This document shows positions 1 through 64,000 of a DNA stretch of 64,000 nucleotides, piece after piece. The DNA comes from an uncultured Fluviicola sp. (GTDB lineage: Bacteria; Bacteroidota; Bacteroidia; Flavobacteriales; Crocinitomicaceae): contig NZ_CAMLDC010000003.1 of assembly GCF_946478805.1 (NCBI RefSeq), positions 223,396 to 287,395 on the forward strand, in the 5' to 3' direction. The position numbers were made by a program, and so were the translations under genes. Under the pieces are notes generated by a model. The model had not been told where the DNA came from and made no database searches. It saw only the letters and a list, made by a program, of their open reading frames with translations. How positions within the stretch are numbered: position 1 is the first letter of the stretch; each line of letters begins with the position of its first letter.

Positions 1-516
1 AATCAATGCATCCTCTTCTTTTTGCGTTTCTCCAACGATTTCATTCAACTCATCTTGTTTCACTTTCAAATCGCCCTTACGAAACTCCAAACGCTCTTTT
101 GCTTCGTCAAGCACTTCTTTTTTGGAAGAAATCTTGATTTTAGCCTCTTTCATGCGTTTATCGTGCAATTTGATCTCTAACTCCTGGTATTCGATTTCCT
201 TCGCCAACGATTCAAACTCACGATTGTTACGTACGTTATTTTGTTGATCCTTGAACTTTACAATAGCAGCTTCCGCATCTTTCATTGCCATCTTACGATC
301 CGCAACTTCCGTATCTAATTCTTTCGCTTCCTCTTGCAGGTTCTTGATTCTAGTCTCTAACCCTTCGATCTCGTCTTCCAAATCCTGAACCTCCAAAGGC
401 AATTCACCACGTACGGTTCTAATTTTATCGATTTGAGAATCAATCTTTTGCAACGCATACAATGCGTCCAACTTTTCAGCAACTGTTGTTTCTTTTGTAC
501 TTGCTTTTGCAGCCAT
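1..516 (-). CDS. C4-type zinc ribbon / coiled-coil protein, partial
   Basis: Open from the ATG at 514-516 to the left edge, giving 172 residues with the C-terminus missing. The visible part is almost entirely charged helix, rich in Glu, Lys, Asp and Leu, and should form a long coiled-coil hairpin. This matches the N-terminal half of the bacterial family that ends in a four-cysteine zinc ribbon and is usually found next to nif3 in Bacteroidota. The zinc ribbon itself lies outside the window, so the family call rests on the coiled coil plus context. It starts 3 bases after the nif3 stop and is surely co-transcribed with it. The molecular role of the family is not settled; nucleic-acid or protein scaffolding has been suggested. 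Confidence 0.8.
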   Translation of the reverse strand, partial: MAAKASTKETTVAEKLDALYALQKIDSQIDKIRTVRGELPLEVQDLEDEIEGLETRIKNLQEEAKELDTEVADRKMAMKDAEAAIVKFKDQQNNVRNNREFESLAKEIEYQELEIKLHDKRMKEAKIKISSKKEVLDEAKERLEFRKGDLKVKQDELNEIVGETQKEEDALI

Positions 517-519
517 ACT

Positions 520-1614
520 TTAGAGATAATTTATCGGATTCGTATTTACACTCGTTAAACGAACCGCAAAATTAGTAAATTTTTTCTTCAATTGTGCTAC
601 TAACCACTCAGAAGTATATTGTTCCGACTCAAAATGACCGATATCCGCGATCATTAAGTGATTTTCAGCATCGAAAAATTCGTGGTATTTAAAGTCACCG
701 GTGATAAAAACGTCTGCTTTCGCCCGAATTGCATCTTTTAATAAAAAACTTCCGGATCCACCACAAACGGCAATGGTTTTAACGACCGATTTGGTCGGAT
801 TGGTATATCTGACAGTCCCGCAATGGAAAGTTTTCTTTATAAAATGTAAAAACTCCATGGCTTCCATTCCCTTTTCCAAAGATCCGATCATACCACTTCC
901 AATGTATTCATTGGTGTTGGATAAACCTATCAGATCGTAAGCAATCTCTTCGTACGGATGCGCTGCTTTCATAGCTTGGAGCACAGGGGAAACAGCATGT
1001 TCGGCAATAATCACTTCAATTTTTACCTCTTTTACCACTTCCAGTTCACCTGCTTTTCCCAAGAATGGAACTGCATTTTCGTCAGGTCTGAATCTTCCTT
1101 CTCCTTTTGAACTGAAGCTGCATGAATCATAGGAACCAATCATTCCGGCCCCGGCCTTTGCCATCGCTTCGCGTAATAAATCTGCATGCGTTTGCGGAGC
1201 AAAAACAATCAATTTGTGGCATGTTGCAGCTTTCGGGCTTAATATTTTGAGATCCGTCAGTCCCAGTTTTTCGGAAATGATATGATTTACCCCGAAATGT
1301 ACATTATCGAGGTTGGTATGTATTGCAATCAGGTTGATGTCATTTTTGATAGCTTTTGAAACAGTCCGTTCCACATAGTTCGCACCTGTTATACGTTTCA
1401 GTCCCTTGAAAATAATGGGGTGGTGTGTCAGAACCACATTCGCCCCATGAAGAATTGCCTCGTCAATGATCGTTTCAATACAATCCAATGCAACCAGGAT
1501 CCCTTTGATTTCCGCATTCGGGTCACCAACCAGTAATCCCGAATTGTCATAGGATTCCTGGTAAGCGAAGGGTGCTATGTGATTCAAATAGGAAACGAGT
1601 TCTTTTACCTGCAT
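520..1614 (-). CDS. Nif3-like dinuclear metal centre protein
   Basis: 364 residues, the length of the long NIF3/YqfO class in which a PII/CutA-like domain is inserted between two halves of the metal-binding fold. The metal-ligand motifs are visible: LTHHPIIF near residue 64, IHTNLD near 98 and GHFESEQ near 327. Residues of about 125-235 form the insert, with the PYEEIAYDL segment typical of it. NIF3 proteins form hexameric toroids with a di-metal site; the substrate is unsettled, with GTP cyclohydrolase-like or nucleotide hydrolase roles proposed. First gene of a two-gene unit with the zinc-ribbon gene. The ATG lies 20 bases after a TATCTTTG promoter element. Confidence 0.92.
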   Translation of the reverse strand: MQVKELVSYLNHIAPFAYQESYDNSGLLVGDPNAEIKGILVALDCIETIIDEAILHGANVVLTHHPIIFKGLKRITGANYVERTVSKAIKNDINLIAIHTNLDNVHFGVNHIISEKLGLTDLKILSPKAATCHKLIVFAPQTHADLLREAMAKAGAGMIGSYDSCSFSSKGEGRFRPDENAVPFLGKAGELEVVKEVKIEVIIAEHAVSPVLQAMKAAHPYEEIAYDLIGLSNTNEYIGSGMIGSLEKGMEAMEFLHFIKKTFHCGTVRYTNPTKSVVKTIAVCGGSGSFLLKDAIRAKADVFITGDFKYHEFFDAENHLMIADIGHFESEQYTSEWLVAQLKKKFTNFAVRLTSVNTNPINYL

Positions 1615-1633
1615 TTTTAATGAATTGGATTAT

Positions 1634-1641
1634 CAAAGATA
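1634..1641 (-). promoter_or_regulatory. -7 element of nif3 promoter
   Basis: On the minus strand this reads TATCTTTG, a perfect match to the Bacteroidota TAnnTTTG element. A TTA rather than TTG lies at about the -33 spacing. It would give a leader of roughly 15 bases for nif3. Confidence 0.6.
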
Positions 1642-1790
1642 CGAAATCCGACAGTAAATAAGCAGTAATCCGGCAATAATCAACAACCAAATTGCATTTA
1701 TCTTCACTTCGATCCCAAAAACAGGATTGAAAGAGACAACGATCATGTTTTCCAGTGATTTATATCATATTTTCCTGCATAAAGCGCGCT

Positions 1791-1798
1791 TATTTTTG
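1791..1798 (+). promoter_or_regulatory. -7 element upstream of small coiled-coil gene
   Basis: TATTTTTG, a perfect TAnnTTTG match, 36 bases before the ATG at 1835. No clear TTG was seen at the -33 spacing. Confidence 0.5.
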
Positions 1799-1834
1799 TA
1801 ATCTAAACAGTCGTATAATCAATAAAACAAAGTC

Positions 1835-2218
1835 ATGAGTAATAGCGGATTTATTTCTGATCAACATAAAGAAAACGTTGAATGGTCAAGCAAACTGGAT
1901 TTCTATAAAGATGAAATAGAGATTCTTCAAAAACGATTAGACGAAATTGCCAGTAAAAACACGAAGAAAGAAGTGCTTATTTCTGTCGAATATTTCCAAA
2001 ACCAACTAATCATCCATCGAAATACCATTGATGAAATACAGCATGGGGTAAACGTATCGGAAGATAGTCTCCTAAATGAAGTAAAGAAAAATCCTGTCGC
2101 TACAGATCATCGGAAAACGGGATATCATCAAACCGAAAAAGAAGAGATTCAAGTCCTTGAAAAAACCTTCAAAGAGTTACGTGAAGAATTCAATCGATTT
2201 GTATCTAAATGGATTTAG
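1835..2218 (+). CDS. Small coiled-coil protein of unknown function
   Basis: 127 residues, charged, no signal peptide or membrane segment, and predicted helical throughout with heptad-like spacing (DEIEILQKRLDEIA near residues 26-39; the C-terminal 30 residues likewise). I recognise no enzyme motif. It stands alone between divergent nif3 and a convergent glycosyltransferase, with its own TATTTTTG promoter element and a shared hairpin terminator after it. Proteins of this size and composition are common in Bacteroidota as small cytoplasmic proteins of unknown role. Codon use looks like that of its neighbours, so I take it as a real gene. Confidence 0.7.
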   Translation: MSNSGFISDQHKENVEWSSKLDFYKDEIEILQKRLDEIASKNTKKEVLISVEYFQNQLIIHRNTIDEIQHGVNVSEDSLLNEVKKNPVATDHRKTGYHQTEKEEIQVLEKTFKELREEFNRFVSKWI

Positions 2219-2250
2219 AAATAGATCCGTTACTTCAAAAACCAACAAAA

Positions 2251-2274
2251 GGGAGCTTTTAAATAAAAGCTCCC
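2251..2274. terminator. Bidirectional hairpin terminator
   Basis: Perfect 10-bp stem GGGAGCTTTT/AAAAGCTCCC with an AAAT loop between two convergent genes. The minus-strand side is followed by a TTTTG run, so it fits best as the end of a transcript reading leftwards from the glycosyltransferase; on the plus strand the T-tract is weak. Confidence 0.8.
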
Positions 2275-2291
2275 TCCCTATTTCTAATATT

Positions 2292-3275
2292 CTACAAAAC
2301 AAAAAAGCACTTTTCTTTCACTTGTTCCGGATACAATTTCTGCAACACCTCATCAGCCAGTAAGGTTGTATTTAAAATTTGTGCCTGATTACAAGCTGGA
2401 ATTTCATTCAAACCAGTGATCGGATGACCTGAAATACCTTTCGGAAATTTTTCAGGTTCATTGGAAACCCAAATAAATGGTACCGTTTTCCCGATCAATA
2501 TTTTCGCAGTTATGCGTCCCTTCTGCCCTGTTCCATTGACAATTAATTGTTGAGCAGAATCCCAATCCAACTTAATGAATCGATTGACTTTCAAGGAAAA
2601 AAATGCCTGCTGTTGATAGTCTTCACTTGTTTTTGATGTTCGCAAATCATGATCACGCCATAAATGGGTTACCGAATCCAATCCTTTAATCGAAAAACCC
2701 GCTTCGAACCAACGAAACAACAAATCGTAATCCTCCGGATAATTTAACCCGGAAAAACCGCCGCATTTTTCCAAATCAACTTTCAGCATCATCCAATTCC
2801 CGGAAGCAATGGAACATTCGCGATAAATCTGCGCATAAAAATCCGAGTTGTCCACCCGATCGGTCAACCACCTTTCATATGCCTGATAACCCGCAGAAAT
2901 CAATCCGGTTTCGGAGAAGTATTTTACTTTTCCTGTTACAATTTCGCTTTCTCCGGTTTGAAGCGCTTCTAACATCTGTGTCAACTTGAAATCAGGCATG
3001 ATATCATCTGCATCCATGCGCGTGACATATTCTCCTTTCGCTTCCAAAAAAGCAGTACAAAGCGCATCCACAATTCCCTTTCCTTTATTTTCAACTAACC
3101 TGATCCTTGGATCATGCAGCAAATCAGCCAGTGCCCCCAGCTCATTTTCTGTGCTATGATCATTCACCAAGATCCATTCCCAATCGCTGTGTGTTTGTTC
3201 CAAAATGGACAAGGCAGTCTCCCGAATGTATTTTTCCGCATCGCGGTATGGTGTAAGAATCGAAATCAGAGTCAT
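2292..3275 (-). CDS. Family 2 glycosyltransferase
   Basis: 327 residues with a GT-A fold at the N-terminus: ISILTPYRDAEKYI at residues 4-17, WILVNDHST near 34-42 and the metal-binding RMDADD near 87-92, all standard for inverting GT2 enzymes. No membrane segments, so it is cytoplasmic or peripherally bound. The sugar and acceptor cannot be read from the sequence; surface polysaccharide or lipid glycosylation is the usual role. Monocistronic, divergent from lpxK, which may hint at an envelope function. The start codon lies only 4 bases after a perfect TAAATTTG element, so the mRNA may be leaderless. Confidence 0.88.
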   Translation of the reverse strand: MTLISILTPYRDAEKYIRETALSILEQTHSDWEWILVNDHSTENELGALADLLHDPRIRLVENKGKGIVDALCTAFLEAKGEYVTRMDADDIMPDFKLTQMLEALQTGESEIVTGKVKYFSETGLISAGYQAYERWLTDRVDNSDFYAQIYRECSIASGNWMMLKVDLEKCGGFSGLNYPEDYDLLFRWFEAGFSIKGLDSVTHLWRDHDLRTSKTSEDYQQQAFFSLKVNRFIKLDWDSAQQLIVNGTGQKGRITAKILIGKTVPFIWVSNEPEKFPKGISGHPITGLNEIPACNQAQILNTTLLADEVLQKLYPEQVKEKCFFVL

Positions 3276-3279
3276 CGGG

Positions 3280-3287
3280 CAAATTTA
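3280..3287 (-). promoter_or_regulatory. -7 element directly before glycosyltransferase start
   Basis: Minus strand TAAATTTG followed by CCCG and then the ATG. The expected transcription start falls on or within a base or two of the start codon. Confidence 0.6.
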
Positions 3288-3375
3288 TGTTTTTATTTTA
3301 CGAGAGCAGACGAGCGCAGAAGCACGCAGATCACAAATTTAACGCCAGAAGACGGCTGAAGATACATTTCGATTT

Positions 3376-3396
3376 GCAATTCGCAATTCGCAATTT
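3376..3396 (+). repeat. Three-unit heptamer repeat (GCAATTC)
   Basis: Two perfect GCAATTC units and one GCAATTT in tandem, 16 bases before the lpxK start. Same 7-bp period and near-identical word (ATTCGCA in another phase) as the long array at 10747-10802. The lead-in at about 3300-3355 is also repetitive, with spaced GCAGA/ACGC words. Confidence 0.75.
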
Positions 3397-3411
3397 ACTA
3401 CTTTTACCTCC

Positions 3412-4452
3412 ATGGAAAAATTCCGATTGCTTCTTCTCCCTTTCTCCTGGCTTTACAGCTTGGTTGTAAGTTTGCGAAATTGGTTTTACAGTATCGGAAT
3501 TTTCAAATCGAAAGAAATTCCCGGAGCTTCCATCTGTATAGGAAACATTACGGTCGGAGGAACAGGAAAATCTCCTCTCACCGCTTATATCGCCAAATTG
3601 TTCGAATCGCAAAAACCGGTCATCCTATCACGCGGATACGGAAGAAAAACACAGGGTTTGATTATAGCGAATGCAACCAGTTCAGCGGGTGAATTGGGTG
3701 ATGAACCGATGATGTACTGGACAACTTTCAATCAGCAAGTTCCTGTCGTAGTAGCTGAAAAAAGACAAATCGGTGTGGATTGGATCCGCGAAAACAAACC
3801 GAATTCCCTGATACTTTTAGATGACGCTTTTCAGCACAGAGCTGTTAAAGCCGGTTTGAATATTTTATTAATGACCTATGACCGCCCCGTTTTCAGGGAC
3901 TTTGTTTTTCCTGCAGGAAATTTGAGAGAACCGAGAATCGGAATGAAACGTTCGGATATCGTGGTCATTACGAAATCACCCAAGGGTCTTCCTGAAAAAT
4001 CAAAAACCCTTTTTTATCAAAAAATTCCACTTTCAAAAGACCGTATCTTCTTCAGCGAAGTCATTTATGGAGATTTGACCGGCCTATTTGGAGAAATTTG
4101 GGAACCGGTTGATCAAATAATATTGGTAACAGGTATTGCCCAACCCGAACCACTATATCGTTTTTTAGCTGAGAACCATCCGATTGAAGCAATCAGATTC
4201 CCGGACCACCATGCTTTTACTCGTGCCGATATTCAACAGATTCAGCAAAAAGTTGCTACTTTTGCCCACCAACGTTGTGCGGTAGTTACAACGGAAAAAG
4301 ATGCGGTGCGCTTTGCGGAATGGAAAGAAGTGATTTTAGAAAGCAAGATTCCATTTTTTGTACAAGGCATTTCGCTGAAAATAGATAGAGAACAAGATTT
4401 TAAAGATTTACTCAAAAATTATGTTGTTAGAGCAAATGAAGGAAGCTGCTGA
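3412..4452 (+). CDS. lpxK: Tetraacyldisaccharide 4'-kinase
   Basis: 346 residues, the usual LpxK length. It phosphorylates the 4' position of the lipid A disaccharide at the inner face of the inner membrane. The N-terminal hydrophobic stretch (LLLPFSWLYSLVVSL, residues 5-19) fits the membrane anchor, and the P-loop VGGTGKSP sits near residues 48-55. LLDDAFQHR near 136-144 is the conserved LpxK motif that contributes to the active site. Its last 32 bases overlap the start of the purine nucleoside phosphorylase gene, so the two are translationally coupled. A TACTTTTA near-match to the -7 element ends shortly before the ATG, with the heptamer repeat as its spacer. Confidence 0.95.
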   Translation: MEKFRLLLLPFSWLYSLVVSLRNWFYSIGIFKSKEIPGASICIGNITVGGTGKSPLTAYIAKLFESQKPVILSRGYGRKTQGLIIANATSSAGELGDEPMMYWTTFNQQVPVVVAEKRQIGVDWIRENKPNSLILLDDAFQHRAVKAGLNILLMTYDRPVFRDFVFPAGNLREPRIGMKRSDIVVITKSPKGLPEKSKTLFYQKIPLSKDRIFFSEVIYGDLTGLFGEIWEPVDQIILVTGIAQPEPLYRFLAENHPIEAIRFPDHHAFTRADIQQIQQKVATFAHQRCAVVTTEKDAVRFAEWKEVILESKIPFFVQGISLKIDREQDFKDLLKNYVVRANEGSC

Positions 4453-5236
4453 TTATATTAACAGCAAGACACAGGTCAAACCAAGTATCGGGATCATTTT
4501 AGGAACAGGTTTAGGCGGATTGGTTAAAGAAATTGAGGTGATTGATGAGATATCCTACCAGGATATTCCTCATTTCCCGGTTTCCACAGTGGAAAGCCAT
4601 TCCGGAAAATTGATTTTCGGAAATTTAGGTGGAAAAAAGGTTGTTGCCATGCAAGGCCGTTTTCACTTTTACGAAGGTTACAACATGCAACAGGTAACAT
4701 TTCCTGTTCGGGTAATGAAATTATTGGGTATTGAGCGTTTATTTGTGAGTAATGCTTCCGGTGGCGTGAACCCGGATTTTGTGGTTGGTGAAATCATGAT
4801 CCTGGACGATCACATCAATTTGTTCCCCGCACATCCGTTGATCGGTAAGAATATTGATGAATTAGGCCCTCGTTTCCCCGATATGAGTGAGCCATACGAT
4901 CATCAGATGATCGAAGTAGCGAAAAACATCGCTGCTGAAAACAATATCAAGGTTTCGGTTGGAACTTATGCAGCATTGACCGGTCCTACGTTGGAAACTC
5001 CTGCTGAATACGGATATGTTCGTGCAATCGGAGCTGATGCTGTCGGAATGTCAACGATTCCTGAGGTGATTGTTGCCCGTCATATGGAAATTCCATGTTT
5101 TGCGATATCCATCATTACAGATTTAGGAGTTCCTGGAAAAATTCAAAAAGTGAGTTTACAGGACGTAATAGATGTCGCCAGCAGACAAGAGCCTAAAATG
5201 ACATTGATCATGCGTGAACTGATTGCTAAAATTTAA
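4421..5236 (+). CDS. Purine nucleoside phosphorylase
   Basis: 271 residues, typical of trimeric PNP (PNP/MTAP family). It cleaves purine nucleosides with phosphate in salvage. Visible motifs are GIILGTGLGGL near residues 24-34 (phosphate binding), VESHSGKL near 61-68, MQGRFHFYEG near 79-88 and the nucleoside loop AALTGPTLETPAEY near 186-199. The best start is the ATG at 4421, inside lpxK; an alternative in-frame ATG at 4436 would remove five residues. It is followed by a strong terminator at 5258-5289. The pairing with lpxK has no obvious pathway logic and is likely just operon packing. Confidence 0.95.
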   Translation: MLLEQMKEAADYINSKTQVKPSIGIILGTGLGGLVKEIEVIDEISYQDIPHFPVSTVESHSGKLIFGNLGGKKVVAMQGRFHFYEGYNMQQVTFPVRVMKLLGIERLFVSNASGGVNPDFVVGEIMILDDHINLFPAHPLIGKNIDELGPRFPDMSEPYDHQMIEVAKNIAAENNIKVSVGTYAALTGPTLETPAEYGYVRAIGADAVGMSTIPEVIVARHMEIPCFAISIITDLGVPGKIQKVSLQDVIDVASRQEPKMTLIMRELIAKI

Positions 5237-5257
5237 GTTTGATTCAATAAATTGTGA

Positions 5258-5289
5258 AAGCCTTCCCGAACATTCAGGAAGGCTTTTTT
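5258..5289 (+). terminator. Rho-independent terminator after PNP gene
   Basis: AAGCCTTCC/GGAAGGCTT stem with an 11-base loop followed by a run of T. It closes the lpxK-PNP operon. Its T-tract also supplies the TTG of the next promoter. Confidence 0.92.
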
Positions 5290-5315
5290 GTTTTAGTAAT
5301 ATTTCCCTATTTTTG
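5288..5315 (+). promoter_or_regulatory. Promoter of lipoprotein gene
   Basis: TTG at 5288-5290, 17-base spacer, TATTTTTG at 5308-5315. Both elements match the Bacteroidota housekeeping promoter. The -33 box lies in the tail of the preceding terminator. Confidence 0.65.
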
Positions 5316-5341
5316 GTTTCTGAATAAAAATCAATCTACTC

Positions 5342-6028
5342 ATGAAACAGACTTTATACATCACCTTCTGCGCATTATTTATCGTTACTGCCTGTAAGAA
5401 AAAGGAAAATCCTCCCGCTGAAGAAACTCCAGCACCTACAAACTTATGCAGCAAACCTTCAAACCTTGGTTTATATACGCTGGGACCTGAGGTATATTTT
5501 CATTGGGATGACAACAATGCGACTGCTTCCAGTTATTATCAGTTCGAATATGGAATAACCGGTTTTTCTCATGGTTCAGGTACAGTGGTAACCACATCCA
5601 GTACTACCAGCACCAATGTATCCATGGCTGCAGGAAACGTTTATCAATTTTACGTAAGAGGCTATTGCGATGCCATCGGTGGATACAGCGACTGGGCCGG
5701 ACCTTTCAGTTATTTCAGTAATGAAAATCACAATATGTGTTTGGCACCAAGCAATGTTCAATACACCATTGAAGTAAATGGATTCAGTGAACCGGTTGGT
5801 GCGAATTTCACATGGAGCCACAACGGAGAATCCGATTTTGAATACACGATTGTTGCAAACGGAGCATCACCTGCAGGTGGAAATATTCACAGTATCTCTT
5901 TCAGCCAAGGAACTCCAACCATGTTTTTAACACAAAACACGGATTACGATTTTTATGTCCGAGCAGTTTGTAAAGATGGAAACAAAACAAGCTGGGTTGG
6001 ACCAAAAGATGTAAATATCGGAGGGTAA
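5342..6028 (+). CDS. Lipoprotein with two fibronectin III-like domains
   Basis: 228 residues. The N-terminus has a lipoprotein signal ending in IVTAC, with Cys18 followed by Lys-rich KKKE, so it should be lipidated and may reach the outer membrane. A Pro/Glu-rich linker leads into two similar beta-rich modules of about 90 residues, each containing a YxFYVRxxC segment (VYQFYVRGYC and DYDFYVRAVC) and a following W-x-GP turn (DWAGP and SWVGP). This is the pattern of the FN3-like modules common in Bacteroidota secreted proteins. Function unknown; adhesion or binding is the usual inference. Monocistronic, with its own promoter and terminator. Confidence 0.78.
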   Translation: MKQTLYITFCALFIVTACKKKENPPAEETPAPTNLCSKPSNLGLYTLGPEVYFHWDDNNATASSYYQFEYGITGFSHGSGTVVTTSSTTSTNVSMAAGNVYQFYVRGYCDAIGGYSDWAGPFSYFSNENHNMCLAPSNVQYTIEVNGFSEPVGANFTWSHNGESDFEYTIVANGASPAGGNIHSISFSQGTPTMFLTQNTDYDFYVRAVCKDGNKTSWVGPKDVNIGG

Positions 6029-6050
6029 ATCCCTTCTCTCTATTTATAAA

Positions 6051-6076
6051 AAGCAATCCTCGGATTGCTTTTTTTT
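6051..6076 (+). terminator. Rho-independent terminator
   Basis: AAGCAATC/GATTGCTT hairpin with a four-base loop and a long T-run on the plus strand, closing the lipoprotein gene. Confidence 0.88.
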
Positions 6077-6189
6077 GCTTCCGCTGGAAATCTCTCTTAT
6101 ACAAATTGCATTATAATTCAAAAAAGAATCTATTTGAGGCCATTATTCGGTGAAAAAACTCGAAATTTGCGACTCAGTTAAAATACACT

Positions 6190-7644
6190 ATGTCTACAAG
6201 AGATAAATACGAAGTTGTCATTGGATTAGAGGTTCATGCCCAGTTATTGACCAAAACCAAAGCATATTCTTCGGATATCAACGAATACGGGGCACACCCG
6301 AATACAAATGTGAGTGTGATCACTTTGGGACATCCGGGAACTTTGCCTGTGATGAACAAGAAAACAATCGAATTTGCAGTTAGACTTGGTTTGGCTTGCG
6401 GTTGTACGATTGCAGAACACCAGCATTTTGCACGTAAAAATTATTTCTATCCCGATCTTCCGAAAGGATATCAGATCACACAAGATACCACTCCCATCTG
6501 TACAGGAGGATCTATTGTTATCAAAACTGAAGACAATCAAGATAAAACTATCGGTCTGACGCGTATCCATATGGAAGAAGATGCCGGTAAGTCAATTCAC
6601 GATGTGGATTTATATGACACTTTGGTGGATTTGAACCGCGCCGGAACGCCACTTTTGGAAATCGTTTCCGAACCTGAAATCCGGTCAAGCCAGGAAGCCT
6701 ATAACTACCTGACAGAAGTTCGCCGTTTGGTTCGCTACCTGGATATCTGTGATGGAAACATGGAAGAAGGTTCTTTGCGTTGTGATGCCAATGTATCTGT
6801 TCGTTTGATTGGTGCTCCCGAATTCGGAACAAAGGTCGAAGTGAAAAACATGAACTCCATCCGAAATGTACAACGTGCAATTGAATTCGAAGTGGAGCGT
6901 CAAATTGCCGCAGTAGAAAAAGGAGAACGTATTTCCCAGGAAACGCGCAGCTTTGATGCATTAAAGGGAATCACCATTTCCATGCGAAGCAAAGAAGCTG
7001 CAAATGATTACCGTTACTTCCCTGAACCGGATTTGCAACCTATCGTTGTGGATGCCACTTATATCAACCAGATAAAAGCGAAAATGCCTGCACTTCCAAG
7101 AGAATTGTATGCAAAATACACGCAGGATTTGAAGCTTTCAGATTATGACGCCGGAATCCTGACAGACTCAAAATCAATTGCATTGTTCTTTGAAGAAGTT
7201 ATTTCCGATACCAAAAACTACAAAAGTGCAGCAAACTGGGTCATGGGCGAAGTGAAATCTTATTTGAACCAAAACGGGTTAGAAATCGAAGATTTGCCTA
7301 TTTCAGCGAAGCAAATTGCGGGGATCATCAACCTGATTGAAAGTGGTAAAGTTTCCAACTCTGCAGCTGCACAAAAGCTTTTCCCTGCATTGATTGAAAA
7401 TCCAAGTGCAAGCATCGATGAATTGGCAGTTTCTTTGAACATCATTCAGGAATCCAATGCTGATTCGTTAAAAGAAGTTATTTTAGGCGTTTTCGAGCAA
7501 CACCCGAGTGAAGTTTCCCGTTTTAAAGCCGGGGAAAACCAATTAACCGGATTTTTCATGGGTCAAATCATGAAAGCTTCAGGCGGTAAGGCCGATCCCA
7601 AAACAACAAACGCATTATTGCGTGAATTAATACAAACCGTTTGA
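6190..7644 (+). CDS. gatB: Asp-tRNA(Asn)/Glu-tRNA(Gln) amidotransferase subunit B
   Basis: 484 residues, full length. As part of GatCAB it carries out tRNA-bound transamidation of misacylated Glu-tRNA(Gln) or Asp-tRNA(Asn). Conserved blocks are EVVIGLEVHAQLLTKTKAY near residue 8, the TLGHPGTLP loop near 45 and ARKNYFYPDLPKGYQIT near 80-96, with the YqeY-like helical tail over about the last 150 residues. Neither gatA nor gatC is adjacent. First gene of a tight operon with two TlpA-like genes and lpxH; the TGA stop shares one base with the next ATG (TGATG). Confidence 0.97.
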   Translation: MSTRDKYEVVIGLEVHAQLLTKTKAYSSDINEYGAHPNTNVSVITLGHPGTLPVMNKKTIEFAVRLGLACGCTIAEHQHFARKNYFYPDLPKGYQITQDTTPICTGGSIVIKTEDNQDKTIGLTRIHMEEDAGKSIHDVDLYDTLVDLNRAGTPLLEIVSEPEIRSSQEAYNYLTEVRRLVRYLDICDGNMEEGSLRCDANVSVRLIGAPEFGTKVEVKNMNSIRNVQRAIEFEVERQIAAVEKGERISQETRSFDALKGITISMRSKEAANDYRYFPEPDLQPIVVDATYINQIKAKMPALPRELYAKYTQDLKLSDYDAGILTDSKSIALFFEEVISDTKNYKSAANWVMGEVKSYLNQNGLEIEDLPISAKQIAGIINLIESGKVSNSAAAQKLFPALIENPSASIDELAVSLNIIQESNADSLKEVILGVFEQHPSEVSRFKAGENQLTGFFMGQIMKASGGKADPKTTNALLRELIQTV

Positions 7645-8819
7645 TGAATCGTTTTTCGTTTTTTAGCATACTTTTTTTAGGACTATTCATTTTCACTTCT
7701 TGTGGAGATTCTTCCGTGGATGAAGAAACCGGTCTTGCCAATAACTTTCATATTGAAGGTCAGATAACCGGTGCTGCCAACCAAAAATTGAAAATCGAGG
7801 CCCAATCCCAACAAGGTGTTATCGAAGTAGCAAAAACCACTACAGATGCTTCGGGAAATTTTGAACTGGATGGAAATATCCCCGGGATGGGTATTTATTC
7901 CCTGTCTTTAGGCGAAAATGGAAAAAACGCTGTGGTTATCCCAATGGATATCGACGATAAAGTAACTTTAAAAGCAACGAAAGAGACTTTTGCAATCACC
8001 CCTGCTTTCTCCGGAACAAAATGGGCGAAACCTTTAACGAAATACATGCAGTTGTTCAGTGATTTTGCCAAAAAGCAAATGGAACAGATGCCTAAAATCG
8101 ACGATCAGGAAAAACAAATGGAACTCTTTGCCCAATTGAAAAAACCGATTGTTCAATTTTCACAAAAACAAATCCGCAAGGATCCGGGAAATCCCGTAAA
8201 TATTATTCTTGTCAATTTGATTATGCCGTCCCAGGAAGTTGGTTTTGCCGATTGGGACCCAGCAAATCTGAACGATTTAAGAACAATGGAAACTGCATTC
8301 CAACGCGATTATGCCGATTCACCGATTACCGGGATGCTATCCCAACAAATTACTGCAATCGATGCTCAATATCAGAGCTACCAGCAAACCAGTTCGGGAA
8401 CTATGGCTGCTTCTGAAATTGCTTTAAAGAATCCGGCGGGAACGGAACTCCGTTTATCCAATCTGAAAGGGAAAGTGGTTTTGATCGACTTTTGGGCGTC
8501 CTGGTGTGCTCCTTGCAGAAAGGAAAACCCGAATGTAGTGCGTTTATATAAGAAATACAGAGGTGAAGGATTTGAAGTATTCTCCGTATCATTGGACCAG
8601 GATCAGAATGCATGGAAAGCTGCGATTGACAAAGATGGCTTATTTTGGCCCAACCATGTTTCCGACCTGATGGGTTGGCAAACTCCACTTGTCCAGGCTT
8701 ATGGGATACAAGGTATTCCGCACACTGTTCTTTTAAACAGAGAAGGGAATATTGTTGGTGTCGGATTAAGAGGTGCGCAATTGGAACAGAAATTGATAGA
8801 ACAACTAGCAAAAAAATAA
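7644..8819 (+). CDS. TlpA/ResA-like thioredoxin lipoprotein (copy 1)
   Basis: 391 residues from the ATG at 7644, which overlaps the gatB stop by one base; a TTG one codon upstream is less likely. The lipoprotein signal ends at FTSC (Cys near residue 20), followed by a beta-rich N-terminal region (about 35-130) of the DUF4369 type, a helical linker, and a C-terminal thioredoxin fold with WASWCAPC (Cys288, Cys291). A cis-proline is visible in GIQGIPHTVLL. Such proteins are periplasmic thiol-disulfide reductants used in cytochrome c maturation or disulfide repair. The next gene is a diverged copy. Substrate unknown. Confidence 0.9.
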   Translation: MNRFSFFSILFLGLFIFTSCGDSSVDEETGLANNFHIEGQITGAANQKLKIEAQSQQGVIEVAKTTTDASGNFELDGNIPGMGIYSLSLGENGKNAVVIPMDIDDKVTLKATKETFAITPAFSGTKWAKPLTKYMQLFSDFAKKQMEQMPKIDDQEKQMELFAQLKKPIVQFSQKQIRKDPGNPVNIILVNLIMPSQEVGFADWDPANLNDLRTMETAFQRDYADSPITGMLSQQITAIDAQYQSYQQTSSGTMAASEIALKNPAGTELRLSNLKGKVVLIDFWASWCAPCRKENPNVVRLYKKYRGEGFEVFSVSLDQDQNAWKAAIDKDGLFWPNHVSDLMGWQTPLVQAYGIQGIPHTVLLNREGNIVGVGLRGAQLEQKLIEQLAKK

Positions 8820-8823
8820 CTAC

Positions 8824-9930
8824 ATGAAACAATTTATTCTTTGTTTGACACTTATATCCGGATTTGCCTTTGGTCAAAACCCGGCCAATGTGGAAGTCAG
8901 TGGAAACATTTTCAACACCAACGGAGACAGCATCAAGATTTCCCAATATTACGGATCACATTATATCGATTACATCAAAGGGAAATTGGACAAGAAAGGA
9001 AATTACAGCCTGAAAGGCAAAGTTCCGGTTTCGGATTATTACGTATTGCGTCTTGGTCAGCAACATATCAATATTATTTTGAAAGAAGGTTCTTCTATTC
9101 GAATTAACGCAGATGGAAATAATATCAATGCATTTCACACCATCATGGGTTCTGACGAAAGTATTGCTTTGAACGAATTTGTCGGTCAAATGCAGTATTT
9201 CAACCAAAAAAAGGATTCGGCTATCAACGCAATGAAATCCACTCCTGAGAACCAGGAAGCAATCAATAAATATTATCAGACCGAATACCTGAAGTTTTCC
9301 GCTTACAGACAAAAATTCATTGCCGAAAACGCCAATTCAGCTGCACTTTTACCGGTCGTAAGTACATTGGATACAGATAAGGAATTGAACATTTACGAAG
9401 CTGTTGTCAATCAATTACTGGCAAGTTTTCCCGTATCCCCAAGTGTTCAAAATGCGAAGAACAGCTACGACCAGTTGAAAGCTCAAAAAGAAAAACAAAA
9501 CTTTTTAGGTTCCGGAAAACCTGCTCCGGATTTTACTCAGAATGATGTGAATGGAAAACCGCTTTCCCTGTCAGACTTGAAAGGAAAAGTGATCTTACTT
9601 GATTTCTGGGCTTCCTGGTGTGGACCTTGTCGTAAAGAAAATCCGAATGTGGTTGCACTGTATAAAAAATACAAAGACGCCGGATTTACGGTAATGAGTG
9701 TTTCCCTGGATAAGGACAAAGCTCCATGGCTGGCAGCCATCGAAAAAGATGGACTGATCTGGCCGAACCATGTTTCCGATTTGAAATATTGGTCCAATGA
9801 AGTTGCAAAGGCTTACCAGGTTTCCTCGATTCCTTTCACCGTGCTGATCGATAAAAATGGAAATATCATCGATACCAAATTGAGAGGCGTGGAATTAGAG
9901 CAGGCTCTTAAAACAATCTTCGGATTCTGA
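8824..9930 (+). CDS. TlpA/ResA-like thioredoxin, secreted (copy 2)
   Basis: 368 residues with a plain signal peptide (cleavage after AFGQ, near residue 18) rather than a lipobox. It has the same architecture as the preceding gene: beta-rich N-terminal domain, helical middle and a C-terminal thioredoxin fold with WASWCGPC (Cys266, Cys269) and cis-Pro in SSIPFTVL. The RKENPNVVxLYKKY segment after the CXXC is nearly identical in the two copies, so they are a tandem duplication. One copy is predicted to be lipid-anchored and the other soluble in the periplasm, which suggests division of labour. Starts 4 bases after copy 1. Confidence 0.9.
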   Translation: MKQFILCLTLISGFAFGQNPANVEVSGNIFNTNGDSIKISQYYGSHYIDYIKGKLDKKGNYSLKGKVPVSDYYVLRLGQQHINIILKEGSSIRINADGNNINAFHTIMGSDESIALNEFVGQMQYFNQKKDSAINAMKSTPENQEAINKYYQTEYLKFSAYRQKFIAENANSAALLPVVSTLDTDKELNIYEAVVNQLLASFPVSPSVQNAKNSYDQLKAQKEKQNFLGSGKPAPDFTQNDVNGKPLSLSDLKGKVILLDFWASWCGPCRKENPNVVALYKKYKDAGFTVMSVSLDKDKAPWLAAIEKDGLIWPNHVSDLKYWSNEVAKAYQVSSIPFTVLIDKNGNIIDTKLRGVELEQALKTIFGF

Positions 9931-9931
9931 T

Positions 9932-10705
9932 ATGGATATTCCAACGGGGAAAAAAGTTTATTTCGCTTCTGATTTTCATTTAGGTGTACCAGCAGGAAAC
10001 TCAAGCTTTGAACGCGAAAAACGCATCATTGATTGGTTGAATCACATCCAAAAAGATGCATTTGAAATTTACCTTGTCGGAGACATTTTCGATTTTTGGT
10101 TTGAATACAAACATGCCATTCCAAAAGGTTTTGTCCGAATTCAAGGAAAAATAGCTGAATTGGTCGATTCCGGAATTCCTGTATACTTTTTCACAGGTAA
10201 CCACGATATGTGGATGTTTGACTACTTTGAAAAGGAACTGGGGGTGAAAATCTTCCGTGAACCTATTTACAGAGTATATAACGACAAAAAATTCGTTATT
10301 GGTCATGGCGATGGTTTGGGGCCCGGAGATCGCGGATACAAGTTTATTAAGAAAGTTTTTGCTGCACGATGGTCCCAATGGTTATTTGCACGCCTACATC
10401 CCAACTTCGGAATCGCTTTAGCGAATTATTTTTCAAGAAAAAGCAGGATTGCCACCGGTGATTCCGACAGCAAGTTCTTGGGTGAAGACCAGGAATGGCT
10501 GGTTCAATATTGCAAAGAGCAAGAACTAACGAATCCTCAAGACTATTATATTTTTGGTCACCGCCACCTTCCAATGACCATTCAAATCAATGAACGAGCT
10601 GTATATATCAATTTGGGTGAATGGATCAACTACAACACCTATGCTGTTTTTGATGGATTTGAGACCAAGCTTTTGGAGTGGGAACAGGTAATTCCTAATT
10701 CCTAA
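9932..10705 (+). CDS. lpxH: UDP-2,3-diacylglucosamine diphosphatase
   Basis: 257 residues of the calcineurin-like phosphoesterase fold. It hydrolyses UDP-2,3-diacylglucosamine to lipid X in lipid A synthesis. The di-metal motifs are complete: DFH (D14, H16), GDIFDFW (D51), GNHD (N90-D92), GHGD (H125, D127) and GHRH near the C-terminus. It starts one base after the second TlpA gene. The last codons (VIPNS, stop) are made from two ATTCCTA heptamers that continue into the downstream repeat, so the original C-terminus may have been altered. Assignment to LpxH over other phosphoesterases rests on length and the GDIFDFWFEY block. Confidence 0.88.
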   Translation: MDIPTGKKVYFASDFHLGVPAGNSSFEREKRIIDWLNHIQKDAFEIYLVGDIFDFWFEYKHAIPKGFVRIQGKIAELVDSGIPVYFFTGNHDMWMFDYFEKELGVKIFREPIYRVYNDKKFVIGHGDGLGPGDRGYKFIKKVFAARWSQWLFARLHPNFGIALANYFSRKSRIATGDSDSKFLGEDQEWLVQYCKEQELTNPQDYYIFGHRHLPMTIQINERAVYINLGEWINYNTYAVFDGFETKLLEWEQVIPNS

Positions 10706-10802
10706 TTAAAAAAATATTTAACGGATCGAAGTTTAAAATTCAAATCATTCGTAATTCGTAATTCGTAATTCGTAATTCGTAATTCGTAATTCGCAATTCG
10801 TA
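10691..10802. repeat. Heptamer tandem repeats between convergent genes
   Basis: Two ATTCCTA units (10691-10704) overlap the lpxH stop. After an AT-rich gap comes an array of eight 7-bp units at 10747-10802, seven ATTCGTA and one ATTCGCA, ending directly before the stop of the convergent gene. A period of 7 is out of phase with codons. No terminator hairpin is obvious here. Confidence 0.93.
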
Positions 10803-10807
10803 ATTAA

Positions 10808-12157
10808 TCACTCTCCTTCTTTCGGCTTTTCCGGTTCTTTTGCAGGTTTCGGTTCTTTTTTCTTTTTCTCTTTTTTCTTCTTGGTAGTTGGCATGGCATC
10901 GTCTTCTTTTCCTGAAGTTGCATTACCTCCAAACGTTCTGATTTCTCTGCCTTGTTCGTCGAAAACATGTTCTTCAATCAACACATCTTTTTTATAAATT
11001 GCGCGACTTTTCACTTTTCCATTCGGAAAACGATCTTCAAACAGACCTTCTTTTACTTCTGTTTTTGCAAGCATGCTCAATTCACTCACTACAACAATGT
11101 AATATAACTTTCCTGATTTGATCGGCTGATTCACACCTTTAGCTAACCTATTGCCTTTTAAAATTGCATTATCATCAACACCTTCACCCCTTACCGCACT
11201 CACCACAATAGTTGAATTTTTATTCAAACTATCCAATACCTGAGCTTTGGTCTTTTTCTCATACAGCATTTGCCCCAGTTTTTCAGCAACTTCTTTAGTT
11301 GGGCAAGCATATAGATCAGCTGTCACATACTGCATCGGTTTGGGACTGATTTTCTTATAATTCTCAATTGTTTGAAGTGTTTGATCATAAAAAAGTGTTT
11401 TGAATTCGCCATTTCGAGAATCCATATCCCAGTTCTCGGTGCGCAATAATTTCCCGTCATCATAATAGTAGTATTGAACTCCGTGTTTTTTTCCCTCCTT
11501 GAAATTCAACTCTTCAATGATATCACCTTTTCGGTTGTACAATAAGAACGGACCGCTTAACAAACCCTTGACATAATTCATTTGTTGACTCTTAACTCCT
11601 TTCGAATCATATATGATTTTCAGTCCATTGAGAACTCCATTGGAGTAATTCTCCACTTTAGAAGTATCTCCTTTTGCATTAAATGTTAGCTGAGCCCCTT
11701 CAAACTGTCCCAAAACATAGTTTTTTTCCCAAGCCGGGATTTGCGTTGAGTCATTGAAATAAGTCCAATGACCATCTTCCACTCCCTGAACATGTGAACG
11801 GATTACCATGATGCATCCTGATTTATAGAAAGTCGTATCAATTCCATTTGCAAACCCATCTACAAAAGTCACGCGACGTTCCAGGATCCCATTCATATGA
11901 CATGTTTCGCAGATTCCGGAGAAAGGCATCTTTTGAGAGCTCGTCACAACTCTTTTACCATCCTGGGACATTTCCAATTTCTGATTGCAATCCACAACTC
12001 CGGCAATCTTTCCACACTCCCATTCCGTGTATCTTTGTTTGGCTCGGTCGGCACCTCTCTGATAACAAGGAACAGAATCTTTTCTTACGACACCGAATTT
12101 AGGCTGTGCGGAAACCGCCAGTGAAAACAAACAAAAAATAGCAACCAGAATTTTCAT
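10808..12157 (-). CDS. Secreted YwqK/MORN-like repeat protein
   Basis: 449 residues with a signal peptide (MKILVAIFCLFSLAVSAQ). Residues of about 85-270 are a chain of 20-24-residue beta-hairpin units of the type GxxNGxxxxFYxxG, the MORN-like repeat that databases label YwqK-family antitoxin; no toxin is nearby, so that label should not be read literally. The middle region (about 270-390) is unrelated and of unknown fold. The C-terminus is low-complexity Lys/Glu/Pro. Transcribed after the thioesterase gene, but a long imperfect hairpin separates them. Likely envelope-associated; role unknown. Confidence 0.8.
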   Translation of the reverse strand: MKILVAIFCLFSLAVSAQPKFGVVRKDSVPCYQRGADRAKQRYTEWECGKIAGVVDCNQKLEMSQDGKRVVTSSQKMPFSGICETCHMNGILERRVTFVDGFANGIDTTFYKSGCIMVIRSHVQGVEDGHWTYFNDSTQIPAWEKNYVLGQFEGAQLTFNAKGDTSKVENYSNGVLNGLKIIYDSKGVKSQQMNYVKGLLSGPFLLYNRKGDIIEELNFKEGKKHGVQYYYYDDGKLLRTENWDMDSRNGEFKTLFYDQTLQTIENYKKISPKPMQYVTADLYACPTKEVAEKLGQMLYEKKTKAQVLDSLNKNSTIVVSAVRGEGVDDNAILKGNRLAKGVNQPIKSGKLYYIVVVSELSMLAKTEVKEGLFEDRFPNGKVKSRAIYKKDVLIEEHVFDEQGREIRTFGGNATSGKEDDAMPTTKKKKEKKKKEPKPAKEPEKPKEGE

Positions 12158-12167
12158 ACTTTATAGA

Positions 12168-12256
12168 TTTTAAGATTTTAGGACTTCAGGATCTTAAGAC
12201 TTTGAATTTGTATTCTGTTCAGTCTTAAAATCAGAACATCTTAAAATCTTGATGTT
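12168..12256. repeat. Imperfect long inverted repeat (AAGATTTTAAGA type)
   Basis: Left arm about 12168-12203 and right arm about 12218-12253 pair as AGTCTTAAnATC...AAAATCTTAAAATC with a few mismatches, and each arm is itself made of repeated AGGAT/TTAAGA words. It sits between the thioesterase and the YwqK-like gene, both reading leftwards, so it could end or attenuate that transcript. Related elements lie at 17297, 21125 and 45974. Confidence 0.75.
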
Positions 12257-12265
12257 TTTTATCAA

Positions 12266-12673
12266 TTATTGTTCCATCTTCAGGGAAAGCTTACCTAAAG
12301 CATCTTTCATTCTTTTCGGAATCGGAATAGAACATTTATTTACACTGTCGTAGCAAACCAGCACGGAACTTCCTATTGTTTTCACCTCATTCAGTACTCT
12401 CACTTCGTAAGACAAGGTAAAACTTTTCTCTCCAACATGTTTCAGATAAACGAAAATTTCTACCGGTTCATGTAAAAAGACGGGTTTCAAATACTCCAAT
12501 TCATTCGTGCGAAGAATGACACCTGTTTTTCTCCAATCCCAATCCGTTCCGAGCATTTGTCGGAAATAATGAATCCTCGCTTCTTCAAAGTAATTTAAGT
12601 ATACCGCATTATTCACATGCTGCATCATATCACAATCAGAAAAACGAACTTGTAATCTATACGAATCTAACAT
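12266..12673 (-). CDS. Acyl-CoA thioesterase, hotdog fold (YbgC/FadM type)
   Basis: 135 residues, a single 4HBT hotdog domain. The catalytic segment RFSDCDMMQHVNNAVYLNYFEEAR (quoted as key residues Asp16, Asp13, His18 and Asn20-21) lies at residues 10-33 and is the classic YbgC/FadM signature, with the general-base Asp before MMQHVNN. It hydrolyses acyl-CoA or acyl-ACP thioesters in the cytoplasm. It starts 3 bases after the CapD-like stop, so it belongs to the glycan operon; supply or editing of acyl groups is possible but not shown. Confidence 0.87.
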   Translation of the reverse strand: MLDSYRLQVRFSDCDMMQHVNNAVYLNYFEEARIHYFRQMLGTDWDWRKTGVILRTNELEYLKPVFLHEPVEIFVYLKHVGEKSFTLSYEVRVLNEVKTIGSSVLVCYDSVNKCSIPIPKRMKDALGKLSLKMEQ

Positions 12674-12676
12674 GAC

Positions 12677-14551
12677 CTATTTTTTATCTAAAACACTGTA
12701 TTCAGAGTTGTTCGAAATAAATTCGGGAACAACTTCCTTCATTAATTGAACCAACGAAAAATTATCTACTTTTCCAATCACTTCCAAAAGACTAGCGATT
12801 GTTGCATATGCTTTTTCGTCTACTTTCCGCTCGGATGCGATTAAGATCTTCGGGTGATGTGTTTCCCTGACATTCTCAGCATCATTCAAAAGCTCTTCAT
12901 ACAATTTCTCTCCCGGTCGCAATCCCGAAAACCGGATCTCAATATCTTTTCCAAGCTCCAATCCGGACAATTGGATCATCTTTTTAGCCAAATCAACTAT
13001 TCGTACGGATTTCCCCATATCGAACACATAAATCTCTCCACCACTTCCCATAATTCCGGCTTCCAAAACCAATTGACAAGCTTCGGGAATCGTCATGAAA
13101 TAACGTGTGATTCGTTCATCCGTTACGGTAACCGGTCCTCCTTGTTCGATCTGTCTCCTGAACAATGGAATCACAGAACCGTTCGATCCCAATACATTTC
13201 CGAATCGCGTGGTGATGAATTGTGTTTTTCCTTTATTTGCGGCTTGTGCAATCATTTCAGCTATGCGCTTGCTGGCGCCCATCACATTTGTCGGATTCAC
13301 TGCTTTATCGGTGGAAATCATGACAAATTTATACACTGATTTTTCATTCGACAGATCAACCAGGATCTTGGTGCCCATTACATTGTTCCTAACTGCTTCC
13401 GATGGATTCAATTCCATCATTGGTACATGTTTGTATGCAGCCGCATGAAAAACCCACGAAGGTTTGAATGTCTCAAACAACAACTCCATTCGTTCCTCAT
13501 TACAAATATCTCCGATCACAATTTCGAACGGTGGAATATCCTTTAACTGGTTGAGTTCAAATTCCAGGTCATACATGGCAGATTCAGCCTGATCCAACAA
13601 GACTACCAACTTCGGATGGTATTCCAATACCTGGCGAACAATTCCCGATCCGATAGAACCGGCAGCTCCTGTAATCAAAATCACCTGATCCTTTAAGTTC
13701 TCAGCCAATTTCTCCTGGTTGAGGATAATCGGTTTTCTTCCCAAAAGGTCTTCAATGTTGACTTGAGCAATCTGTTTTGCCGTAAATGAACCGTTGATCC
13801 AGCTTTTAGGGCTGGGTACTTTTTTCACTTCTACACCGGCTTCAATGCATTTCTCCACGATGGCATTTCTTCGCTCAGGTTCCAGATCCTGGATAGCAAT
13901 GATCACCTGGTGAATGGTATTTTTTTGTAAAATCTCTTCCAATTTGGAGGTATGGAAAACCTCCGCTCCTTCGATCCTATTTCCGGAGATCCGATTGTTA
14001 TCGTCCAAAAATCCAAAGACTTTGAAATTGATACGAACATCTTTCTCAATGATCCGTTTTGCAATGAGTCCCGAAATTCCGGCACCGTAAATCAGCACAA
14101 ACTTCTGTTCACTGCTTGATTTAACCGATTCCATATACAATAGTTTCACAATAAATCTTGAAACAGCAAGAAAGAAGAAACAAAAAACGTATTCGATCAC
14201 CAGGATAGAGATCGGAAAAAGGTAATAGTCATCGATCCAATTATATCGGATCACTCCAAGGATAATGAAAATGACTGATGATGTAGTGGTTGCTAAAAAT
14301 AAGCGTTTAAAATCGGAGGTTGAAGTATGTCTAACGATTCCTTTCTGGATTCCGAAGGATAAGAAAACAATAAATCGCACCACGAAAAAAGCAATGATCG
14401 AATACTTGACAATACTCAACTCAAGTCTCCATTGAGAACCGTCAGCCTTGATATCAAATCGAATGAGATATGCGATAACCAACGAAAAAGCCGAAATGAA
14501 TAAATCAAGCAGAATTATTATCCATCTGGGCATATTTTTTTTAGGAAACAT
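12677..14551 (-). CDS. CapD/WbpM-type nucleotide-sugar 4,6-dehydratase
   Basis: 624 residues. Four N-terminal membrane segments (about residues 10-32, 47-68, 80-102, 108-135) are followed by a CoA-binding-like Rossmann domain (about 145-260) and then the catalytic SDR domain beginning at ITGAAGSIGSG near residue 295. The active site has STDKAVNPTNVMGASKR, where Met replaces the usual Tyr, as is normal for WbpM/PglF/FlaA1 enzymes that make 4-keto-6-deoxy sugars from UDP-GlcNAc. Membrane-anchored on the cytoplasmic side. It has its own promoter but is adjacent to the SDR-FemAB-deacetylase trio. Supports surface polysaccharide synthesis. Confidence 0.93.
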   Translation of the reverse strand: MFPKKNMPRWIIILLDLFISAFSLVIAYLIRFDIKADGSQWRLELSIVKYSIIAFFVVRFIVFLSFGIQKGIVRHTSTSDFKRLFLATTTSSVIFIILGVIRYNWIDDYYLFPISILVIEYVFCFFFLAVSRFIVKLLYMESVKSSSEQKFVLIYGAGISGLIAKRIIEKDVRINFKVFGFLDDNNRISGNRIEGAEVFHTSKLEEILQKNTIHQVIIAIQDLEPERRNAIVEKCIEAGVEVKKVPSPKSWINGSFTAKQIAQVNIEDLLGRKPIILNQEKLAENLKDQVILITGAAGSIGSGIVRQVLEYHPKLVVLLDQAESAMYDLEFELNQLKDIPPFEIVIGDICNEERMELLFETFKPSWVFHAAAYKHVPMMELNPSEAVRNNVMGTKILVDLSNEKSVYKFVMISTDKAVNPTNVMGASKRIAEMIAQAANKGKTQFITTRFGNVLGSNGSVIPLFRRQIEQGGPVTVTDERITRYFMTIPEACQLVLEAGIMGSGGEIYVFDMGKSVRIVDLAKKMIQLSGLELGKDIEIRFSGLRPGEKLYEELLNDAENVRETHHPKILIASERKVDEKAYATIASLLEVIGKVDNFSLVQLMKEVVPEFISNNSEYSVLDKK

Positions 14552-14580
14552 GTTGATTGCGTTGCTTATTTAGTTTACTA

Positions 14581-14610
14581 CAAATTTAAGGTAATAAATC
14601 AGGTAAACAA
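14581..14610 (-). promoter_or_regulatory. Promoter of the CapD-like gene
   Basis: Minus strand TTG (14608-14610), exactly 19 bases, then TAAATTTG (14581-14588). The -33 part lies within the 3' end of the upstream SDR gene. It would start the dehydratase-thioesterase transcript independently of the trio. Confidence 0.75.
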
Positions 14611-15309
14611 CCCGCCATTCAAAGAAATCGTTTGCCCCGTAACATAATCCGATTCTTCTTTTAAGAGCCAATCAATCGTTGATAAAATCGTCTCCACCCC
14701 TCCTAAACGGTTCTTTGGTATTTGGGAAATAATCTGTAGCTGCATTTCAACCGAAACTTCTGAAATCATTCCTTGATCAAAATAACCAAGAGCCAAAGCA
14801 TTACAGGTTATCGGTTGGTTTGCAAGTTCTTTTGCAATGGTTTTCGTGAGGCCCAATATCCCGGCTTTACTTGCTGCATAAGCGACCGTTCCGGGTACTC
14901 CGGTTTGTGCAACAACAGATGAAATATTGATAATCCGCCCAAAATCATTGGAACGCATACTTGGAATTAATCCATGGCACAATAAGAACGGAGCCGTCAG
15001 ATTGACCGCAATCACCTCATTAAAATCTGCAGGAGAAAGTTTCCAGCTCATTCCATTTTTTGAAATTCCCGCATTATTGATGAGTACATCCACCCTACCG
15101 AAATTTGCAAGTATACTGGAAATCAAATTCTTGACTTGGTTTTCATCGCGCAGATCAGCCTTGAACCAAGCGTGCTCACAATTTACATCAAACGGATCTT
15201 GTTGAAAGGTATGTAAAGCCAACCTCACATCCTGCTTTTCAAAATGCTTCACCATTGCAGAACCTAATCCACCAGTGGCTCCGGTAATCAGAATTACTTT
15301 TTTATCCAT
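14599..15309 (-). CDS. FabG-like short-chain dehydrogenase/reductase
   Basis: 236 residues of the classical SDR fold: cofactor loop ITGATGGLGSA at residues 7-17, NNAGIS near 79-84, catalytic Ser in INISSVVAQ near 131 and the YAASK catalytic pair near 147-151. An oxidoreductase acting on an acyl or sugar keto group. Its first 16 bases overlap the end of the FemAB-like gene, which places it in the glycan or lipid tailoring operon rather than in the fatty acid cluster, so a specialised reductase is more likely than housekeeping FabG. Substrate unknown. Confidence 0.85.
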   Translation of the reverse strand: MDKKVILITGATGGLGSAMVKHFEKQDVRLALHTFQQDPFDVNCEHAWFKADLRDENQVKNLISSILANFGRVDVLINNAGISKNGMSWKLSPADFNEVIAVNLTAPFLLCHGLIPSMRSNDFGRIINISSVVAQTGVPGTVAYAASKAGILGLTKTIAKELANQPITCNALALGYFDQGMISEVSVEMQLQIISQIPKNRLGGVETILSTIDWLLKEESDYVTGQTISLNGGLFT

Positions 15310-16166
15310 TTATCTCGTATCAATTTTACTATACGCCACCAAAACGGGGCATTGTTCCAGCTCAATCGCGAATATACAATATCTTCCGCGCCAAAATTCA
15401 AATTAAACCTCCTGACAGATTCCACATTTGACCCCCCAAAATCGAATGCTTTTCCCTTTGAATCAGCATATTCAATTGCGGTCAGCATCAATTTATACAT
15501 CCCACCGGATTTCTTTGCTTCCTCGGTCGTAGTTCCCTTCAAATATAAAACGGTTGAATCTGTTTCCAAAATCCAAAGTCCACCAAACCAATCGTTTTCC
15601 TTGTATAAATTGAATTGTCCCAACCGGCTATTCCTATAACCGGTCACTAGTTTTTCCAGGATCGGGAGTGTCTGTTCATCGATTCCATGGATACGGTTCG
15701 CCAATTCATTATGCAACAATTCCATCATGGATGAAATGTCTTCCGCCCTTATAACTTTATATTCCGTAGATTTATTCAACGACCGTTTCGCCTGCTGATT
15801 CAATTTCAATTTTCCCGGCTCCAATTTCTGATACTTGCGTTGATCCAGGCTAAAACCCCTGCCAACCTGTAGATCAGCAACCGGAAATTCCTGTTTCAAA
15901 ACCTCAATGATTTCTTCCTCCTGAACCGGATCTCCGATCCATTCCATATATCGATTGAAAAAAGGCGTAACCAAGATCTTCACTCCGCCTTTCACCACAT
16001 ACGGACAAACCATTCCGGATTTAAAGTCGTCAGAATAAAGAATTGCCCAGTTCTCAGCCGTTGCATCCAGGTAAACCGACTCGGAAAATACTGATGCTCC
16101 ATGAGATGAAACTAATTTATCCCACTGTTTTTTTACTTCGCCCGAATTTGCCTGTATTAATTGCAT
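15294..16166 (-). CDS. FemAB/GNAT-like acyl or aminoacyl transferase
   Basis: 290 residues, with two GNAT-like halves expected of the FemAB fold. The C-terminal half carries the GGLWILETDSTVLYLKGTTTEEAKKSGG pattern (residue positions about 195-222; key residues G-G-L-W, YLKG and the A-KKSGG helix cap), then YADSKGKAFDFGGSNVES, which is characteristic of FemAB-like proteins in exopolysaccharide clusters. Cytoplasmic. It overlaps the deacetylase by 10 bases and the SDR by 16, so the three are tightly coupled. It may aminoacylate or acylate a sugar freed by the deacetylase. Exact acceptor unknown. Confidence 0.7.
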   Translation of the reverse strand: MQLIQANSGEVKKQWDKLVSSHGASVFSESVYLDATAENWAILYSDDFKSGMVCPYVVKGGVKILVTPFFNRYMEWIGDPVQEEEIIEVLKQEFPVADLQVGRGFSLDQRKYQKLEPGKLKLNQQAKRSLNKSTEYKVIRAEDISSMMELLHNELANRIHGIDEQTLPILEKLVTGYRNSRLGQFNLYKENDWFGGLWILETDSTVLYLKGTTTEEAKKSGGMYKLMLTAIEYADSKGKAFDFGGSNVESVRRFNLNFGAEDIVYSRLSWNNAPFWWRIVKLIRDKWIKK

Positions 16167-17146
16167 GCGTCGTAATTAACGAATTCAACCTCCTTTTTTG
16201 TATTGGAAACGAATGATTCCAATTGCTTTAGCGAATAATTTGTCATTCCTTTCGGATGACCAATCACCACAAAAGTCTGTAGCTTTTTAGATTGATAGTA
16301 TTTTGCCTGTTTCATCAATTGCGATGCATAATACCCATCGGAGCTTACATGATTCCACGTTTTATTTAGTAAAACAGATTTTTTCCTTCCCGGCTGAGCT
16401 AAAAAAGAACCGTCACCTACCATCTTGTGATCTTTCGGATTCAGTCGTCCTAAAATATATAGCCGCCAGTAAAATAAAGGAGAAAACTCCCAGGATGAAA
16501 TCGGGATTTCCAGGAAATGACCATTCTCAACAACCTTTGTCACATCCGATTGAAATCGATACGGATTTCCAAATGGCGGAACCCGAGTAAAATCAAACTG
16601 ATAATGCTCCGATTCAAACTTGCCTCCCGGAAATACCGTTGAATCCTTTCTGATTCCGAGTTCCTGAAAAACTCTTTCAATTTGGCTAAAGGGTTGAATA
16701 CACCAACCTCCGGCTCGATAAGTAGTCACTTTTTTCTTCGTCAACCCACTCAAAAAGTGATGATATTTCCTTACAATTGCTTCAGCTTCATGATCCGGAA
16801 AATCAGAAAGTTTATAGCAATCGTCTGTCACAACAATCCATTTTTCCCCGTCGTAAAATGATTTTTCCCAATGCGGATGAATATGCAATTGAATTTCACA
16901 ATTCAGCGCTTCCATTTCCTTGAGTTGAGATGTTATTTGTTCAAAATCAGCATTCAGAACCGGATATTTCCCCGCATACTCCTGAAGTTTGATCAGAAAA
17001 CCGACATCAACGAAGAAAACAAGTGGAATTTGATACTTCCCGGCTATTGCCAACAATCGGTTACTTGGTTCAATCATGCACTTTTGAACGCTTCCCGTAT
17101 TTGTTCCGAAGAACAATTCGTAATCAAATGTCAGAATCACCTGCAT
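16157..17146 (-). CDS. Polysaccharide deacetylase-like protein
   Basis: 329 residues of the NodB-type carbohydrate esterase 4 superfamily. TFDYELFFG at residues 5-13 provides the first Asp, and QLHIHPHWEKS near 101-111 supplies paired histidines for the metal. YRAGGWCIQP near 157-166 is the usual substrate-side motif. No signal peptide, so it should act in the cytoplasm, for example on a nucleotide sugar or lipid-linked sugar rather than on an exported polymer. First gene of the overlapping trio. A TATCTTCG near-match to the -7 element ends 4 bases before its ATG. Confidence 0.82.
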   Translation of the reverse strand: MQVILTFDYELFFGTNTGSVQKCMIEPSNRLLAIAGKYQIPLVFFVDVGFLIKLQEYAGKYPVLNADFEQITSQLKEMEALNCEIQLHIHPHWEKSFYDGEKWIVVTDDCYKLSDFPDHEAEAIVRKYHHFLSGLTKKKVTTYRAGGWCIQPFSQIERVFQELGIRKDSTVFPGGKFESEHYQFDFTRVPPFGNPYRFQSDVTKVVENGHFLEIPISSWEFSPLFYWRLYILGRLNPKDHKMVGDGSFLAQPGRKKSVLLNKTWNHVSSDGYYASQLMKQAKYYQSKKLQTFVVIGHPKGMTNYSLKQLESFVSNTKKEVEFVNYDACN

Positions 17147-17296
17147 TACGCGAAGATAGCCAAATTAAGAATAGGCGGACTTCTTCCATCAAGGTATTGC
17201 CGAATTCCCAATCAATACCGGGCAAATAGACACATATCTATCCGTCAATTTAAGTCGGGATAATACAGCGTTTTCCAAAATCTATCGTATTTTAGT

Positions 17297-17386
17297 AAAG
17301 ACTGAAGACATAAGACCGAAGACTAAAGATTGATTCCTCAGTCTTTAGTCATTCAGCGAAGCGGTCTTTGATCTTAAGTCTACTAA
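17297..17386. repeat. Imperfect long inverted repeat (AGACT type)
   Basis: Left arm of spaced AGACTGAAGAC and AAGACCGAAGACT words pairs with a right arm of CAGTCTTTAGTC, GGTCTTTGATC and AAGTCT words around a TGATTCC turn. It lies between divergent genes, ending 3 bases before the CYTH start, so it must be transcribed in one leader or contain a promoter. Confidence 0.75.
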
Positions 17387-17389
17387 AAA

Positions 17390-17842
17390 ATGAAAGAAAT
17401 TGAACGGAAATACCTGGTAAGTGAACACATCATGGATGTTGTCAAATACCTTCAATCAAAAAAAATAAGACAAGGATACATTTCCGACCTGGATGGCAAA
17501 ACCGTTCGTGTGCGCACAAAAGGTGAAAAAGGATACTTGACCATCAAAGGAAAAACAACCGGTATTTCACGGGATGAATTTGAATATGAAATCCCATTTG
17601 AAGATGCCAATCAATTACTGATCAAGTTCTGTCCGAAGGTTTTGGAAAAAGAACGTTATGAATTAATTGTAGGTGAGAAGAAATGGGAAATCGACATTTT
17701 CCATGGCAAGTTGGAAGGATTGAAAATTGCTGAGATTGAGTTGGAATCCGAAGAAGAGACATTCGAGCTTCCGAATTGGATTGAAAAGGAAGTCAGTTCG
17801 GAAATTCAGTATTATAACTCCAAATTAATTGAAAAGGCATAA
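17390..17842 (+). CDS. CYTH-domain protein (triphosphatase-like)
   Basis: 150 residues, a single CYTH domain. The ExExK signature is present as EIERKYLV at residues 3-10, followed by RQGYIS near 27-32, RVRTKGEKGYLTIKG near 41-55 and IDIFHGKLEGLKIAEIEL near 102-119, the set of charged residues that line the tunnel of CYTH phosphatases. Family members hydrolyse inorganic triphosphate or thiamine triphosphate, or make cAMP; small bacterial ones are usually triphosphatases. Cytoplasmic and single-gene. The convergent hairpin after it serves both this gene and its neighbour. Confidence 0.9.
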   Translation: MKEIERKYLVSEHIMDVVKYLQSKKIRQGYISDLDGKTVRVRTKGEKGYLTIKGKTTGISRDEFEYEIPFEDANQLLIKFCPKVLEKERYELIVGEKKWEIDIFHGKLEGLKIAEIELESEEETFELPNWIEKEVSSEIQYYNSKLIEKA

Positions 17843-17882
17843 AAAAAGGTAAGAGCGCGACGCATCGCACACCTACCTTTTT
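17843..17882. terminator. Bidirectional terminator with degenerate palindrome
   Basis: AAAAAGGTA (17843-17851) pairs with TACCTTTTT (17874-17882), giving T-runs on both sides between convergent genes. The loop holds GCGCGACGCATCGCAC, which resembles the perfect GACGCGATGCATCGCGTC palindrome at 53662. Confidence 0.8.
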
Positions 17883-17888
17883 ATAATT

Positions 17889-18536
17889 TTATTTAGCCAA
17901 TTCCTTATCGATTTCTCCGAAGAAATAATTACACGTACTTCTTCCCCACCAATACGGTTTATCTATATCTGTGGACGTCACCAAATCGTATTTCACTTTC
18001 GCCTTCTCAAAATATGTCTTTGCATTTTTTGCTCCACCCCCAAACATTTTAGGGGTATAAAAAGTCGAAATACCTTTGAGTAGGTAAATGTGCGGATTAT
18101 TCTCATTCAGAGCTTTTGCCGATTTCAGATTCTCATCAAAGATCTTCCCGTATTTCTGCCAACGATTTTCAGGGTCTGCTCCGATACGGGCATTTGCAAT
18201 CATTGCTTTCATGATATGAATCTCATCGGTTAACGGACAAGCCTCTATCTTTGCCATTTGCTCTTCAGCATTATCCACTAAAGCATCTTTAATAGCCAAA
18301 GTCGGCTCGAAATACGACATCTGGATGCACGAATAAGCATAATAATAAGCCGGCATCCAATTTTCAGGGTATTTCCCTTTTGCCAAAGCAAACTGGTCTG
18401 ATTTAGCTTTCCAACCTTCAAGGGTATAAGTCGAGTCAAAAGTCGCACAAATCGGTTCCAATTCCTTTTTGATTTCATCCTGGGCATTTGCTTGAAGTGT
18501 AAATGCCAAAATCACTGATAAGATTACTTGTTTCAT
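17889..18536 (-). CDS. Secreted TPR-like protein following a TonB receptor
   Basis: 215 residues with a signal peptide (cleavage near QANAQ, residue 19). The rest is helical with degenerate TPR-like spacing (WMPAYYYAYSCIQMSYF; NNPHIYLLKGISTFYTP). A GGGAKNAKTYFEKA segment resembles a TPR unit. It starts 9 bases after the TonB receptor stop and is probably co-expressed, so it may be a periplasmic helper. No catalytic motif is visible. Confidence 0.7.
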   Translation of the reverse strand: MKQVILSVILAFTLQANAQDEIKKELEPICATFDSTYTLEGWKAKSDQFALAKGKYPENWMPAYYYAYSCIQMSYFEPTLAIKDALVDNAEEQMAKIEACPLTDEIHIMKAMIANARIGADPENRWQKYGKIFDENLKSAKALNENNPHIYLLKGISTFYTPKMFGGGAKNAKTYFEKAKVKYDLVTSTDIDKPYWWGRSTCNYFFGEIDKELAK

Positions 18537-18545
18537 GGTGTATAA

Positions 18546-20690
18546 TTAAATTTCGTCTTTATTGAATTCTTTTAGTGACAAATTTACTCCGAAGAATAAA
18601 TTGAAATAAAAAGGAGGTTTCACTTCGTATCGTTGACTGCCATCAAAATTATAGCGGTACCCTAATACGTTATGCTGATTCGTTATGTTGTCCAAACTTA
18701 TGTAAAACACCGTAAACATTTTTTTAATTGTTGTTAAATATGCTGCTGTGAAAGCTAAATTGTGGTAATCCGGTGAGCGATCACCCAAAAAACGTGAATT
18801 TGCAGGGTTGTAATATGGTCTTCCACTTGCATAGCTATAGGTTGCGGAAAAACTGGTTTGGAGTTTTGTCGAGAAATACTTCATCACGACATTCAGATTG
18901 TGATTCGACACATAATCAGGAGTTACCTTGCTGGCATAGTTCTGATACAATCTTTTAGTATCGATGTAACTGTAAGAAATCCAATAATCGAAATTCTTGA
19001 TAGATTTCTTATCTCTCCAGAACACATCGATTCCTTGTGCATAACCGGAACCTCCATTATCTACCATTCCATAATTGAACCGAAATGAATTGGGCGTATA
19101 AGCCACTCCATGCTCCTGAACCAGTTGTGCGTAAGATTTATAATATCCTTCCAAACGGAAAATTCGGTTTTTTGCAATAATCTGATAGTTTGCCATCAGG
19201 TGCAAGGCTTCCTGGAAATTCGGTCGATAACCCTGCATCAAGTAGTTTGCAGAAACCAATTGGTAGAAATATCCGGATGCCAGGGAAATCTGGCTTACTT
19301 TACTCAATTTGACAGCCATCGCCAAACGTGGTGAAATATTCCCTTTTCCAAGGAGTTTTGAATATTCAGCCCGAACTCCCGGCTTAATAGCAAAATTCCG
19401 GAACGGAATGATATCTGCTTCAAGATATCCGGCGCTCAATAATTCTGTAAATGAACCTCTTAATGTGTCAAACGCCTGGCTGTATTGGAAATGCTGTAAT
19501 TCAGTACCAATTAATAATTTAAAGCGGTTACTTTGGGCATAAACCAATTCCGCCCTTCCCTGAACACGCTTGTCATTCCTGGTAGTAGCCAAAGTATCCC
19601 AACTTACGTCATCATCATTATTACTCAATGAAAAACCGACATAATAGAGCCATTTATCACTGATAAAATTCTTAAATGTTGTATTTACATAGGTGTTTTG
19701 GTTCTTCAATCCAAATCGCATGGTTGATCCTGCTACTGCCGGATTTGCAATCCCCAATGCAGAACTGTTGTATGTTTGATTGAAAGTTGTTTTAAACATT
19801 CCGCGGGTGGAAGTTTTCGCTACATAGCGACCTGAAAATCCAAAACCTTGTGGTGCTTCGAAGAATTTTACGTTTGATTTTGCAAGGAGTAAGAACGGCG
19901 ATAAATTCGTATAATACCCCGTAAACTCAACTGCACTATTTTCCATTAACTTACTCCCCCCGAGAGAAAGTCCTGCGAAATTTGCACCGATATTGACATT
20001 TGTCTGATCCGGTAAATCCACTGTACTTAAATCCAGAACGGAAGACAATGCCTGTCCGTAACGTGCTGTGTAACCACCTGTACTGAAGGCGGTTCCCTTG
20101 AATTGAAACGGATTGAAACGTGTTCGTTGTGCAACACCCGGAACAGAACTTCCAAATGCATTCTGAGCCACTAATCCATCTATGATAAAGGATGTTTCAC
20201 TGACGTCTCCTCCACGAACCATCAAACCGGTTTGGTCTCCTCCATTTCGTTGAACACCGGGTAAAGTTTGAATTGCGCCGGCAATATCACCTTGTCCACC
20301 GGCCGTGGTTACAATATCCAATGGGTCCAGAATGGCAACTGCGCGATCATTCGATGCCGACATACTTCCGGCAGAGATGACAACCTCCTCAATTGCTCTT
20401 GATTGACGGACCTTGATATTTTGAACGAGCGGAGTCCCGGTCAGATTGACTTCAACCGTCTGCTCTTCCAGTTCATCTCCGCGGATAACAAGTGTTTGTT
20501 TTCCTGTCGTAGTGGTGGTCAATTTATAAAGACCCTTTTCATTCGACTGCGCGCCATCGGTAGTCCCTTTGACAAAAATCGTAGCCATTGGAACCGGTTT
20601 TCCACTTTGATTCAAAACTGTTCCCTCAATCGAAGTTTGAGCAATCAAATAGACTGGAGCCAAACTTATAAGCAATAGTAAATACTTCAT
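18546..20690 (-). CDS. TonB-dependent outer-membrane receptor
   Basis: 714 residues. After a signal peptide comes a carboxypeptidase-regulatory-like domain (residues of about 20-95, SIEGTVLNQSGKPVPMATIFVKGT at its start; key GTV and G-P-A-T-I), then a plug domain containing GAIQTLPGVQRNGGDQTGLMVRGG and the DGL turn, and a barrel of about 500 residues ending in FNLFFGVNLSLKEF, close to the C-terminus. It should import a substrate using TonB energy. No SusD partner is next to it, so a polysaccharide utilisation locus is unlikely; metal, vitamin or small-peptide uptake is possible. Operon with the 215-residue secreted protein. Confidence 0.92.
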   Translation of the reverse strand: MKYLLLLISLAPVYLIAQTSIEGTVLNQSGKPVPMATIFVKGTTDGAQSNEKGLYKLTTTTTGKQTLVIRGDELEEQTVEVNLTGTPLVQNIKVRQSRAIEEVVISAGSMSASNDRAVAILDPLDIVTTAGGQGDIAGAIQTLPGVQRNGGDQTGLMVRGGDVSETSFIIDGLVAQNAFGSSVPGVAQRTRFNPFQFKGTAFSTGGYTARYGQALSSVLDLSTVDLPDQTNVNIGANFAGLSLGGSKLMENSAVEFTGYYTNLSPFLLLAKSNVKFFEAPQGFGFSGRYVAKTSTRGMFKTTFNQTYNSSALGIANPAVAGSTMRFGLKNQNTYVNTTFKNFISDKWLYYVGFSLSNNDDDVSWDTLATTRNDKRVQGRAELVYAQSNRFKLLIGTELQHFQYSQAFDTLRGSFTELLSAGYLEADIIPFRNFAIKPGVRAEYSKLLGKGNISPRLAMAVKLSKVSQISLASGYFYQLVSANYLMQGYRPNFQEALHLMANYQIIAKNRIFRLEGYYKSYAQLVQEHGVAYTPNSFRFNYGMVDNGGSGYAQGIDVFWRDKKSIKNFDYWISYSYIDTKRLYQNYASKVTPDYVSNHNLNVVMKYFSTKLQTSFSATYSYASGRPYYNPANSRFLGDRSPDYHNLAFTAAYLTTIKKMFTVFYISLDNITNQHNVLGYRYNFDGSQRYEVKPPFYFNLFFGVNLSLKEFNKDEI

Positions 20691-20781
20691 AACATTTAAT
20701 TACGAGGCTAAAGTAGATTGAAAAACCAGAAAATAATGTTCAAAATCGGTGAATTGATCTCACCAATCGGTAAACAGTGAA

Positions 20782-21111
20782 TTATAACTTGTCACTTTCC
20801 AAATCAGTTTTTTGTGTATCGAACACGCTTGACCCAACACGAACCGTGAACCATTCCAGGAACATTTCCAGTGTTGGTTTCGGGTATTCATCCTCAGAAT
20901 CCACTACCGCTAAACACTCATTCTTCATGATTTTCTTGAAGTGGGATTCAATCAACGGTTCGTATTCGAAGAAGTCTTCCTCGATCAAATACAAGTTCCC
21001 TTCCAAATCATCGGATTCATCAAAATCAAAATCCGGATCGTGTTCTTTAGCCCAATCACAAAACGGTTGTTTCGGCTCTACGTAAATGTATCCTCTGTTT
21101 ACTACTTTCAT
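20782..21111 (-). CDS. Small acidic protein of unknown function
   Basis: 109 residues from the ATG at 21111 (MKVVNRGYIYVEPK). A longer reading from a TTG at 21144 would draw its first eleven residues from the AGACT repeat, so I reject it. Strongly acidic (DPDFDFDESDDLEGNLYLIEED in the middle, key residues D/E), no signal peptide, and cytoplasmic. I do not recognise the family. It is the third gene in line after threonine aldolase and a lipoprotein, but the repeat hairpin separates it from them. Confidence 0.65.
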   Translation of the reverse strand: MKVVNRGYIYVEPKQPFCDWAKEHDPDFDFDESDDLEGNLYLIEEDFFEYEPLIESHFKKIMKNECLAVVDSEDEYPKPTLEMFLEWFTVRVGSSVFDTQKTDLESDKL

Positions 21112-21124
21112 CTTCTTATTTATT

Positions 21125-21192
21125 AGACTATAGACATCAGACAAAAGACTTCAGACTTAAATGGTCTTTTGTCTTGTTTCTTCAGTCTTAGA
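21125..21192. repeat. AGACT-type inverted repeat overlapping a gene end
   Basis: Left arm (about 21125-21156: AGACTA, AGACAT, AGACAAAAGACT, AGACT) pairs with right arm (about 21163-21190: GGTCTTTTGTCTTG, CAGTCTTAGA) around TTAAAT. The right arm lies inside the 3' end of the lipoprotein gene and encodes its last ten or so residues. Confidence 0.8.
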
Positions 21193-21822
21193 TCTTTTTA
21201 ATTCCATTATTTCTCCTTCTTTCATCGTGGACCAGCGTGTTTTCTTACTACCGGGAATTTCCAGTACATACATCCAATTCCGATCCTCTTTTTTTTCATT
21301 CAAAATTCCAATCAATCTATCCAATGCAATGGGTGATTTTGCCTCCAAATAAACCAATTGATTTTCTCCTACCAAAAACAATGAATTCCTATTTTGCTTT
21401 TTGAATTGCGAACCAACCTGGTAAGAAGTACATTTTGGCCCATAGCAATCCAACCAATTGAAGAATGCATTTTTTGTTCTTAAACTGTCCTTAAATTCAT
21501 AGTGAAGTGCAACAATACTATCGGTTTGACTCAACAGATACCATTTCTCCATTTTGGAAGGCCCGAAACGATCCGGAAACAGCAAACTGTCCAACATAAA
21601 CCAGGAAGCATTTTTGTAAATGGAATCAAAAGCCACCAGGAAATATCCTTTTTTCGGTTTTTCATCTTTTATTTCGGGAATCCCTTCCTGATCGTCAACC
21701 TTGTCAAATTTATCCGACGTATGTGAGATATCCTCTAATGAAACAGTCTCTTTTTCGTTATCCGAACAGGAAACAACCAATGTAATCAGAAATGCAAGTA
21801 CAGCTAATGTGAATAGTTTCAT
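21157..21822 (-). CDS. Lipoprotein of unknown function with repeat-derived tail
   Basis: 221 residues; the signal peptide ends at LVVSC (Cys19), so it is probably a lipoprotein. The mature part starts with a flexible acidic stretch and then has a mixed fold with SLLFPDRFGPSKMEKWYLL and WLDCYGPKCTSY. I recognise no family. The final residues (KTEETRQKTI) come from the AGACT repeat. ATG overlaps the threonine aldolase stop as ATGA, so it is translationally coupled to it, though a functional link is not obvious. Confidence 0.72.
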   Translation of the reverse strand: MKLFTLAVLAFLITLVVSCSDNEKETVSLEDISHTSDKFDKVDDQEGIPEIKDEKPKKGYFLVAFDSIYKNASWFMLDSLLFPDRFGPSKMEKWYLLSQTDSIVALHYEFKDSLRTKNAFFNWLDCYGPKCTSYQVGSQFKKQNRNSLFLVGENQLVYLEAKSPIALDRLIGILNEKKEDRNWMYVLEIPGSKKTRWSTMKEGEIMELKRSKTEETRQKTI

Positions 21823-22838
21823 ATTTTATTGAGTTGTTCAATCGTGTAATCCACATCGTTTTGCGAAACATCCAAGTGTGTCACCAAACGAATCATTCCC
21901 GGACCAAAGGCAGAAACTTTTACACCGTATTCACCAAGTTTTTGAATATAAAAATCCCGTTTTGCTTCCTCCCTCAAAATTACAACTAAAATATTTGTTT
22001 CTACAGCCAAACTGCTTTCAATCCAATCACATTTCAAAAAAGCATCTTCCAGTTGTTTTGCTTTTGCGTGATCCTCTGTTAAACGGTTCACATTATTCTT
22101 CATAGCGAACAAACCAGCTGCGGCTAAAAACCCGGCCTGGCGCATCCCGCCACCCATCACTTTCCGAACTCTTCGCGCCTGGTGGATAAATTCCTTTGTT
22201 CCAACCAAAAGTGATCCAACCGGAGCACCCAATCCTTTTGAAAGGCAGATGGAAATCGAATCAAACTGGTCAGCATATTTTTTGATGTCAACTCCATTTA
22301 CCGCCAGGGCATTAAAAACACGTGCTCCGTCCAAATGAAGTGGAATGTTTTTAGATTTTGCCAATTTCGCAATTGCTTCAATATCCTGAAAACTGTACAC
22401 TGCTCCGCCACCGCGATTTGCAGTATCTTCCAAAGAAATCAATTGTGTGACCGGAAAATGAATATCATCAGGCATAATCCATTTTTCAATTTCAAACGCT
22501 GTTAGTCTTCCTCTATTTCCCTGCAATAACCGAACGGAAGCCCCTGAGTTCTTCGCAATTCCGCCTCCTTCGTATTTGTACACATGACTTTCTTCATGAC
22601 AAATCACTTCTCCACCCGGTTTCACATGAATATTGATTGCAATTTGGTTGGTTTGTGTTCCACTGGCACAAAACAATGCAGCCTCCTTTCCAAAAAGTTG
22701 CGCTGCATATTCCTGCAATTCGTTCACCGTGGGGTCTTCCCCGTAGACATCATCCCCAACCGAAGCCTGAAACATCCTATCAAGCATTTCCCGGGAAGGT
22801 TTGGTAACTGTATCTGAGCGAAAATCTACTTTGTACAT
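21819..22838 (-). CDS. ltaE: Low-specificity L-threonine aldolase
   Basis: 339 residues from the ATG at 22838 (MYKVDFRSDTVTKP). A TTG start at 22862 would precede the predicted transcription start and is rejected. PLP enzyme that cleaves L-threonine and allo-threonine to glycine and acetaldehyde. Motifs: FRSDTVTKPS at the N-terminus, SVGDDVYGEDPTVNELQ, HVYKYEGGG, LHLDGARVFNA with the PLP-binding Asp, and the Schiff-base lysine in SKGLGAPVGS. First gene of a unit with the lipoprotein. Confidence 0.93.
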   Translation of the reverse strand: MYKVDFRSDTVTKPSREMLDRMFQASVGDDVYGEDPTVNELQEYAAQLFGKEAALFCASGTQTNQIAINIHVKPGGEVICHEESHVYKYEGGGIAKNSGASVRLLQGNRGRLTAFEIEKWIMPDDIHFPVTQLISLEDTANRGGGAVYSFQDIEAIAKLAKSKNIPLHLDGARVFNALAVNGVDIKKYADQFDSISICLSKGLGAPVGSLLVGTKEFIHQARRVRKVMGGGMRQAGFLAAAGLFAMKNNVNRLTEDHAKAKQLEDAFLKCDWIESSLAVETNILVVILREEAKRDFYIQKLGEYGVKVSAFGPGMIRLVTHLDVSQNDVDYTIEQLNKI

Positions 22839-22860
22839 CGAATTGAAAATTTGGTTTGAC

Positions 22861-22890
22861 AAACTTATACCTTCTTATTCAGATAGCAAA
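22861..22890 (-). promoter_or_regulatory. Promoter of threonine aldolase operon
   Basis: Minus strand TTG (22888-22890), 19-base spacer, TAAGTTTG (22861-22868). A full match to the Bacteroidota consensus; it supports the ATG at 22838 with a leader of about 18 bases. The remaining sequence up to the rpmH terminator shows nothing else. Confidence 0.75.
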
Positions 22891-23055
22891 CACCGAGACT
22901 GAATATTCTAAAAAACAAAACCATTCTCCGGTTGGAAGAATAAGCACAAACAAGCAAGATTAGTACAAATAGATTTCTCATTTGATTGATTTAGGGTAAA
23001 AATAGAAAAAACAGGCATTTATGGAATGTTCATTTCCAACCAGACTTTAAACCAT

Positions 23056-23091
23056 AAAAAAACCATCTCTCCGTAAAAACGAAAAGATGGT
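23056..23091 (-). terminator. rpmH terminator
   Basis: ACCATCT/AGATGGT stem, read on the minus strand, followed by a run of seven T. It closes the rpmH transcript. Confidence 0.88.
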
Positions 23092-23123
23092 CGATATCTT
23101 AAATTGAAAGATTTTACTAGCGA

Positions 23124-23282
23124 TTAACGCTTGTGGAAACCTTCGTCAGAAACTGTCAATTTTTTACGGCCTTTACGACGACGTGCAGCCAATACTTTAC
23201 GTCCGTTCTTAGTTGCCATACGGCTACGGAATCCGTGCTTGTTTCTTCTCTTTCTTACAGACGGTTGAAACGTTCTTTTCAT
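23124..23282 (-). CDS. rpmH: 50S ribosomal protein L34
   Basis: 52 residues, starting [19 protein letters not shown], followed by [20 protein letters not shown], the unmistakable L34 sequence, and ending SDEGFHKR. Extremely basic. It is a structural protein of the large subunit near the exit tunnel. Here it stands alone with its own promoter and terminator; dnaA, rnpA and gyrB are not adjacent, so this is not the classical origin-region rpmH context. It was too short for many gene-callers. Confidence 0.98.
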
Positions 23283-23357
23283 GATCTATGCTTTATTCGA
23301 ATGTTCTTATTGCTTCTTATAATCCTGGAAATGTCAGACATTTGTCAGAATGGGGTG

Positions 23358-23387
23358 CAAAGATAGGTAGATTTTCTAATTTTTCAA
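23358..23387 (-). promoter_or_regulatory. rpmH promoter
   Basis: Minus strand TTG (23385-23387), 19-base spacer, TATCTTTG (23358-23365). Perfect match to consensus in the divergent region between rpmH and the ABC exporter, giving rpmH a leader of about 70 bases. Confidence 0.82.
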
Positions 23388-23417
23388 GTTTTAATCGAAA
23401 ATAATCGAAAAAAAAGT

Positions 23418-23446
23418 TTGTTTAAGCCAATCACCGATTACTTTTG
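23418..23446 (+). promoter_or_regulatory. ABC exporter promoter
   Basis: TTG (23418-23420), 18-base spacer, TACTTTTG (23439-23446). Leader of about 15 bases to the ATG at 23468. Confidence 0.78.
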
Positions 23447-23467
23447 TGAGACAAAAATAGGAAAAAG

Positions 23468-25285
23468 ATGTTGCGACCAAAGCAAGCAAAAAAAGAAAAG
23501 ATTCATTTAACGCGCGACAGCTATAAAAAAGCACGCAAACTTTTCCATTATTTAAGACCTTATCGCTTTGAATATGGCATCGGTTGGATCTTCCTGGTTC
23601 TTTCAACTTCCGTAGGTTTGATCTTCCCTATTTTACTGGGTCAGCTACTTGGATTAAGCAGCGGTTCCCAAACCAGTATGGCGGAAGCTATCCATGCAAT
23701 TGACCTGTCCAACATCACGACCGTTGCGGTAACCTTGTTTGCATTATTCGGCGGACAGGCAATATTCAGCTACTTTCGGGTGGTTTTATTTACAAACGTG
23801 ACCGAAAAGGCCTTGCGTGATTTGAGATACGATGTATTCCAAAAAATGCTTCATCTTCCGATGGATTTCTTTAATAAGAATACGGTTGGAGAACTGACCA
23901 GCAGACTTTCTGCCGACATCACTCAAATCCAAGAGACTCTAAGAACTACAGTAGCTGAATTTTTCAGACAAATTGTAATGGTAGTCGGTGGAGTTGCCTA
24001 TCTCACTTTTGTATCCTGGAAGCTTTCCCTGATCATGCTTTCAACCGTTCCGGTTATTATGATCGTAGCCGTATTCTTTGGAAGATTTATCAAACGTCTG
24101 TCAAAAGAAGCCCAGGATCAAACCGCGACCTCCAATGCAATTGCAGAAGAATCCTTAACCGGAATCGGAAACATCAAAGCTTTTACAAACGAAAATTACC
24201 TCATCAAGCGATTCAGGACTTCCATTGAAGAAATCCGTCGACTAAATATTAAAAGTGGTATCTGGAGAGGTTTATTCATCTCCTTCATGGTTTTCTGCAT
24301 GTTCGGTTCAATCGTATTTATCGTTTGGCAAGGATTATTGATGACACAAGGCACTAATCCCGAATTGAGTGACGGTGACTTGTATTCCTTCCTGATGGTT
24401 ACGTTATTAATGGCTGCCAGTATCGGCTCATTACCTGATTTTTACAGCGGAATCCAAAAGACCATCGGTGGAACAGAAAAATTGATGGATATCATCAATG
24501 AAACCGGTGAATCCGATCTATTCAAAGGAAGTGACAAACCCGAAATCGATGGTTCGATCCGTTTTGAAAATGTACATTTCTCCTATCCTCAACGTTCTGA
24601 AATAGAAGTATTAAAAGGAATTTCATTTGAATTGAACCGGAATCAAACCCTGGCCTTGGTTGGGACTTCAGGAGGAGGAAAAACGACCATTTCCTCGTTA
24701 GTTTTGAATTACTACCAAGTGAACAAGGGAGCAATCTATTTTGGAAATGTAAATGCCGATTCCATCGACGTCAAATACTTGAGAGAACATATTGCGATCG
24801 TTCCTCAGGATGTATTGCTATTCGCAGGAACTATTTTGGAGAACATCGCATTCGGAAGACCCGATTCAAGTGAAGAAGAAATTATCAGTGCTGCAAAACA
24901 AGCTAATGCATATGATTTCATCATGAGTTTTCCCGATGGATTCAAAACACAAGTTGGAGACCGTGGAATTCAACTTTCAGGTGGACAAAAACAACGTATT
25001 GCAATTGCACGGGCTATCTTGAAAAATCCGACTATCCTGATACTGGATGAGGCGACCTCCGCTTTGGATTCCGAATCAGAACGCGTAGTTCAGGATGCAT
25101 TGGAAAAATTGATGCAAGGAAGAACGTGTATTGTCATTGCCCACCGATTGAGTACTATCCGAAACGCTCATAAGATCCTGGTACTTCAGCATGGGAAGAT
25201 TGTTGAAAGTGGAAATCATACAGATTTGATGGCAACAAACGGAGCCTATTCGGATTTGGTGAAGATTCAGGTCAATCTGGGGTAA
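23468..25285 (+). CDS. ABC exporter, fused permease and ATPase (MsbA-like)
   Basis: 605 residues, one half-transporter that should dimerise. Six membrane segments occupy about residues 35-320, followed by the nucleotide-binding domain: Walker A GTSGGGKTT near 399-407, Q-loop IVPQDVLLFAG near 442, signature LSGGQKQR near 503-510, Walker B ILILDEATSALD near 524-535 and the H-loop IAHRLST near 558. The fold is the type IV exporter group that includes lipid A flippase MsbA and multidrug pumps; sequence alone does not decide the cargo. Own promoter, no operon partner. Confidence 0.92.
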   Translation: MLRPKQAKKEKIHLTRDSYKKARKLFHYLRPYRFEYGIGWIFLVLSTSVGLIFPILLGQLLGLSSGSQTSMAEAIHAIDLSNITTVAVTLFALFGGQAIFSYFRVVLFTNVTEKALRDLRYDVFQKMLHLPMDFFNKNTVGELTSRLSADITQIQETLRTTVAEFFRQIVMVVGGVAYLTFVSWKLSLIMLSTVPVIMIVAVFFGRFIKRLSKEAQDQTATSNAIAEESLTGIGNIKAFTNENYLIKRFRTSIEEIRRLNIKSGIWRGLFISFMVFCMFGSIVFIVWQGLLMTQGTNPELSDGDLYSFLMVTLLMAASIGSLPDFYSGIQKTIGGTEKLMDIINETGESDLFKGSDKPEIDGSIRFENVHFSYPQRSEIEVLKGISFELNRNQTLALVGTSGGGKTTISSLVLNYYQVNKGAIYFGNVNADSIDVKYLREHIAIVPQDVLLFAGTILENIAFGRPDSSEEEIISAAKQANAYDFIMSFPDGFKTQVGDRGIQLSGGQKQRIAIARAILKNPTILILDEATSALDSESERVVQDALEKLMQGRTCIVIAHRLSTIRNAHKILVLQHGKIVESGNHTDLMATNGAYSDLVKIQVNLG

Positions 25286-25450
25286 TTCCCGCTTCTGAAT
25301 TGAAATAAGTAATAGAATTTTCAAATTCGCGAATTCGCTTGTTCACCAATTAGCGAACACACTCATAAATAACAGTATGATTTACAGCCAATTGAAATCT
25401 ATCCGTTTTGTTTTTTTCAATACTTTAGATTTATCATTCTAAACTTCAGT

Positions 25451-25864
25451 ATGCAACGTTTCATCTATTTCTTCCTACTCTCCTTCCTGTATCTTCCAAT
25501 ACAATCCTGTCATCGGAAAGCTGTACATAAAACACATCCAGATTTTGTTGGAAAATGGCATCACGAAGAAACGAACGGTGAAAGTTGGTATATTGATATG
25601 GATGGAAAAAGTCGCGGAGTTATCTGGGTTTATGGCTCTGACAATCAATTCTCAAAGGATTATCATTATGGTGAAAACCCGCATATCTGGAGATATAATG
25701 AAAAACGGAAAGAACTCACTCACGGAGTTATCAGTGAACGTTTTAAGGTAAATCAGTTGCCCACCTTAGCAGAAACAACTATTATCAATGGTTACGATAC
25801 GATTCCAGCCGGCAGAATTTACTGTATCATAAAAAACGATTATTACCTCAAAACCAGCGAATAA
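25451..25864 (+). CDS. Small lipoprotein of unknown function
   Basis: 137 residues with a lipoprotein signal ending at PIQSC (Cys20). The mature part begins FVGKWHHEETNGESWYIDMDG, which resembles the start of small lipocalin-like or beta-barrel domains found in many Bacteroidota lipoproteins (F-x-G-x-W motif). It is rich in aromatic residues and has no catalytic motif. Monocistronic; terminator follows two bases after the stop. The upstream region (25286-25450) has no clear promoter and contains a loose GCGAATTCGC/TTAGCGAAC inverted pair. Confidence 0.7.
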   Translation: MQRFIYFFLLSFLYLPIQSCHRKAVHKTHPDFVGKWHHEETNGESWYIDMDGKSRGVIWVYGSDNQFSKDYHYGENPHIWRYNEKRKELTHGVISERFKVNQLPTLAETTIINGYDTIPAGRIYCIIKNDYYLKTSE

Positions 25865-25865
25865 A

Positions 25866-25891
25866 AAACGCAGACCACACAGCCTGCGTTT
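25866..25891. terminator. Hairpin terminator between convergent genes
   Basis: AAACGCAG/CTGCGTTT stem with a ten-base loop; T on the plus-strand side is short, and A-rich on the other side so it can work both ways. Confidence 0.75.
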
Positions 25892-25911
25892 CCTATATTC
25901 TGAAGATCACA

Positions 25912-27261
25912 CTATTTCAAAAGCACCAATTTCTTCACAATTGCATTTTCCGAACTTTTGATACGTACAAAATAATCACCGGCATTGAGTGTTTGTGTCT
26001 CGAAAAAAGCAATCGTACTTCCGGCAGGAATGATTTTCTCCAAAACGATTCTTCCTGTCATGTCTGTCAGTTGAACCGTTAAGTTATCTTTCACCAAACC
26101 ATTTACCTGAAGTGTCACCAAATCTGTTGCAGGATTCGGAAACAGATCGATATTGAGGTTTTCCAATTCAGATTGGGTTAATCCCGCAGGTGTCGGTGTA
26201 TAAGTCGTTGTTGTCTCTCCTACCGACGTTACCTTGGTTACCACTTTATTTCCGTAGAAGGTGGGCCCGACTGCATAAGGATAAGCTGAATTCCAGTTTT
26301 CATCCACCGTTGCAAAATAACAATAGATTCCGGCAGGATATTCCGGAGTGACACAGAAACGACCGTTGTGAATATCCAAATAATCTGCACTTGCCGGAGC
26401 TGTAAATTCATAGTCCTCTCTGAAATATCCCAAAGGATAGGTTGCATTTACTGCCGGTCCTGCTGTAACGGAGCTTCCATCGTAATATGTATTTCGCACA
26501 GTGATGTTTCTTAAGGAGAAGGAGGATTTCATACGTACGATTCCACCTGTTCCATCTGCATTTTTATAGGCATAAGCTCCGTAGATTGGAAAACCATCGT
26601 AAGCATAACCGATCAAGGGCGAATGCTGCGTGCTGTCAATGGCATACAAACCATCCGAATCATATAAATTACACACCGTAGAAATAACCTGTAAATCCAG
26701 ATCAAATGCACTAGGACTCTGATGGTGATGATAGTTTCCCATAGCAGGATGACCTTTTGCACAGTCAAAACCGCCACGTTCTCCAACAACTGCGTCCCTG
26801 TTCCAAACTCCGTCGCCAGTTCCTCCTATCGGACCTCCGGCAAGCGCATTTGTTGAATTTTTCCAGGAAACACCATCCCGGTAATCGAACAAGGCGACAC
26901 CATTAATGAAAACTCCAATATTTCCACCGGTAGTCGCTGTAAGGGTTCCCGTATTTTGGGTTGGATTCAACGGAATTTTAAAAATAGCATTCTGATCTGT
27001 AGCCTGACTAGGATTTCCATCCAGGAATGGCCCTGTGGGATAAGAAGGAATTCCATTGGTTGTGACATAAACCCAGGAAGCGGAATATTGAATCAATTGG
27101 GTATTTACAGGAATATTGTCCTGAATAGCAGTTGAGTTTCCACTTACATAATGGCTTCCCATCAATGTGGTGTTTTGTAACCAGGAAGTGACGGTTGGTC
27201 CTTGTGAGAAGGACAAGCCGGAAGAAAGGGAAAATAGGATAATTGCAGCTGTTTGTTTCAT
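25912..27261 (-). CDS. YHYH-domain protein with T9SS type A sorting signal (copy 2)
   Basis: 449 residues from the ATG at 27261; the longer reading to 27333 runs through the promoter motif and is rejected. Signal peptide MKQTAAIILFSLSSGLSFSQ. The YHYH domain spans about residues 90-320, with the core written here as NYHHHQSP and HSPLIGYAYDGFPIYGAYAY in place of the eponymous YHYH. The last 75 residues are a type A C-terminal domain (DLFPNPATD, then a KKLVLLK end), so the protein should be secreted by the type IX system and surface-attached. Its promoter-like motif is shared with the sigma-factor operon upstream, although a terminator separates the two transcripts. Role unknown. Confidence 0.9.
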   Translation of the reverse strand: MKQTAAIILFSLSSGLSFSQGPTVTSWLQNTTLMGSHYVSGNSTAIQDNIPVNTQLIQYSASWVYVTTNGIPSYPTGPFLDGNPSQATDQNAIFKIPLNPTQNTGTLTATTGGNIGVFINGVALFDYRDGVSWKNSTNALAGGPIGGTGDGVWNRDAVVGERGGFDCAKGHPAMGNYHHHQSPSAFDLDLQVISTVCNLYDSDGLYAIDSTQHSPLIGYAYDGFPIYGAYAYKNADGTGGIVRMKSSFSLRNITVRNTYYDGSSVTAGPAVNATYPLGYFREDYEFTAPASADYLDIHNGRFCVTPEYPAGIYCYFATVDENWNSAYPYAVGPTFYGNKVVTKVTSVGETTTTYTPTPAGLTQSELENLNIDLFPNPATDLVTLQVNGLVKDNLTVQLTDMTGRIVLEKIIPAGSTIAFFETQTLNAGDYFVRIKSSENAIVKKLVLLK

Positions 27262-27280
27262 AATAAAAGCATTTAATTGA

Positions 27281-27310
27281 TTAGACGACACTTTATACAG
27301 AAACCCCCGC
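27281..27310 (-). promoter_or_regulatory. Predicted ECF-dependent promoter, copy 2
   Basis: Minus strand GCGGGGG, six bases, then TATAAAGTGTCGTCTAA. The same layout with the same 17-base block occurs at 31068-31097. CGTCTAA is typical of ECF -10 elements. It ends 19 bases before the YHYH copy-2 ATG and has no TAnnTTTG element. Confidence 0.72.
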
Positions 27311-27315
27311 ACTTC

Positions 27316-27352
27316 AAAAAAAAGTCTGTCCACCGGATGATGGACAGACTTT
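27316..27352 (-). terminator. Terminator after YHYH copy 1
   Basis: Perfect 12-bp stem AAAGTCTGTCCA/TGGACAGACTTT with an eight-base loop; on the minus strand followed by eight T. It ends the sigma-to-YHYH operon just before the second ECF-like promoter. Confidence 0.92.
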
Positions 27353-27385
27353 CTCCTATCTTACGCAATTCAGATAGGTAACAAA

Positions 27386-28675
27386 TTACTGTAATGCAAT
27401 TTTTGAATAATTCACTTTTCCGTTATTTGTAACTTTCAACGTGAAAAATCCTGCAGATTCTTTGGAAAGATCTATCAATTGTTCATTTCCCTCAAATTCT
27501 GAGGTATACACCTTCTGACCAGCCATATTATAAATTTCCAGCTTTACGGAACCGGAAACGTCAGGTAATTTCAAATTAAAAATTCCATTCGAAGGATTAG
27601 GTGCAATTTGAGCATCCATTTTTTGTTGCTCTTTTACAGATAACGGCTCGGTAAAACAAGTAACGCCGGAACTTGGTATGGTAATGGTTGCCCCCATTGT
27701 AATATCTTCGGTTTCAGGAGCGCCATAATAGGAAGTACCTATGATGTAAGGATATTCCGGAACTCCGTTTCCATCAATCGTAATGAAATAAGCATATGTT
27801 CCTGAAGGATAATCAGGTGTTATACAAAAACGTCCGTTGTACACGTCCAAATCACCCCCATTCGATGCAGACCAAGCATAATCTTCAACATATGTTCCTA
27901 ATGGATAGGTTCCACTAACTGCCGGTCCATATTGTCCGGAACTTAAAGCAGTTCCATCCGGAAGTGTGGTTCTTGTCGTAATATTTCGCAAGGCAAATCC
28001 TGTCTTCATGCGGGTAACAGCACTTCCTGAATCCATTGCGGTTGAATACCCGTAAGGTCCGTAAATCGGATAACCGTCGAAAGCAAATCCGATAATTGGA
28101 GAATGTTCATTACTTGGTGTACTCTGATATAAACGCAATGGATTCGCATGACTGTGATAAGCTCCTTGTTGTTGCGGATGCGCCCCTAAAGTTGTATCCA
28201 AAACAAATCCTTCTGAAAGGTAAACCTCAACATTCCAGGTTCCTACTCCCATTCCATTGTTATTTGTTCCGTTGTAATAATGTGCATTGGACAATCCGAA
28301 TGCGGGAACGCCGTTATTCAGCAAAGCGATTGCTCCGACCAGCGGAACTTCCGTTTTTGTTGCGGGAACAGTAGGAACCCTTGGAAAACGATAGGTGTAA
28401 TTTTGTTCTGTCGGTGCACCCGGATTCAAGAATTTCCCCATGTTGGTTGTCATACCATCCGACTCAGTCCAGACATATGTATTATTATAACAGACTTTCG
28501 TGACATTTGCCAATACAGTTGAAGTATAAAATACATAAGTTGGTGGTCCTTGAGAAGCTGTGTTTTGCCAATAACTGGCAAATTCTCCCTGATTCATAAT
28601 CCAATTATCCAAACCGGATTGCGCTTGTGCTTTAAGACAAAATAAAGCTAAAACTAATAACGTGGTTCTTTTCAT
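27386..28675 (-). CDS. YHYH-domain protein with T9SS type A sorting signal (copy 1)
   Basis: 429 residues with a signal peptide (MKRTTLLVLALFCLKAQAQ). The YHYH domain covers about 85-330, with AYHSHANP as the variant core and SPIIGFAFDGYPIYGPYGY following. NPSNGIFNLKLPD and the final 75 residues form a T9SS type A domain ending in YSKIALQ. Same architecture as the downstream copy but clearly diverged, so the duplication is not recent. It starts 9 bases after the di-heme enzyme gene and is the last gene of the operon. Likely exported and exposed; substrate unknown. Confidence 0.9.
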   Translation of the reverse strand: MKRTTLLVLALFCLKAQAQSGLDNWIMNQGEFASYWQNTASQGPPTYVFYTSTVLANVTKVCYNNTYVWTESDGMTTNMGKFLNPGAPTEQNYTYRFPRVPTVPATKTEVPLVGAIALLNNGVPAFGLSNAHYYNGTNNNGMGVGTWNVEVYLSEGFVLDTTLGAHPQQQGAYHSHANPLRLYQSTPSNEHSPIIGFAFDGYPIYGPYGYSTAMDSGSAVTRMKTGFALRNITTRTTLPDGTALSSGQYGPAVSGTYPLGTYVEDYAWSASNGGDLDVYNGRFCITPDYPSGTYAYFITIDGNGVPEYPYIIGTSYYGAPETEDITMGATITIPSSGVTCFTEPLSVKEQQKMDAQIAPNPSNGIFNLKLPDVSGSVKLEIYNMAGQKVYTSEFEGNEQLIDLSKESAGFFTLKVTNNGKVNYSKIALQ

Positions 28676-28684
28676 GTATTCGTA

Positions 28685-29701
28685 TTAAAATGTTCGTGGG
28701 TATTGAAATTGTTTATTGTTTAAAAAGGTATTATCCGTCAATGTTTTCAGGAAGGCAATGAGATTTCGCTTATCATCTTCACTTAAATTGATTCCATTGC
28801 GGAGTTGGGGTGCTAATGTCGGGGATGAATGAATAGCTGCTGAATAATGGAAAAGCACCATTTGCAAGCTTCGGTACCTTCCATCGTGCATATAAGGAGC
28901 TGAACGTTCAATATTCCGAAGTGTGGGAACCTTAAATTTCAGGGAGTCCGTATGCTTCTGAGTGATTTTCATTCTTCCGATATCCTGAAGAAGTGAATCT
29001 GGAATCAACCCGTTATTTTGAAATGTCTGATTGGTAAACAAAGGTTCCGTATGGCAAGAAGCACAATTTTCTTTAAACAGATCATAGCCCTTTTTCTCCT
29101 GTTCCGTAAACTGGATTCCCTTGTCGCCACGAATAACTTGGTCGTACTTTGAATTGGAACTAACCAATGTCAGCATGAATTGCGAAATTGCCTTCAGGAA
29201 ACGTTCTCCGGTAATGGTTTCGGAATGAAAAGCTGTTTTAAAAAGTCGTTTGTACTTATCTTGCCTGCCAATCTTTTGGATTACATGGGAAAGATTCTCA
29301 TCCATTTCCAAATGATTCTCCAAAGGCGCCAATGCCTGCATATCCAAGTGATTTACAGCGCCATCCCACATGAAGCTTTTTCCCCAGGCCAGGTTGACTA
29401 AAACAGGAGAGTTGCGCATTCCAATCCGATCTTTGATCCCATGACTTAGGGCATGATCCACATGTGTAAACGCATTGTATGGAGAATGACAGCTTGCACA
29501 TGAAATCGTGCTATCCAAAGACAATACAGGGTCATAAAAAAGAACTCTCCCTAACTGGATTGTTGCCGAATCTAACGGATTTTTCTTGAAATTATAAACA
29601 GGTTCCGGCCAATTTTCGGGAGTTTTCCATAGTTGTTCCGTATAACGAAATGAAACCAAGACCAAAATCAGAGCTAAACAAAATACTTCCAATCGCCTCA
29701 T
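28685..29701 (-). CDS. Di-heme cytochrome c peroxidase/MauG-MbnH family enzyme
   Basis: 338 residues with an N-terminal export signal (residues 4-18). Two c-type heme sites are present: CASCH at residues 68-72 and CASCH at 213-217. The surrounding GRVLFYDPVLSLDSTIS and AYMHDGRY segments fit the bacterial di-heme peroxidase superfamily. Members include true peroxidases and MauG/MbnH, which oxidise a tryptophan in a partner protein. The gene overlaps the end of an MbnP-like gene (ATGA), the same pairing as MbnH-MbnP, so a protein-modifying role is favoured. Periplasmic. Confidence 0.9.
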   Translation of the reverse strand: MRRLEVFCLALILVLVSFRYTEQLWKTPENWPEPVYNFKKNPLDSATIQLGRVLFYDPVLSLDSTISCASCHSPYNAFTHVDHALSHGIKDRIGMRNSPVLVNLAWGKSFMWDGAVNHLDMQALAPLENHLEMDENLSHVIQKIGRQDKYKRLFKTAFHSETITGERFLKAISQFMLTLVSSNSKYDQVIRGDKGIQFTEQEKKGYDLFKENCASCHTEPLFTNQTFQNNGLIPDSLLQDIGRMKITQKHTDSLKFKVPTLRNIERSAPYMHDGRYRSLQMVLFHYSAAIHSSPTLAPQLRNGINLSEDDKRNLIAFLKTLTDNTFLNNKQFQYPRTF

Positions 29702-30369
29702 GGTTTCAGTTCAAAAGATTTTGCGAGTAATTGAGCATATTCAACCGCTTTTATGCACGGTGACATCACATGCAGATCGGACTTGGACAGAACAACTGCT
29801 CTCATTAATGAATTAAGGTCGATATTCAATTGTACAATGCCGGTTTTACTATTTTTCAGGACAATGCGCTGCGCTCCCGAAAACGGTGAAGCATAACCTC
29901 CCAAATGCAATTGAAATGCTTCGCGCTCCGGAGTTAAAAATGTTCCTTCGAGTTTGCAATTGATATAACCGCTTTGCCAGCTCCAATACATTCCGTACAT
30001 CGGATCAAGCGCACCATTCATAGCACCGGAAGTATTCGTGATACTATCTATTCCGAGCAAAAACCGGATCTCATCTATTTGAGCTGATTGAATAGCGGGG
30101 AAAATGATCTTCCGGGTCGAATCGATCTCGAAATCGACCAAATAGGCTTCTACCGGGTCAACAGCAACTAACTGGTCGTTTTGGTAAAATTCAAACTTTG
30201 ACAAATAAAAACGGGCTTGTTCCAACTGGAATGATCGCTCATTCAAGGATGCCGCACGGTTCAGTCCTACCAATTGTTCACCAAGAGTCAGGTTCACATC
30301 GATCGTAAGCTGTCCCCAACTCATAAGAGGAAACAGAAACAGAAAACAATATATAAACGCTTTTATCAA
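29698..30369 (-). CDS. MbnP-like copper-binding family protein
   Basis: 223 residues with a signal peptide ending at MSWGQ. The MbnP family motifs are visible: ARFYLSKFEFY near residues 52-62, then LDPMYGMYWSWQSGYINCKLEG near 121-142 (W129 and W131), HLGGY near 156 and a C-terminal helix. Family MbnP binds copper after a tryptophan is turned into kynurenine by its di-heme partner. It uses a TTG start that shares TTGA with the previous stop, as no ATG occurs before MSWGQ. Adjacent to the di-heme enzyme; Cys138 and Cys207 might add ligands. Confidence 0.85.
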   Translation of the reverse strand: MIKAFIYCFLFLFPLMSWGQLTIDVNLTLGEQLVGLNRAASLNERSFQLEQARFYLSKFEFYQNDQLVAVDPVEAYLVDFEIDSTRKIIFPAIQSAQIDEIRFLLGIDSITNTSGAMNGALDPMYGMYWSWQSGYINCKLEGTFLTPEREAFQLHLGGYASPFSGAQRIVLKNSKTGIVQLNIDLNSLMRAVVLSKSDLHVMSPCIKAVEYAQLLAKSFELKP

Positions 30370-30800
30370 CGTTTAGGTCCTTTTGGTGGTGAAAACAAGT
30401 GTGCGATTTCCTGATTCAATTCCTTGAAATACTTTTTTTGATCCGGTCTGCACAATGCTTCAATCTCTTTGAAGTGGTTGAAATGAATGTGTTCGATCTT
30501 TGCCTCTACATTCAAGATCTCCTGCAATATGCTGTCTGAAAAAGGAGCTTCCAGGTTTGAATACAATTGTTGTTTTTGATTCTGCAACTGTTGTTCCGCA
30601 CTTTCAATTGCTTTCCGGTGACTACGAATCAATACATCATATTTAAGAACCTGCTTTTCATCAAAATGCAATTTCTCAATGATTTCATTTCTTGGTCCAT
30701 GATGCCTGCGCTCAGGAGCCATCCACCATTTATAAATGAACAGGGCATTACTTAAAAGCAATACAACAATGAACCCGTTCCTGATCAAAGACTTTTTCAT
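30366..30800 (-). CDS. Periplasmic heavy-metal sensor, CpxP/ZraP/Spy-like
   Basis: 144 residues. One membrane segment at residues 8-28, then a short Arg/His patch (PERRHHGPR, about 29-37) and an all-helical periplasmic domain, matching the heavy-metal-resistance/CpxP fold of small periplasmic proteins that sense metals or misfolded protein. It overlaps both neighbours by 4 bases. The position between anti-sigma and MbnP suggests it tunes the sigma factor in response to metal, which is inference. Confidence 0.8.
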   Translation of the reverse strand: MKKSLIRNGFIVVLLLSNALFIYKWWMAPERRHHGPRNEIIEKLHFDEKQVLKYDVLIRSHRKAIESAEQQLQNQKQQLYSNLEAPFSDSILQEILNVEAKIEHIHFNHFKEIEALCRPDQKKYFKELNQEIAHLFSPPKGPKR

Positions 30801-31054
30801 GGGTACAATTGATTTGTTGGAGCAAGGTTCATTTCGGAAACCAGGTTCTCATCCTTATCCGCATTCCCTCTTCCCAAAATCATCACATTCAGTGCAATGA
30901 TCAATGCAATTCCGGTGAGATAAACAACCGTTTGTCTTGTTGACAGCCTGTCAAAAAGCTCTTCCTGCACCTTCGCGCGGATACGTGTAAAGAGAAACGG
31001 GGGAACTTCCACCCGTTCAATCTTTCCCAAACTTTGTAACTGATCTTTTTCCAT
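30797..31054 (-). CDS. Probable anti-sigma factor
   Basis: 85 residues from the ATG at 31054; a GTG at 31078 is in frame but lies inside the promoter motif. About 45 cytoplasmic residues (EVPPFLFTRIRAKVQEELF), one membrane segment (VVYLTGIALIIALNVMIL) and a 20-residue periplasmic tail. This is the layout of small membrane anti-sigma factors encoded directly after ECF genes. No zinc-anti-sigma HxxxCxxC motif is present, so it is of a non-ZAS type if the call is right. Confidence 0.65.
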   Translation of the reverse strand: MEKDQLQSLGKIERVEVPPFLFTRIRAKVQEELFDRLSTRQTVVYLTGIALIIALNVMILGRGNADKDENLVSEMNLAPTNQLYP

Positions 31055-31067
31055 ATTGTTCACTTTG

Positions 31068-31097
31068 TTAGACGACACTTTATAGTTTATCCCTCGC
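31068..31097 (-). promoter_or_regulatory. Predicted ECF-dependent promoter, copy 1
   Basis: Minus strand GCGAGGG, six bases, then TATAAAGTGTCGTCTAA, matching 27281-27310 in 23 of 30 positions, with the last 17 identical. The -35-like part lies in the 3' end of the sigma gene and the block ends 13 bases before the anti-sigma ATG. It would drive the anti-sigma-to-YHYH genes. Confidence 0.72.
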
Positions 31098-31590
31098 CAC
31101 CTTCTATTTTTTTTGAAAGATTTGTTTTTGCCCGTTGGATCAACGATTCCACTGCCTTTGCCGAAAGCTCCATAATACCGGCTATTTCCACAATCGGAAG
31201 CTGTTCAATCTTATTCAGGATCAATGAGGTTTTTTGATTATCCGGCAATTCGTTGATACACGAAAAAATAAATGCGATTTCTTCCTTGTTTTCCATCAAG
31301 ACCCCCGGATGATTGAATTCCACCGAGTCGTTTTCGGAAAGTTCATTGGTAAACCAGGAAAAACGTTTTTTCCGCTTTTTAGCTTTTAAAAAATCCAATG
31401 ATTTATTGATTGTGATCCGGTAGAGCCAGGTACCGTGATTGGATTCATGCCGGAATTTATCCAGTGACCTGTAAGCTGCCAGGAAAACATCCTGCGTGAT
31501 TTCTTCCGCATCGTTCACATTCTGAACATACTGCAACGCCAGGTTATAAACCTGTTCGGCATGTTTTTCATACAGTAGCTCTAATGTCAT
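31087..31590 (-). CDS. ECF-type RNA polymerase sigma factor
   Basis: 167 residues. Sigma region 2 spans about 5-75 (NVNDAEEITQDVFLAAYRSL; WLYRITINKSLDF), and region 4 about 110-160 (INELPDNQKTSLILNKIEQLPIVEIA, then an HTH with SAKAVESLIQRAK). No region 1.1 or 3, so it is a group 4 sigma. It heads a six-gene operon with its probable anti-sigma factor, a metal sensor, MbnP, a di-heme enzyme and YHYH. The promoter before it is not obvious; the ECF-like motif lies downstream, in front of the anti-sigma gene. Confidence 0.95.
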   Translation of the reverse strand: MTLELLYEKHAEQVYNLALQYVQNVNDAEEITQDVFLAAYRSLDKFRHESNHGTWLYRITINKSLDFLKAKKRKKRFSWFTNELSENDSVEFNHPGVLMENKEEIAFIFSCINELPDNQKTSLILNKIEQLPIVEIAGIMELSAKAVESLIQRAKTNLSKKIEGGEG

Positions 31591-31784
31591 ATCCGTTTCC
31601 CAAGTAACCTTAAGAGTCGCAATGATAGCAAAAGTTTAAATTAGGTGGAAAATATTAGATCAAAGATCTCATTATCATCCGATCCCTTTTATCCTTGATC
31701 GTCCTGATTATGTCTTCGATCTAAAAAAACCACTTCATAACCATTTAATAACATTTCTGACTTAAAAGCTTCATTATTTCAACG

Positions 31785-31792
31785 TAACTTTG
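31785..31792 (+). promoter_or_regulatory. -7 element upstream of the T9SS type B protein gene
   Basis: TAACTTTG, a perfect match, 82 bases before the likely ATG at 31875. The rest of the 284-base gap (31591-31874) holds AT-rich sequence with a loose GATCAAAGATC palindrome near 31661. Confidence 0.6.
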
Positions 31793-31874
31793 CCGTGAAA
31801 AATTGAATTTGTAATCCTTGATGCACCGATTGTTGCTGAAACCAGGTTCAATTAGAGTTTATTTTTGTTACACA

Positions 31875-33944
31875 ATGCGTTCTCTTCGCGTAATTGCCGG
31901 TTTACTAGTTCTTATTTCATTCCAATCTTATTCGCAACAATTAATCATCAATGAAGTTTCCCAAGGAAGCGGTTCGGAAGAATACGTTGAATTGTTGGTA
32001 GTTGGAACTCCAAGTTGTCAGACTCCTACTCCCTGTTTGGATTTAAGAGGTCGGGTTTTGGACGATAACAATGGTTATTTTGCATCCGGAAGCGGAACTG
32101 GAATTGCAGCTGGAGCTGTCCGTTTCGCAAACAATTCGTTTTGGAGCTGCATTCCCCAAGGAACATTGATTGTTATTTATAGTGATACTGACCGTAATCC
32201 GGCCATTCCACCGGACGATTTGAATATGAATGACGGAAACTGTCGCTTGATTATTCCTATTAATTCTACCTTATTGGAAGGTCAAAGTACCAGTCCGACC
32301 AGTGCAAATCCTACTTACCCTGCCAGTGGAACTTGGGTTTCCGGTGCCGGAAGCTGGAACCAAGTTGCAATGTCGAATTCGAATGACTCTTTTTTGATTC
32401 TTTCGAGTATTTCAGCTACAACACCTTCTCATGCGGTTAGTTGGGGAAATAATTCTACCAATACTATTATTTACTTCTCGGGATCAGCCGGAAGCAAGGT
32501 TTTCTCGATGACAAACACGACTGGTAACAATCCGGCACTTCAAGCAAACTGGACTTCAGGAACTGTTGGTGTCAATGAAACTCCAGGAGCAGCAAATAAT
32601 GCAGCAAATGATGCTTGGATAGGTTCTATGAATCCACAATGCGGAGTGACAACAAGTATCCAGGTTACTGCAAATGCAACTCCAACAGGATGCGGAGCTT
32701 CTTGTAACGGAACAGCTGGTGTCACTATTTCAGGTGGTGCGTCACCTTATACCATTCTTTGGTCGAACGGAGCAACAACTGCAAATCTTACAAATTTGTG
32801 TGCAGGAACTTATACTGTAACCGTTACGGACAACGGCGGATGTTCCATGGCAGCCCAGGCAACAGTAACGAATGGTGCAAGTTCGATCAATGTAGCGGTG
32901 ACTTCTTCAAACGAAACGTGCGCCGGTGCGTGTGATGGAAGTTTGACCGGAAGTGCTTCCGGAGGAACAGGTCCATATAATTACTTGTGGTCTGACAATA
33001 CGACTTTTGCAAATATCATCAATACATGCCCGGGAACTTATTCCGTGACAGTGACCGACCAAAATGGTTGTTCAGGAACTGCTTCCGGTACCGTTTCGGC
33101 AGGAACTCCAATTCCGGATGCAACCATCCAAACAACAGGTCCATTTTCGACTACTGATTCACCCATCCAATTTGTTGCAAACTCTGCCGGGGGAACCTGG
33201 TCTTCAAATTGTGGAACATGTATTTCTGCATCCGGATTATTCGGTCCACAAACTGCCGGAGCGGGAACTTATCAAATTTGTTATTCGGTTGGGGCCGGAG
33301 CTTGTGCCTCCCAGGATTGTCAAACAATTATCGTAACAGGTTGTACTCCACAAACAACAGATGAATCTCATAGCATCTGTCCCGGAGATACCTACACCTT
33401 CAACGGCCAGAATTTCAATACGGCAGGAACTTATCCGTTTGTTTTTACGGGTCAAAATGGGTGTGACAGCACACATACATTAAACCTTTCCATCTTCCAG
33501 GTAAATCCGACTTCACAAACATTCACTCCATGTGAAGGTGATTCGATCCTGGTTGAGGGAACCTGGTATCTTCAATCGGATAATGTGGTGATGAACATCG
33601 TTGACGGAAATGGATGTCCGACCACACACACTGCTCAAATTATATTCGAAGATTGCAGCATTGAAGATTATGCGGTTTTCATTCCCAATGTATTTACTCC
33701 CAATAATGATAATATCAATGATTTCTTTTCAATCAGTATCATGGGCGGATACCTGGCAGAAGGTTTCATAATCAATCGCTGGGGAAATACCATCAAGGAA
33801 TTTCATGTGGATGATTTGAAATGGGATGGAAAAACCAATGACGGGATGTTTGTTCCGGATGGTGTTTACACTTATATTTTTGTAGTGACGAGTAACGCCG
33901 GATTGAATACGCGATACAATGGTTTCGTGACGATGATTCGTTAA
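31875..33944 (+). CDS. Large secreted protein with SprB repeats and T9SS type B signal
   Basis: 689 residues from the ATG at 31875; upstream TTG/ATG readings at 31818-31821 lack a signal peptide. Signal peptide MRSLRVIAGLLVLISFQSYSQ, then a lamin-tail-like region (LIINEVSQGSG, EYVELLVVG), SprB-type repeats (YLWSDN, GTYSVTVTDQNGCSGT; about residues 250-410), Cys-rich modules, and the C-terminal gliding-motility/CHU_C domain (FIPNVFTPNNDNINDFF, then INRWGN, WDGKTNDG, DGVYTY). It should be exported by the type IX system and anchored on the surface by the type B route. Likely an adhesin or surface-structure protein. Confidence 0.9.
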   Translation: MRSLRVIAGLLVLISFQSYSQQLIINEVSQGSGSEEYVELLVVGTPSCQTPTPCLDLRGRVLDDNNGYFASGSGTGIAAGAVRFANNSFWSCIPQGTLIVIYSDTDRNPAIPPDDLNMNDGNCRLIIPINSTLLEGQSTSPTSANPTYPASGTWVSGAGSWNQVAMSNSNDSFLILSSISATTPSHAVSWGNNSTNTIIYFSGSAGSKVFSMTNTTGNNPALQANWTSGTVGVNETPGAANNAANDAWIGSMNPQCGVTTSIQVTANATPTGCGASCNGTAGVTISGGASPYTILWSNGATTANLTNLCAGTYTVTVTDNGGCSMAAQATVTNGASSINVAVTSSNETCAGACDGSLTGSASGGTGPYNYLWSDNTTFANIINTCPGTYSVTVTDQNGCSGTASGTVSAGTPIPDATIQTTGPFSTTDSPIQFVANSAGGTWSSNCGTCISASGLFGPQTAGAGTYQICYSVGAGACASQDCQTIIVTGCTPQTTDESHSICPGDTYTFNGQNFNTAGTYPFVFTGQNGCDSTHTLNLSIFQVNPTSQTFTPCEGDSILVEGTWYLQSDNVVMNIVDGNGCPTTHTAQIIFEDCSIEDYAVFIPNVFTPNNDNINDFFSISIMGGYLAEGFIINRWGNTIKEFHVDDLKWDGKTNDGMFVPDGVYTYIFVVTSNAGLNTRYNGFVTMIR

Positions 33945-33972
33945 GTAATCCCAAAACGATCTGTTCAACTGT

Positions 33973-33994
33973 AAGTAATTTTGCTAAATTACTT
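33973..33994. terminator. Short bidirectional hairpin between convergent genes
   Basis: AAGTAATTT TGCT AAATTACTT, a perfect 9-bp AT-rich stem with a four-base loop. Weak T-tracts, so termination strength is uncertain. Confidence 0.5.
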
Positions 33995-34026
33995 CAATCC
34001 CTTTGACTCAAACCATGGGCTTTCAC

Positions 34027-34902
34027 TTATTTCTTCACCCTAATTCCGATCACATTGGGCAATCGCCAAAAGGTTTCATTCGTATCCTTCGCGTAAGTCC
34101 CTGAAACGTAACTCCCCACCTTCTGCAAACAGAAATCTCCAATGCTAACATATAAGCTGGTTTCCGGTCCGCCTTCCATGTAAATAGCATTGTGCAACGG
34201 AGTTGGAAACTGCTTCATGAAAGTAATCATCTGATTTTGGGAAAAAGGAGAACGATTAAATAGAATAATCAGATTTTCCTGGTCGTCATGCGCACAAACC
34301 AACATGCTGCATGACTGATTTTTCTTCCAGTTCATTGGGTTCCCGGAACAGTCCAACATACGCAATCCTTGAGCGAAACTGGCATATTTATTCCGGATCG
34401 AGTCGAAAGTGACACACTGCATGTCATAAACCACCGCATCCGGTGCATTGACAGAATCCAAAGGATTGAGTGCAAACATGACATTCCAGCCTTCCTTGTA
34501 ACCAAATTGGTTATCGTGACTTCCATTTTTCAGTAATCCCCTACTGATCAATGGTTTTCCCAGATCATACATTCCTGCATTGAAAACAATATTCAGATTC
34601 ATGGTGTCAGCCCAAACATTTACAGGTTTTGATAAACTGTCCATTCCCGAAGCGGTAAACAGATCGAATTCCACTTCCCTGGGATTGATCTTTAGAATTG
34701 TCAGTTTGGAATCTCCGATAATGGATCTTACTGGTGCGTCCGTTTCACAAAATTGGACTCCTTTACCAATTTGCCTCCATTTCACAACCAGGTCCATCGT
34801 ATCTTTCGGTCGTTTGTAGAGCGTATCTGTCCTATCCTGACCGAAAGTCCAGCTCGAGCAAACTAAAATAAGGATGACAACTCCGATACTATGTTTTCTC
34901 AT
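34027..34902 (-). CDS. Phosphodiester glycosidase family protein (NAGPA/DUF2233)
   Basis: 291 residues from the ATG at 34902, with a signal peptide ending at WTFGQ. The longer reading begins inside the upstream gene and has no signal. The NAGPA-like domain is visible: FNAGMYDLGKPLISRGLLKNG near residue 115 and LLNRSPFSQ-type and MEGGPETSLYV segments near the C-terminus (NAIYMEGGPE, key Gly-Gly). Family members remove alpha-GlcNAc from phosphodiesters, or act on peptidoglycan and teichoic-type linkages. Periplasmic. It overlaps the lysozyme-like gene by 14 bases. Confidence 0.85.
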   Translation of the reverse strand: MRKHSIGVVILILVCSSWTFGQDRTDTLYKRPKDTMDLVVKWRQIGKGVQFCETDAPVRSIIGDSKLTILKINPREVEFDLFTASGMDSLSKPVNVWADTMNLNIVFNAGMYDLGKPLISRGLLKNGSHDNQFGYKEGWNVMFALNPLDSVNAPDAVVYDMQCVTFDSIRNKYASFAQGLRMLDCSGNPMNWKKNQSCSMLVCAHDDQENLIILFNRSPFSQNQMITFMKQFPTPLHNAIYMEGGPETSLYVSIGDFCLQKVGSYVSGTYAKDTNETFWRLPNVIGIRVKK

Positions 34903-36046
34903 TCCAATCAAACTTCTTTTTTTCAAATGGGAACAAATCAAAAAGTTCTCCTGAATAATAGAACTGGTAAGCAATCGCTCCAAAGGAATAGGGCTTTTCA
35001 TAAATTTGGATTGTGGAACCACCTACCCGCGGATTTGACTTCGGTTTTGATTGAGGATAACCGACATTGAATAAGGTAGCCAGGATTTCGGGGCGTTTAT
35101 CAATTGGAAAACCTTCCTTTTCCCACTGAACCTTCACCTGTTTCAGGAACAAAGCTGCGTACAGATAAGAATAATAATGATTATGAAAGTCCGTCAGGCG
35201 ATCAATGCGTTCCTTGTTAATAGTTGCAGTATCCTGACCCTGAAAATCCAACAGTCCTTCATACTGAGGTCCTAAATAGTAAATACTGCCCGGGTCTTTC
35301 AAGTGTTGTTCTATATTCCTTGCAGTCAATTCTTTAATCCCGGTTACACCGAAGGAGAATTGTGATTCCACAGAAAGCACTTTCAAAGGTCCTATCCATT
35401 TTTTATATGCTTCGCGGGAAGAATTGAACAGGCGAATTTGCTCCCCAACCAGGCAGGAAACAATCAATCTTCCTTCCACTCCAGTTTGATTCGCAACCGA
35501 GTCGATCAGTTTCTTATCCTTTGAAACGGCCTCTTTGAATGTTTTCCACTCTGCAATATTCATCCACTCAAAAGCACTTAAGGTCGTTACCTCCTTTGTT
35601 CTTTTTGCATTGAATTTGATTTTTGATAATGCTCTTTGGTATGATTTGTTCTCTTTCAATTGTAAATCCACCGCATCCAACATACGGATCACTTCATAGC
35701 TATCTGTCCCCTTTTGCAAAACAGAAAGAATGTACTGCGCATTTTGCGGGTAAAATTCATTCAAAACAATGATTCGCTCCATTACTTCGTAACGCTTCTG
35801 AACCATCGTTGCGCTATCCACCTTAAAATCCTGGTTGTATTTATCCTGCATCTCCTGGAAGTAGCGATTGTTCGAATCCACGATGCCCCCTTCCTTTGTC
35901 CATCCCATCTGGATGGCAGCGTAAGAAACTGTTAAAAAGAATCCAATTGCAGCAAATGCAAACGTCAGGGTATAGAATGGTATCTTAAACCATTTACTTT
36001 TAAAGAATCGTTTCACGAAAGTTTGAATTTTCCTGCAAAAGTACAT
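34889..36046 (-). CDS. Membrane-anchored lysozyme-like protein, tentative
   Basis: 385 residues from the ATG at 36046; a TTG three codons upstream and a GTG at 36016 are alternatives. One N-terminal membrane segment (about 21-43), then a helical periplasmic domain. The middle (GVEGRLIVSCLVGEQIRLF near 188, SVESQFSFGVTGIKELTARN near 224) resembles a lysozyme-fold glycosidase with a catalytic Glu and a G-x-x-G-x-x-Q-like stretch, and the C-terminal RPEILATLFNVGYP and GGSTIQIYEKPYSFGA segments fit the same fold. I cannot name the family with certainty. Coupled to the phosphodiester glycosidase, suggesting joint wall-glycan work. Confidence 0.5.
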   Translation of the reverse strand: MYFCRKIQTFVKRFFKSKWFKIPFYTLTFAFAAIGFFLTVSYAAIQMGWTKEGGIVDSNNRYFQEMQDKYNQDFKVDSATMVQKRYEVMERIIVLNEFYPQNAQYILSVLQKGTDSYEVIRMLDAVDLQLKENKSYQRALSKIKFNAKRTKEVTTLSAFEWMNIAEWKTFKEAVSKDKKLIDSVANQTGVEGRLIVSCLVGEQIRLFNSSREAYKKWIGPLKVLSVESQFSFGVTGIKELTARNIEQHLKDPGSIYYLGPQYEGLLDFQGQDTATINKERIDRLTDFHNHYYSYLYAALFLKQVKVQWEKEGFPIDKRPEILATLFNVGYPQSKPKSNPRVGGSTIQIYEKPYSFGAIAYQFYYSGELFDLFPFEKKKFDWNEKT

Positions 36047-36223
36047 CGTAATCAATGAAGTTGATTCGAATTAGTAAATAAAAATCAATTAGTTAGGTTG
36101 TTTAACTGCGGGCTGGAAAAAACCGTTGCGCACAATACTAAATCCTCCTTAGATCAAAAAAAATTTAATTCTCAACAAAAAAGCCTTACTTTTCCAAGCT
36201 TAACAACACTTAATCATATCCTT

Positions 36224-37753
36224 ATGAAGACCCTTCTTTTTTCCTTGTTGATCATAAGTACTATTTCTCATGCCCAAGATTCGCTTTACTCAAAGGTAAT
36301 TGTAAGTACCACCAATAATTATTCCGTAGAATCTGGTTCTCTTGATAAGTACCATCACATTGGTCAAACAGGATCAACACAAACACAGGGTTTCTTTACC
36401 TATCTGGATAGTTTGGGAACTATTCTGTACAATCAATACTACAGTGTTTCCAATGATGATAATCAAACACATTTTGATCAGATCATTTCAAGTTCCGATG
36501 ACCGGTTTGTAATGTGTGGAAGTAGTTATTTGAACACTACGAATAAATGGATTGGCAACTTAACAAAAGTGGATTCTACCGGTTCCATAATCTGGTCGAA
36601 ACAGCTTAAAGGAACAAACGGGAATTCATTTAATTTGATGGACGTATCCGAATCATCTGATTCTACTTATTTAACCATAGGTGTTGACCTGGAAGATTTT
36701 AATGCTGCTTTCTTTGAGATTGACCGAAATGGAAACACCTTGAATTCATTCACATTAACCAGTTCCGCCGGATATTTTTCTTTTACCGGTATCTTAGAAA
36801 TTTCGGATACAAGCATCGTACTTATCGGCTCTGAAAACATACCATTCCAGGATCCGAAAGCAATCATCATTTGCTGCAGTAAAACAGGAAGCATTTATTG
36901 GACCAACTCGATGAATAACGCTGTTTTCGCCAAAGGGGAACAAGGAACACAATCCATCTGGATACCTACACGATATAATTATGAATTGGCAATTACCTCC
37001 CTTGATAAGTCTGGACAATTCAACTCATTAAACACCTACGGGCATAATTATTCATCTGCAGAAGATGCTGAAATAGCTGTCATAAAGGATTCCACAGTAG
37101 TGCTGTCTTACGGGGAAAATCATATTCCAAGTGCCATTTTACTGAAAACGGTCATCGGATCAACTGTCTTTTCCACGTTATATCCTCAGTTTTGTCCAAC
37201 CGATCTAATCAAGCGGGAAAATGAGGGAATGTATGTTTTGGGAACCGGCCCGCTTTACGGCATTAAAAAATTCAATTCTTTTGATCATTCTTCGATCGTT
37301 CGGATGGATAGTTCTTTCTCTGAATCTATCTGCATATACAGCAGTGGATCAGGAAATGCGATGAATATTCCTCTAACCAATTCCTCATTAACATCCTTAA
37401 GTATCGGTGCACCCGGATCAGTGGCTAATCTGGACCTGGTGAGTGAAGTTGCCAGCTTAGAAAGTTATTTTGGTTGTGTTGATTTCCTTGGTTCATTGGA
37501 TGAAAATGAATCGAATTTTCTCAGTATTTATCCCAATCCCGGAAATGGCAAGTTGACGGTTGAAAACGCAAGTAATCAACCTTGTATATTGATAATCAGA
37601 AATTCCCTAGGCATTTTATTGGATCAGGAAAAATTGACTTCCACCAATCAGTCAGTCGATTTGTGTGCATTAGCGGCAGGATGGTACGTTCTTGAATTGG
37701 TGGAAATGGAAACCGGAAATCGTGTAGGGAAACAAGTATTCATCAAAAATTAA
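36224..37753 (+). CDS. Secreted T9SS type A cargo protein
   Basis: 509 residues from the ATG at 36224, where the signal peptide begins (MKTLLFSLLIISTISHAQ); the upstream in-frame extension to 36098 looks non-coding. The body is Ser/Asn/Thr-rich and made of repeated beta strands of the form VKIDSTGSIIWSKQL and EIDRNGNTLNSF, a beta-propeller-like pattern with a D-x-x-G-x-x-x-W motif in several blades. The last 80 residues are a type A sorting domain (IYPNPGNGKLTVE and QVFIKN). Secreted; enzymatic role unknown. Confidence 0.8.
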   Translation: MKTLLFSLLIISTISHAQDSLYSKVIVSTTNNYSVESGSLDKYHHIGQTGSTQTQGFFTYLDSLGTILYNQYYSVSNDDNQTHFDQIISSSDDRFVMCGSSYLNTTNKWIGNLTKVDSTGSIIWSKQLKGTNGNSFNLMDVSESSDSTYLTIGVDLEDFNAAFFEIDRNGNTLNSFTLTSSAGYFSFTGILEISDTSIVLIGSENIPFQDPKAIIICCSKTGSIYWTNSMNNAVFAKGEQGTQSIWIPTRYNYELAITSLDKSGQFNSLNTYGHNYSSAEDAEIAVIKDSTVVLSYGENHIPSAILLKTVIGSTVFSTLYPQFCPTDLIKRENEGMYVLGTGPLYGIKKFNSFDHSSIVRMDSSFSESICIYSSGSGNAMNIPLTNSSLTSLSIGAPGSVANLDLVSEVASLESYFGCVDFLGSLDENESNFLSIYPNPGNGKLTVENASNQPCILIIRNSLGILLDQEKLTSTNQSVDLCALAAGWYVLELVEMETGNRVGKQVFIKN

Positions 37754-37758
37754 ATTGT

Positions 37759-38310
37759 TTATTCTTTCAATCTCACAAAACGACTGTATTCAGGCATGTG
37801 AAAAGGTTGAACTCCATATCCTTCCGTACTTGGATACGAGGAATGCAGCCACAACACTTTGTTTTCCACATCAATTTTTGCAACAATACCGCAATGTCCC
37901 CACGAATTGGGATACCAAAACTGCACAAAATCTCCGGGCAAGACTTGCCTGCGGTCAAAGATTTCAACTCCTTTCCCTTTTGAAACAAGCGCATATACTA
38001 CTCCTGTAGGATAAGGTGAACCAGTTTCAATTTGTTTATAAACTTCTTTGAGATTTTCCCGAGGCTGATCGATTCGGATATTGATGGTGTCTTGAGACGT
38101 CAGATCCATGAAGTGTCCAAGCACCCCGATTACAAATTCGGTACAAACGGAACTTTCATAACTTGGAGAAATCATCCTGCCATAGGTAACAGTCGTATCC
38201 AAAACCTGTTGATTCAGGACAGGAAGTGGAATGGTCCCATCACTCAGCGGTTGCTGAGCTTTGCTCATGAATGAGATGATACAGGTGATGATTAAAACGG
38301 CTATTTTCAT
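37759..38310 (-). CDS. Secreted papain-like (CHAP/NlpC-P60-type) hydrolase
   Basis: 183 residues with a signal peptide ending at KAQQ. A candidate catalytic Cys sits in SSVCTEFVIGVL near residue 54, and His in NSWGHCGIVAKI near 136, after LPGDFVQFWYP, the order found in CHAP and NlpC/P60 amidases. These cleave peptide bonds of peptidoglycan, but other amidase roles are possible. Convergent with the preceding T9SS gene at 5 bases, divergent from a small membrane protein. No operon partner. Confidence 0.7.
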   Translation of the reverse strand: MKIAVLIITCIISFMSKAQQPLSDGTIPLPVLNQQVLDTTVTYGRMISPSYESSVCTEFVIGVLGHFMDLTSQDTINIRIDQPRENLKEVYKQIETGSPYPTGVVYALVSKGKGVEIFDRRQVLPGDFVQFWYPNSWGHCGIVAKIDVENKVLWLHSSYPSTEGYGVQPFHMPEYSRFVRLKE

Positions 38311-38350
38311 ACTAGTTTTCTACACTCAAAATACGAATCGAAAGATATAT

Positions 38351-38358
38351 TAATTTTG
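38351..38358 (+). promoter_or_regulatory. -7 element of membrane protein gene
   Basis: TAATTTTG ends 9 bases before the ATG at 38368 and 18 bases before the second ATG at 38377. Confidence 0.55.
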
Positions 38359-38367
38359 ACAACTTAA

Positions 38368-38919
38368 ATGCTAAAAATGGAACAACCTCTTCGCATAACT
38401 TCCGAAAAAATTGAACTTTCAAATTTCAAATTGAATAAAACGGGCTATTTTATCGCCTTGTTCTTGATGTATTTATTGATTGCGCTTCCTGTACTTGCAT
38501 TTACGCTCATTGTTTCATTCGGAGGAAGACCCGCTTTTGGACTAATTCTTTTCAGTATTTTCATGGGATTTGGAGCTTATTTCTTTTACCGGTTGGCAAC
38601 TTGGAACAAATATGGAAAGGAAAACTTCATACTTGATCAGGAACGAAATTTGTTCATCTATCAACCGGAAGCAAAAAAAATATCTTATAAGATCATTGAA
38701 TTCAAGATCGAAACCCTGGAAGTCTCCATTATCAATTCAGGCGAAAATGTGGATTACCAAGGTTCAAAATACAGTACTTCTTGGTTGAAATTAGACGATG
38801 GTGTGACTACCATACATACGAATATTAAAAGTCCTAAAATGATCTTGGAGGAATTGCTTAAAAAATTGGAGGAATGGGGAATCAGTACGAATCTTTTATT
38901 GGATGAAATGAAAGATTAG
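38368..38919 (+). CDS. Small membrane protein of unknown function
   Basis: 183 residues with two membrane helices close together (about residues 28-50 and 54-76), an N-terminal 25-residue cytosolic part and a C-terminal domain of about 100 residues that looks like a soluble beta/alpha fold (WNKYGKENFILDQERN; YSTSWLKLDDG). Starts at 38368 or at 38377 (MEQPLR); the second places the start codon further from the promoter element. No family recognised. Confidence 0.68.
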   Translation: MLKMEQPLRITSEKIELSNFKLNKTGYFIALFLMYLLIALPVLAFTLIVSFGGRPAFGLILFSIFMGFGAYFFYRLATWNKYGKENFILDQERNLFIYQPEAKKISYKIIEFKIETLEVSIINSGENVDYQGSKYSTSWLKLDDGVTTIHTNIKSPKMILEELLKKLEEWGISTNLLLDEMKD

Positions 38920-38939
38920 TGACCTTCATATTTTATCTT

Positions 38940-38971
38940 TTGCTTCATTAATGGGTTTTATCCTACCTTTG
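38940..38971 (+). promoter_or_regulatory. Promoter of DUF1456 gene
   Basis: TTG (38940-38942), 21-base spacer, TACCTTTG (38964-38971). The element ends 4 bases before the ATG at 38976, so the transcript may be leaderless. Confidence 0.72.
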
Positions 38972-38975
38972 CCAC

Positions 38976-39443
38976 ATGGATAACAATTACATCTTTTACA
39001 AGCTGCGCAAAATTTACCAATGGGATGAAGAAAAAATCGGGAACCTGTTCAAATCGGTTGAATTCTTTGTTTCTCCCCTGGATATTTTTGCCTGGATGAA
39101 ACAAGAACAATTCGAAGGATTCAAGGTAATGCCCGATCAGGCTTTAGCAGCACTTTTAAATGGGTTTATTGTAGATAAAAGAGGATTGAAAGATGGAAAA
39201 ATTCCTGAAGCTGAAGAAAAACTGACCAACAACATCATTTTCCGCAAATTGCGGATCGCATTGAATTTCAAGGACGATGATATCATTGAAACCTTGAAGA
39301 CAGCCGATATCCGTATTGGAAAACCGGAACTGAATGCGTTTTTCAGAGATCCCAAACATGCACATTACCGGGTTTGCGGAGACCAATTCCTTCGAAATTT
39401 TCTTCGTGGATTACAATTGGAGAGCTATAAGAATCAGAAATAA
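38976..39443 (+). CDS. DUF1456 family protein (YehS-like)
   Basis: 155 residues, two copies of an about 70-residue helical unit: NNYIFYKLRKIYQWDEEKI at residues 3-21 and NNIIFRKLRIALNFKDDDI at about 84-102, each followed by an FFV/F-x-x-P-like segment and a terminal xxLNGFI or LRNFLRGLQ helix. This internal duplication is the hallmark of DUF1456. Cytoplasmic and conserved in many proteobacteria and Bacteroidota; function unknown. Single gene with a consensus promoter. Confidence 0.92.
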   Translation: MDNNYIFYKLRKIYQWDEEKIGNLFKSVEFFVSPLDIFAWMKQEQFEGFKVMPDQALAALLNGFIVDKRGLKDGKIPEAEEKLTNNIIFRKLRIALNFKDDDIIETLKTADIRIGKPELNAFFRDPKHAHYRVCGDQFLRNFLRGLQLESYKNQK

Positions 39444-39461
39444 ATCATTAAAGGGAGAAGC

Positions 39462-40178
39462 CTAGAACCTGAGTTTCGTCATCTCCAGGCTCAACAAATC
39501 GAAAATATGAAAAGTGTTGGGATTGATTTCCAACTCTAAAATGCATTTCAGAGCCTCATTCGCCATCAAAGTGCCAATTATGCCCGGAACAACTCCTAAA
39601 ACGCCATTATCCGAACAATTAGGAACATCTTCGGCATTCGGTGGTTCCGGAAAAAGATCTCTCAGATTTTTGCTCCCGTCGTGATTGAAAACAGCCAATT
39701 GGCCTTGAAATCCCAGGATACTTCCATAAACCAACGGTTTATTCAATTCCACACAAGTATCGTTAACAATATAACGCGTCAGGAAATTATCGCATCCATC
39801 TATTACCAGATCAAATTGGGAAAGGATGAACTCTGCATTGTCATCGTTTAAAGCGCAATCGAATAGTTCGATAACAGTATCCGGATTTTGGGCCAATGCT
39901 CTTTCTTTGGCAACTTCCGCTTTCTTCTTTCCAACATCTTGGGGCGTGTAAAGAACTTGTCGGTGCAAATTGGAATGCTCAATCACATCAAAATCCACAA
40001 TTCCGATCGTTCCGACTCCACATGCTGACAAATATTGGATAATCGGGCAACCCAAACCTCCCGCGCCGATGATAACAACTCGTGAATTCTTGAGTTTGAC
40101 TTGGCCAATCAGCCCAATCTCATCCAGGATGGTTTGCTTCGCATAGCGTTTCGCTTCGTTGGGACTAAACATGGTCAT
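39462..40178 (-). CDS. thiF: ThiS adenylyltransferase
   Basis: 238 residues. E1-like fold with the nucleotide loop VVIIGAGGLGCP near residue 33-44 and DVIEHSNLHRQVLY near 65-78. It activates the C-terminal Gly of ThiS by adenylation in thiamine thiazole synthesis. One zinc-site Cys is visible in PNCSDNGVLG but the C-terminal CxxC pair found in MoeB/E. coli ThiF is absent, so it may lack the structural zinc. Last gene of the thi operon and overlaps thiH by 14 bases. ATG at 40178, with another ATG two codons on. Confidence 0.92.
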   Translation of the reverse strand: MTMFSPNEAKRYAKQTILDEIGLIGQVKLKNSRVVIIGAGGLGCPIIQYLSACGVGTIGIVDFDVIEHSNLHRQVLYTPQDVGKKKAEVAKERALAQNPDTVIELFDCALNDDNAEFILSQFDLVIDGCDNFLTRYIVNDTCVELNKPLVYGSILGFQGQLAVFNHDGSKNLRDLFPEPPNAEDVPNCSDNGVLGVVPGIIGTLMANEALKCILELEINPNTFHIFDLLSLEMTKLRF

Positions 40179-41364
40179 TTATCTTTTTAGAAGTGATTTT
40201 TCCAACTTCAGAATCATCAGTCCTCCCCCTCTGTCCCCCTCCAAAGGGGGAAGAAGAAAGAAAACTTCTGTCCCAATCTTTCCAAACGGCTTCGTAACCC
40301 GCGTCCTGAATCAATTTCGCTATTTCCTCCACCGAACGTTCGTCCGAAATTTCAAACTGTTCCAAAGATTCCGGTTCCACCACATATCCTCCCGGATTGG
40401 TTTTGGACCCTGCACTCATGGTTGTCACTCCCAAAGGAATCACATGATTCCTGAAATGTTCCGATTCGCGTGTAGAAACAGATAGTTCCACGTCTTCATT
40501 CAACAATCGGTATGCACAAATCAACTGTACCAATTCACGATCACCGACAATCACATTGGGTTCAATAATTCCTTCCGCCGGCCGCATTCTTGGGAATGAG
40601 ATCGAATACTTGGTCTGCCAATAGGTTTTTTGAAGATAATCCAAGTGTAAAGCGCAAAAAAACGAGTCTGTCCGCCAATCTTCCAACCCGAGCAAAACTC
40701 CCAAGCCAATTTTATGTATCCCCGCTCTTCCACAACGATCAGGAGTATCCAGACGATATTCAAAATTGGATTTTTTTCCTTTCGGATGATACGCCTTATA
40801 AACGTCCTGATGATAGGTTTCCTGGTAAACCAAGACTGAATATACCCCCGCTTCATGCAAAACAGCATATTCTTCTTCGTCCAAAGGTTGAACTTCAATT
40901 GAAATATTGGCAAATTCATTTCGGATCAGATCCATTACCCGCTTGAAATAAGGAACATGAACCGACTGATTTGCTTCTCCGGTAACCAACAGGATGTGAT
41001 TGAATCCACGTTCTTTCAGATAAGCCACCTCTTGCAAAATCTCTGCGTCTGTCAAGGTTTTACGTCGGATTTTATTATCGAAACTGAAACCACAATACGT
41101 GCAGATGTTATTACATTCATTACTCAGGTACATCGGAGTATAAAGCTGAATAGTTTTTCCAAAACGTTTTTTTGTAAGTGCGTGGCTTTCCTGTGCCATT
41201 TGCTCCAAATAAGGTTCTGCAGCCGGTGAGATCAATGCTTTGAAATCTTCCAGGGTTCTCTTTTTAGAAGACAATGCCCGTTCCACATCCAACGCGGTTT
41301 TTGCGTAGATGGAAGACTTGACTTCATCCCAATTGGTATTTTGAAAAAGTGTTTTGAAACTCAT
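40165..41364 (-). CDS. thiH: 2-iminoacetate synthase
   Basis: 399 residues, a radical SAM enzyme that splits tyrosine to dehydroglycine for the thiazole ring. The cluster site CNNICTYC covers C84, C88 and C91. The end of the domain (AVWKDWDRSFL) should be near 370, and the last 28 or so residues (SSSPFGGGQRGRTDD and on) are translated from a G-rich repeat at 40221-40252. A second copy of that repeat lies just upstream and supplies the ribosome site (GGGAGAGGAT before ATAAATG-like AAAATG). So the gene is bracketed by two copies. Family length is usually about 370. Confidence 0.93.
   Translation of the reverse strand: MSFKTLFQNTNWDEVKSSIYAKTALDVERALSSKKRTLEDFKALISPAAEPYLEQMAQESHALTKKRFGKTIQLYTPMYLSNECNNICTYCGFSFDNKIRRKTLTDAEILQEVAYLKERGFNHILLVTGEANQSVHVPYFKRVMDLIRNEFANISIEVQPLDEEEYAVLHEAGVYSVLVYQETYHQDVYKAYHPKGKKSNFEYRLDTPDRCGRAGIHKIGLGVLLGLEDWRTDSFFCALHLDYLQKTYWQTKYSISFPRMRPAEGIIEPNVIVGDRELVQLICAYRLLNEDVELSVSTRESEHFRNHVIPLGVTTMSAGSKTNPGGYVVEPESLEQFEISDERSVEEIAKLIQDAGYEAVWKDWDRSFLSSSPFGGGQRGRTDDSEVGKITSKKINDHV
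40221..40252 (-). repeat. G-rich repeat inside the thiH 3' end
   Basis: Minus strand TTCCCCCTTTGGAGGGGGAC followed by AGAGGGGGAGGA. It forms a TCCCCC/GGGGGA hairpin and matches the copy at 41368-41405 in 18 of 23 aligned bases of its 3' half. In reading frame it encodes SSPFGGGQRGR. Confidence 0.85.
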
Positions 41365-41367
41365 TTT

Positions 41368-41405
41368 ATCCTCTCCCTTTCTCCCTTTCCGCCATGACGG
41401 AGGGA
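41368..41405 (-). repeat. G-rich repeat upstream of thiH
   Basis: Minus strand TCCCTCCGTCATGGCGGA, then AAGGGAGAAAGGGAGAGGAT. A CCGTCATGGCGG inverted core precedes the purine-rich part, which ends 4 bases before the thiH start and works as its ribosome-binding site. Same orientation as the 40221 copy. Confidence 0.75.
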
Positions 41406-41413
41406 ACCAAATT

Positions 41414-42178
41414 TCACATATTCAAAAATCCTGTCAATGGACTTGACGCATTTGCGGAACTTGAAATTGCTCCCAAACCAGCTTCATAAGCCATTCTGCC
41501 GGATTCAACTGCCATCTTGAAAGCCAAAGCCATTTCCGCCGGATTTCTCGCTACTGCAATCGCCGTATTCACCAATACCGCATCAGCTCCCAATTCCATT
41601 GCGTAAGCCGCATGAGACGGAGCTCCAATTCCGGCATCGACAATCACGGGAACATTGCTTTGTTCAATAATAATCTCCAAAAAATCAGCTGTTTTCAAAC
41701 CCTTATTTGTTCCGATCGGCGCTCCTAAAGGCATTACTGCCGCAGTCCCAACATCTTCCAACCGTTTGCACAACACCGGATCAGCATGAATATATGGAAG
41801 TACAATAAATCCCAACTTAGCCAGTTCCTCAGTTGCTTTCAATGTTTCTATCGGATCGGGTAATAAATATTTCGGATCCGGATGAATTTCCAGTTTCAAC
41901 CAATTTGTTCCCATCGCTTCTCGTGCCAACTGAGCCGCAAAAACAGCCTCCTTGGCATTTCTAGCTCCGGATGTATTTGGTAATAAGTTGATGTGCCCAT
42001 GTTTCAAATGCGCCAGCAAGTCATCCGTTTCCGTTTCCAGATCTACTCGTTTCAATGCAACAGTCACCAATTCCGATTCGGAAGCCAAAACAGCTTCTTC
42101 CATTTGTTCGGAAGAACCGAATTTTCCGGTTCCTAAAAACAAGCGTGACTTAAATTCTCTATCTGCTATTTTAAGCAT
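41414..42178 (-). CDS. thiG: Thiazole synthase
   Basis: 254 residues, a TIM barrel that joins DXP, ThiS-thiocarboxylate and dehydroglycine into the thiazole ring. The Schiff-base lysine is K95 in [10 protein letters not shown], and [29 protein letters not shown] near the end is the phosphate-binding part (key G-x-G-x-PS and [10 protein letters not shown]). Overlaps thiE by 8 bases. Followed by a 49-base gap that holds a repeat before thiH. Confidence 0.97.
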
Positions 42179-42800
42179 AACTCAATTTTTGTTCAATTTC
42201 ACTTATCAGGGCCATTTTATCTGCAGAATCGGAAATCATTCCGGAAACAGCAATTCCATAAACACCCGTCTTTTTCAATAATTCCACATCGTTCCGGACA
42301 ATTCCGCCGATCGCATAAATGGGAATGGACAATCCAAGCATGTCCAATTCTTTTGCCACCCGCTGGTATCCTTCAAAACCCAAAAGCGGGCTCAACTTTT
42401 CTTTTGTTGAAGTAAAGCGCAATGGTCCCAACCCGACATAATCACATTTCTCTTTAATCCGTTGCAACACATCTTCCAGGGTATTTGCAGTACCACCTAT
42501 TATTTTTGTTGGTCCCAATTTGCTTCTCGCTTCTTCCACAGAAGAATCCGTAAGCCCCAAATGGACACCATCAGCATCCACTTCCCGGGCGATTTCAATC
42601 GAATCATTGATAATTAGCAAGGCATTCCCATAAGTACACCAAACTCGAGCTTGAGTTGCCACTTCCAAAACTGCGTGTTTCGAGCCATTTTTGAAACGGA
42701 CCTGGATCATCTTACAACCGGCTTCCAAAGCATCCAAAATGTTTTTCTTCTGCTCTTCAACGGTGTCTCCGTGAGATATGTATTGGATTCTAGTCAACAT
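42171..42800 (-). CDS. thiE: Thiamine phosphate synthase
   Basis: 209 residues, TIM barrel. It joins HMP-PP to the thiazole phosphate. Full ThiE motif set: IQVRFKNGS near 35, [22 protein letters not shown] near 61-82 (key ND and DGVHLG) and [18 protein letters not shown] near 127-144, unlike the paralogue two genes upstream. Overlaps thiD by 11 bases and thiG by 8. Confidence 0.95.
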
Positions 42801-43548
42801 GATAGGCTAATAAATGTTCGTTACTTGAAAGTCTTTTCTCAATATAGTATTTTGCTTCCTGGCATGCTTCAAACAGGTGTTTTCCACGAGCCAGGTTCGA
42901 AGCTATAGCAGCTGAGAGGATACAACCGGAACCATGCTTCGGGGCAAGTTCAGGTGAATCTGATTTGGAAGGTATTTCTCTTGGAACTCCACCTTCAAAT
43001 AACAGATCAACACCCAAACGCACAGAACTGTGCCCTCCTTTTAATAGTACGTTTGTCAAACGGGCCAAATGAAATCCTGCTTCTATTTCATCTTCAACCT
43101 GAGCAAGGCGTTTTGCTTCATTCACATTAGGTGTGATCAGATCGATCATTCCCAACAAGCGATTTAGCGATTCGGTATCCCAACCCGGATGCAATTCAAA
43201 TCCGGATGAAGCAGCCAATACCGGATCCCAAACAATGGGAATCTTCGGAAATACTGATTTTATTGTTGTAATGACTTCCGATAATGAATCCAAATTCTCT
43301 ATAATTCCGATTTTTACTGCCGAAATTTCATACGACTGTAAAATCGGCATCAGTTGATCGATGATTGACTTCTTGTCAAACCAATTAACAGAAAGGAAAT
43401 TGGTCTCCGTTTGAATGGTGTTTGAAGTCAATATCCCCATTCCCAGACATGCGTGCTGCTCACAGGTTTTTACATCTGCAAGCACTCCTGCTCCACCCGT
43501 CGGGTCGAAACCCGCAATACTAAGAACTATGGGATGTTTGTACTTCAT
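42790..43548 (-). CDS. thiD: HMP/HMP-P kinase
   Basis: 252 residues of the ribokinase fold. It phosphorylates hydroxymethylpyrimidine twice. IAGFDPTGGAGVLADVKT near 11-28, WDPVLAASSGFELHPG near 105, TPNVNEAKRL near 141 and KHGSGCILSAAIA near 209-221 (the anion hole and catalytic Asp region, with Gly-Ser-Gly-Cys) are all present. The start overlaps the TenI-like gene by 29 bases. Confidence 0.95.
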   Translation of the reverse strand: MKYKHPIVLSIAGFDPTGGAGVLADVKTCEQHACLGMGILTSNTIQTETNFLSVNWFDKKSIIDQLMPILQSYEISAVKIGIIENLDSLSEVITTIKSVFPKIPIVWDPVLAASSGFELHPGWDTESLNRLLGMIDLITPNVNEAKRLAQVEDEIEAGFHLARLTNVLLKGGHSSVRLGVDLLFEGGVPREIPSKSDSPELAPKHGSGCILSAAIASNLARGKHLFEACQEAKYYIEKRLSSNEHLLAYHVD

Positions 43549-44118
43549 TTTTTATATTTTCAAAAACTTCAATTGGATTTTCCGAATTCCAGATTGCTCC
43601 TAGCACCGCTGCACCGTCAAATCCCATTCGAAATACTTGCTTTACATTGTCTGCCTGGATTCCACCCAGACCAATCAGTTTTGTTGCTTTATTCCGACGT
43701 TCCGCAAAATCAAATTTCACTGCTTTGTAATCCGGTTTCGAGATACTGTCAAAGACAGGACTTAAAAACGCATAGGAGAAATGATTTGGCAAATCGTTAA
43801 ATTCTTCCAAACTGTGGACCGAAGTGGAATAAATATATTCCGGACTCATTCCTTCCCAATTCCTTTTTTGCCATTCCTTTCGATCCCTTTCCGAATAATG
43901 AAAGCGCTTCAAATTCAAACTCAAACCTAATTCGTGGTGATGATTCAATACCAATCTTCCCCGGTATTCCGTCTCAATTTGAGTAACCAGTTCCGAAAGC
44001 TCCTTTTCACTTGAATCGTATTTCCGGATATGAAACAAATCCAAACCTGCCCGGAACAACTCATTTACAATTGTTGCCTCCTTAGGACTAAAACCAGGTT
44101 CGGAAATGGCAATCAGCA

Positions 44119-44119
<1 letters not shown>
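43520..44119 (-). CDS. TenI-like thiamine phosphate synthase paralogue
   Basis: 199 residues from the ATG at 44119, sharing a base with the thiC stop (TGATG). The ThiE/TenI fold is clear, but the diphosphate-binding segments are altered: FHYSERD instead of a VHLGQxD block, and SPVFDSISKPDY in place of the TxTKxxxxPLG loop. It lacks the complete ThiE motif, so it fits TenI (thiazole tautomerase) better than a second ThiE. The segment IGLGGIQADNVKQVFRMGFDGAAVLG near the C-terminus is retained (key GGI and GAAVLG). Confidence 0.82.
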
Positions 44120-45972
<1,853 letters not shown>

Positions 45973-45973
45973 T

Positions 45974-46155
45974 TATTCGATTTTAAGACATCAGGATTTC
46001 AGGATATCAGGACTGAAATCGTGTTCGTCATATTAATTTGTATTTAATGTTCGTTTAAATGCTCCTGTTTTTTTTTGGATGTTTCCAAGTTATTCGATTA
46101 TAATTTCTGCCGAAGCTCCATAAATAATCCAAGGATCTTAACATCCTGAAATCCA
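45974..46155. repeat. Inverted repeat arms in the thiS-thiC gap
   Basis: Arm 1 (about 45974-46017: TTTTAAGACATCAGGATTTC, AGGATATCAGGAC) and arm 2 (about 46132-46155: AAGGATCTTAACATCCTG, AAATCC) are complementary over GGATTTCAGGAT-like words, separated by about 115 bases. Similar words occur at 12168. It lies inside the operon, so it may form a structure that lowers or protects the downstream mRNA. Confidence 0.6.
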
Positions 46156-46156
46156 A

Positions 46157-46360
46157 TTACCCTCCTTGCGTAGCCTTAATAATCAACAACTCATCATTTT
46201 CACCGACCTTCGTTTCGATCCATGAATCTTTTGGGATCACTTGTCCGTTAACAGCCACAGCAATTCCTTTCGTATTTTCACCAATTTGGTCAAATACGAT
46301 TTGTTGCAGCATTTCCTGCGCTACTACTTCAACTTGCTTATTATTGATTGTAATTGTCAT
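46157..46360 (-). CDS. thiS: Sulfur carrier protein
   Basis: 67 residues from the ATG at 46360 (MTITINNKQVEVV). An ATG at 46372 four codons upstream is possible. Ubiquitin-like beta-grasp protein that ends in GG, the diglycine used for the thiocarboxylate; VNGQVIPKDSW near 36 is the conserved loop. First gene of the thi operon, 49 bases after the riboswitch aptamer. Confidence 0.92.
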   Translation of the reverse strand: MTITINNKQVEVVAQEMLQQIVFDQIGENTKGIAVAVNGQVIPKDSWIETKVGENDELLIIKATQGG

Positions 46361-46408
46361 TCCAATATGCATTAATTACTTTAGGAATGACCAAAAGAGA
46401 CCATCATC

Positions 46409-46486
46409 ACTTTTCCCTACGCTGGTATTAACCAAATCAGGTTCAAAGGGTATTTCTCAGTCCGCATGAACGGGCACCCCTAAAGT
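46409..46486 (-). promoter_or_regulatory. TPP riboswitch (THI box)
   Basis: On the minus strand the conserved parts read GGGGTGCCC, CTGAGAAATACCC, TTTGAACCTGATTTGG, and TAATACCAGCGTAGGGAAA, in the canonical order of the thi-box aptamer with the CTGAGA and GAACCTGA loops. Transcription start is expected at about 46485, so it occupies the leader of the thi operon. High TPP should repress it, by translation control of thiS or by early termination; no separate terminator is clear. Confidence 0.96.
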
Positions 46487-46490
46487 TTGG

Positions 46491-46498
46491 TAAAGATA
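46491..46498 (-). promoter_or_regulatory. Probable -7 element of thi operon
   Basis: Minus strand TATCTTTA, one mismatch to TAnnTTTG, sited 5 bases from the start of the THI box. Confidence 0.5.
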
Positions 46499-46550
46499 AG
46501 AGAGTTAATCGAGAAAAGGAAAAATGAAAAGTTAATTTTCGCAAGAGGAA

Positions 46551-47036
46551 TTATTCTACCAGGATAATATTTTGGTTTTTCGAACTTATTCTTCGAAGAA
46601 TTCCTTTGTATTCAAACTCACAAACAACATCAACTATAACATTCGGTCCCCATTTAGGTCCATTTTCTGCAAATCCTCTAACCATATCTCCGGGACCAAA
46701 ATATAATTTACTTAAGGTCTTACTCCAAAGTTCACCATTGTAAATAACATGTATTTTCTTTAGTTCTATTTTTTCCTGCAAATCTAAATGCTGCGAATTA
46801 TCCAATCCCACAGTACAATAAAGCGGTCTTCCATCTTCTTCGCAGATCGGCATAAAATCTCTACTCAAATTAACATGAAGATTTATTATATTGTTTCCAA
46901 GATTTACCGTTTCAGGAATGTTCTTTAGAATAGTTATAAATTCGGAACCAGATTTTGAATTTTTTTCATCTTTCCTGCAGGAAGATAAACCTACAAAGAT
47001 TAGGGTGACAATTAGCAGAGACTTAGTCATATTCAT
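46551..47036 (-). CDS. Small lipoprotein of unknown function
   Basis: 161 residues from the ATG at 47036 (the ATG two codons on is an alternative; the TTG five codons upstream is less likely). Lipoprotein signal ends at GLSSC. The mature part is beta-rich (NIPETVNLGNNIINLHVNLSRDF) with two Cys (PICEEDGRPLYC) that could pair. No family recognised. Convergent or divergent partners do not indicate a role; it stands alone between the thi operon and a TPR gene. Confidence 0.68.
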   Translation of the reverse strand: MNMTKSLLIVTLIFVGLSSCRKDEKNSKSGSEFITILKNIPETVNLGNNIINLHVNLSRDFMPICEEDGRPLYCTVGLDNSQHLDLQEKIELKKIHVIYNGELWSKTLSKLYFGPGDMVRGFAENGPKWGPNVIVDVVCEFEYKGILRRISSKNQNIILVE

Positions 47037-47098
47037 TGATTTGACTCTCAAAACGTTGGTAATACGCTTTTGTTGTTCAATCGGTTAGGACAACATGT

Positions 47099-48025
47099 TC
47101 ATTTTTCCTGAATCGCTTTCAAAACTTCTTCGTAATTGCTTAAATCTATTTTCTTACGGATTAGAAAAGGAAAGCAATTCGTCAGGATGTAATTCAGGAT
47201 ATCTACTCCTGTTTTCTTAGCAATCAGCCATTTTACGACGGGTGTCAGATTTTGGTGATCAAAGGAATACGGTTCCTCATCCGACCGGATTGCTTTCATG
47301 GTTTCGTACCACTTTTGAAAAGATTCCCGGAAAGCCGGAAAATCATCCTTGCCAGCCAAATGATTCAGTTGAATCACCCAAACAGTGGTTATTTTGAAAT
47401 CGTAGATTTTGAATTTCTGATTCAGCTTCCAATCCAAGGTTTTTTCGATCAATTCTTTTGCCGCATCGTAACCTTCCGAATAATATTTGCAATAAGCCAT
47501 CGTAGCGAAATGATACAAGGAGTCTTGGGGTAATTCTTCTTCAAGCTGATCGTATTCAAACAACTTTTTATAATACCGGTAGCCCTTTTCAGCAAACTCC
47601 TGGTTCTTGGTCGCCCTTTCGAAATAATAGAATGCAAGTTCCGACAAACCTCCTCTGCTCATTTCATGGATATCCTGTTTTTCCCATTCAAGAATCTCCT
47701 TCTGTTCCCTTTTGGCTTTTTTAATCTTTTTCTGAAGTTTCACCTTCTGTTTCAGTGCTTCTTCGTTATTCGCTTCCAACAACAAGGCTTTTTCGAGCAA
47801 TCCGATTGCTTCTTCACCGAAGCCGATGATATCATCATCCAATTCCGTCAGTTCGGCACAAGCCCAGGCATAATGCGCGGCACAAAGCAAGGTGTTCATA
47901 TCCGGATTCGGATTTTGCTCCAACCATTCACCAATCTTAGTGGACACCACGTAAGCTTGGGAAATTCCGCCAATCAATAGAAATTGTTGGATTTCGGTTG
48001 GAAGTGTCTTCTTTTCGAATTTCAT
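47099..48025 (-). CDS. Helical TPR-like cytoplasmic protein
   Basis: 308 residues without a signal peptide. Helical throughout with loose TPR spacing (ALLLEANNEEALKQKVKLQKKIKKAKR near 83; LSELAFYYFERATKNQEFAEKGYRYYKKLFEYD near 127, quoted as key A-YYF-A and Y-YYKKLF). Starts one base after the big TPR gene, so it should be co-transcribed. No enzymatic motif is visible. Confidence 0.68.
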   Translation of the reverse strand: MKFEKKTLPTEIQQFLLIGGISQAYVVSTKIGEWLEQNPNPDMNTLLCAAHYAWACAELTELDDDIIGFGEEAIGLLEKALLLEANNEEALKQKVKLQKKIKKAKREQKEILEWEKQDIHEMSRGGLSELAFYYFERATKNQEFAEKGYRYYKKLFEYDQLEEELPQDSLYHFATMAYCKYYSEGYDAAKELIEKTLDWKLNQKFKIYDFKITTVWVIQLNHLAGKDDFPAFRESFQKWYETMKAIRSDEEPYSFDHQNLTPVVKWLIAKKTGVDILNYILTNCFPFLIRKKIDLSNYEEVLKAIQEK

Positions 48026-48026
48026 A

Positions 48027-49808
48027 TCATTTACATTCTTTCAGATAGATCATTTCAACAGGATAACCCATTCGATTCGCCTGCTTAAAACCTTCGCAAG
48101 CCAATGATCTACCTAGTTGACGATCTACATAGGCTTCCAGATAAATTGCAAAATAGTCTGACGGATTGATTCGTATTGCAGTTTGCAAATAGTCGAGTGC
48201 CTGATTGAAATAAGGGGATTCCTTCACAATTCTGGAAGAGAGGTTCCAATGTACTTCAGCCAAATCGATCAATGTCTTTATCTGAAATTTATTCCTGTAA
48301 ATGGAAATCGATTTTACCTTGGCAATCAACGAAAGGGCGATGTAATCTTTGCAAATGGACCAATCGGGCGATAAGTCGGCTGCAATCTTGAAAGCCTTTC
48401 CAGCCTCATCATACCGACCTTTATCCATCAACAGGATTCCTCTCATGAATTGGGCATCAGCAACATTGTATTCCTTCATATTCGGTTGGTGCTGGATAGA
48501 AAGATCAATACAGGTCAATGCCGAATCTGTTTTCTCCAGGTTGAAGTAACAGAACGACAAAGAAATATATGTCGACGATTTAAACGCATTGATAACCGTT
48601 GCCAGTGAATCCTTTGCAGCCATTGACGAGAAATTAGGACTTTTCAATAGCTCCGCGGAAACTTCATCGATATGAATCAGGCTCTTTTGATAATCCGAGA
48701 TCGCTTCCCAGTTCTTCAATTGACTCAAGTAGGCATTTCCCCTAAAGGAATAAATCATATACTCATTGGGGAATTTCGAAATTCCCCGGTTGTAAAGGTC
48801 AATTGCTTCTTGTGGTTTTCCCAGGTTGAATTCTGCGATTCCCCGCTGATAGAAATAACTGGACCGCAAACTGTCGCAAATATCTTGCTCATGATTCAAT
48901 AAATACGTATAAAATTCCTTGTCGAACAACTCTTCCTGTTGGATCAACCGGATAGACTTTGAAATCTCCCTGCAAAAATCATCCATGCGCTCTTGCTTGT
49001 AATAAGCCTCCGCCAAGTAATAATATACATGATAATTTTCCGGTTCCAGACGAATGACCCGCTGATAATCCTGAATCGCTAGAGGAAAGTCATTCATTAG
49101 CATATAAACTTCCCCTCTTGTCAGCAAGGATTTCGTGCTGATGGAATCGATTTCAATGGCTTTGTTAACTGAACCGAGGGCACTAGGGTAATCATTTTCA
49201 TTGGAATAGATTTGCGCCAGGTAATTGTAGACATTCAAATTCTTCGGATCAATTTCCCCTGCCTTCAAAAAATCCCTTTTTGCTGAAAAATAGTTCCCTT
49301 TCTGCAGGAAATAATCTGCACGCACCATGTAAGCGGCAATCTCATTCGGATCATTCAAAATCGCTTTGGACAAATCATTCAATCCTCCTATCTCATTGCC
49401 TTCGTATAATCTGAGTTTCCCCCGAAGCAAATACAGGATCGCCTCTTTCGGATTGATGCTCAACCCTTTTTCGAGCGTCTGATAGGCTGCGCTCAGGTTT
49501 TTATCGCTGGCGTACACATCTGCAATGTAGAAGTAGCATTTCGCGCATTCCGGGTTTACAACAAGTGCTTTTTCATAATAGAATTTCGTTTCCTTGAAAT
49601 TCAGAAGTTGTAAATTCAAAGCACCCAACGAACGCAAAATGGTTTCATTCTTCGGATATTTCTTCAATTCCACTTCAAAGAAGGTAATACCGCCTTTTTG
49701 TTCATTTCTTGCTACAACCGAATCATAGACATGATCGTAATAGGTCTCATTCTGGGCGAATACCATTCCAAACGAGCAGGTTAAAAAGAGGAGCAGTAAT
49801 TGTTTCAT
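48027..49808 (-). CDS. Secreted TPR protein
   Basis: 593 residues with a signal peptide (MKQLLLLFLTCSFGMVFAQ). At least ten TPR units are visible from about residue 45 to 540, with typical NPECAKCYFYIADVYA, INPKEAILYLLRGKLRLYEG and ISKFPNEYMIYSFRGNAYLS patterns. Periplasmic; probably a scaffold. Paired with the 308-residue protein. A perfect 12-bp inverted repeat lies directly upstream of the ATG. Confidence 0.85.
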   Translation of the reverse strand: MKQLLLLFLTCSFGMVFAQNETYYDHVYDSVVARNEQKGGITFFEVELKKYPKNETILRSLGALNLQLLNFKETKFYYEKALVVNPECAKCYFYIADVYASDKNLSAAYQTLEKGLSINPKEAILYLLRGKLRLYEGNEIGGLNDLSKAILNDPNEIAAYMVRADYFLQKGNYFSAKRDFLKAGEIDPKNLNVYNYLAQIYSNENDYPSALGSVNKAIEIDSISTKSLLTRGEVYMLMNDFPLAIQDYQRVIRLEPENYHVYYYLAEAYYKQERMDDFCREISKSIRLIQQEELFDKEFYTYLLNHEQDICDSLRSSYFYQRGIAEFNLGKPQEAIDLYNRGISKFPNEYMIYSFRGNAYLSQLKNWEAISDYQKSLIHIDEVSAELLKSPNFSSMAAKDSLATVINAFKSSTYISLSFCYFNLEKTDSALTCIDLSIQHQPNMKEYNVADAQFMRGILLMDKGRYDEAGKAFKIAADLSPDWSICKDYIALSLIAKVKSISIYRNKFQIKTLIDLAEVHWNLSSRIVKESPYFNQALDYLQTAIRINPSDYFAIYLEAYVDRQLGRSLACEGFKQANRMGYPVEMIYLKECK

Positions 49809-49809
49809 T

Positions 49810-49842
49810 GAAGCGAATTTACGCCTTTTTTAAATTCGCTTC
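49810..49842. repeat. Perfect inverted repeat before the TPR start
   Basis: GAAGCGAATTTA and TAAATTCGCTTC with nine bases between, beginning one base after the ATG on the minus-strand side. As RNA it would hide the ribosome site. It contains TAAATTCG, one mismatch from a -7 element, so it may instead be a promoter. Confidence 0.7.
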
Positions 49843-49910
49843 TCACACTATCGGTTAAACTGATTTTATTGGGGAATTGAGGATATGAAACGGATTAAAG
49901 CAGAAACTGT

Positions 49911-50579
49911 TTAATTCAATTTGTTCTTTCTCAAAAACTTGAACGTAAAGTACAGCATGGTGAGGAACAATCCCATAAAAACAGTTACGCCCCAGGTTCT
50001 CAGATGATCTGTTGGATTGATGATCCTATCGCCAACATCTCCCATCAATTTGGTCGGATGATGCAAAATGTCCCAACTATTCCAGCGCAGGTATCTTCCG
50101 ATGTAGATTCCAAAACTACTCACAAACAAAAGCAAGACCGACAATGCCGCAATGACTCTTTTCGATAGGAACTGCTCCATCAACTCTTCGAGGTTCCACA
50201 AACTCAGGAAACCATAAAGTAAACCTGTCCAGGCAAAGGATAAAATCAATACCAGGTCAAACCAAATCGGCATAGAAGAATTGTAGCTCAAATGAAACAA
50301 ATCCGTCAGAATATACGAAGTATTCGGAAAGAACAGCAACCAGATTCCAAGCATTCCAAAAACAGCCAATCGGCTTTTCTGCAGATTCGGACTCATGGTC
50401 AGAATGACGGTGAACAACCAGGGAACAAAAGCCAGGAACAAGTTCCAGTTCAAAAAGAGAAAATGGCGGGTTCCTGAAAGTTCCATCCGAAGAAGGGAAA
50501 GCGCAAAACAGAAAACGGATAAAATTCCCATGAACAGGGAAATTTGAAATTGGTTGGTTTTGATCAATTGTTTGTACAT
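49911..50579 (-). CDS. DUF1361 membrane protein
   Basis: 222 residues with six predicted membrane helices from residue 12 to 215. The DUF1361 blocks WNLFLAFVPWLF, WLLFFPNTSYILTDLFHL and YIGRYLRWNSWDILHHP are plain. Function unknown. Overlaps the 3' end of dgkA by about 16 bases, so it is coupled to it; a role in lipid or envelope metabolism is a guess from context. Confidence 0.93.
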   Translation of the reverse strand: MYKQLIKTNQFQISLFMGILSVFCFALSLLRMELSGTRHFLFLNWNLFLAFVPWLFTVILTMSPNLQKSRLAVFGMLGIWLLFFPNTSYILTDLFHLSYNSSMPIWFDLVLILSFAWTGLLYGFLSLWNLEELMEQFLSKRVIAALSVLLLFVSSFGIYIGRYLRWNSWDILHHPTKLMGDVGDRIINPTDHLRTWGVTVFMGLFLTMLYFTFKFLRKNKLN

Positions 50580-50953
50580 AAGAAGATGATTTTAGGTAAG
50601 AAAAGAATGATTCCGGTAATTAAAGCAGAAAGTGCACTCATCAGTACAGCTGCTGCTGCTAAATCCTTTACTTTTTTGATTTGCGGATGTTTCTCCGAAG
50701 ATGCAAAGTCGGCCAGTGCTTCCAGTGAAGTATTAAAGAGTTCACAAATAAAGACCAAGCTCATAGCGACCACCAAAGCGATCCATTCGTTGAGGGAAAT
50801 TTTCAAAATAAAACCAAGAACAATTGCAACAAGTGCTCCGATAGTATGAATTCGCGCATTGTGCTCTTCCTTGAAAAGAGTCTTCAGTCCCTCCAAAGCA
50901 TATTTAAAGCTCTTCAGCCGTTCGGAAAAGGAAAAGGGTTTGGGTGATTTCAT
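50564..50953 (-). CDS. dgkA: Diacylglycerol/undecaprenol kinase
   Basis: 129 residues from the ATG at 50953; a TTG at 50986 is rejected. Three membrane helices (about 45-65, 68-88, 108-128) and the conserved catalytic block CELFNTSLEALADF near 82-95. This class phosphorylates diacylglycerol or undecaprenol to recycle lipid carriers. Small integral membrane protein that works as a trimer in E. coli. Coupled to DUF1361. Confidence 0.92.
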   Translation of the reverse strand: MKSPKPFSFSERLKSFKYALEGLKTLFKEEHNARIHTIGALVAIVLGFILKISLNEWIALVVAMSLVFICELFNTSLEALADFASSEKHPQIKKVKDLAAAAVLMSALSALITGIILFLPKIIFLCTNN

Positions 50954-51012
50954 GTTTTTGCGTTTAGCTTTTTCAAGAACGTACAAACCCGGGAATATTG
51001 TTCAATTAGGAT

Positions 51013-51429
51013 TTATTGGGAAATTAAAATGCTACTCAACCGCCGCAATTCAAATCCTCTGGCACCATTTTCATAGAACCGGAATTTTTGACGGATTTCC
51101 AATGTATCTTCCGTATAATCAATTTGAACCGTAGAGTCATCCAATATACTCCACTTACTCGGAAATAACACATGCTCATAAAGCTCGTCGTCACCTGCAT
51201 AATCAATTTGTGAATGAACCACAAGCTCTCCTGCTTTTTTGAATACAAATCCATCGTATTGGCGTGGTTCTCGTTTTGTCTTGGTCCAAATTCTAATAGG
51301 TCCTTTATTAAATGAGCCTGCAGTATGATAAACCCAAACACCTATGATTTCTTCAGAAATTTTGTTTTTTTTTGGCTGGTTCACTGACAGAATCAAAAAG
51401 GAGAGCAAAAGAAGGAAGGTGATTTTCAT
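51013..51429 (-). CDS. Small secreted or membrane-attached protein, unknown
   Basis: 138 residues with a strongly hydrophobic N-terminus (KITFLLLLSFLILSV) but no obvious cleavage site or lipobox. The remainder reads as a small beta-barrel-like domain (EIIGVWVYHTAG at its start, a G-x-W turn seen in lipocalin-like proteins). No family recognised. It lies after pnp in the same direction, but the pnp terminator separates them. Confidence 0.62.
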   Translation of the reverse strand: MKITFLLLLSFLILSVNQPKKNKISEEIIGVWVYHTAGSFNKGPIRIWTKTKREPRQYDGFVFKKAGELVVHSQIDYAGDDELYEHVLFPSKWSILDDSTVQIDYTEDTLEIRQKFRFYENGARGFELRRLSSILISQ

Positions 51430-51443
51430 AAATACTAAAATAC

Positions 51444-51475
51444 AAAAAGCCCCGACATTAACTATCGGGGCTTTT
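51444..51475 (-). terminator. pnp terminator
   Basis: AAAAGCCCCGA/TCGGGGCTTTT, a perfect 11-bp stem with a nine-base loop and T-runs on both sides. It ends pnp just before the small secreted protein gene. Confidence 0.92.
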
Positions 51476-51489
51476 CTATATTGTTTAAA

Positions 51490-53637
51490 TTACTCAGCTT
51501 TTGGAGCTTCAGCAGCTTTCTCTGGTCTTGGCAATAAAACTTTACGGGACAATTTCCATTTTTTCGTTTTTGGATCTTTACCAACAACTTTGAATTTCAA
51601 TACGTCTCCTTCTTTTACAACGTCTTCCATCTTAGCCACTTTCTCCCAAGAGAACTCGGAAATGTGGATCAATCCGTCAGTTCCGGGAAGAATCTCTACG
51701 AATACCCCGAAATCTTTGATCGCTTTCACTTTTCCTTCGTATTCGCCACCCTCATCAACTACAGGAGGGAATGCGATCATTCGGATACGTGAATTTGCAG
51801 CATCCATATCTTCTGCATTGTTCGACATGATCTGAACACGACCTTCACCCGTTTCCAATTCTTCAATTGTAATGGTTGTTTTCGTGTCTTTTTGAATTCC
51901 CTGGATGATTTTCCCTCCAGGTCCGATGATTGCTCCAATCATATCGTTAGGCACATTGAATGCTTCGATACGAGGAGTTTGCGGTTTGAAATCCGGGTTT
52001 GGAGCTGCAATTGTTTCAATGATCTTGTTCAAGATATGTAAACGTCCTGCACGAGCCTGATCCAATGCCTGGATCAATACTTCGTATGGTAAACCGTCTA
52101 CTTTGATATCCATCTGACAAGCAGTGATCCCTTTGGAAGTTCCTGTTACTTTAAAGTCCATATCTCCCAAGTGATCTTCATCTCCTAAGATATCAGACAA
52201 TACAGCAAATTTACCTTCGTCAGCAACCAATCCCATTGCAATACCGGAAACCGGTGCTTTGATCTGAACACCACCGTCCATCAATGCCAATGTTCCTGCA
52301 CAAACTGTTGCCATAGAAGACGAACCGTTTGATTCCAGGATATCCGATACCAAACGAATCGTGTATGCGTTATCTTCAGGAAGAACAGGTTTCAATGCGC
52401 GCAATGCCAGGTTACCATGTCCGATCTCACGACGGGAAGTACCACGTAATGGTTTTGCTTCACCTGTTGAGAATGGAGGGAAATTGTAATGCAACAAGAA
52501 TTTCTCTGTTCCGTGAAACGTAACTCCGTCGATCAATTGCTCGTCCATTTTACCTCCAAGGGTCAATGTTGTCAATGATTGAGTTTCTCCACGTGTAAAT
52601 ACTGCTGATCCGTGAACCATTGGTAAATAATCTACCTCTGCCCAAATCGGACGAATCTCGTCGAATTTACGACCATCCAGACGTTTTTGTTCGTTCAACA
52701 TCACCCAACGAACTGCTTTCTTTTTCACTTCAGAGAAGTAAACAGAAATAAATCCGCTAACCTCAGCCAATTCTTCTTCCGAGAAAGCAGCTTTCACTTC
52801 GGTTTTGATTGCGTCGAACAACTCTGTACGTTTCGCTTTATTAGCAAGCCCTTGACGAGCAACTTCTTTACATTTGTCCATCGCCAATTCGTACACTTTC
52901 GCTTTCACTTCCTCGCTATGAGTTTCGTGAGAGTAAACGCGTTTCGGATTAGCTGTCGGGATCATTGCTCCAAGATCCAATTGGAATTGACATTGCTCCT
53001 TGATTGCAGCATGTGCAATCTTGATCGCTTCAACCATTTCCAACTCGGAGATTTCTTTGAACTCTCCTTCAATCATGTTCACATCTTTCATCGTACCGGC
53101 AACCATCATATCGATATCTGCCGATTTCATTTCTTCCATTGTAGGATTAAGGACCCACTCCCCATTAATACGACCAACACGTACTTCAGACATTGGTCCG
53201 TTGAATGGGATATCAGAAACTGCAATCGCTGCAGAAGCTGCCAAACCGCATAATGCATCCGGGTTGTTCACCCCGTCGTAAGCCAACAATTGAATCATCA
53301 ATTGTACTTCCGCGTGATAATCATCCGGGAATAATGGACGTAATGCACGATCCACCAAACGCATCACCAGGATCTCGCTTTCAGACGGACGAGCTTCTCT
53401 ACGGAAGAATCCACCCGGAAAACGCCCGGCTGCTGCGTATTTTTCACGGTAATCTACCGTTAATGGAAGGAAATCTACTCCTTCTTTTGCCTCTGGTGCA
53501 GCAACTACTGTCGCCAATAACACCGTGTTGCCCATTTGTAACACTACTGAACCGTCGGCTTGTTTCGCCAATTTCCCGGTCTCGATGGAAATTTCTTTCC
53601 CTCCAGTAACGATGGACTTTTTGATTCCTATATTCAT
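51490..53637 (-). CDS. pnp: Polyribonucleotide nucleotidyltransferase
   Basis: 715 residues, full length. Two RNase PH domains, first at about 10-230 and second at about 315-550, then KH ([20 protein letters not shown] near 575) and S1 ([21 protein letters not shown] near 645). It degrades RNA from the 3' end by phosphorolysis. Catalytic-domain blocks [14 protein letters not shown] and [13 protein letters not shown] are intact. A short leader holds the GACGCG palindrome. Confidence 0.98.
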
Positions 53638-53661
53638 ATTTATTTTTTACAAATTTTGTAC

Positions 53662-53681
53662 AGACGCGATGCATCGCGTCT
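53662..53681. repeat. Perfect GACGCGATGCATCGCGTC palindrome
   Basis: AGACGCGATGCATCGCGTCT is fully self-complementary over 20 bases and lies in the leader of pnp. A degraded relative is found in the loop of the terminator at 17843-17882. No open reading frame or IS end is nearby. Confidence 0.85.
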
Positions 53682-53712
53682 CTGCCATTTTTCGTCCCAC
53701 GGACGATTTAAC

Positions 53713-53756
53713 CAAAAAAGGGGACACCGGAATAATCCGACAAGCCCCCCTTTTAA
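53713..53756 (-). terminator. rpsO terminator
   Basis: On the minus strand AAAAGGGG, a variable part with CGG/CCG pairing, CCCC and then TTTTTT. It sits between rpsO and pnp, both on the minus strand. Confidence 0.75.
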
Positions 53757-53794
53757 TATTTTTCCAATGAGATACATCCCATTGAATTTTCGAA

Positions 53795-54064
53795 TTAACG
53801 ACGTAAACCTAATTCTTTGATCAACGCACGGTATTTCTCGATATCCTTTTTCTTAAGGTAATCCAACATACTGCGACGTTTACCAACTAACAACTGCAAA
53901 GATCTTTGTGTTCCATAATCTTTACGGTTCTTTTTCAAATGCTCCGTTAAGTGAGCAATACGAAATGTGAACAAAGCAACTTGTCCTTCTGTTGAACCTG
54001 TGTTTGTTGCTGAACCTCCGTGTTTAGCGAAGATTTCTTCTTTAACTTTTGAATCTAAATACAT
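53795..54064 (-). CDS. rpsO: 30S ribosomal protein S15
   Basis: 89 residues, exactly the usual length. Conserved blocks GSTEGQVALFTFRIAHLTEHLKKNRKDYGTQRSL (key residues Q-V-A-L-F, H-L, K-D) and LVGKRRSMLDYLKKKDIEKY near 57-76. It binds 16S rRNA early in assembly. Upstream of pnp, the same order as in many bacteria. Consensus promoter with a leader of about 50 bases, long enough for autogenous control. Confidence 0.98.
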   Translation of the reverse strand: MYLDSKVKEEIFAKHGGSATNTGSTEGQVALFTFRIAHLTEHLKKNRKDYGTQRSLQLLVGKRRSMLDYLKKKDIEKYRALIKELGLRR

Positions 54065-54119
54065 GCCAATATTACTTGAATGATTATTATGTAGAATCCC
54101 AACTCTTGGAATTACGGTG

Positions 54120-54127
54120 CAAATATA
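54120..54127 (-). promoter_or_regulatory. -7 element of rpsO promoter
   Basis: Minus strand TATATTTG, a perfect match. TTC rather than TTG lies 19 bases further upstream, in the heptamer repeat. Confidence 0.7.
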
Positions 54128-54133
54128 GCAACT

Positions 54134-54168
54134 AATTCCGAATTCCGAATGCCTAATTCCTAATTAAT
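54134..54168. repeat. Heptamer repeat (AATTCCG/AATTCCT)
   Basis: Five 7-bp units: AATTCCG twice, AATGCCT, AATTCCT and AATTAAT. Same period and closely related words as those at 3376 and 10691-10802. It overlaps the presumed -33 region of the rpsO promoter. Confidence 0.8.
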
Positions 54169-54409
54169 TCAATACACTGCTCTAAGATATAGGTGATAAC
54201 TATCTTTCACGGGATGCAACAGATTACTTAGATGATATATCAATTAAAATCCACACTCGCCCCTAGCGAGTCTTCGGAATCAACATAACTTAAAAAAATC
54301 ACCAAACAAATGAAAGTCGTAATTCGGATCCACGACAGCTATCGGGAAATAATTCGTACTGATAATTAAGAATGTGAAAAGAATTGGAAAGCGATAAAGA
54401 GAAATCACC

Positions 54410-55330
54410 CTATAATCCACCATCGGAAACGTAAAGCCCATCTTTGAAAATTCGGACTTTTAGTAACACACCGTCACGGTCATAGACGAATACTTTTCCA
54501 TCCTTTAACTGGCCATTTCTAAATTGTCCATCAATCCAGATTTCATCGGATACGGTGTACAACTTATTGAATCCATTCGGTTGGAAAACAGCTCCTTTCG
54601 CAACACGAGGAGCATGAATAAACGGAGCATTCATCATGGCATTTCGCACATGAGGACTTGTATTTGAATCTTGAATCTTCTCAATTTTACTTACTACATT
54701 TTGAAGTTCCGGGTTTTCAACATTCACCTTATGTGGTGTTCGCACGCTCAGATAAGTGGAATACAATTGAGGATAATTTTGTGATAACCATGCAAAATTC
54801 ACGTGTGCATTCTGTGATTGATTCTGGTTCAACGATTCCTCCACCCAGAATTGGTAGGAGAAAGGAACATTGAATGCACGTTTTGCAAAAAATACCTGGC
54901 CGGCAACTATTTCTCGGTTGTGAAACATCATACGGCAGTCAAACAATCCGTTGTGTACTTCTAAATTTTGAGATTGTGTGATTTTTCTTGGAACAGTGCT
55001 CGCCTGAAGCAATTCTCCTTTTTTATCAAAGCGAAAATAAGCGCCTCCGGGTCTGTTATCCAAATATTCTCCGATCAAACGAGGTGTTTCTCCATCAGGA
55101 TAATAACAGATCCAAGCTCCAAACTTACGACCTTTGATATATCTACCTTCTTTTCTCTTTGATTTGCTTTCCAACGAAGTGGCATCATTCTCATCATTAA
55201 GAACCCAATACCCAGTTCTTTTTCCATGACCGTCAAGTTTATTCAACGTATCAGCCTCGCTAACTTTTGCAGACCAACTAATATTGGTTATTAAAAGTAA
55301 AAAAGTGAATATGCTAATTAATTTGTTCAA
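54410..55330 (-). CDS. Secreted MORN/YwqK-like protein
   Basis: 306 residues from a TTG start at 55330; an in-frame stop lies five codons upstream and there is no ATG before the signal peptide. Signal peptide ends at SWSA. Beta-hairpin units (GRYIKGRKFGAWICYYPDGE; GEYLDNRPGGAYFRFDKKGE) at about residues 60-110 and a C-terminal pair (IDGQFRNGQLKDGKVFVYDRDG) are of the YwqK/MORN type, with a separate domain between them. Probably exported; function unknown. A distant relative of the 12157 gene. Confidence 0.7.
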   Translation of the reverse strand: MNKLISIFTFLLLITNISWSAKVSEADTLNKLDGHGKRTGYWVLNDENDATSLESKSKRKEGRYIKGRKFGAWICYYPDGETPRLIGEYLDNRPGGAYFRFDKKGELLQASTVPRKITQSQNLEVHNGLFDCRMMFHNREIVAGQVFFAKRAFNVPFSYQFWVEESLNQNQSQNAHVNFAWLSQNYPQLYSTYLSVRTPHKVNVENPELQNVVSKIEKIQDSNTSPHVRNAMMNAPFIHAPRVAKGAVFQPNGFNKLYTVSDEIWIDGQFRNGQLKDGKVFVYDRDGVLLKVRIFKDGLYVSDGGL

Positions 55331-55524
55331 GGTAAAGTGTCTTTAGTTCTGTATTAGTTTTCAGTAGAACGAATATATACTTTTCAACCATATCTCAAAG
55401 CACCTGATGAAAATATTTTCCTGACAAATGAATATTCATCCTATTTCAACGAATAATGAATTCGGGATGAAATCCCTCCAAATTCAACCTTAGAATAGAA
55501 CTTCTTATGAAAGAATGATGTTGA

Positions 55525-56085
55525 TTAACCCAATAAATTCATTTCGATCGAAATAATTCTCGAATTAGCCTTGCAGGTGATTCCGGAATGTTCGTGGGTG
55601 TTATTCACTACCAATGCCGGTGATTGGATTACCTGACCATTCAGAATAAATGATCCGGATTGAAGAAATAAAATGGAGGTGATGGTTTCCATATCCAATG
55701 TGGTTTCCTGGGAAAAATAGGCTACCTGGACCTTCGGGTGGTAATTCGGTTTGAAAATCAGATTGAAGTCCGTAAGCTTTCCTTTCCCTTTTGTCGGCCA
55801 AGATCCGTTGAAACGGGCAAGTTGGAATTCATCCACATTTTGTTCAATTACTCCATTCGGAGTCTGATGCTTCATCTCCAGCTTCCCTTTCAAAGGAATC
55901 AGGATACGCTCATATCCGTCAAAAGAGCTGAATTCGGAATCTTCCGCTTCTACCATGGCAGAACTGATTCTCCAATCAAAATTTCGTTCCTCCAAAGTTG
56001 TTCCTTCAGGAAAAATAAATAATTGAGTGCTTGTTCCACCACTCCAATTCGAAATCAAAAAATCAGTTTCTGTCAGTACCTTCAT
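55525..56085 (-). CDS. HutD/Ves-family cupin protein
   Basis: 186 residues. NWSGGTSTQLFIFPEG near 13-28, FDWRISSAMVEAEDSEFSSFDGYERILIPLKGKL near 36-69 (key W-R-I-S, FS-FDGYERIL) and the C-terminal half are the plain HutD/Ves cupin pattern. HutD goes with histidine use and Ves with cold-related quality control in other bacteria, but neither context is here. Starts just after the accD terminator, so it may depend on read-through or a promoter that overlaps it. Confidence 0.9.
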   Translation of the reverse strand: MKVLTETDFLISNWSGGTSTQLFIFPEGTTLEERNFDWRISSAMVEAEDSEFSSFDGYERILIPLKGKLEMKHQTPNGVIEQNVDEFQLARFNGSWPTKGKGKLTDFNLIFKPNYHPKVQVAYFSQETTLDMETITSILFLQSGSFILNGQVIQSPALVVNNTHEHSGITCKANSRIISIEMNLLG

Positions 56086-56088
56086 ATC

Positions 56089-56120
56089 AAAAAAAATCCC
56101 CTAGGTTTGGCCCAGGGGAT
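56089..56120 (-). terminator. accD terminator
   Basis: ATCCCCT/AGGGGAT stem with an 11-base loop and, on the minus strand, eight T. Closes the fba-accD operon 4 bases before the HutD start codon. Confidence 0.9.
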
Positions 56121-56130
56121 GTATAACGTA

Positions 56131-56976
56131 TTAAGATCCAAAAAGTTTCAGGGAGTGTCCCAATTTCGTTTTTAATTCTGTTCTGTCGACAATGTAATCC
56201 AGAAAACCATGTTCCAAAACGAATTCCGAAGTTTGGAATCCATCCGGAAGATCACGACCGATAGTCTCTTTTACTACACGAGGCCCGGCAAATGCAATCA
56301 ACGCTTCCGGTTCTGCAATATTGATATCACCCAACATCGCAAATGAAGCTGTGACACCTCCTGTTGTCGGATCTGTCAGATAAGAAATATACGGTAATTT
56401 ATGATTGGACAGCTGTCCCAATTTACCTGAAACTTTTGCCATTTGCATCAAAGAGAATCCTGCTTCCATCATTCGGGCGCCTCCTGATTTGGAGATAATC
56501 ATAAATGGAGCTTTCATTTCAATTGCTTTGTCAATAGCGCGTGCAATTTTTTCTCCCATTACAGATCCCATGGATCCGCCGATGAATGAAAAGTCCATAG
56601 CTGCAACAACGAATGCCTTTCCGTCCAAATCTCCATAAGCAGTACGAATCGCATCTTTCAATCCGGTTGCTTTTTGAGTAGCTTTGATACGGTCCGTATA
56701 TTTCTTCGTATCTACAAATTCCAATGGATCACCGGAAGTGACTTTCTCATTGATCTCCGTGTATTTTCCTCCATCAAAAATAATGTGGAAATACTGTTCA
56801 GAACCAATTCGCTCATGATTTGAACAGCGGTCACAAACCCATGAATTCCGCTCCAGATCCTGTGCTGTAAAAACAGTCTTACATCTGGAACATTTACTCC
56901 AAAGACCTTCCGGAGTTTCTTTCTTATCTTTCGTTGAGGTAGTAATACCTTCTTTGGAACGTTTAAACCAACTCAT
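56131..56976 (-). CDS. accD: Acetyl-CoA carboxylase carboxyltransferase subunit beta
   Basis: 281 residues. N-terminal zinc finger with C29, C32, C48 and C51, then the carboxyltransferase domain with [12 protein letters not shown] near 132-143 and [12 protein letters not shown] near 161-172 (oxyanion-stabilising glycines). It makes malonyl-CoA with AccA for fatty acid synthesis. Starts 9 bases after the fba stop, an operon seen in Bacteroidota. Cytoplasmic. Confidence 0.97.
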
Positions 56977-56985
56977 ATCAATCTC

Positions 56986-58068
56986 TTATTTATTCAATGT
57001 ACCTATATTATTCAAATCAGAAAAGGATTGCTCCAGGCGTTTAACAAAAGTCAATTCCCCTTCACGCAACCATTTTCTCGGATCGTAATACTTCTTGTTG
57101 GGAGAATCTTCCCCTTCCGGATTACCGATCTGGGTTTTCAAATAATCAATTTTCGAAGAAATATAATCGCGGACTCCTTCCGTAAATGCAAACTGAAGAT
57201 CCGTATCAATATTCATCTTGATCACACCATAACCGATTGCCTCACGAATTTCTTCAACTGTCGATCCCGAACCACCATGAAACACAAAATCAACCGGATT
57301 GTGCCCCGTATTGAATTTTTGCTGAACAAAGTTCTGAGAGTTCAACAAAATTTTTGGAGTCAACTTGACATTTCCGGGTTTGTAAACCCCGTGAACGTTT
57401 CCGAATGCAGCTGCAATGGTAAAACGAGGACTCACTTTCATCAGTTCTTCGTATGCATAAGCAACTTCTTCAGGTTGTGTATACAATTTAGATGAATCCA
57501 CATCACTATTATCTACTCCATCCTCTTCTCCACCGGTAATTCCCAACTCAATTTCTAAAGTCATTCCCATTTTGCTCATACGAGCCAAATATTTCTTACA
57601 GATTTCAATATTCTCTTCGATCGGTTCTTCAGACAGATCCAACATGTGGGAAGAATACAAAGGTTTACCGGTTTCCTTATAGAATTGTTCTCCTGCCGTC
57701 AGCAATCCATCCATCCAAGGTAATAGATTCTTTGCACAATGGTCAGTATGCAAAATCACAGTAGCACCATAAGCCTCTGCCAATGCATGAACGTGTTTTG
57801 CTCCGGAAATACCTCCTAAAATAGCAGCTTTCTCATCTTTATTCGACAGCGCCTTTCCCGCAAAGAAATGAGCTCCACCATTTGAAAACTGAATGATTAC
57901 AGGAGATTTCAACTTCGCCGCAGTTTCCATAACAGCATTCACAGTGGAAGTACTTGTCACATTCACAGCTGGGAGTGCAAATCCTTTTTCTTTTGCAAAG
58001 CGGAAAATTTCCTGAACCTCATCTCCAGAGGCAACTCCGGGTTTAATTGAATAAGCCATTTTAGTCAT
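56986..58068 (-). CDS. fbaA: Class II fructose-bisphosphate aldolase
   Basis: 360 residues from the ATG at 58068 (MTKMAYSIKPGVASGDEV, aligning with the family N-terminus); a later ATG at 58059 is possible and one at 58101 is rejected. Zinc ligands occur in HTDHCAKN near 110, IELGITGGEEDGVD near 176 and NVHGVYKPG near 226, with GGSGS near 265 for the phosphate. Splits FBP in glycolysis. A TACTTTTA element is about 18 bases before the ATG. Confidence 0.96.
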   Translation of the reverse strand: MTKMAYSIKPGVASGDEVQEIFRFAKEKGFALPAVNVTSTSTVNAVMETAAKLKSPVIIQFSNGGAHFFAGKALSNKDEKAAILGGISGAKHVHALAEAYGATVILHTDHCAKNLLPWMDGLLTAGEQFYKETGKPLYSSHMLDLSEEPIEENIEICKKYLARMSKMGMTLEIELGITGGEEDGVDNSDVDSSKLYTQPEEVAYAYEELMKVSPRFTIAAAFGNVHGVYKPGNVKLTPKILLNSQNFVQQKFNTGHNPVDFVFHGGSGSTVEEIREAIGYGVIKMNIDTDLQFAFTEGVRDYISSKIDYLKTQIGNPEGEDSPNKKYYDPRKWLREGELTFVKRLEQSFSDLNNIGTLNK

Positions 58069-58138
58069 TATTTGGGGTGTAAAAGTAATGAAAAGCACCA
58101 AATAATAAAGAAGAAAGAATAAAATTCATGTGCAGCGA

Positions 58139-61009
58139 TCAGAATGGGAAACCAATTCCGAAGTTGATCCGCATCGGATATAAGAATTTAGGGATGTCAT
58201 CCCTGTAATCCGTTCCGTAAATCACTTCCGCCTGTTTGTAGAATTCCGGTTTTTTCGTATAGATCCATCGCTCACCTTCCGGAAGACCGGGATTGTGGAT
58301 TGGCACACCCAAGTCGAAACGGAGTACGAAATAAGTGAAATCGAAACGAAGTCCATACCCGACAGTGACAGCTAATTCTCTTAGGAACCGCGCCGAGATT
58401 TGTCCACCCGGTCGATTGATGTCATCTTTTCTTGTCCAGATATTTCCTGCGTCAATAAAGAAGGCATGGTTCAAAATTCCTCCCGCACCAAAACGGTATT
58501 CTAATGAAGCGTTGAAACGGATGTCGCCAATTTGGGTTGCAACCGCATTCGGATCCAACAATCCCTGATATGCACCCGGACCTAAACTTCGGGCAGCCCA
58601 TCCCCGGTTATCATTGGATCCTCCTGCAAAAAAGGAGTAATCATAAGGAAGCGAAGTTGGTGAATTTTTCATAGGAAAACCGATTCCTGCCATGGTTCTG
58701 AAAGCAAGCATACTATGCTTCCCTGTTTTATAATAGGCCACCACTTTATTATCCAGTACGGAAAACTGAGAATAAGGAACTCCAAAGAACAATTTATGCC
58801 CTAAAGTGTCATAATTCGGGTTAACGGAAGTGATCGCATTCAACACATTTCCGGCAATCGAAAAACTCCCTGCATAAGTGAAGCGCAATTTCGGGAGACG
58901 TTTAATTGTCTTCTGCGCATTATCAAATTCAAAAGTCAATTTGAAATCCTCCCAAATAAACTGATCGCGATAGGCATTCTTCAGGAATTGATCATTCAAC
59001 AGGTTAATCTTCGCTTCAAAGTCCGGTTGTGGTTTCAGTGAAACATATTTAATTACCGAAGCCCCCGGAAGACCAAAGGAAACTGTTTGCGTTTTACCAT
59101 CACCAACCAAAAATTTATAGATGTAATTGAACTGCAAGACACTCCTGGTAAAGTCCGGTCTTGCCTGATGATTGTACGCGGCAGAAAGCTCCGTTCTGGG
59201 CCGTTGCCTTTTCCCTAAAACAGTCACTCCAAAAGGAAATAATCCCGGGATATCCAGTTTTGCAGAAGGACCGAATTCAAAGGTATTGAAGCTCCGCCCC
59301 TGTGTCTTGATCTTATTTCCCTTGTCGTCTGTTGAGAATACACTTGGATTGGATTCAAAACCACCTGAAATGGAGAAAATGAAGTTGGTTCCGGTTCTGA
59401 AAATGTTTTTATTGGTGTAATTCAGGGAAGCACTCAATCCGAGGAATCCATTCGAGTTCTTTGCTCGTGGTTCGAAACTGAAACTCTGTTTTGTCGCCGG
59501 TACCAGATAATAATGCACCCGAACGATTCCACTTCCGGGATAGGTCTCTATAATTTCAGGTTTGATGACAGAGAACAAGCCTAACTGAACCATACGGGTA
59601 AATGAGCGTTCCAGGTAGTATTCCTTGTAGTAATTGTCATTCTCCAAATAATTCTGAGCTTCAATCAAAGTAGGGCTTACGAATGGCTTGGTATTGTAGT
59701 AAAAAGTTGCGATCCTATTGGGATCATAAGCAATACTATCTTTCGGTTTACCAGAAACAGTATGACGCGTTGTGCTTTTGAGGTACACCCGTTTGCTTCT
59801 AGGCAGTCCCATTTCCTTCGTTACCGGATCTTCCACCTTCTTCTTGACTTTCTTGTAGAGCAGATGATCCAAGGTAACAACAAACCCATTCTCCCTTAAA
59901 CTCATCCCTTTTTCGGCAACAGTCTGCTTAAAATTTCCCTTGAAAAGACTGGTATCCGCAAAATGAAAGAATACACTGTCAATTTTGGTACTAACATGAG
60001 GAATATATCTGGTTGAATTAGTTTCCTTATCCTGAATCAAGCGCTCTCCGATCACCACAGTCAAGGTCATCTTTAATTCTTTATCGGGAGAATTCGTTAC
60101 CCGTGAAGTATCTGCCTTATAACTTACATTGGATTCTATGAACCCATAATACGTCCGATCACGCATGTTCCGCGCAACTTCTCCCCGGTAAGAACTGAAT
60201 TTCTCAGCATCAAAAGGAAGATTGATCACTTTTTTGTCAATCAAACTAGCTTTAAAATCCGGATTTAACCCGTTCTTATCAGGCACTTTCTGGATAAACC
60301 GCATAAACTCATTTTCGATCACCGGATTCTTACAAATGAGTTTAATGGTATCGATGTAATATCGGATCCCTGTCTTGATCTCGTAATTCGCAATGACTTT
60401 TTTCTTCGTCTTATGCTTGTTTAACATCCGATGAATTGTATCAAAATGGCTCGTTACCTCGGAATGGAAATATCCTTTCGAATGCATGTAGGCCTGAACC
60501 TGAAAAAGCGAACGGCTCATGGCGCTTGTATCTGCAATTACAGGTGCTTCCCCAAACTTATATTTGATCAACTCTCTCAAGGTTGAATTGGGATCCAGGG
60601 TATCTCTTAACTTGATCTGCCGGTAAATATAATCCGGTTCTCCCTTACGGATTGCACGTTGCCTGCGTTTCTCATTGATCCGGATCTCGCGCTTGGTCCT
60701 CTTTATGTTTTTAGCTTTGAGGCGATTCAACTTCCGGATTCTTCCATGTTCCGTTTTGGCGCTGTCAATGGAATTGTAAAATTTCAAACGAAGCGGGATA
60801 CCGATTACCCTCAGATTCGGTTTCTGCTTGAGTACATCTTCCACTTCTGAAACATTGATCTTATCTCCCTGAACCTTGATTTTATTCTTTTTGAGGAGAT
60901 GTTTGTTCTCAGGAACGAGTTTTGTCGATAAACAACCTTGAACTGCAAAGGCAATCGTAAGGAATACGAATAAGTGCTTTAGTTTAAATTGCTCAAATAG
61001 CCTCAACAT
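58139..61009 (-). CDS. tamL: TamL, lipoprotein form of TamA/BamA-family barrel
   Basis: 956 residues from the ATG at 61009. The signal ends at FAVQGC, a lipobox, which separates TamL of Bacteroidota from plain TamA. POTRA-like repeats fill about 30-480; the barrel at the C-terminus has the conserved FAGGSNDNRGWAARSLGPGAY (key residues F-G-G-S-x-x-R-G-W), then FIDAGNIW near 850 and RINFGIGFPF at the end. Outer-membrane protein assembly factor. The partner tamB is not within the window. -7 element only 5 bases before the ATG. Confidence 0.92.
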   Translation of the reverse strand: MLRLFEQFKLKHLFVFLTIAFAVQGCLSTKLVPENKHLLKKNKIKVQGDKINVSEVEDVLKQKPNLRVIGIPLRLKFYNSIDSAKTEHGRIRKLNRLKAKNIKRTKREIRINEKRRQRAIRKGEPDYIYRQIKLRDTLDPNSTLRELIKYKFGEAPVIADTSAMSRSLFQVQAYMHSKGYFHSEVTSHFDTIHRMLNKHKTKKKVIANYEIKTGIRYYIDTIKLICKNPVIENEFMRFIQKVPDKNGLNPDFKASLIDKKVINLPFDAEKFSSYRGEVARNMRDRTYYGFIESNVSYKADTSRVTNSPDKELKMTLTVVIGERLIQDKETNSTRYIPHVSTKIDSVFFHFADTSLFKGNFKQTVAEKGMSLRENGFVVTLDHLLYKKVKKKVEDPVTKEMGLPRSKRVYLKSTTRHTVSGKPKDSIAYDPNRIATFYYNTKPFVSPTLIEAQNYLENDNYYKEYYLERSFTRMVQLGLFSVIKPEIIETYPGSGIVRVHYYLVPATKQSFSFEPRAKNSNGFLGLSASLNYTNKNIFRTGTNFIFSISGGFESNPSVFSTDDKGNKIKTQGRSFNTFEFGPSAKLDIPGLFPFGVTVLGKRQRPRTELSAAYNHQARPDFTRSVLQFNYIYKFLVGDGKTQTVSFGLPGASVIKYVSLKPQPDFEAKINLLNDQFLKNAYRDQFIWEDFKLTFEFDNAQKTIKRLPKLRFTYAGSFSIAGNVLNAITSVNPNYDTLGHKLFFGVPYSQFSVLDNKVVAYYKTGKHSMLAFRTMAGIGFPMKNSPTSLPYDYSFFAGGSNDNRGWAARSLGPGAYQGLLDPNAVATQIGDIRFNASLEYRFGAGGILNHAFFIDAGNIWTRKDDINRPGGQISARFLRELAVTVGYGLRFDFTYFVLRFDLGVPIHNPGLPEGERWIYTKKPEFYKQAEVIYGTDYRDDIPKFLYPMRINFGIGFPF

Positions 61010-61014
61010 AAAGA

Positions 61015-61022
61015 CAAAAATA
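61015..61022 (-). promoter_or_regulatory. -7 element of tamL
   Basis: Minus strand TATTTTTG followed by TCTTT and the ATG. Suggests a leaderless or nearly leaderless mRNA. Confidence 0.6.
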
Positions 61023-61064
61023 AGAAACGAAAACAAAAATTCATTTTAAACGAGGCGAATTTGG

Positions 61065-61072
61065 TATGTTTG
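61065..61072 (+). promoter_or_regulatory. -7 element of the SpoU methyltransferase
   Basis: TATGTTTG, a perfect match, ending 10 bases before the GTG start at 61083. It shares the divergent gap with the tamL element. Confidence 0.55.
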
Positions 61073-61082
61073 ACAAAAAAAA

Positions 61083-61811
61083 GTGGAGGCTCTTTCTAAA
61101 GCTAAACAAAAATGGATCCGATCCCTGCAGTTGAAAAAAAACAGGGATCAGGAAATGATATTCGTCGTAGAAGGTGAAAAATCAGTGCTGGAGGGACTTT
61201 CTTCGTTTGCCCCGCATTTGGAAATCCTGGTTTCAGTCGATTCATTTTCGTCGCAGATCCCAACTCAATTTCGTTCAAAAACCTTTACAGTAACAACTAA
61301 AGAATTAGAGCAAATTTCCGAATTAAAGACTCCAAACAAATGCATTGCCGTTTTCAGGCGTCCGGATCAATCACTTTTGTTGAATCAATTCACCATCGTC
61401 CTGGATGGAATCCAGGATCCGGGAAACATGGGAACCATTTTGCGTTTGGCTGATTGGTTTGGGGTGAAACAACTTGTCTGTTCAAAAGATACGGTCGATT
61501 GCTACAACTCCAAAGTGATCCAGTCCTCCATGGGAGCAATTTACCGGATTCCCGTACATTACACCGACTTGGCAAGCTATTTGACCAATACACCGCAGCA
61601 AAAATACGGCGCGATGTTGAACGGCAAAAACTACAAGGAAATGAAGTATCCAAAAGATGCGATCCTGATTATGGGCAATGAAGGAAAAGGTGTGCGTCCT
61701 GAAATTGAAGTACTGATCGATTTCCCTGTCACTATTCCACGTTTCGGAGAAGCGGAATCGCTCAATGTAGCAACAGCAACAGCAATTCTACTTGCAGAAA
61801 TCATTCAATAA
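61083..61811 (+). CDS. SpoU/TrmH-family RNA 2'-O-methyltransferase
   Basis: 242 residues beginning with GTG; no ATG is in frame nearby. N-terminal substrate-binding domain (about 1-90), then the SPOUT knot: VLDGIQDPGNMGTILRLADWFGV near 103-125 (key DGIQDPGNxGTILR), IMGNEGKGV near 196-204 and IPRFGEAESLNVATATAILLAE near 219-240. It should methylate a ribose of rRNA or tRNA; exact site unknown. The tamL/SpoU divergence is commonly seen in Bacteroidota. Followed at 2 bases by the TPR paralogues. Confidence 0.93.
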   Translation: MEALSKAKQKWIRSLQLKKNRDQEMIFVVEGEKSVLEGLSSFAPHLEILVSVDSFSSQIPTQFRSKTFTVTTKELEQISELKTPNKCIAVFRRPDQSLLLNQFTIVLDGIQDPGNMGTILRLADWFGVKQLVCSKDTVDCYNSKVIQSSMGAIYRIPVHYTDLASYLTNTPQQKYGAMLNGKNYKEMKYPKDAILIMGNEGKGVRPEIEVLIDFPVTIPRFGEAESLNVATATAILLAEIIQ

Positions 61812-61813
61812 TT

Positions 61814-62782
61814 ATGAAATTAATAAGCATCCTTCTTTTTCTTTCTATTTCTCCTACCCTGTTTTCGCAGTTCGGAGAATCCATAGATACGAGTCAATAC
61901 GCGTCTTATCGGTTGTCGGTCCGCATTGCAAACAACCGGATCAAAGTCGACAGTAACAATGCAGAAGCGTATATCCAAAGAGGTTACTACCTGAATTTAC
62001 TCCGGGATCATGATGGAGCACTTCGGGATATTGATAAATACTTATCCCTTAGGCCAGCTGAAGCGATGGTTTACAAATCACGCGCAAAAGTGAATTTTGA
62101 CAAGGGAGATCTGCCCCAGGCAATTGTGGATATTTCAAAAGCAATCGAACTGAATCCTTTATTTTATGATGCGATTCAAGACCGGTCCACCCTTTACTAT
62201 AAAGTTGGGAACTTCGAGGCTTGCAAAGCGGATCTGGCTGTTTTACTAAAACAGAAACCAACTGATCTGTCCTTGATCCTCTATCTTGGATATTGCGAAA
62301 CCAAGTTGAAAAATTACGACCAGGCCATCAGTTATTTCAATACTGTATTGGCTAAAGATTCACTTCGGAAAGAAGCTTACAACAATTTAGGATTTTGTTA
62401 CTATAGTTTGGGGGATAATGCCAAAGCATTGAAATTCATAAATAAAGCACTTCAAATCGACCCACGTTACCCGGAGGGATACGACAAAAGGGCACAAATC
62501 TGGTTATCCACAAGTGATTATAAACATGCTTTAGAGGATTTGAATAAGGCATTGTCATTCAATCCTTTCCTGAGCACTTCCCTGAATAACCGGGCCATTG
62601 TTTTCATACAAATGAAGCAATTCAATGACGCACTAGGCGACCTGAATTTACTTTTGGACACCGTTGAACCGACTTCTGAACTTTTGCGCATGCGGGCAGG
62701 AGTTTACAAAGAACTTGGAGATACCAAATCAATGGAAGAAGATTTGAAATTTGCTGAAATTGTCGAGAAAATACAACATTAA
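61814..62782 (+). CDS. Secreted TPR protein, paralogue A
   Basis: 322 residues with a signal peptide ending at LFSQ. Opening YASYRLSVRIANNRIKVDSNNAEAYIQRGYY leads into about eight TPR units. The next gene starts with the same pattern (YPSYRTSVKTQTFRIKMNPTNMAAYLERYYY), so the two are a tandem duplication. Part of the SpoU-TPR-TPR unit. Its C-terminus (ELLRMRAGVYKELGDTKSMEEDL) also matches a decayed copy at 63814-63932. Probably periplasmic. Confidence 0.85.
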   Translation: MKLISILLFLSISPTLFSQFGESIDTSQYASYRLSVRIANNRIKVDSNNAEAYIQRGYYLNLLRDHDGALRDIDKYLSLRPAEAMVYKSRAKVNFDKGDLPQAIVDISKAIELNPLFYDAIQDRSTLYYKVGNFEACKADLAVLLKQKPTDLSLILYLGYCETKLKNYDQAISYFNTVLAKDSLRKEAYNNLGFCYYSLGDNAKALKFINKALQIDPRYPEGYDKRAQIWLSTSDYKHALEDLNKALSFNPFLSTSLNNRAIVFIQMKQFNDALGDLNLLLDTVEPTSELLRMRAGVYKELGDTKSMEEDLKFAEIVEKIQH

Positions 62783-62792
62783 AACCCATTAA

Positions 62793-63746
62793 ATGAAACA
62801 CCTGACTTTCCTTGCAATTCTTTTTGTTCATACTGCACTCTTCGGACAGAGAGATCAGGACACCACCTTATATCCAAGTTACCGCACAAGTGTCAAGACA
62901 CAAACCTTCCGGATTAAAATGAATCCGACCAACATGGCTGCTTACTTGGAACGTTATTACTACTATAACCTGCTCCACATGTATCCCGAAGCGCTCGCGG
63001 ATATCAAAAAGGTGATTGAACTGAATCCTGCCGATTATCTTGCAGTCAATACATTGGGGACACTTTATATGGATTTGGGTGATTATCCAAAAGCAATCGA
63101 GGCTTATTCCAAATCTATCACTATCAAAGGAGATCTGATCGACCCATATTATGGAAGAGCACTTTGTAATCACGAAATGGGCAATTATCAAATTGCGTTA
63201 GATGATTTGAATAAATTGGCATCCATGAAATCCGATTTTATGGAATATCACCTGGTTATGGGGCATTGTAAAATCAAATTGGGGGATTACAAAGGAGCTA
63301 TTGCCGATTACAACATCATTTTGGAGAAATACCCGAATTCCAATGAAGCTTACAACAATATCGGTTATGCTTATTTCTTCCTGGGAGATCAGGTTCTTGC
63401 ACTTCAAAATATCAACAAGGCCTTGGAAATCAAACCCGATTATGCAAAAGCGTATGCAAAGAGAGGACACGTTAAAGTTGCAGTAAACGATATTGAAGGA
63501 GCCATTGACGATTTCACCCGGGCGATTGAATTAGATCCGGTTGATTACTATAGCTACGGAAACAGAGGTTCCGCAAAACTGATTATGAAAGACTATCCGG
63601 GAGCCATTAAAGACCTAAATAAATCCATTGAACTGAATCCATCAGATCCCGAATCTTATAAAGTCAGGGCAGCTTATTATGATGAAATGGGACAACCGGA
63701 ACTTTCGAAAAAGGACTTGAAGAAGTATGAGGAATTGAAGAAATAA
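62793..63746 (+). CDS. Secreted TPR protein, paralogue B
   Basis: 317 residues with a signal peptide ending at LFGQ and eight or so TPR units (YPEALADIKKVIELNPADYLAVNTLG near 67; GAIDDFTRAIELDPVDYYSYGNRGSAK near 235, key residues A-I-E-L-P-Y-G). A diverged tandem copy of paralogue A, 10 bases after its stop. Last intact gene of the unit. Confidence 0.85.
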   Translation: MKHLTFLAILFVHTALFGQRDQDTTLYPSYRTSVKTQTFRIKMNPTNMAAYLERYYYYNLLHMYPEALADIKKVIELNPADYLAVNTLGTLYMDLGDYPKAIEAYSKSITIKGDLIDPYYGRALCNHEMGNYQIALDDLNKLASMKSDFMEYHLVMGHCKIKLGDYKGAIADYNIILEKYPNSNEAYNNIGYAYFFLGDQVLALQNINKALEIKPDYAKAYAKRGHVKVAVNDIEGAIDDFTRAIELDPVDYYSYGNRGSAKLIMKDYPGAIKDLNKSIELNPSDPESYKVRAAYYDEMGQPELSKKDLKKYEELKK

Positions 63747-63813
63747 TTATCAATTGTGAATGAATCAATTATCAATAAGGCGAATTCACTTGATAGTTAA
63801 TCATCGGTCTTTT

Positions 63814-63932
63814 GATAAATATCCGACGCCGGAACCCTTAAGAACACGTGCTGGTTGTTACAGTAATTGCGTGAGACGAAACTAATGGAAGAGGATTTGA
63901 GGTTTACAGAGGAAATTGAACATGTAAAATAG
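63814..63932 (+). pseudogene. 3' remnant of a third TPR paralogue, frameshifted
   Basis: In one frame 63814-63870 reads DKYPTPEPLRTRAGCY and in another 63873-63932 reads ETKLMEEDLRFTEEIEHVK then stop. Paralogue A ends with EPTSELLRMRAGVY, DTKSMEEDLKFAEIVEKIQH. Matches on both sides of a frameshift show a decayed third copy; everything 5' of it is missing. Flanking sequence has TATCAATTGTGAATG-like inverted words (about 63748-63800, and 63933 on) where loss may have occurred. Confidence 0.8.
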
Positions 63933-64000
63933 ACAATTGACAAGTTGTACATCCCTAATATAGGTTGACCACAAAAAGTCAATTTATATGAAATCAAACA

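Follow-up and report, generated by a model that had tools for sequence, protein, structure and literature searches.

The seven genes that occupy the minus strand from 31590 to 25912 probably form a dedicated circuit, similar to CnrYXH, for the handling of copper in the cell envelope and at the cell surface. They encode, in this order, an ECF sigma factor, a one-helix anti-sigma-like protein, a Spy/CpxP-like sensor, a protein of the MbnP family, an MbnH-type di-heme enzyme and two YHYH proteins, YHYH1 and YHYH2. An ORF check placed all of these genes where the preliminary description of the locus had them, in both order and coordinates. Positions are those of the window, the whole 64,000-nt stretch of DNA that was analysed, and all module genes lie on its minus strand:

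31087..31590, minus strand: ECF sigma factor, 167 aa; Pfam Sigma70_r2 and r4_2; 27% identical to CnrH (163 aligned positions)
31068..31097, minus strand: promoter copy 1, GCGAGGG-N14-GTCGTCTAA, 0 mismatches; overlaps the end of the sigma gene, just 5' of the anti-sigma gene; same place in relatives
30797..31054, minus strand: one-helix anti-sigma-like protein, from ATG 31054; conserved C-terminal N-x-LY
30366..30800, minus strand: membrane-anchored Spy/CpxP-like sensor, 144 aa; conserved His61, His109, Phe110 and Cys117
29698..30369, minus strand: MbnP-family protein; PF20243, E 2.3e-35; YWxWxSGYIxxKxEG motif
28685..29701, minus strand: MbnH/MauG-type di-heme enzyme; PF03150, E 4.4e-53; two CxxCH; Tyr at the MauG-type axial position
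27386..28675, minus strand: YHYH1, 429 aa, T9SS-tailed; PF14240, E 9.1e-44; PF18962, E 2.9e-10
27328..27349, minus strand: terminator-like hairpin and T run, between YHYH1 and promoter copy 2
27281..27310, minus strand: promoter copy 2, GCGGGGG-N14-GTCGTCTAA, 1 mismatch, 5' of YHYH2; comparable sites before the YHYH genes of relatives
25912..27264, minus strand: YHYH2, 450 aa from ATG 27264, T9SS-tailed; PF14240, E 1.9e-59; PF18962, E 9.4e-12

Within the run from anti-sigma through sensor and MbnP to MbnH, adjacent genes share 4 nt. The longer ORFs of the anti-sigma gene and of YHYH2 run into the promoter, so that ATG 31054 and ATG 27264, respectively, are the likely starts of these two genes. 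A hairpin scan gave 5 terminator-like sites against 5.3 in shuffled sequence, which is no excess, so that the site at 27349-27328 carries weight by its position only. YHYH2 had been described as standing behind its own copy of a promoter motif, and the 17-mer TATAAAGTGTCGTCTAA does occur exactly twice in the window, where 0.13 matches with up to 3 mismatches are expected and two copies were reached in 0 of 100 shuffles. The repeat represents one half of a bipartite promoter, GCGARGG-N14-GTCGTCTAA, found at the sigma/anti-sigma junction and before YHYH2.

Promoter and neighbourhood in relatives

We read the regulon in the genomes of relatives. The 17-mer alone was too loose as a genome-wide probe (9 matches at 3 mismatches, against 27 for a reversed-pattern control), and the bipartite pattern was therefore used in its place. 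Since that pattern at 3 mismatches gave fewer matches than its reversed control in each of 6 genomes, we ranked only sites with 0 or 1 mismatch and judged 2-mismatch sites case by case: L098 and L103 are sigma|anti-sigma junctions, L097, in Chryseobacterium cheonjiense, lies 5' of another MauG-type gene, and L095, L096 and L105 are inside or behind unrelated genes.

In 399 genomes of the order the bipartite promoter has 14 exact matches, and 13 of them are at homologous modules, either at the sigma|anti-sigma junction or directly 5' of a YHYH gene. Three of these 13 come from the genomes that defined the motif, which leaves 10 of 11 independent exact matches in the module. The same scan returned 15 matches with one mismatch, 3 in the module (G362, G599 and G302) and 10 outside it, with G428 and G559 left out of this division; those outside carry little weight because reversed controls also give scattered matches. 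Site L177 falls within a coding gene. When whole genomes of six relatives were scanned, the best promoter match fell within the locus in five; the sixth, G003, has an MbnP-MbnH-YHYH locus with neither the sigma gene nor the best promoter match.

Sites scoring at least 13/16 precede 17 of 23 anti-sigma genes and 15 of 25 YHYH genes and none of 25 sigma genes, compared with 50 of 4800 random windows of the same loci, real sites counted in. Of the 32 sites of at least 13/16, obtained with spacings of 13-16 allowed, 31 are spaced by 14 nt. A good match is missing before 6 of the 23 anti-sigma genes and 10 of the 25 YHYH genes, deep-branching loci have only a related promoter variant, and at L193, a second locus of G003, the best site (12/16) lies 5' of sigma, contrary to the rule. 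The full module of G463 (L192) offers just a weak match (13/16, with a spacing of 15); the exact site of this genome is elsewhere, 5' of an arylsulfotransferase-CotH operon (L174). A related site in G351 (L178) also precedes an arylsulfotransferase operon. These two sites may mark a further target or may be chance.

The neighbourhood of ECF sigma, MbnP, di-heme enzyme and YHYH, whose conservation in Bacteroidota the preliminary description had offered as a check, recurs in Fluviicola, Chryseobacterium and other Bacteroidota; its loci include those of Fluviicola chungangensis and of two Chryseobacterium species. Of 80 loci retrieved through YHYH only, 8 have the complete sigma-sensor-MbnP-MbnH-YHYH arrangement and 2 more have sigma-sensor-YHYH. 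An MbnH-type enzyme beside or one gene away from YHYH, with MbnP absent by profile, is present in 9 of the 80, and no MbnP was found among 11 Pfam-tested neighbours in loci of this kind. The components also separate: G197 (L218) has sigma, sensor, MbnP and MbnH together with no YHYH adjoining, and L193 has sigma-sensor-YHYH with no adjoining MbnH. The proposal of a shared promoter is strongly supported by the conservation of the motif and its near-exclusivity across relatives, and the view of YHYH as a secreted output of the module sigma is, as far as sequence can speak to it, well supported. The preliminary reading as a whole is upheld in part, in its neighbourhood, its shared promoter and, by sequence, its YHYH output.

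The putative sensing circuit and the MbnP/MbnH pair

The sigma factor matches Pfam regions r2 (E 1.2e-17) and r4_2 (E 1.9e-11). The small protein encoded next to it has no Pfam or NCBIfam match; its position, one membrane segment judged by eye and an alignment of 21 sequences suggest an anti-sigma role. The sensor-like protein has no Pfam match below E 0.07, and a profile of 22 of its homologues, searched against the PDB, listed Spy (E 1.2e-5) and not CnrX. Direct alignment of this profile with CnrX by hhalign gave a weak match (E 3.3e-4, probability 38%, 125 columns), in which one CnrX His aligns with His109 of the sensor and the CnrX Met four residues further has no Met aligned to it; we take this His and Met to be metal ligands of CnrX. 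Most Bacteroidota relatives of the sensor stand away from YHYH: of 104 matches at E <= 1e-12, 8 have a PF14240 match within about 3 kb.

As in CnrYXH of Cupriavidus metallidurans (pMOL28), an ECF sigma factor, a short one-helix anti-sigma and a membrane-anchored, periplasmic sensor are encoded in one operon as a three-part circuit, the membrane helix being judged by eye. In contrast to CnrYXH, however, the order is sigma-anti-sigma-sensor rather than Y-X-H, the promoter copy lies 3' of the sigma gene, and the output is MbnP, MbnH and YHYH rather than an efflux pump. Similarity of the anti-sigma to CnrY is not detectable (E 0.46 over 25 columns), and we therefore regard the circuit as working like CnrYXH and do not file it as CnrYXH.

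The MbnP protein scores 122.6 bits against a Pfam gathering score of 27 (PF20243) and 39.3 bits against an NCBIfam cut-off of 140 (TIGR04052), and is therefore filed as MbnP-family by Pfam and not as that equivalog. Likewise the di-heme enzyme, with CASCH twice, scores 180.4 bits against 25.6 for PF03150 (CCP_MauG) and 214.3 against 362.85 for TIGR04039, and is therefore called MbnH-type only. It matches PDB entry 6e1c at E 2e-35, with its Tyr aligned to a 6e1c Tyr at what is presumably the axial ligand position; this Tyr replaces the peroxidase Met in 52 of 53 di-heme rows, the remaining row being a gap. In the alignment of 39, the window's protein shows YWSWQSGY for the W-x-W motif of MbnP, which we assume to be linked to kynurenine. 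In work from 2021, MbnH reportedly modifies a Trp of MbnP to allow copper binding. As in the MbnP/MbnH, MopE/SACCP and CorA/CorB pairs, a copper-protein partner is encoded together with a MauG-type di-heme enzyme, and the MbnP Trp motif is kept; unlike the known MbnP/MbnH pair, the pair of the module stands under a sigma factor with a Spy/CpxP-like sensor. PMC3621798 gives MbnI/MbnR with a TonB receptor as the control for MbnP/MbnH, and the word YHYH is absent from that paper. For the pair, the module supplies a candidate for the regulatory circuit, and does so in cultivated bacteria.

Proposed mechanism and alternatives

We suggest that the periplasmic sensor and the one-helix anti-sigma would keep the ECF sigma inactive until a shift in periplasmic copper, the most likely cue, releases it. 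Promoter copy 1 would then transcribe anti-sigma, sensor, MbnP, MbnH and YHYH1, so that the brake would be induced and sigma would not, and promoter copy 2, behind the putative terminator, would transcribe YHYH2. MbnH would oxidise a Trp of MbnP and so enable it to bind copper within the envelope. Exported by the T9SS, the YHYH proteins would be the surface part of the same copper response. Release of sigma, formation of kynurenine and T9SS export are expected from family membership; the cue, copper, and what YHYH does are suggested by association. The presence of MbnP/MbnH speaks for copper, as do the SCO1/SenC neighbours of a second, shorter YHYH lineage.

The same circuit might instead answer copper excess, with MbnP and YHYH sequestering the surplus, and we hold this to be a real, if minority, possibility. 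CnrX-type sensors respond to metal excess and CnrYXH is annotated as nickel resistance; against this, the module has no efflux pump, its sole exact site outside the module precedes an arylsulfotransferase gene, and SCO1 serves copper delivery. The MopE/CorA-type pairs, copper-repressed according to PMC3912023 and PMC3621798, also point the opposite way. We slightly prefer copper scarcity or acquisition over excess. A circuit that answers peroxide or general envelope stress, in which MbnH is a peroxidase, YHYH repairs or shields the surface and copper is incidental, seems to us quite improbable. The Spy/CpxP family includes stress chaperones, di-heme enzymes use peroxide, the sole specific support for that cue, and site L097 precedes another MauG-type gene; however, the di-heme partners keep Tyr and not the classical peroxidase Met, and YHYH is repeatedly accompanied by MbnH and MbnP and, in the short lineage, by SCO1/SenC.

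Whether the MauG-type enzyme has YHYH itself as its partner or substrate, with MbnP an optional second substrate, can be considered from the loci in which the enzyme accompanies YHYH without MbnP, which comprise the 9 above and, in a draw of 199, 4 of 6 Planctomycetota genomes with long-type YHYH. Trp25 (83/83) and Trp147 (84/84) are invariant in the YHYH alignment. Both are kept in 56/56 YHYH proteins beside MbnH, but they are not diagnostic, because they are also kept elsewhere (Trp147 58/58, Trp25 53/58); moreover YHYH has a T9SS tail and MbnH none, and L193 lacks an adjoining MbnH. We consider this reading unlikely. A last alternative, very improbable, is that chance or shared history put these genes side by side and that the motif is an ECF -10 element in general use in the order. 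CGTC at -10 is common to many ECF promoters and gene order is inherited among relatives, but exact matches are nearly confined to the module, the spacing of sites of at least 13/16 is almost constant, and a second YHYH lineage shows the link again, as another phylum does the YHYH-enzyme pair.

YHYH proteins within and beyond the module

YHYH1 (150.2 bits) and YHYH2 (201.3 bits, against a gathering score of 25) are both clear members of PF14240, and both have PF18962 and TIGR04183 tails over cut-off, in agreement with the preliminary description of the first as T9SS-secreted. Low-scoring matches to the YHYH profiles (about 18-104 bits in the YHYH-fetched loci, with similar cases at the promoter-site and short-lineage loci) were judged T9SS tails and dropped before counting; those tested are Pfam T9SS tails, with other domains or none. 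A model of the long YHYH domain (pLDDT 96) had no match in a PDB search. In the literature searched, with subscription papers mostly outside it, we found no tested function of YHYH, no link of YHYH to copper or a sigma factor, no paper that mentions YHYH together with MbnP, and no description of the sigma-sensor-MbnP-MbnH-YHYH combination; papers that use the word YHYH were judged by their titles and the first lines of their abstracts. With a specific sensor, a promoter and copper-related partners of two kinds now linked to it, YHYH passes from a name to a testable hypothesis.

Members of the shorter lineage can follow the same sigma-sensor trio. Short YHYH genes lie near genes of the SCO1/SenC copper-chaperone family, which is absent from the module of the window, in 13 of 19 loci read, and in 3 of these the full sigma trio precedes them as well; the SCO profile had no match in the four other ORF sets. 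More tentatively, and with considerable doubt, YHYH may be a new class of surface copper proteins with a fold new to the PDB, matured or loaded by MauG/MbnH-type enzymes in the long lineage and accompanied by SCO1/SenC in the short one, with a CnrX-like sigma circuit as common controller across Bacteroidota. The stretches inspected at the short-lineage loci have 6 sites of at least 13/16, of which 3 precede a short YHYH gene, 1 is at a sigma|anti-sigma junction (L218) and 2 are elsewhere (L214 and L228). YHYH1 has 2661 relatives at E <= 0.001, and YHYH is also present in phages and giant viruses; in the papers searched it is presented as a predicted phage-tail Zn hydrolase (PMC7824862) and mentioned as a host-recognition domain (PMC7029224).

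Composition and conservation of the module

The module is real and conserved, it is very probably one regulon, and a copper reading of it is likely, with two kinds of support. The preliminary description had placed six genes together with a second YHYH gene behind them, and all seven are found in the window on the minus strand, with families assigned by Pfam/NCBIfam:

31590-31087, minus: ECF sigma factor (Pfam/NCBIfam family)
31054-30797, minus: short one-helix protein, anti-sigma-like
30800-30366, minus: sensor-like protein, membrane-anchored, 144 aa (profile match to Spy)
30369-29698, minus: MbnP (Pfam/NCBIfam)
29701-28685, minus: di-heme enzyme, MbnH-type (Pfam/NCBIfam; match to 6e1c)
28675-27386, minus: YHYH1 (Pfam/NCBIfam)
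27264-25912, minus: YHYH2 (Pfam/NCBIfam)

A sensor profile built from 22 homologues matched Spy structures (E 1.2e-5), and the MbnH-type enzyme matched 6e1c ('Di-heme enzyme' by title; E 2e-35), which we take to be the MbnH of Methylosinus, with a Tyr of the one aligned to a Tyr of the other. The anti-sigma family ends, after its membrane helix, in a largely conserved N-x-L-Y (window 30797-31054), at which the sensor may dock.

The conserved neighbourhood of ECF sigma, MbnP, di-heme enzyme and YHYH for which the preliminary description proposed a search does exist: among the best 80 of 360 loci retrieved with the YHYH profile only, where co-occurrence cluster counts take in the window itself, MbnH occurs in 31, MbnP in 22 and the full sigma-sensor-MbnP-MbnH-YHYH set in 8. 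The closest named relatives in these best 80 of 360 are Fluviicola (YHYH1 identity 87-89%). In a Bacteroidota draw of 296 genomes, PF14240 was found in 34 and MbnP over cut-off in 77. The 22 genomes with a strong PF14240 match (E < 1e-40) have MbnP within 2.5 kb in 8 cases and MbnH near YHYH in 9; the 22 include G001, on which the draw was centred, and G004, known beforehand, both read among the YHYH-profile loci. By profile, 15 are long-type, 9 of them with MbnH near, and 7 are of another type, none with MbnH near. In Planctomycetota, a sample of 199 genomes gave 16 with PF14240 (E <= 1e-25). A MauG-like enzyme, without MbnP, adjoins or lies one gene from the YHYH gene in four of the six long-type cases and in none of the ten of another type. 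Four of these six genomes, namely G697, G700, G702 and G695, on which this sample was centred, had come up before in the YHYH-profile loci; both newly found ones, G732 and G775, have the enzyme.

Several loci carry additional genes. A YtkA-like (PF13115) protein joins the YHYH-MauG-like pair in two Planctomycetota loci (L053:11179-11523, L062:8080-8565), a T9SS-tailed arylsulfotransferase-like gene lies within the module between YHYH and MbnP in L026 (11118-12797), and in L124 (5411-13964) a YHYH gene sits amid two MbnP-like and three di-heme genes.

A promoter apparently shared by brake and outputs

The repeated motif of the preliminary description, with its own copy before the second YHYH gene, proved to be the downstream part of a full bipartite promoter, GCGARGG-N14-GTCGTCTAA. 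The two sites, with 0 and 1 mismatches, are the sole matches in the window at three or fewer mismatches, a threshold looser than the real sites at which two matches were reached in 9 of 100 window shuffles. In six relatives' genomes, exact sites precede the anti-sigma gene and YHYH2 in F. chungangensis (n=2) and the anti-sigma gene in Fluviicola G002 (a single site). Mismatches before YHYH and anti-sigma, respectively, number 0 and 2 in C. edaphi, 1 and 2 in C. cheonjiense, and 1 and 3 in G006; no site was found at the sigma-less MbnP-MbnH-YHYH locus of G003. C. cheonjiense also has a 2-mismatch site upstream of a further MauG-type gene (L097).

When 399 genomes of the order were surveyed with the motif, 14 exact sites came up in 10 of the genomes; judged by their neighbourhoods, 13 of these sites fall in the module and one elsewhere. 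Across 24 scored module loci, some of them retrieved via the motif itself, a promoter of at least 13/16 precedes 17/23 anti-sigma and 15/25 YHYH genes, as against 0/25 sigma genes, and the 14-nt spacing is kept at 31 of the 32 sites scoring at least 13/16. In loci not found by motif, with which L192 and L193 from the sensor search are counted, the figures are 8/14 and 8/17, six motif-defining sites included. The best site in L193 (12/16) precedes sigma. Over the scored loci as a whole, the promoter appears to govern the brake and the outputs, with sigma itself outside its control, an arrangement in which the induced brake would exert negative feedback. Both promoters of locus L056 have the variant ACATCTAA in common, which is what a joint drift of sigma and promoter would produce.

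Copies also occur beside other genes. An arylsulfotransferase-like T9SS gene is preceded by an exact site in G463 (L174:9723), where a CotH gene follows it, and by a 1-mismatch site in G351 (L178:9971); G463 has the module at another locus, L192, and the sensor profile matched nothing in G351. The 1-mismatch copy before a VTC-DUF4956 cluster in module-bearing G666 (L171:6890) may be chance. In G006 (L096), a 2-mismatch copy lies behind a putative heavy-metal RND efflux pump gene, identified by eye, and reads away from it.

Short YHYH proteins and recombining parts

At E <= 1e-12, the sensor profile gave 104 matches in 100 of the 296 genomes of the phylum search, 8 of them with a PF14240 match within about 3 kb. 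A second YHYH lineage, whose proteins match PF14240 more weakly and are for the most part shorter, was read in 19 hand-chosen neighbourhoods, a subset of such matches in the phylum draw, with four neighbourhoods picked for an adjoining sensor. In L214, L215 and L216 the YHYH gene follows sigma, anti-sigma and sensor; in L217 it follows sigma and sensor. Directly 5' of YHYH, L214 (14/16), L215 (13/16) and L220 (13/16) have a promoter-like site. SCO1/SenC was found by Pfam in 6/6 short-YHYH loci tested. A profile built from ten proteins, these six and four identified by motif, recovered the ten and three more, giving 13/19 loci, and had no match in four other ORF sets. In G197 (L218), sigma, anti-sigma, sensor, MbnP and MbnH stand together with a 14/16 promoter and no adjoining YHYH, and in G003 (L193) sigma, sensor and YHYH occur without MbnP or MbnH. 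These two arrangements imply that the parts of the module recombine around the circuit.

Proposed sensing and candidate metal sites

In the CnrYXH circuit of Cupriavidus metallidurans pMOL28, CnrH is 27% identical to the module's sigma, CnrX aligns weakly with its sensor, and CnrY gave no alignment with its anti-sigma. A 40-aa 'YHYH domain-containing' protein beside cnrYXH (L197:22905-23027) belongs to NF033223, not PF14240, and shares the name only. By analogy with CnrYXH, sensor and anti-sigma would hold sigma. In the sensor, His109 and Cys117 are conserved and may act as ligands. MbnH would form kynurenine in MbnP, a reaction proposed or shown for related pairs: reportedly for MbnP, and for MopE/CorA in PMC3912023 and PMC3621798.

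A PDB search with the YHYH domain model returned no match, although a match could have been missed. The domain carries near-invariant His166, His174, His176, His191 and Asp200, each in 83 or 84 of 84 rows, a pattern that, judged from the alignment, is consistent with a metal site; phage versions are predicted to be Zn hydrolases (PMC7824862).
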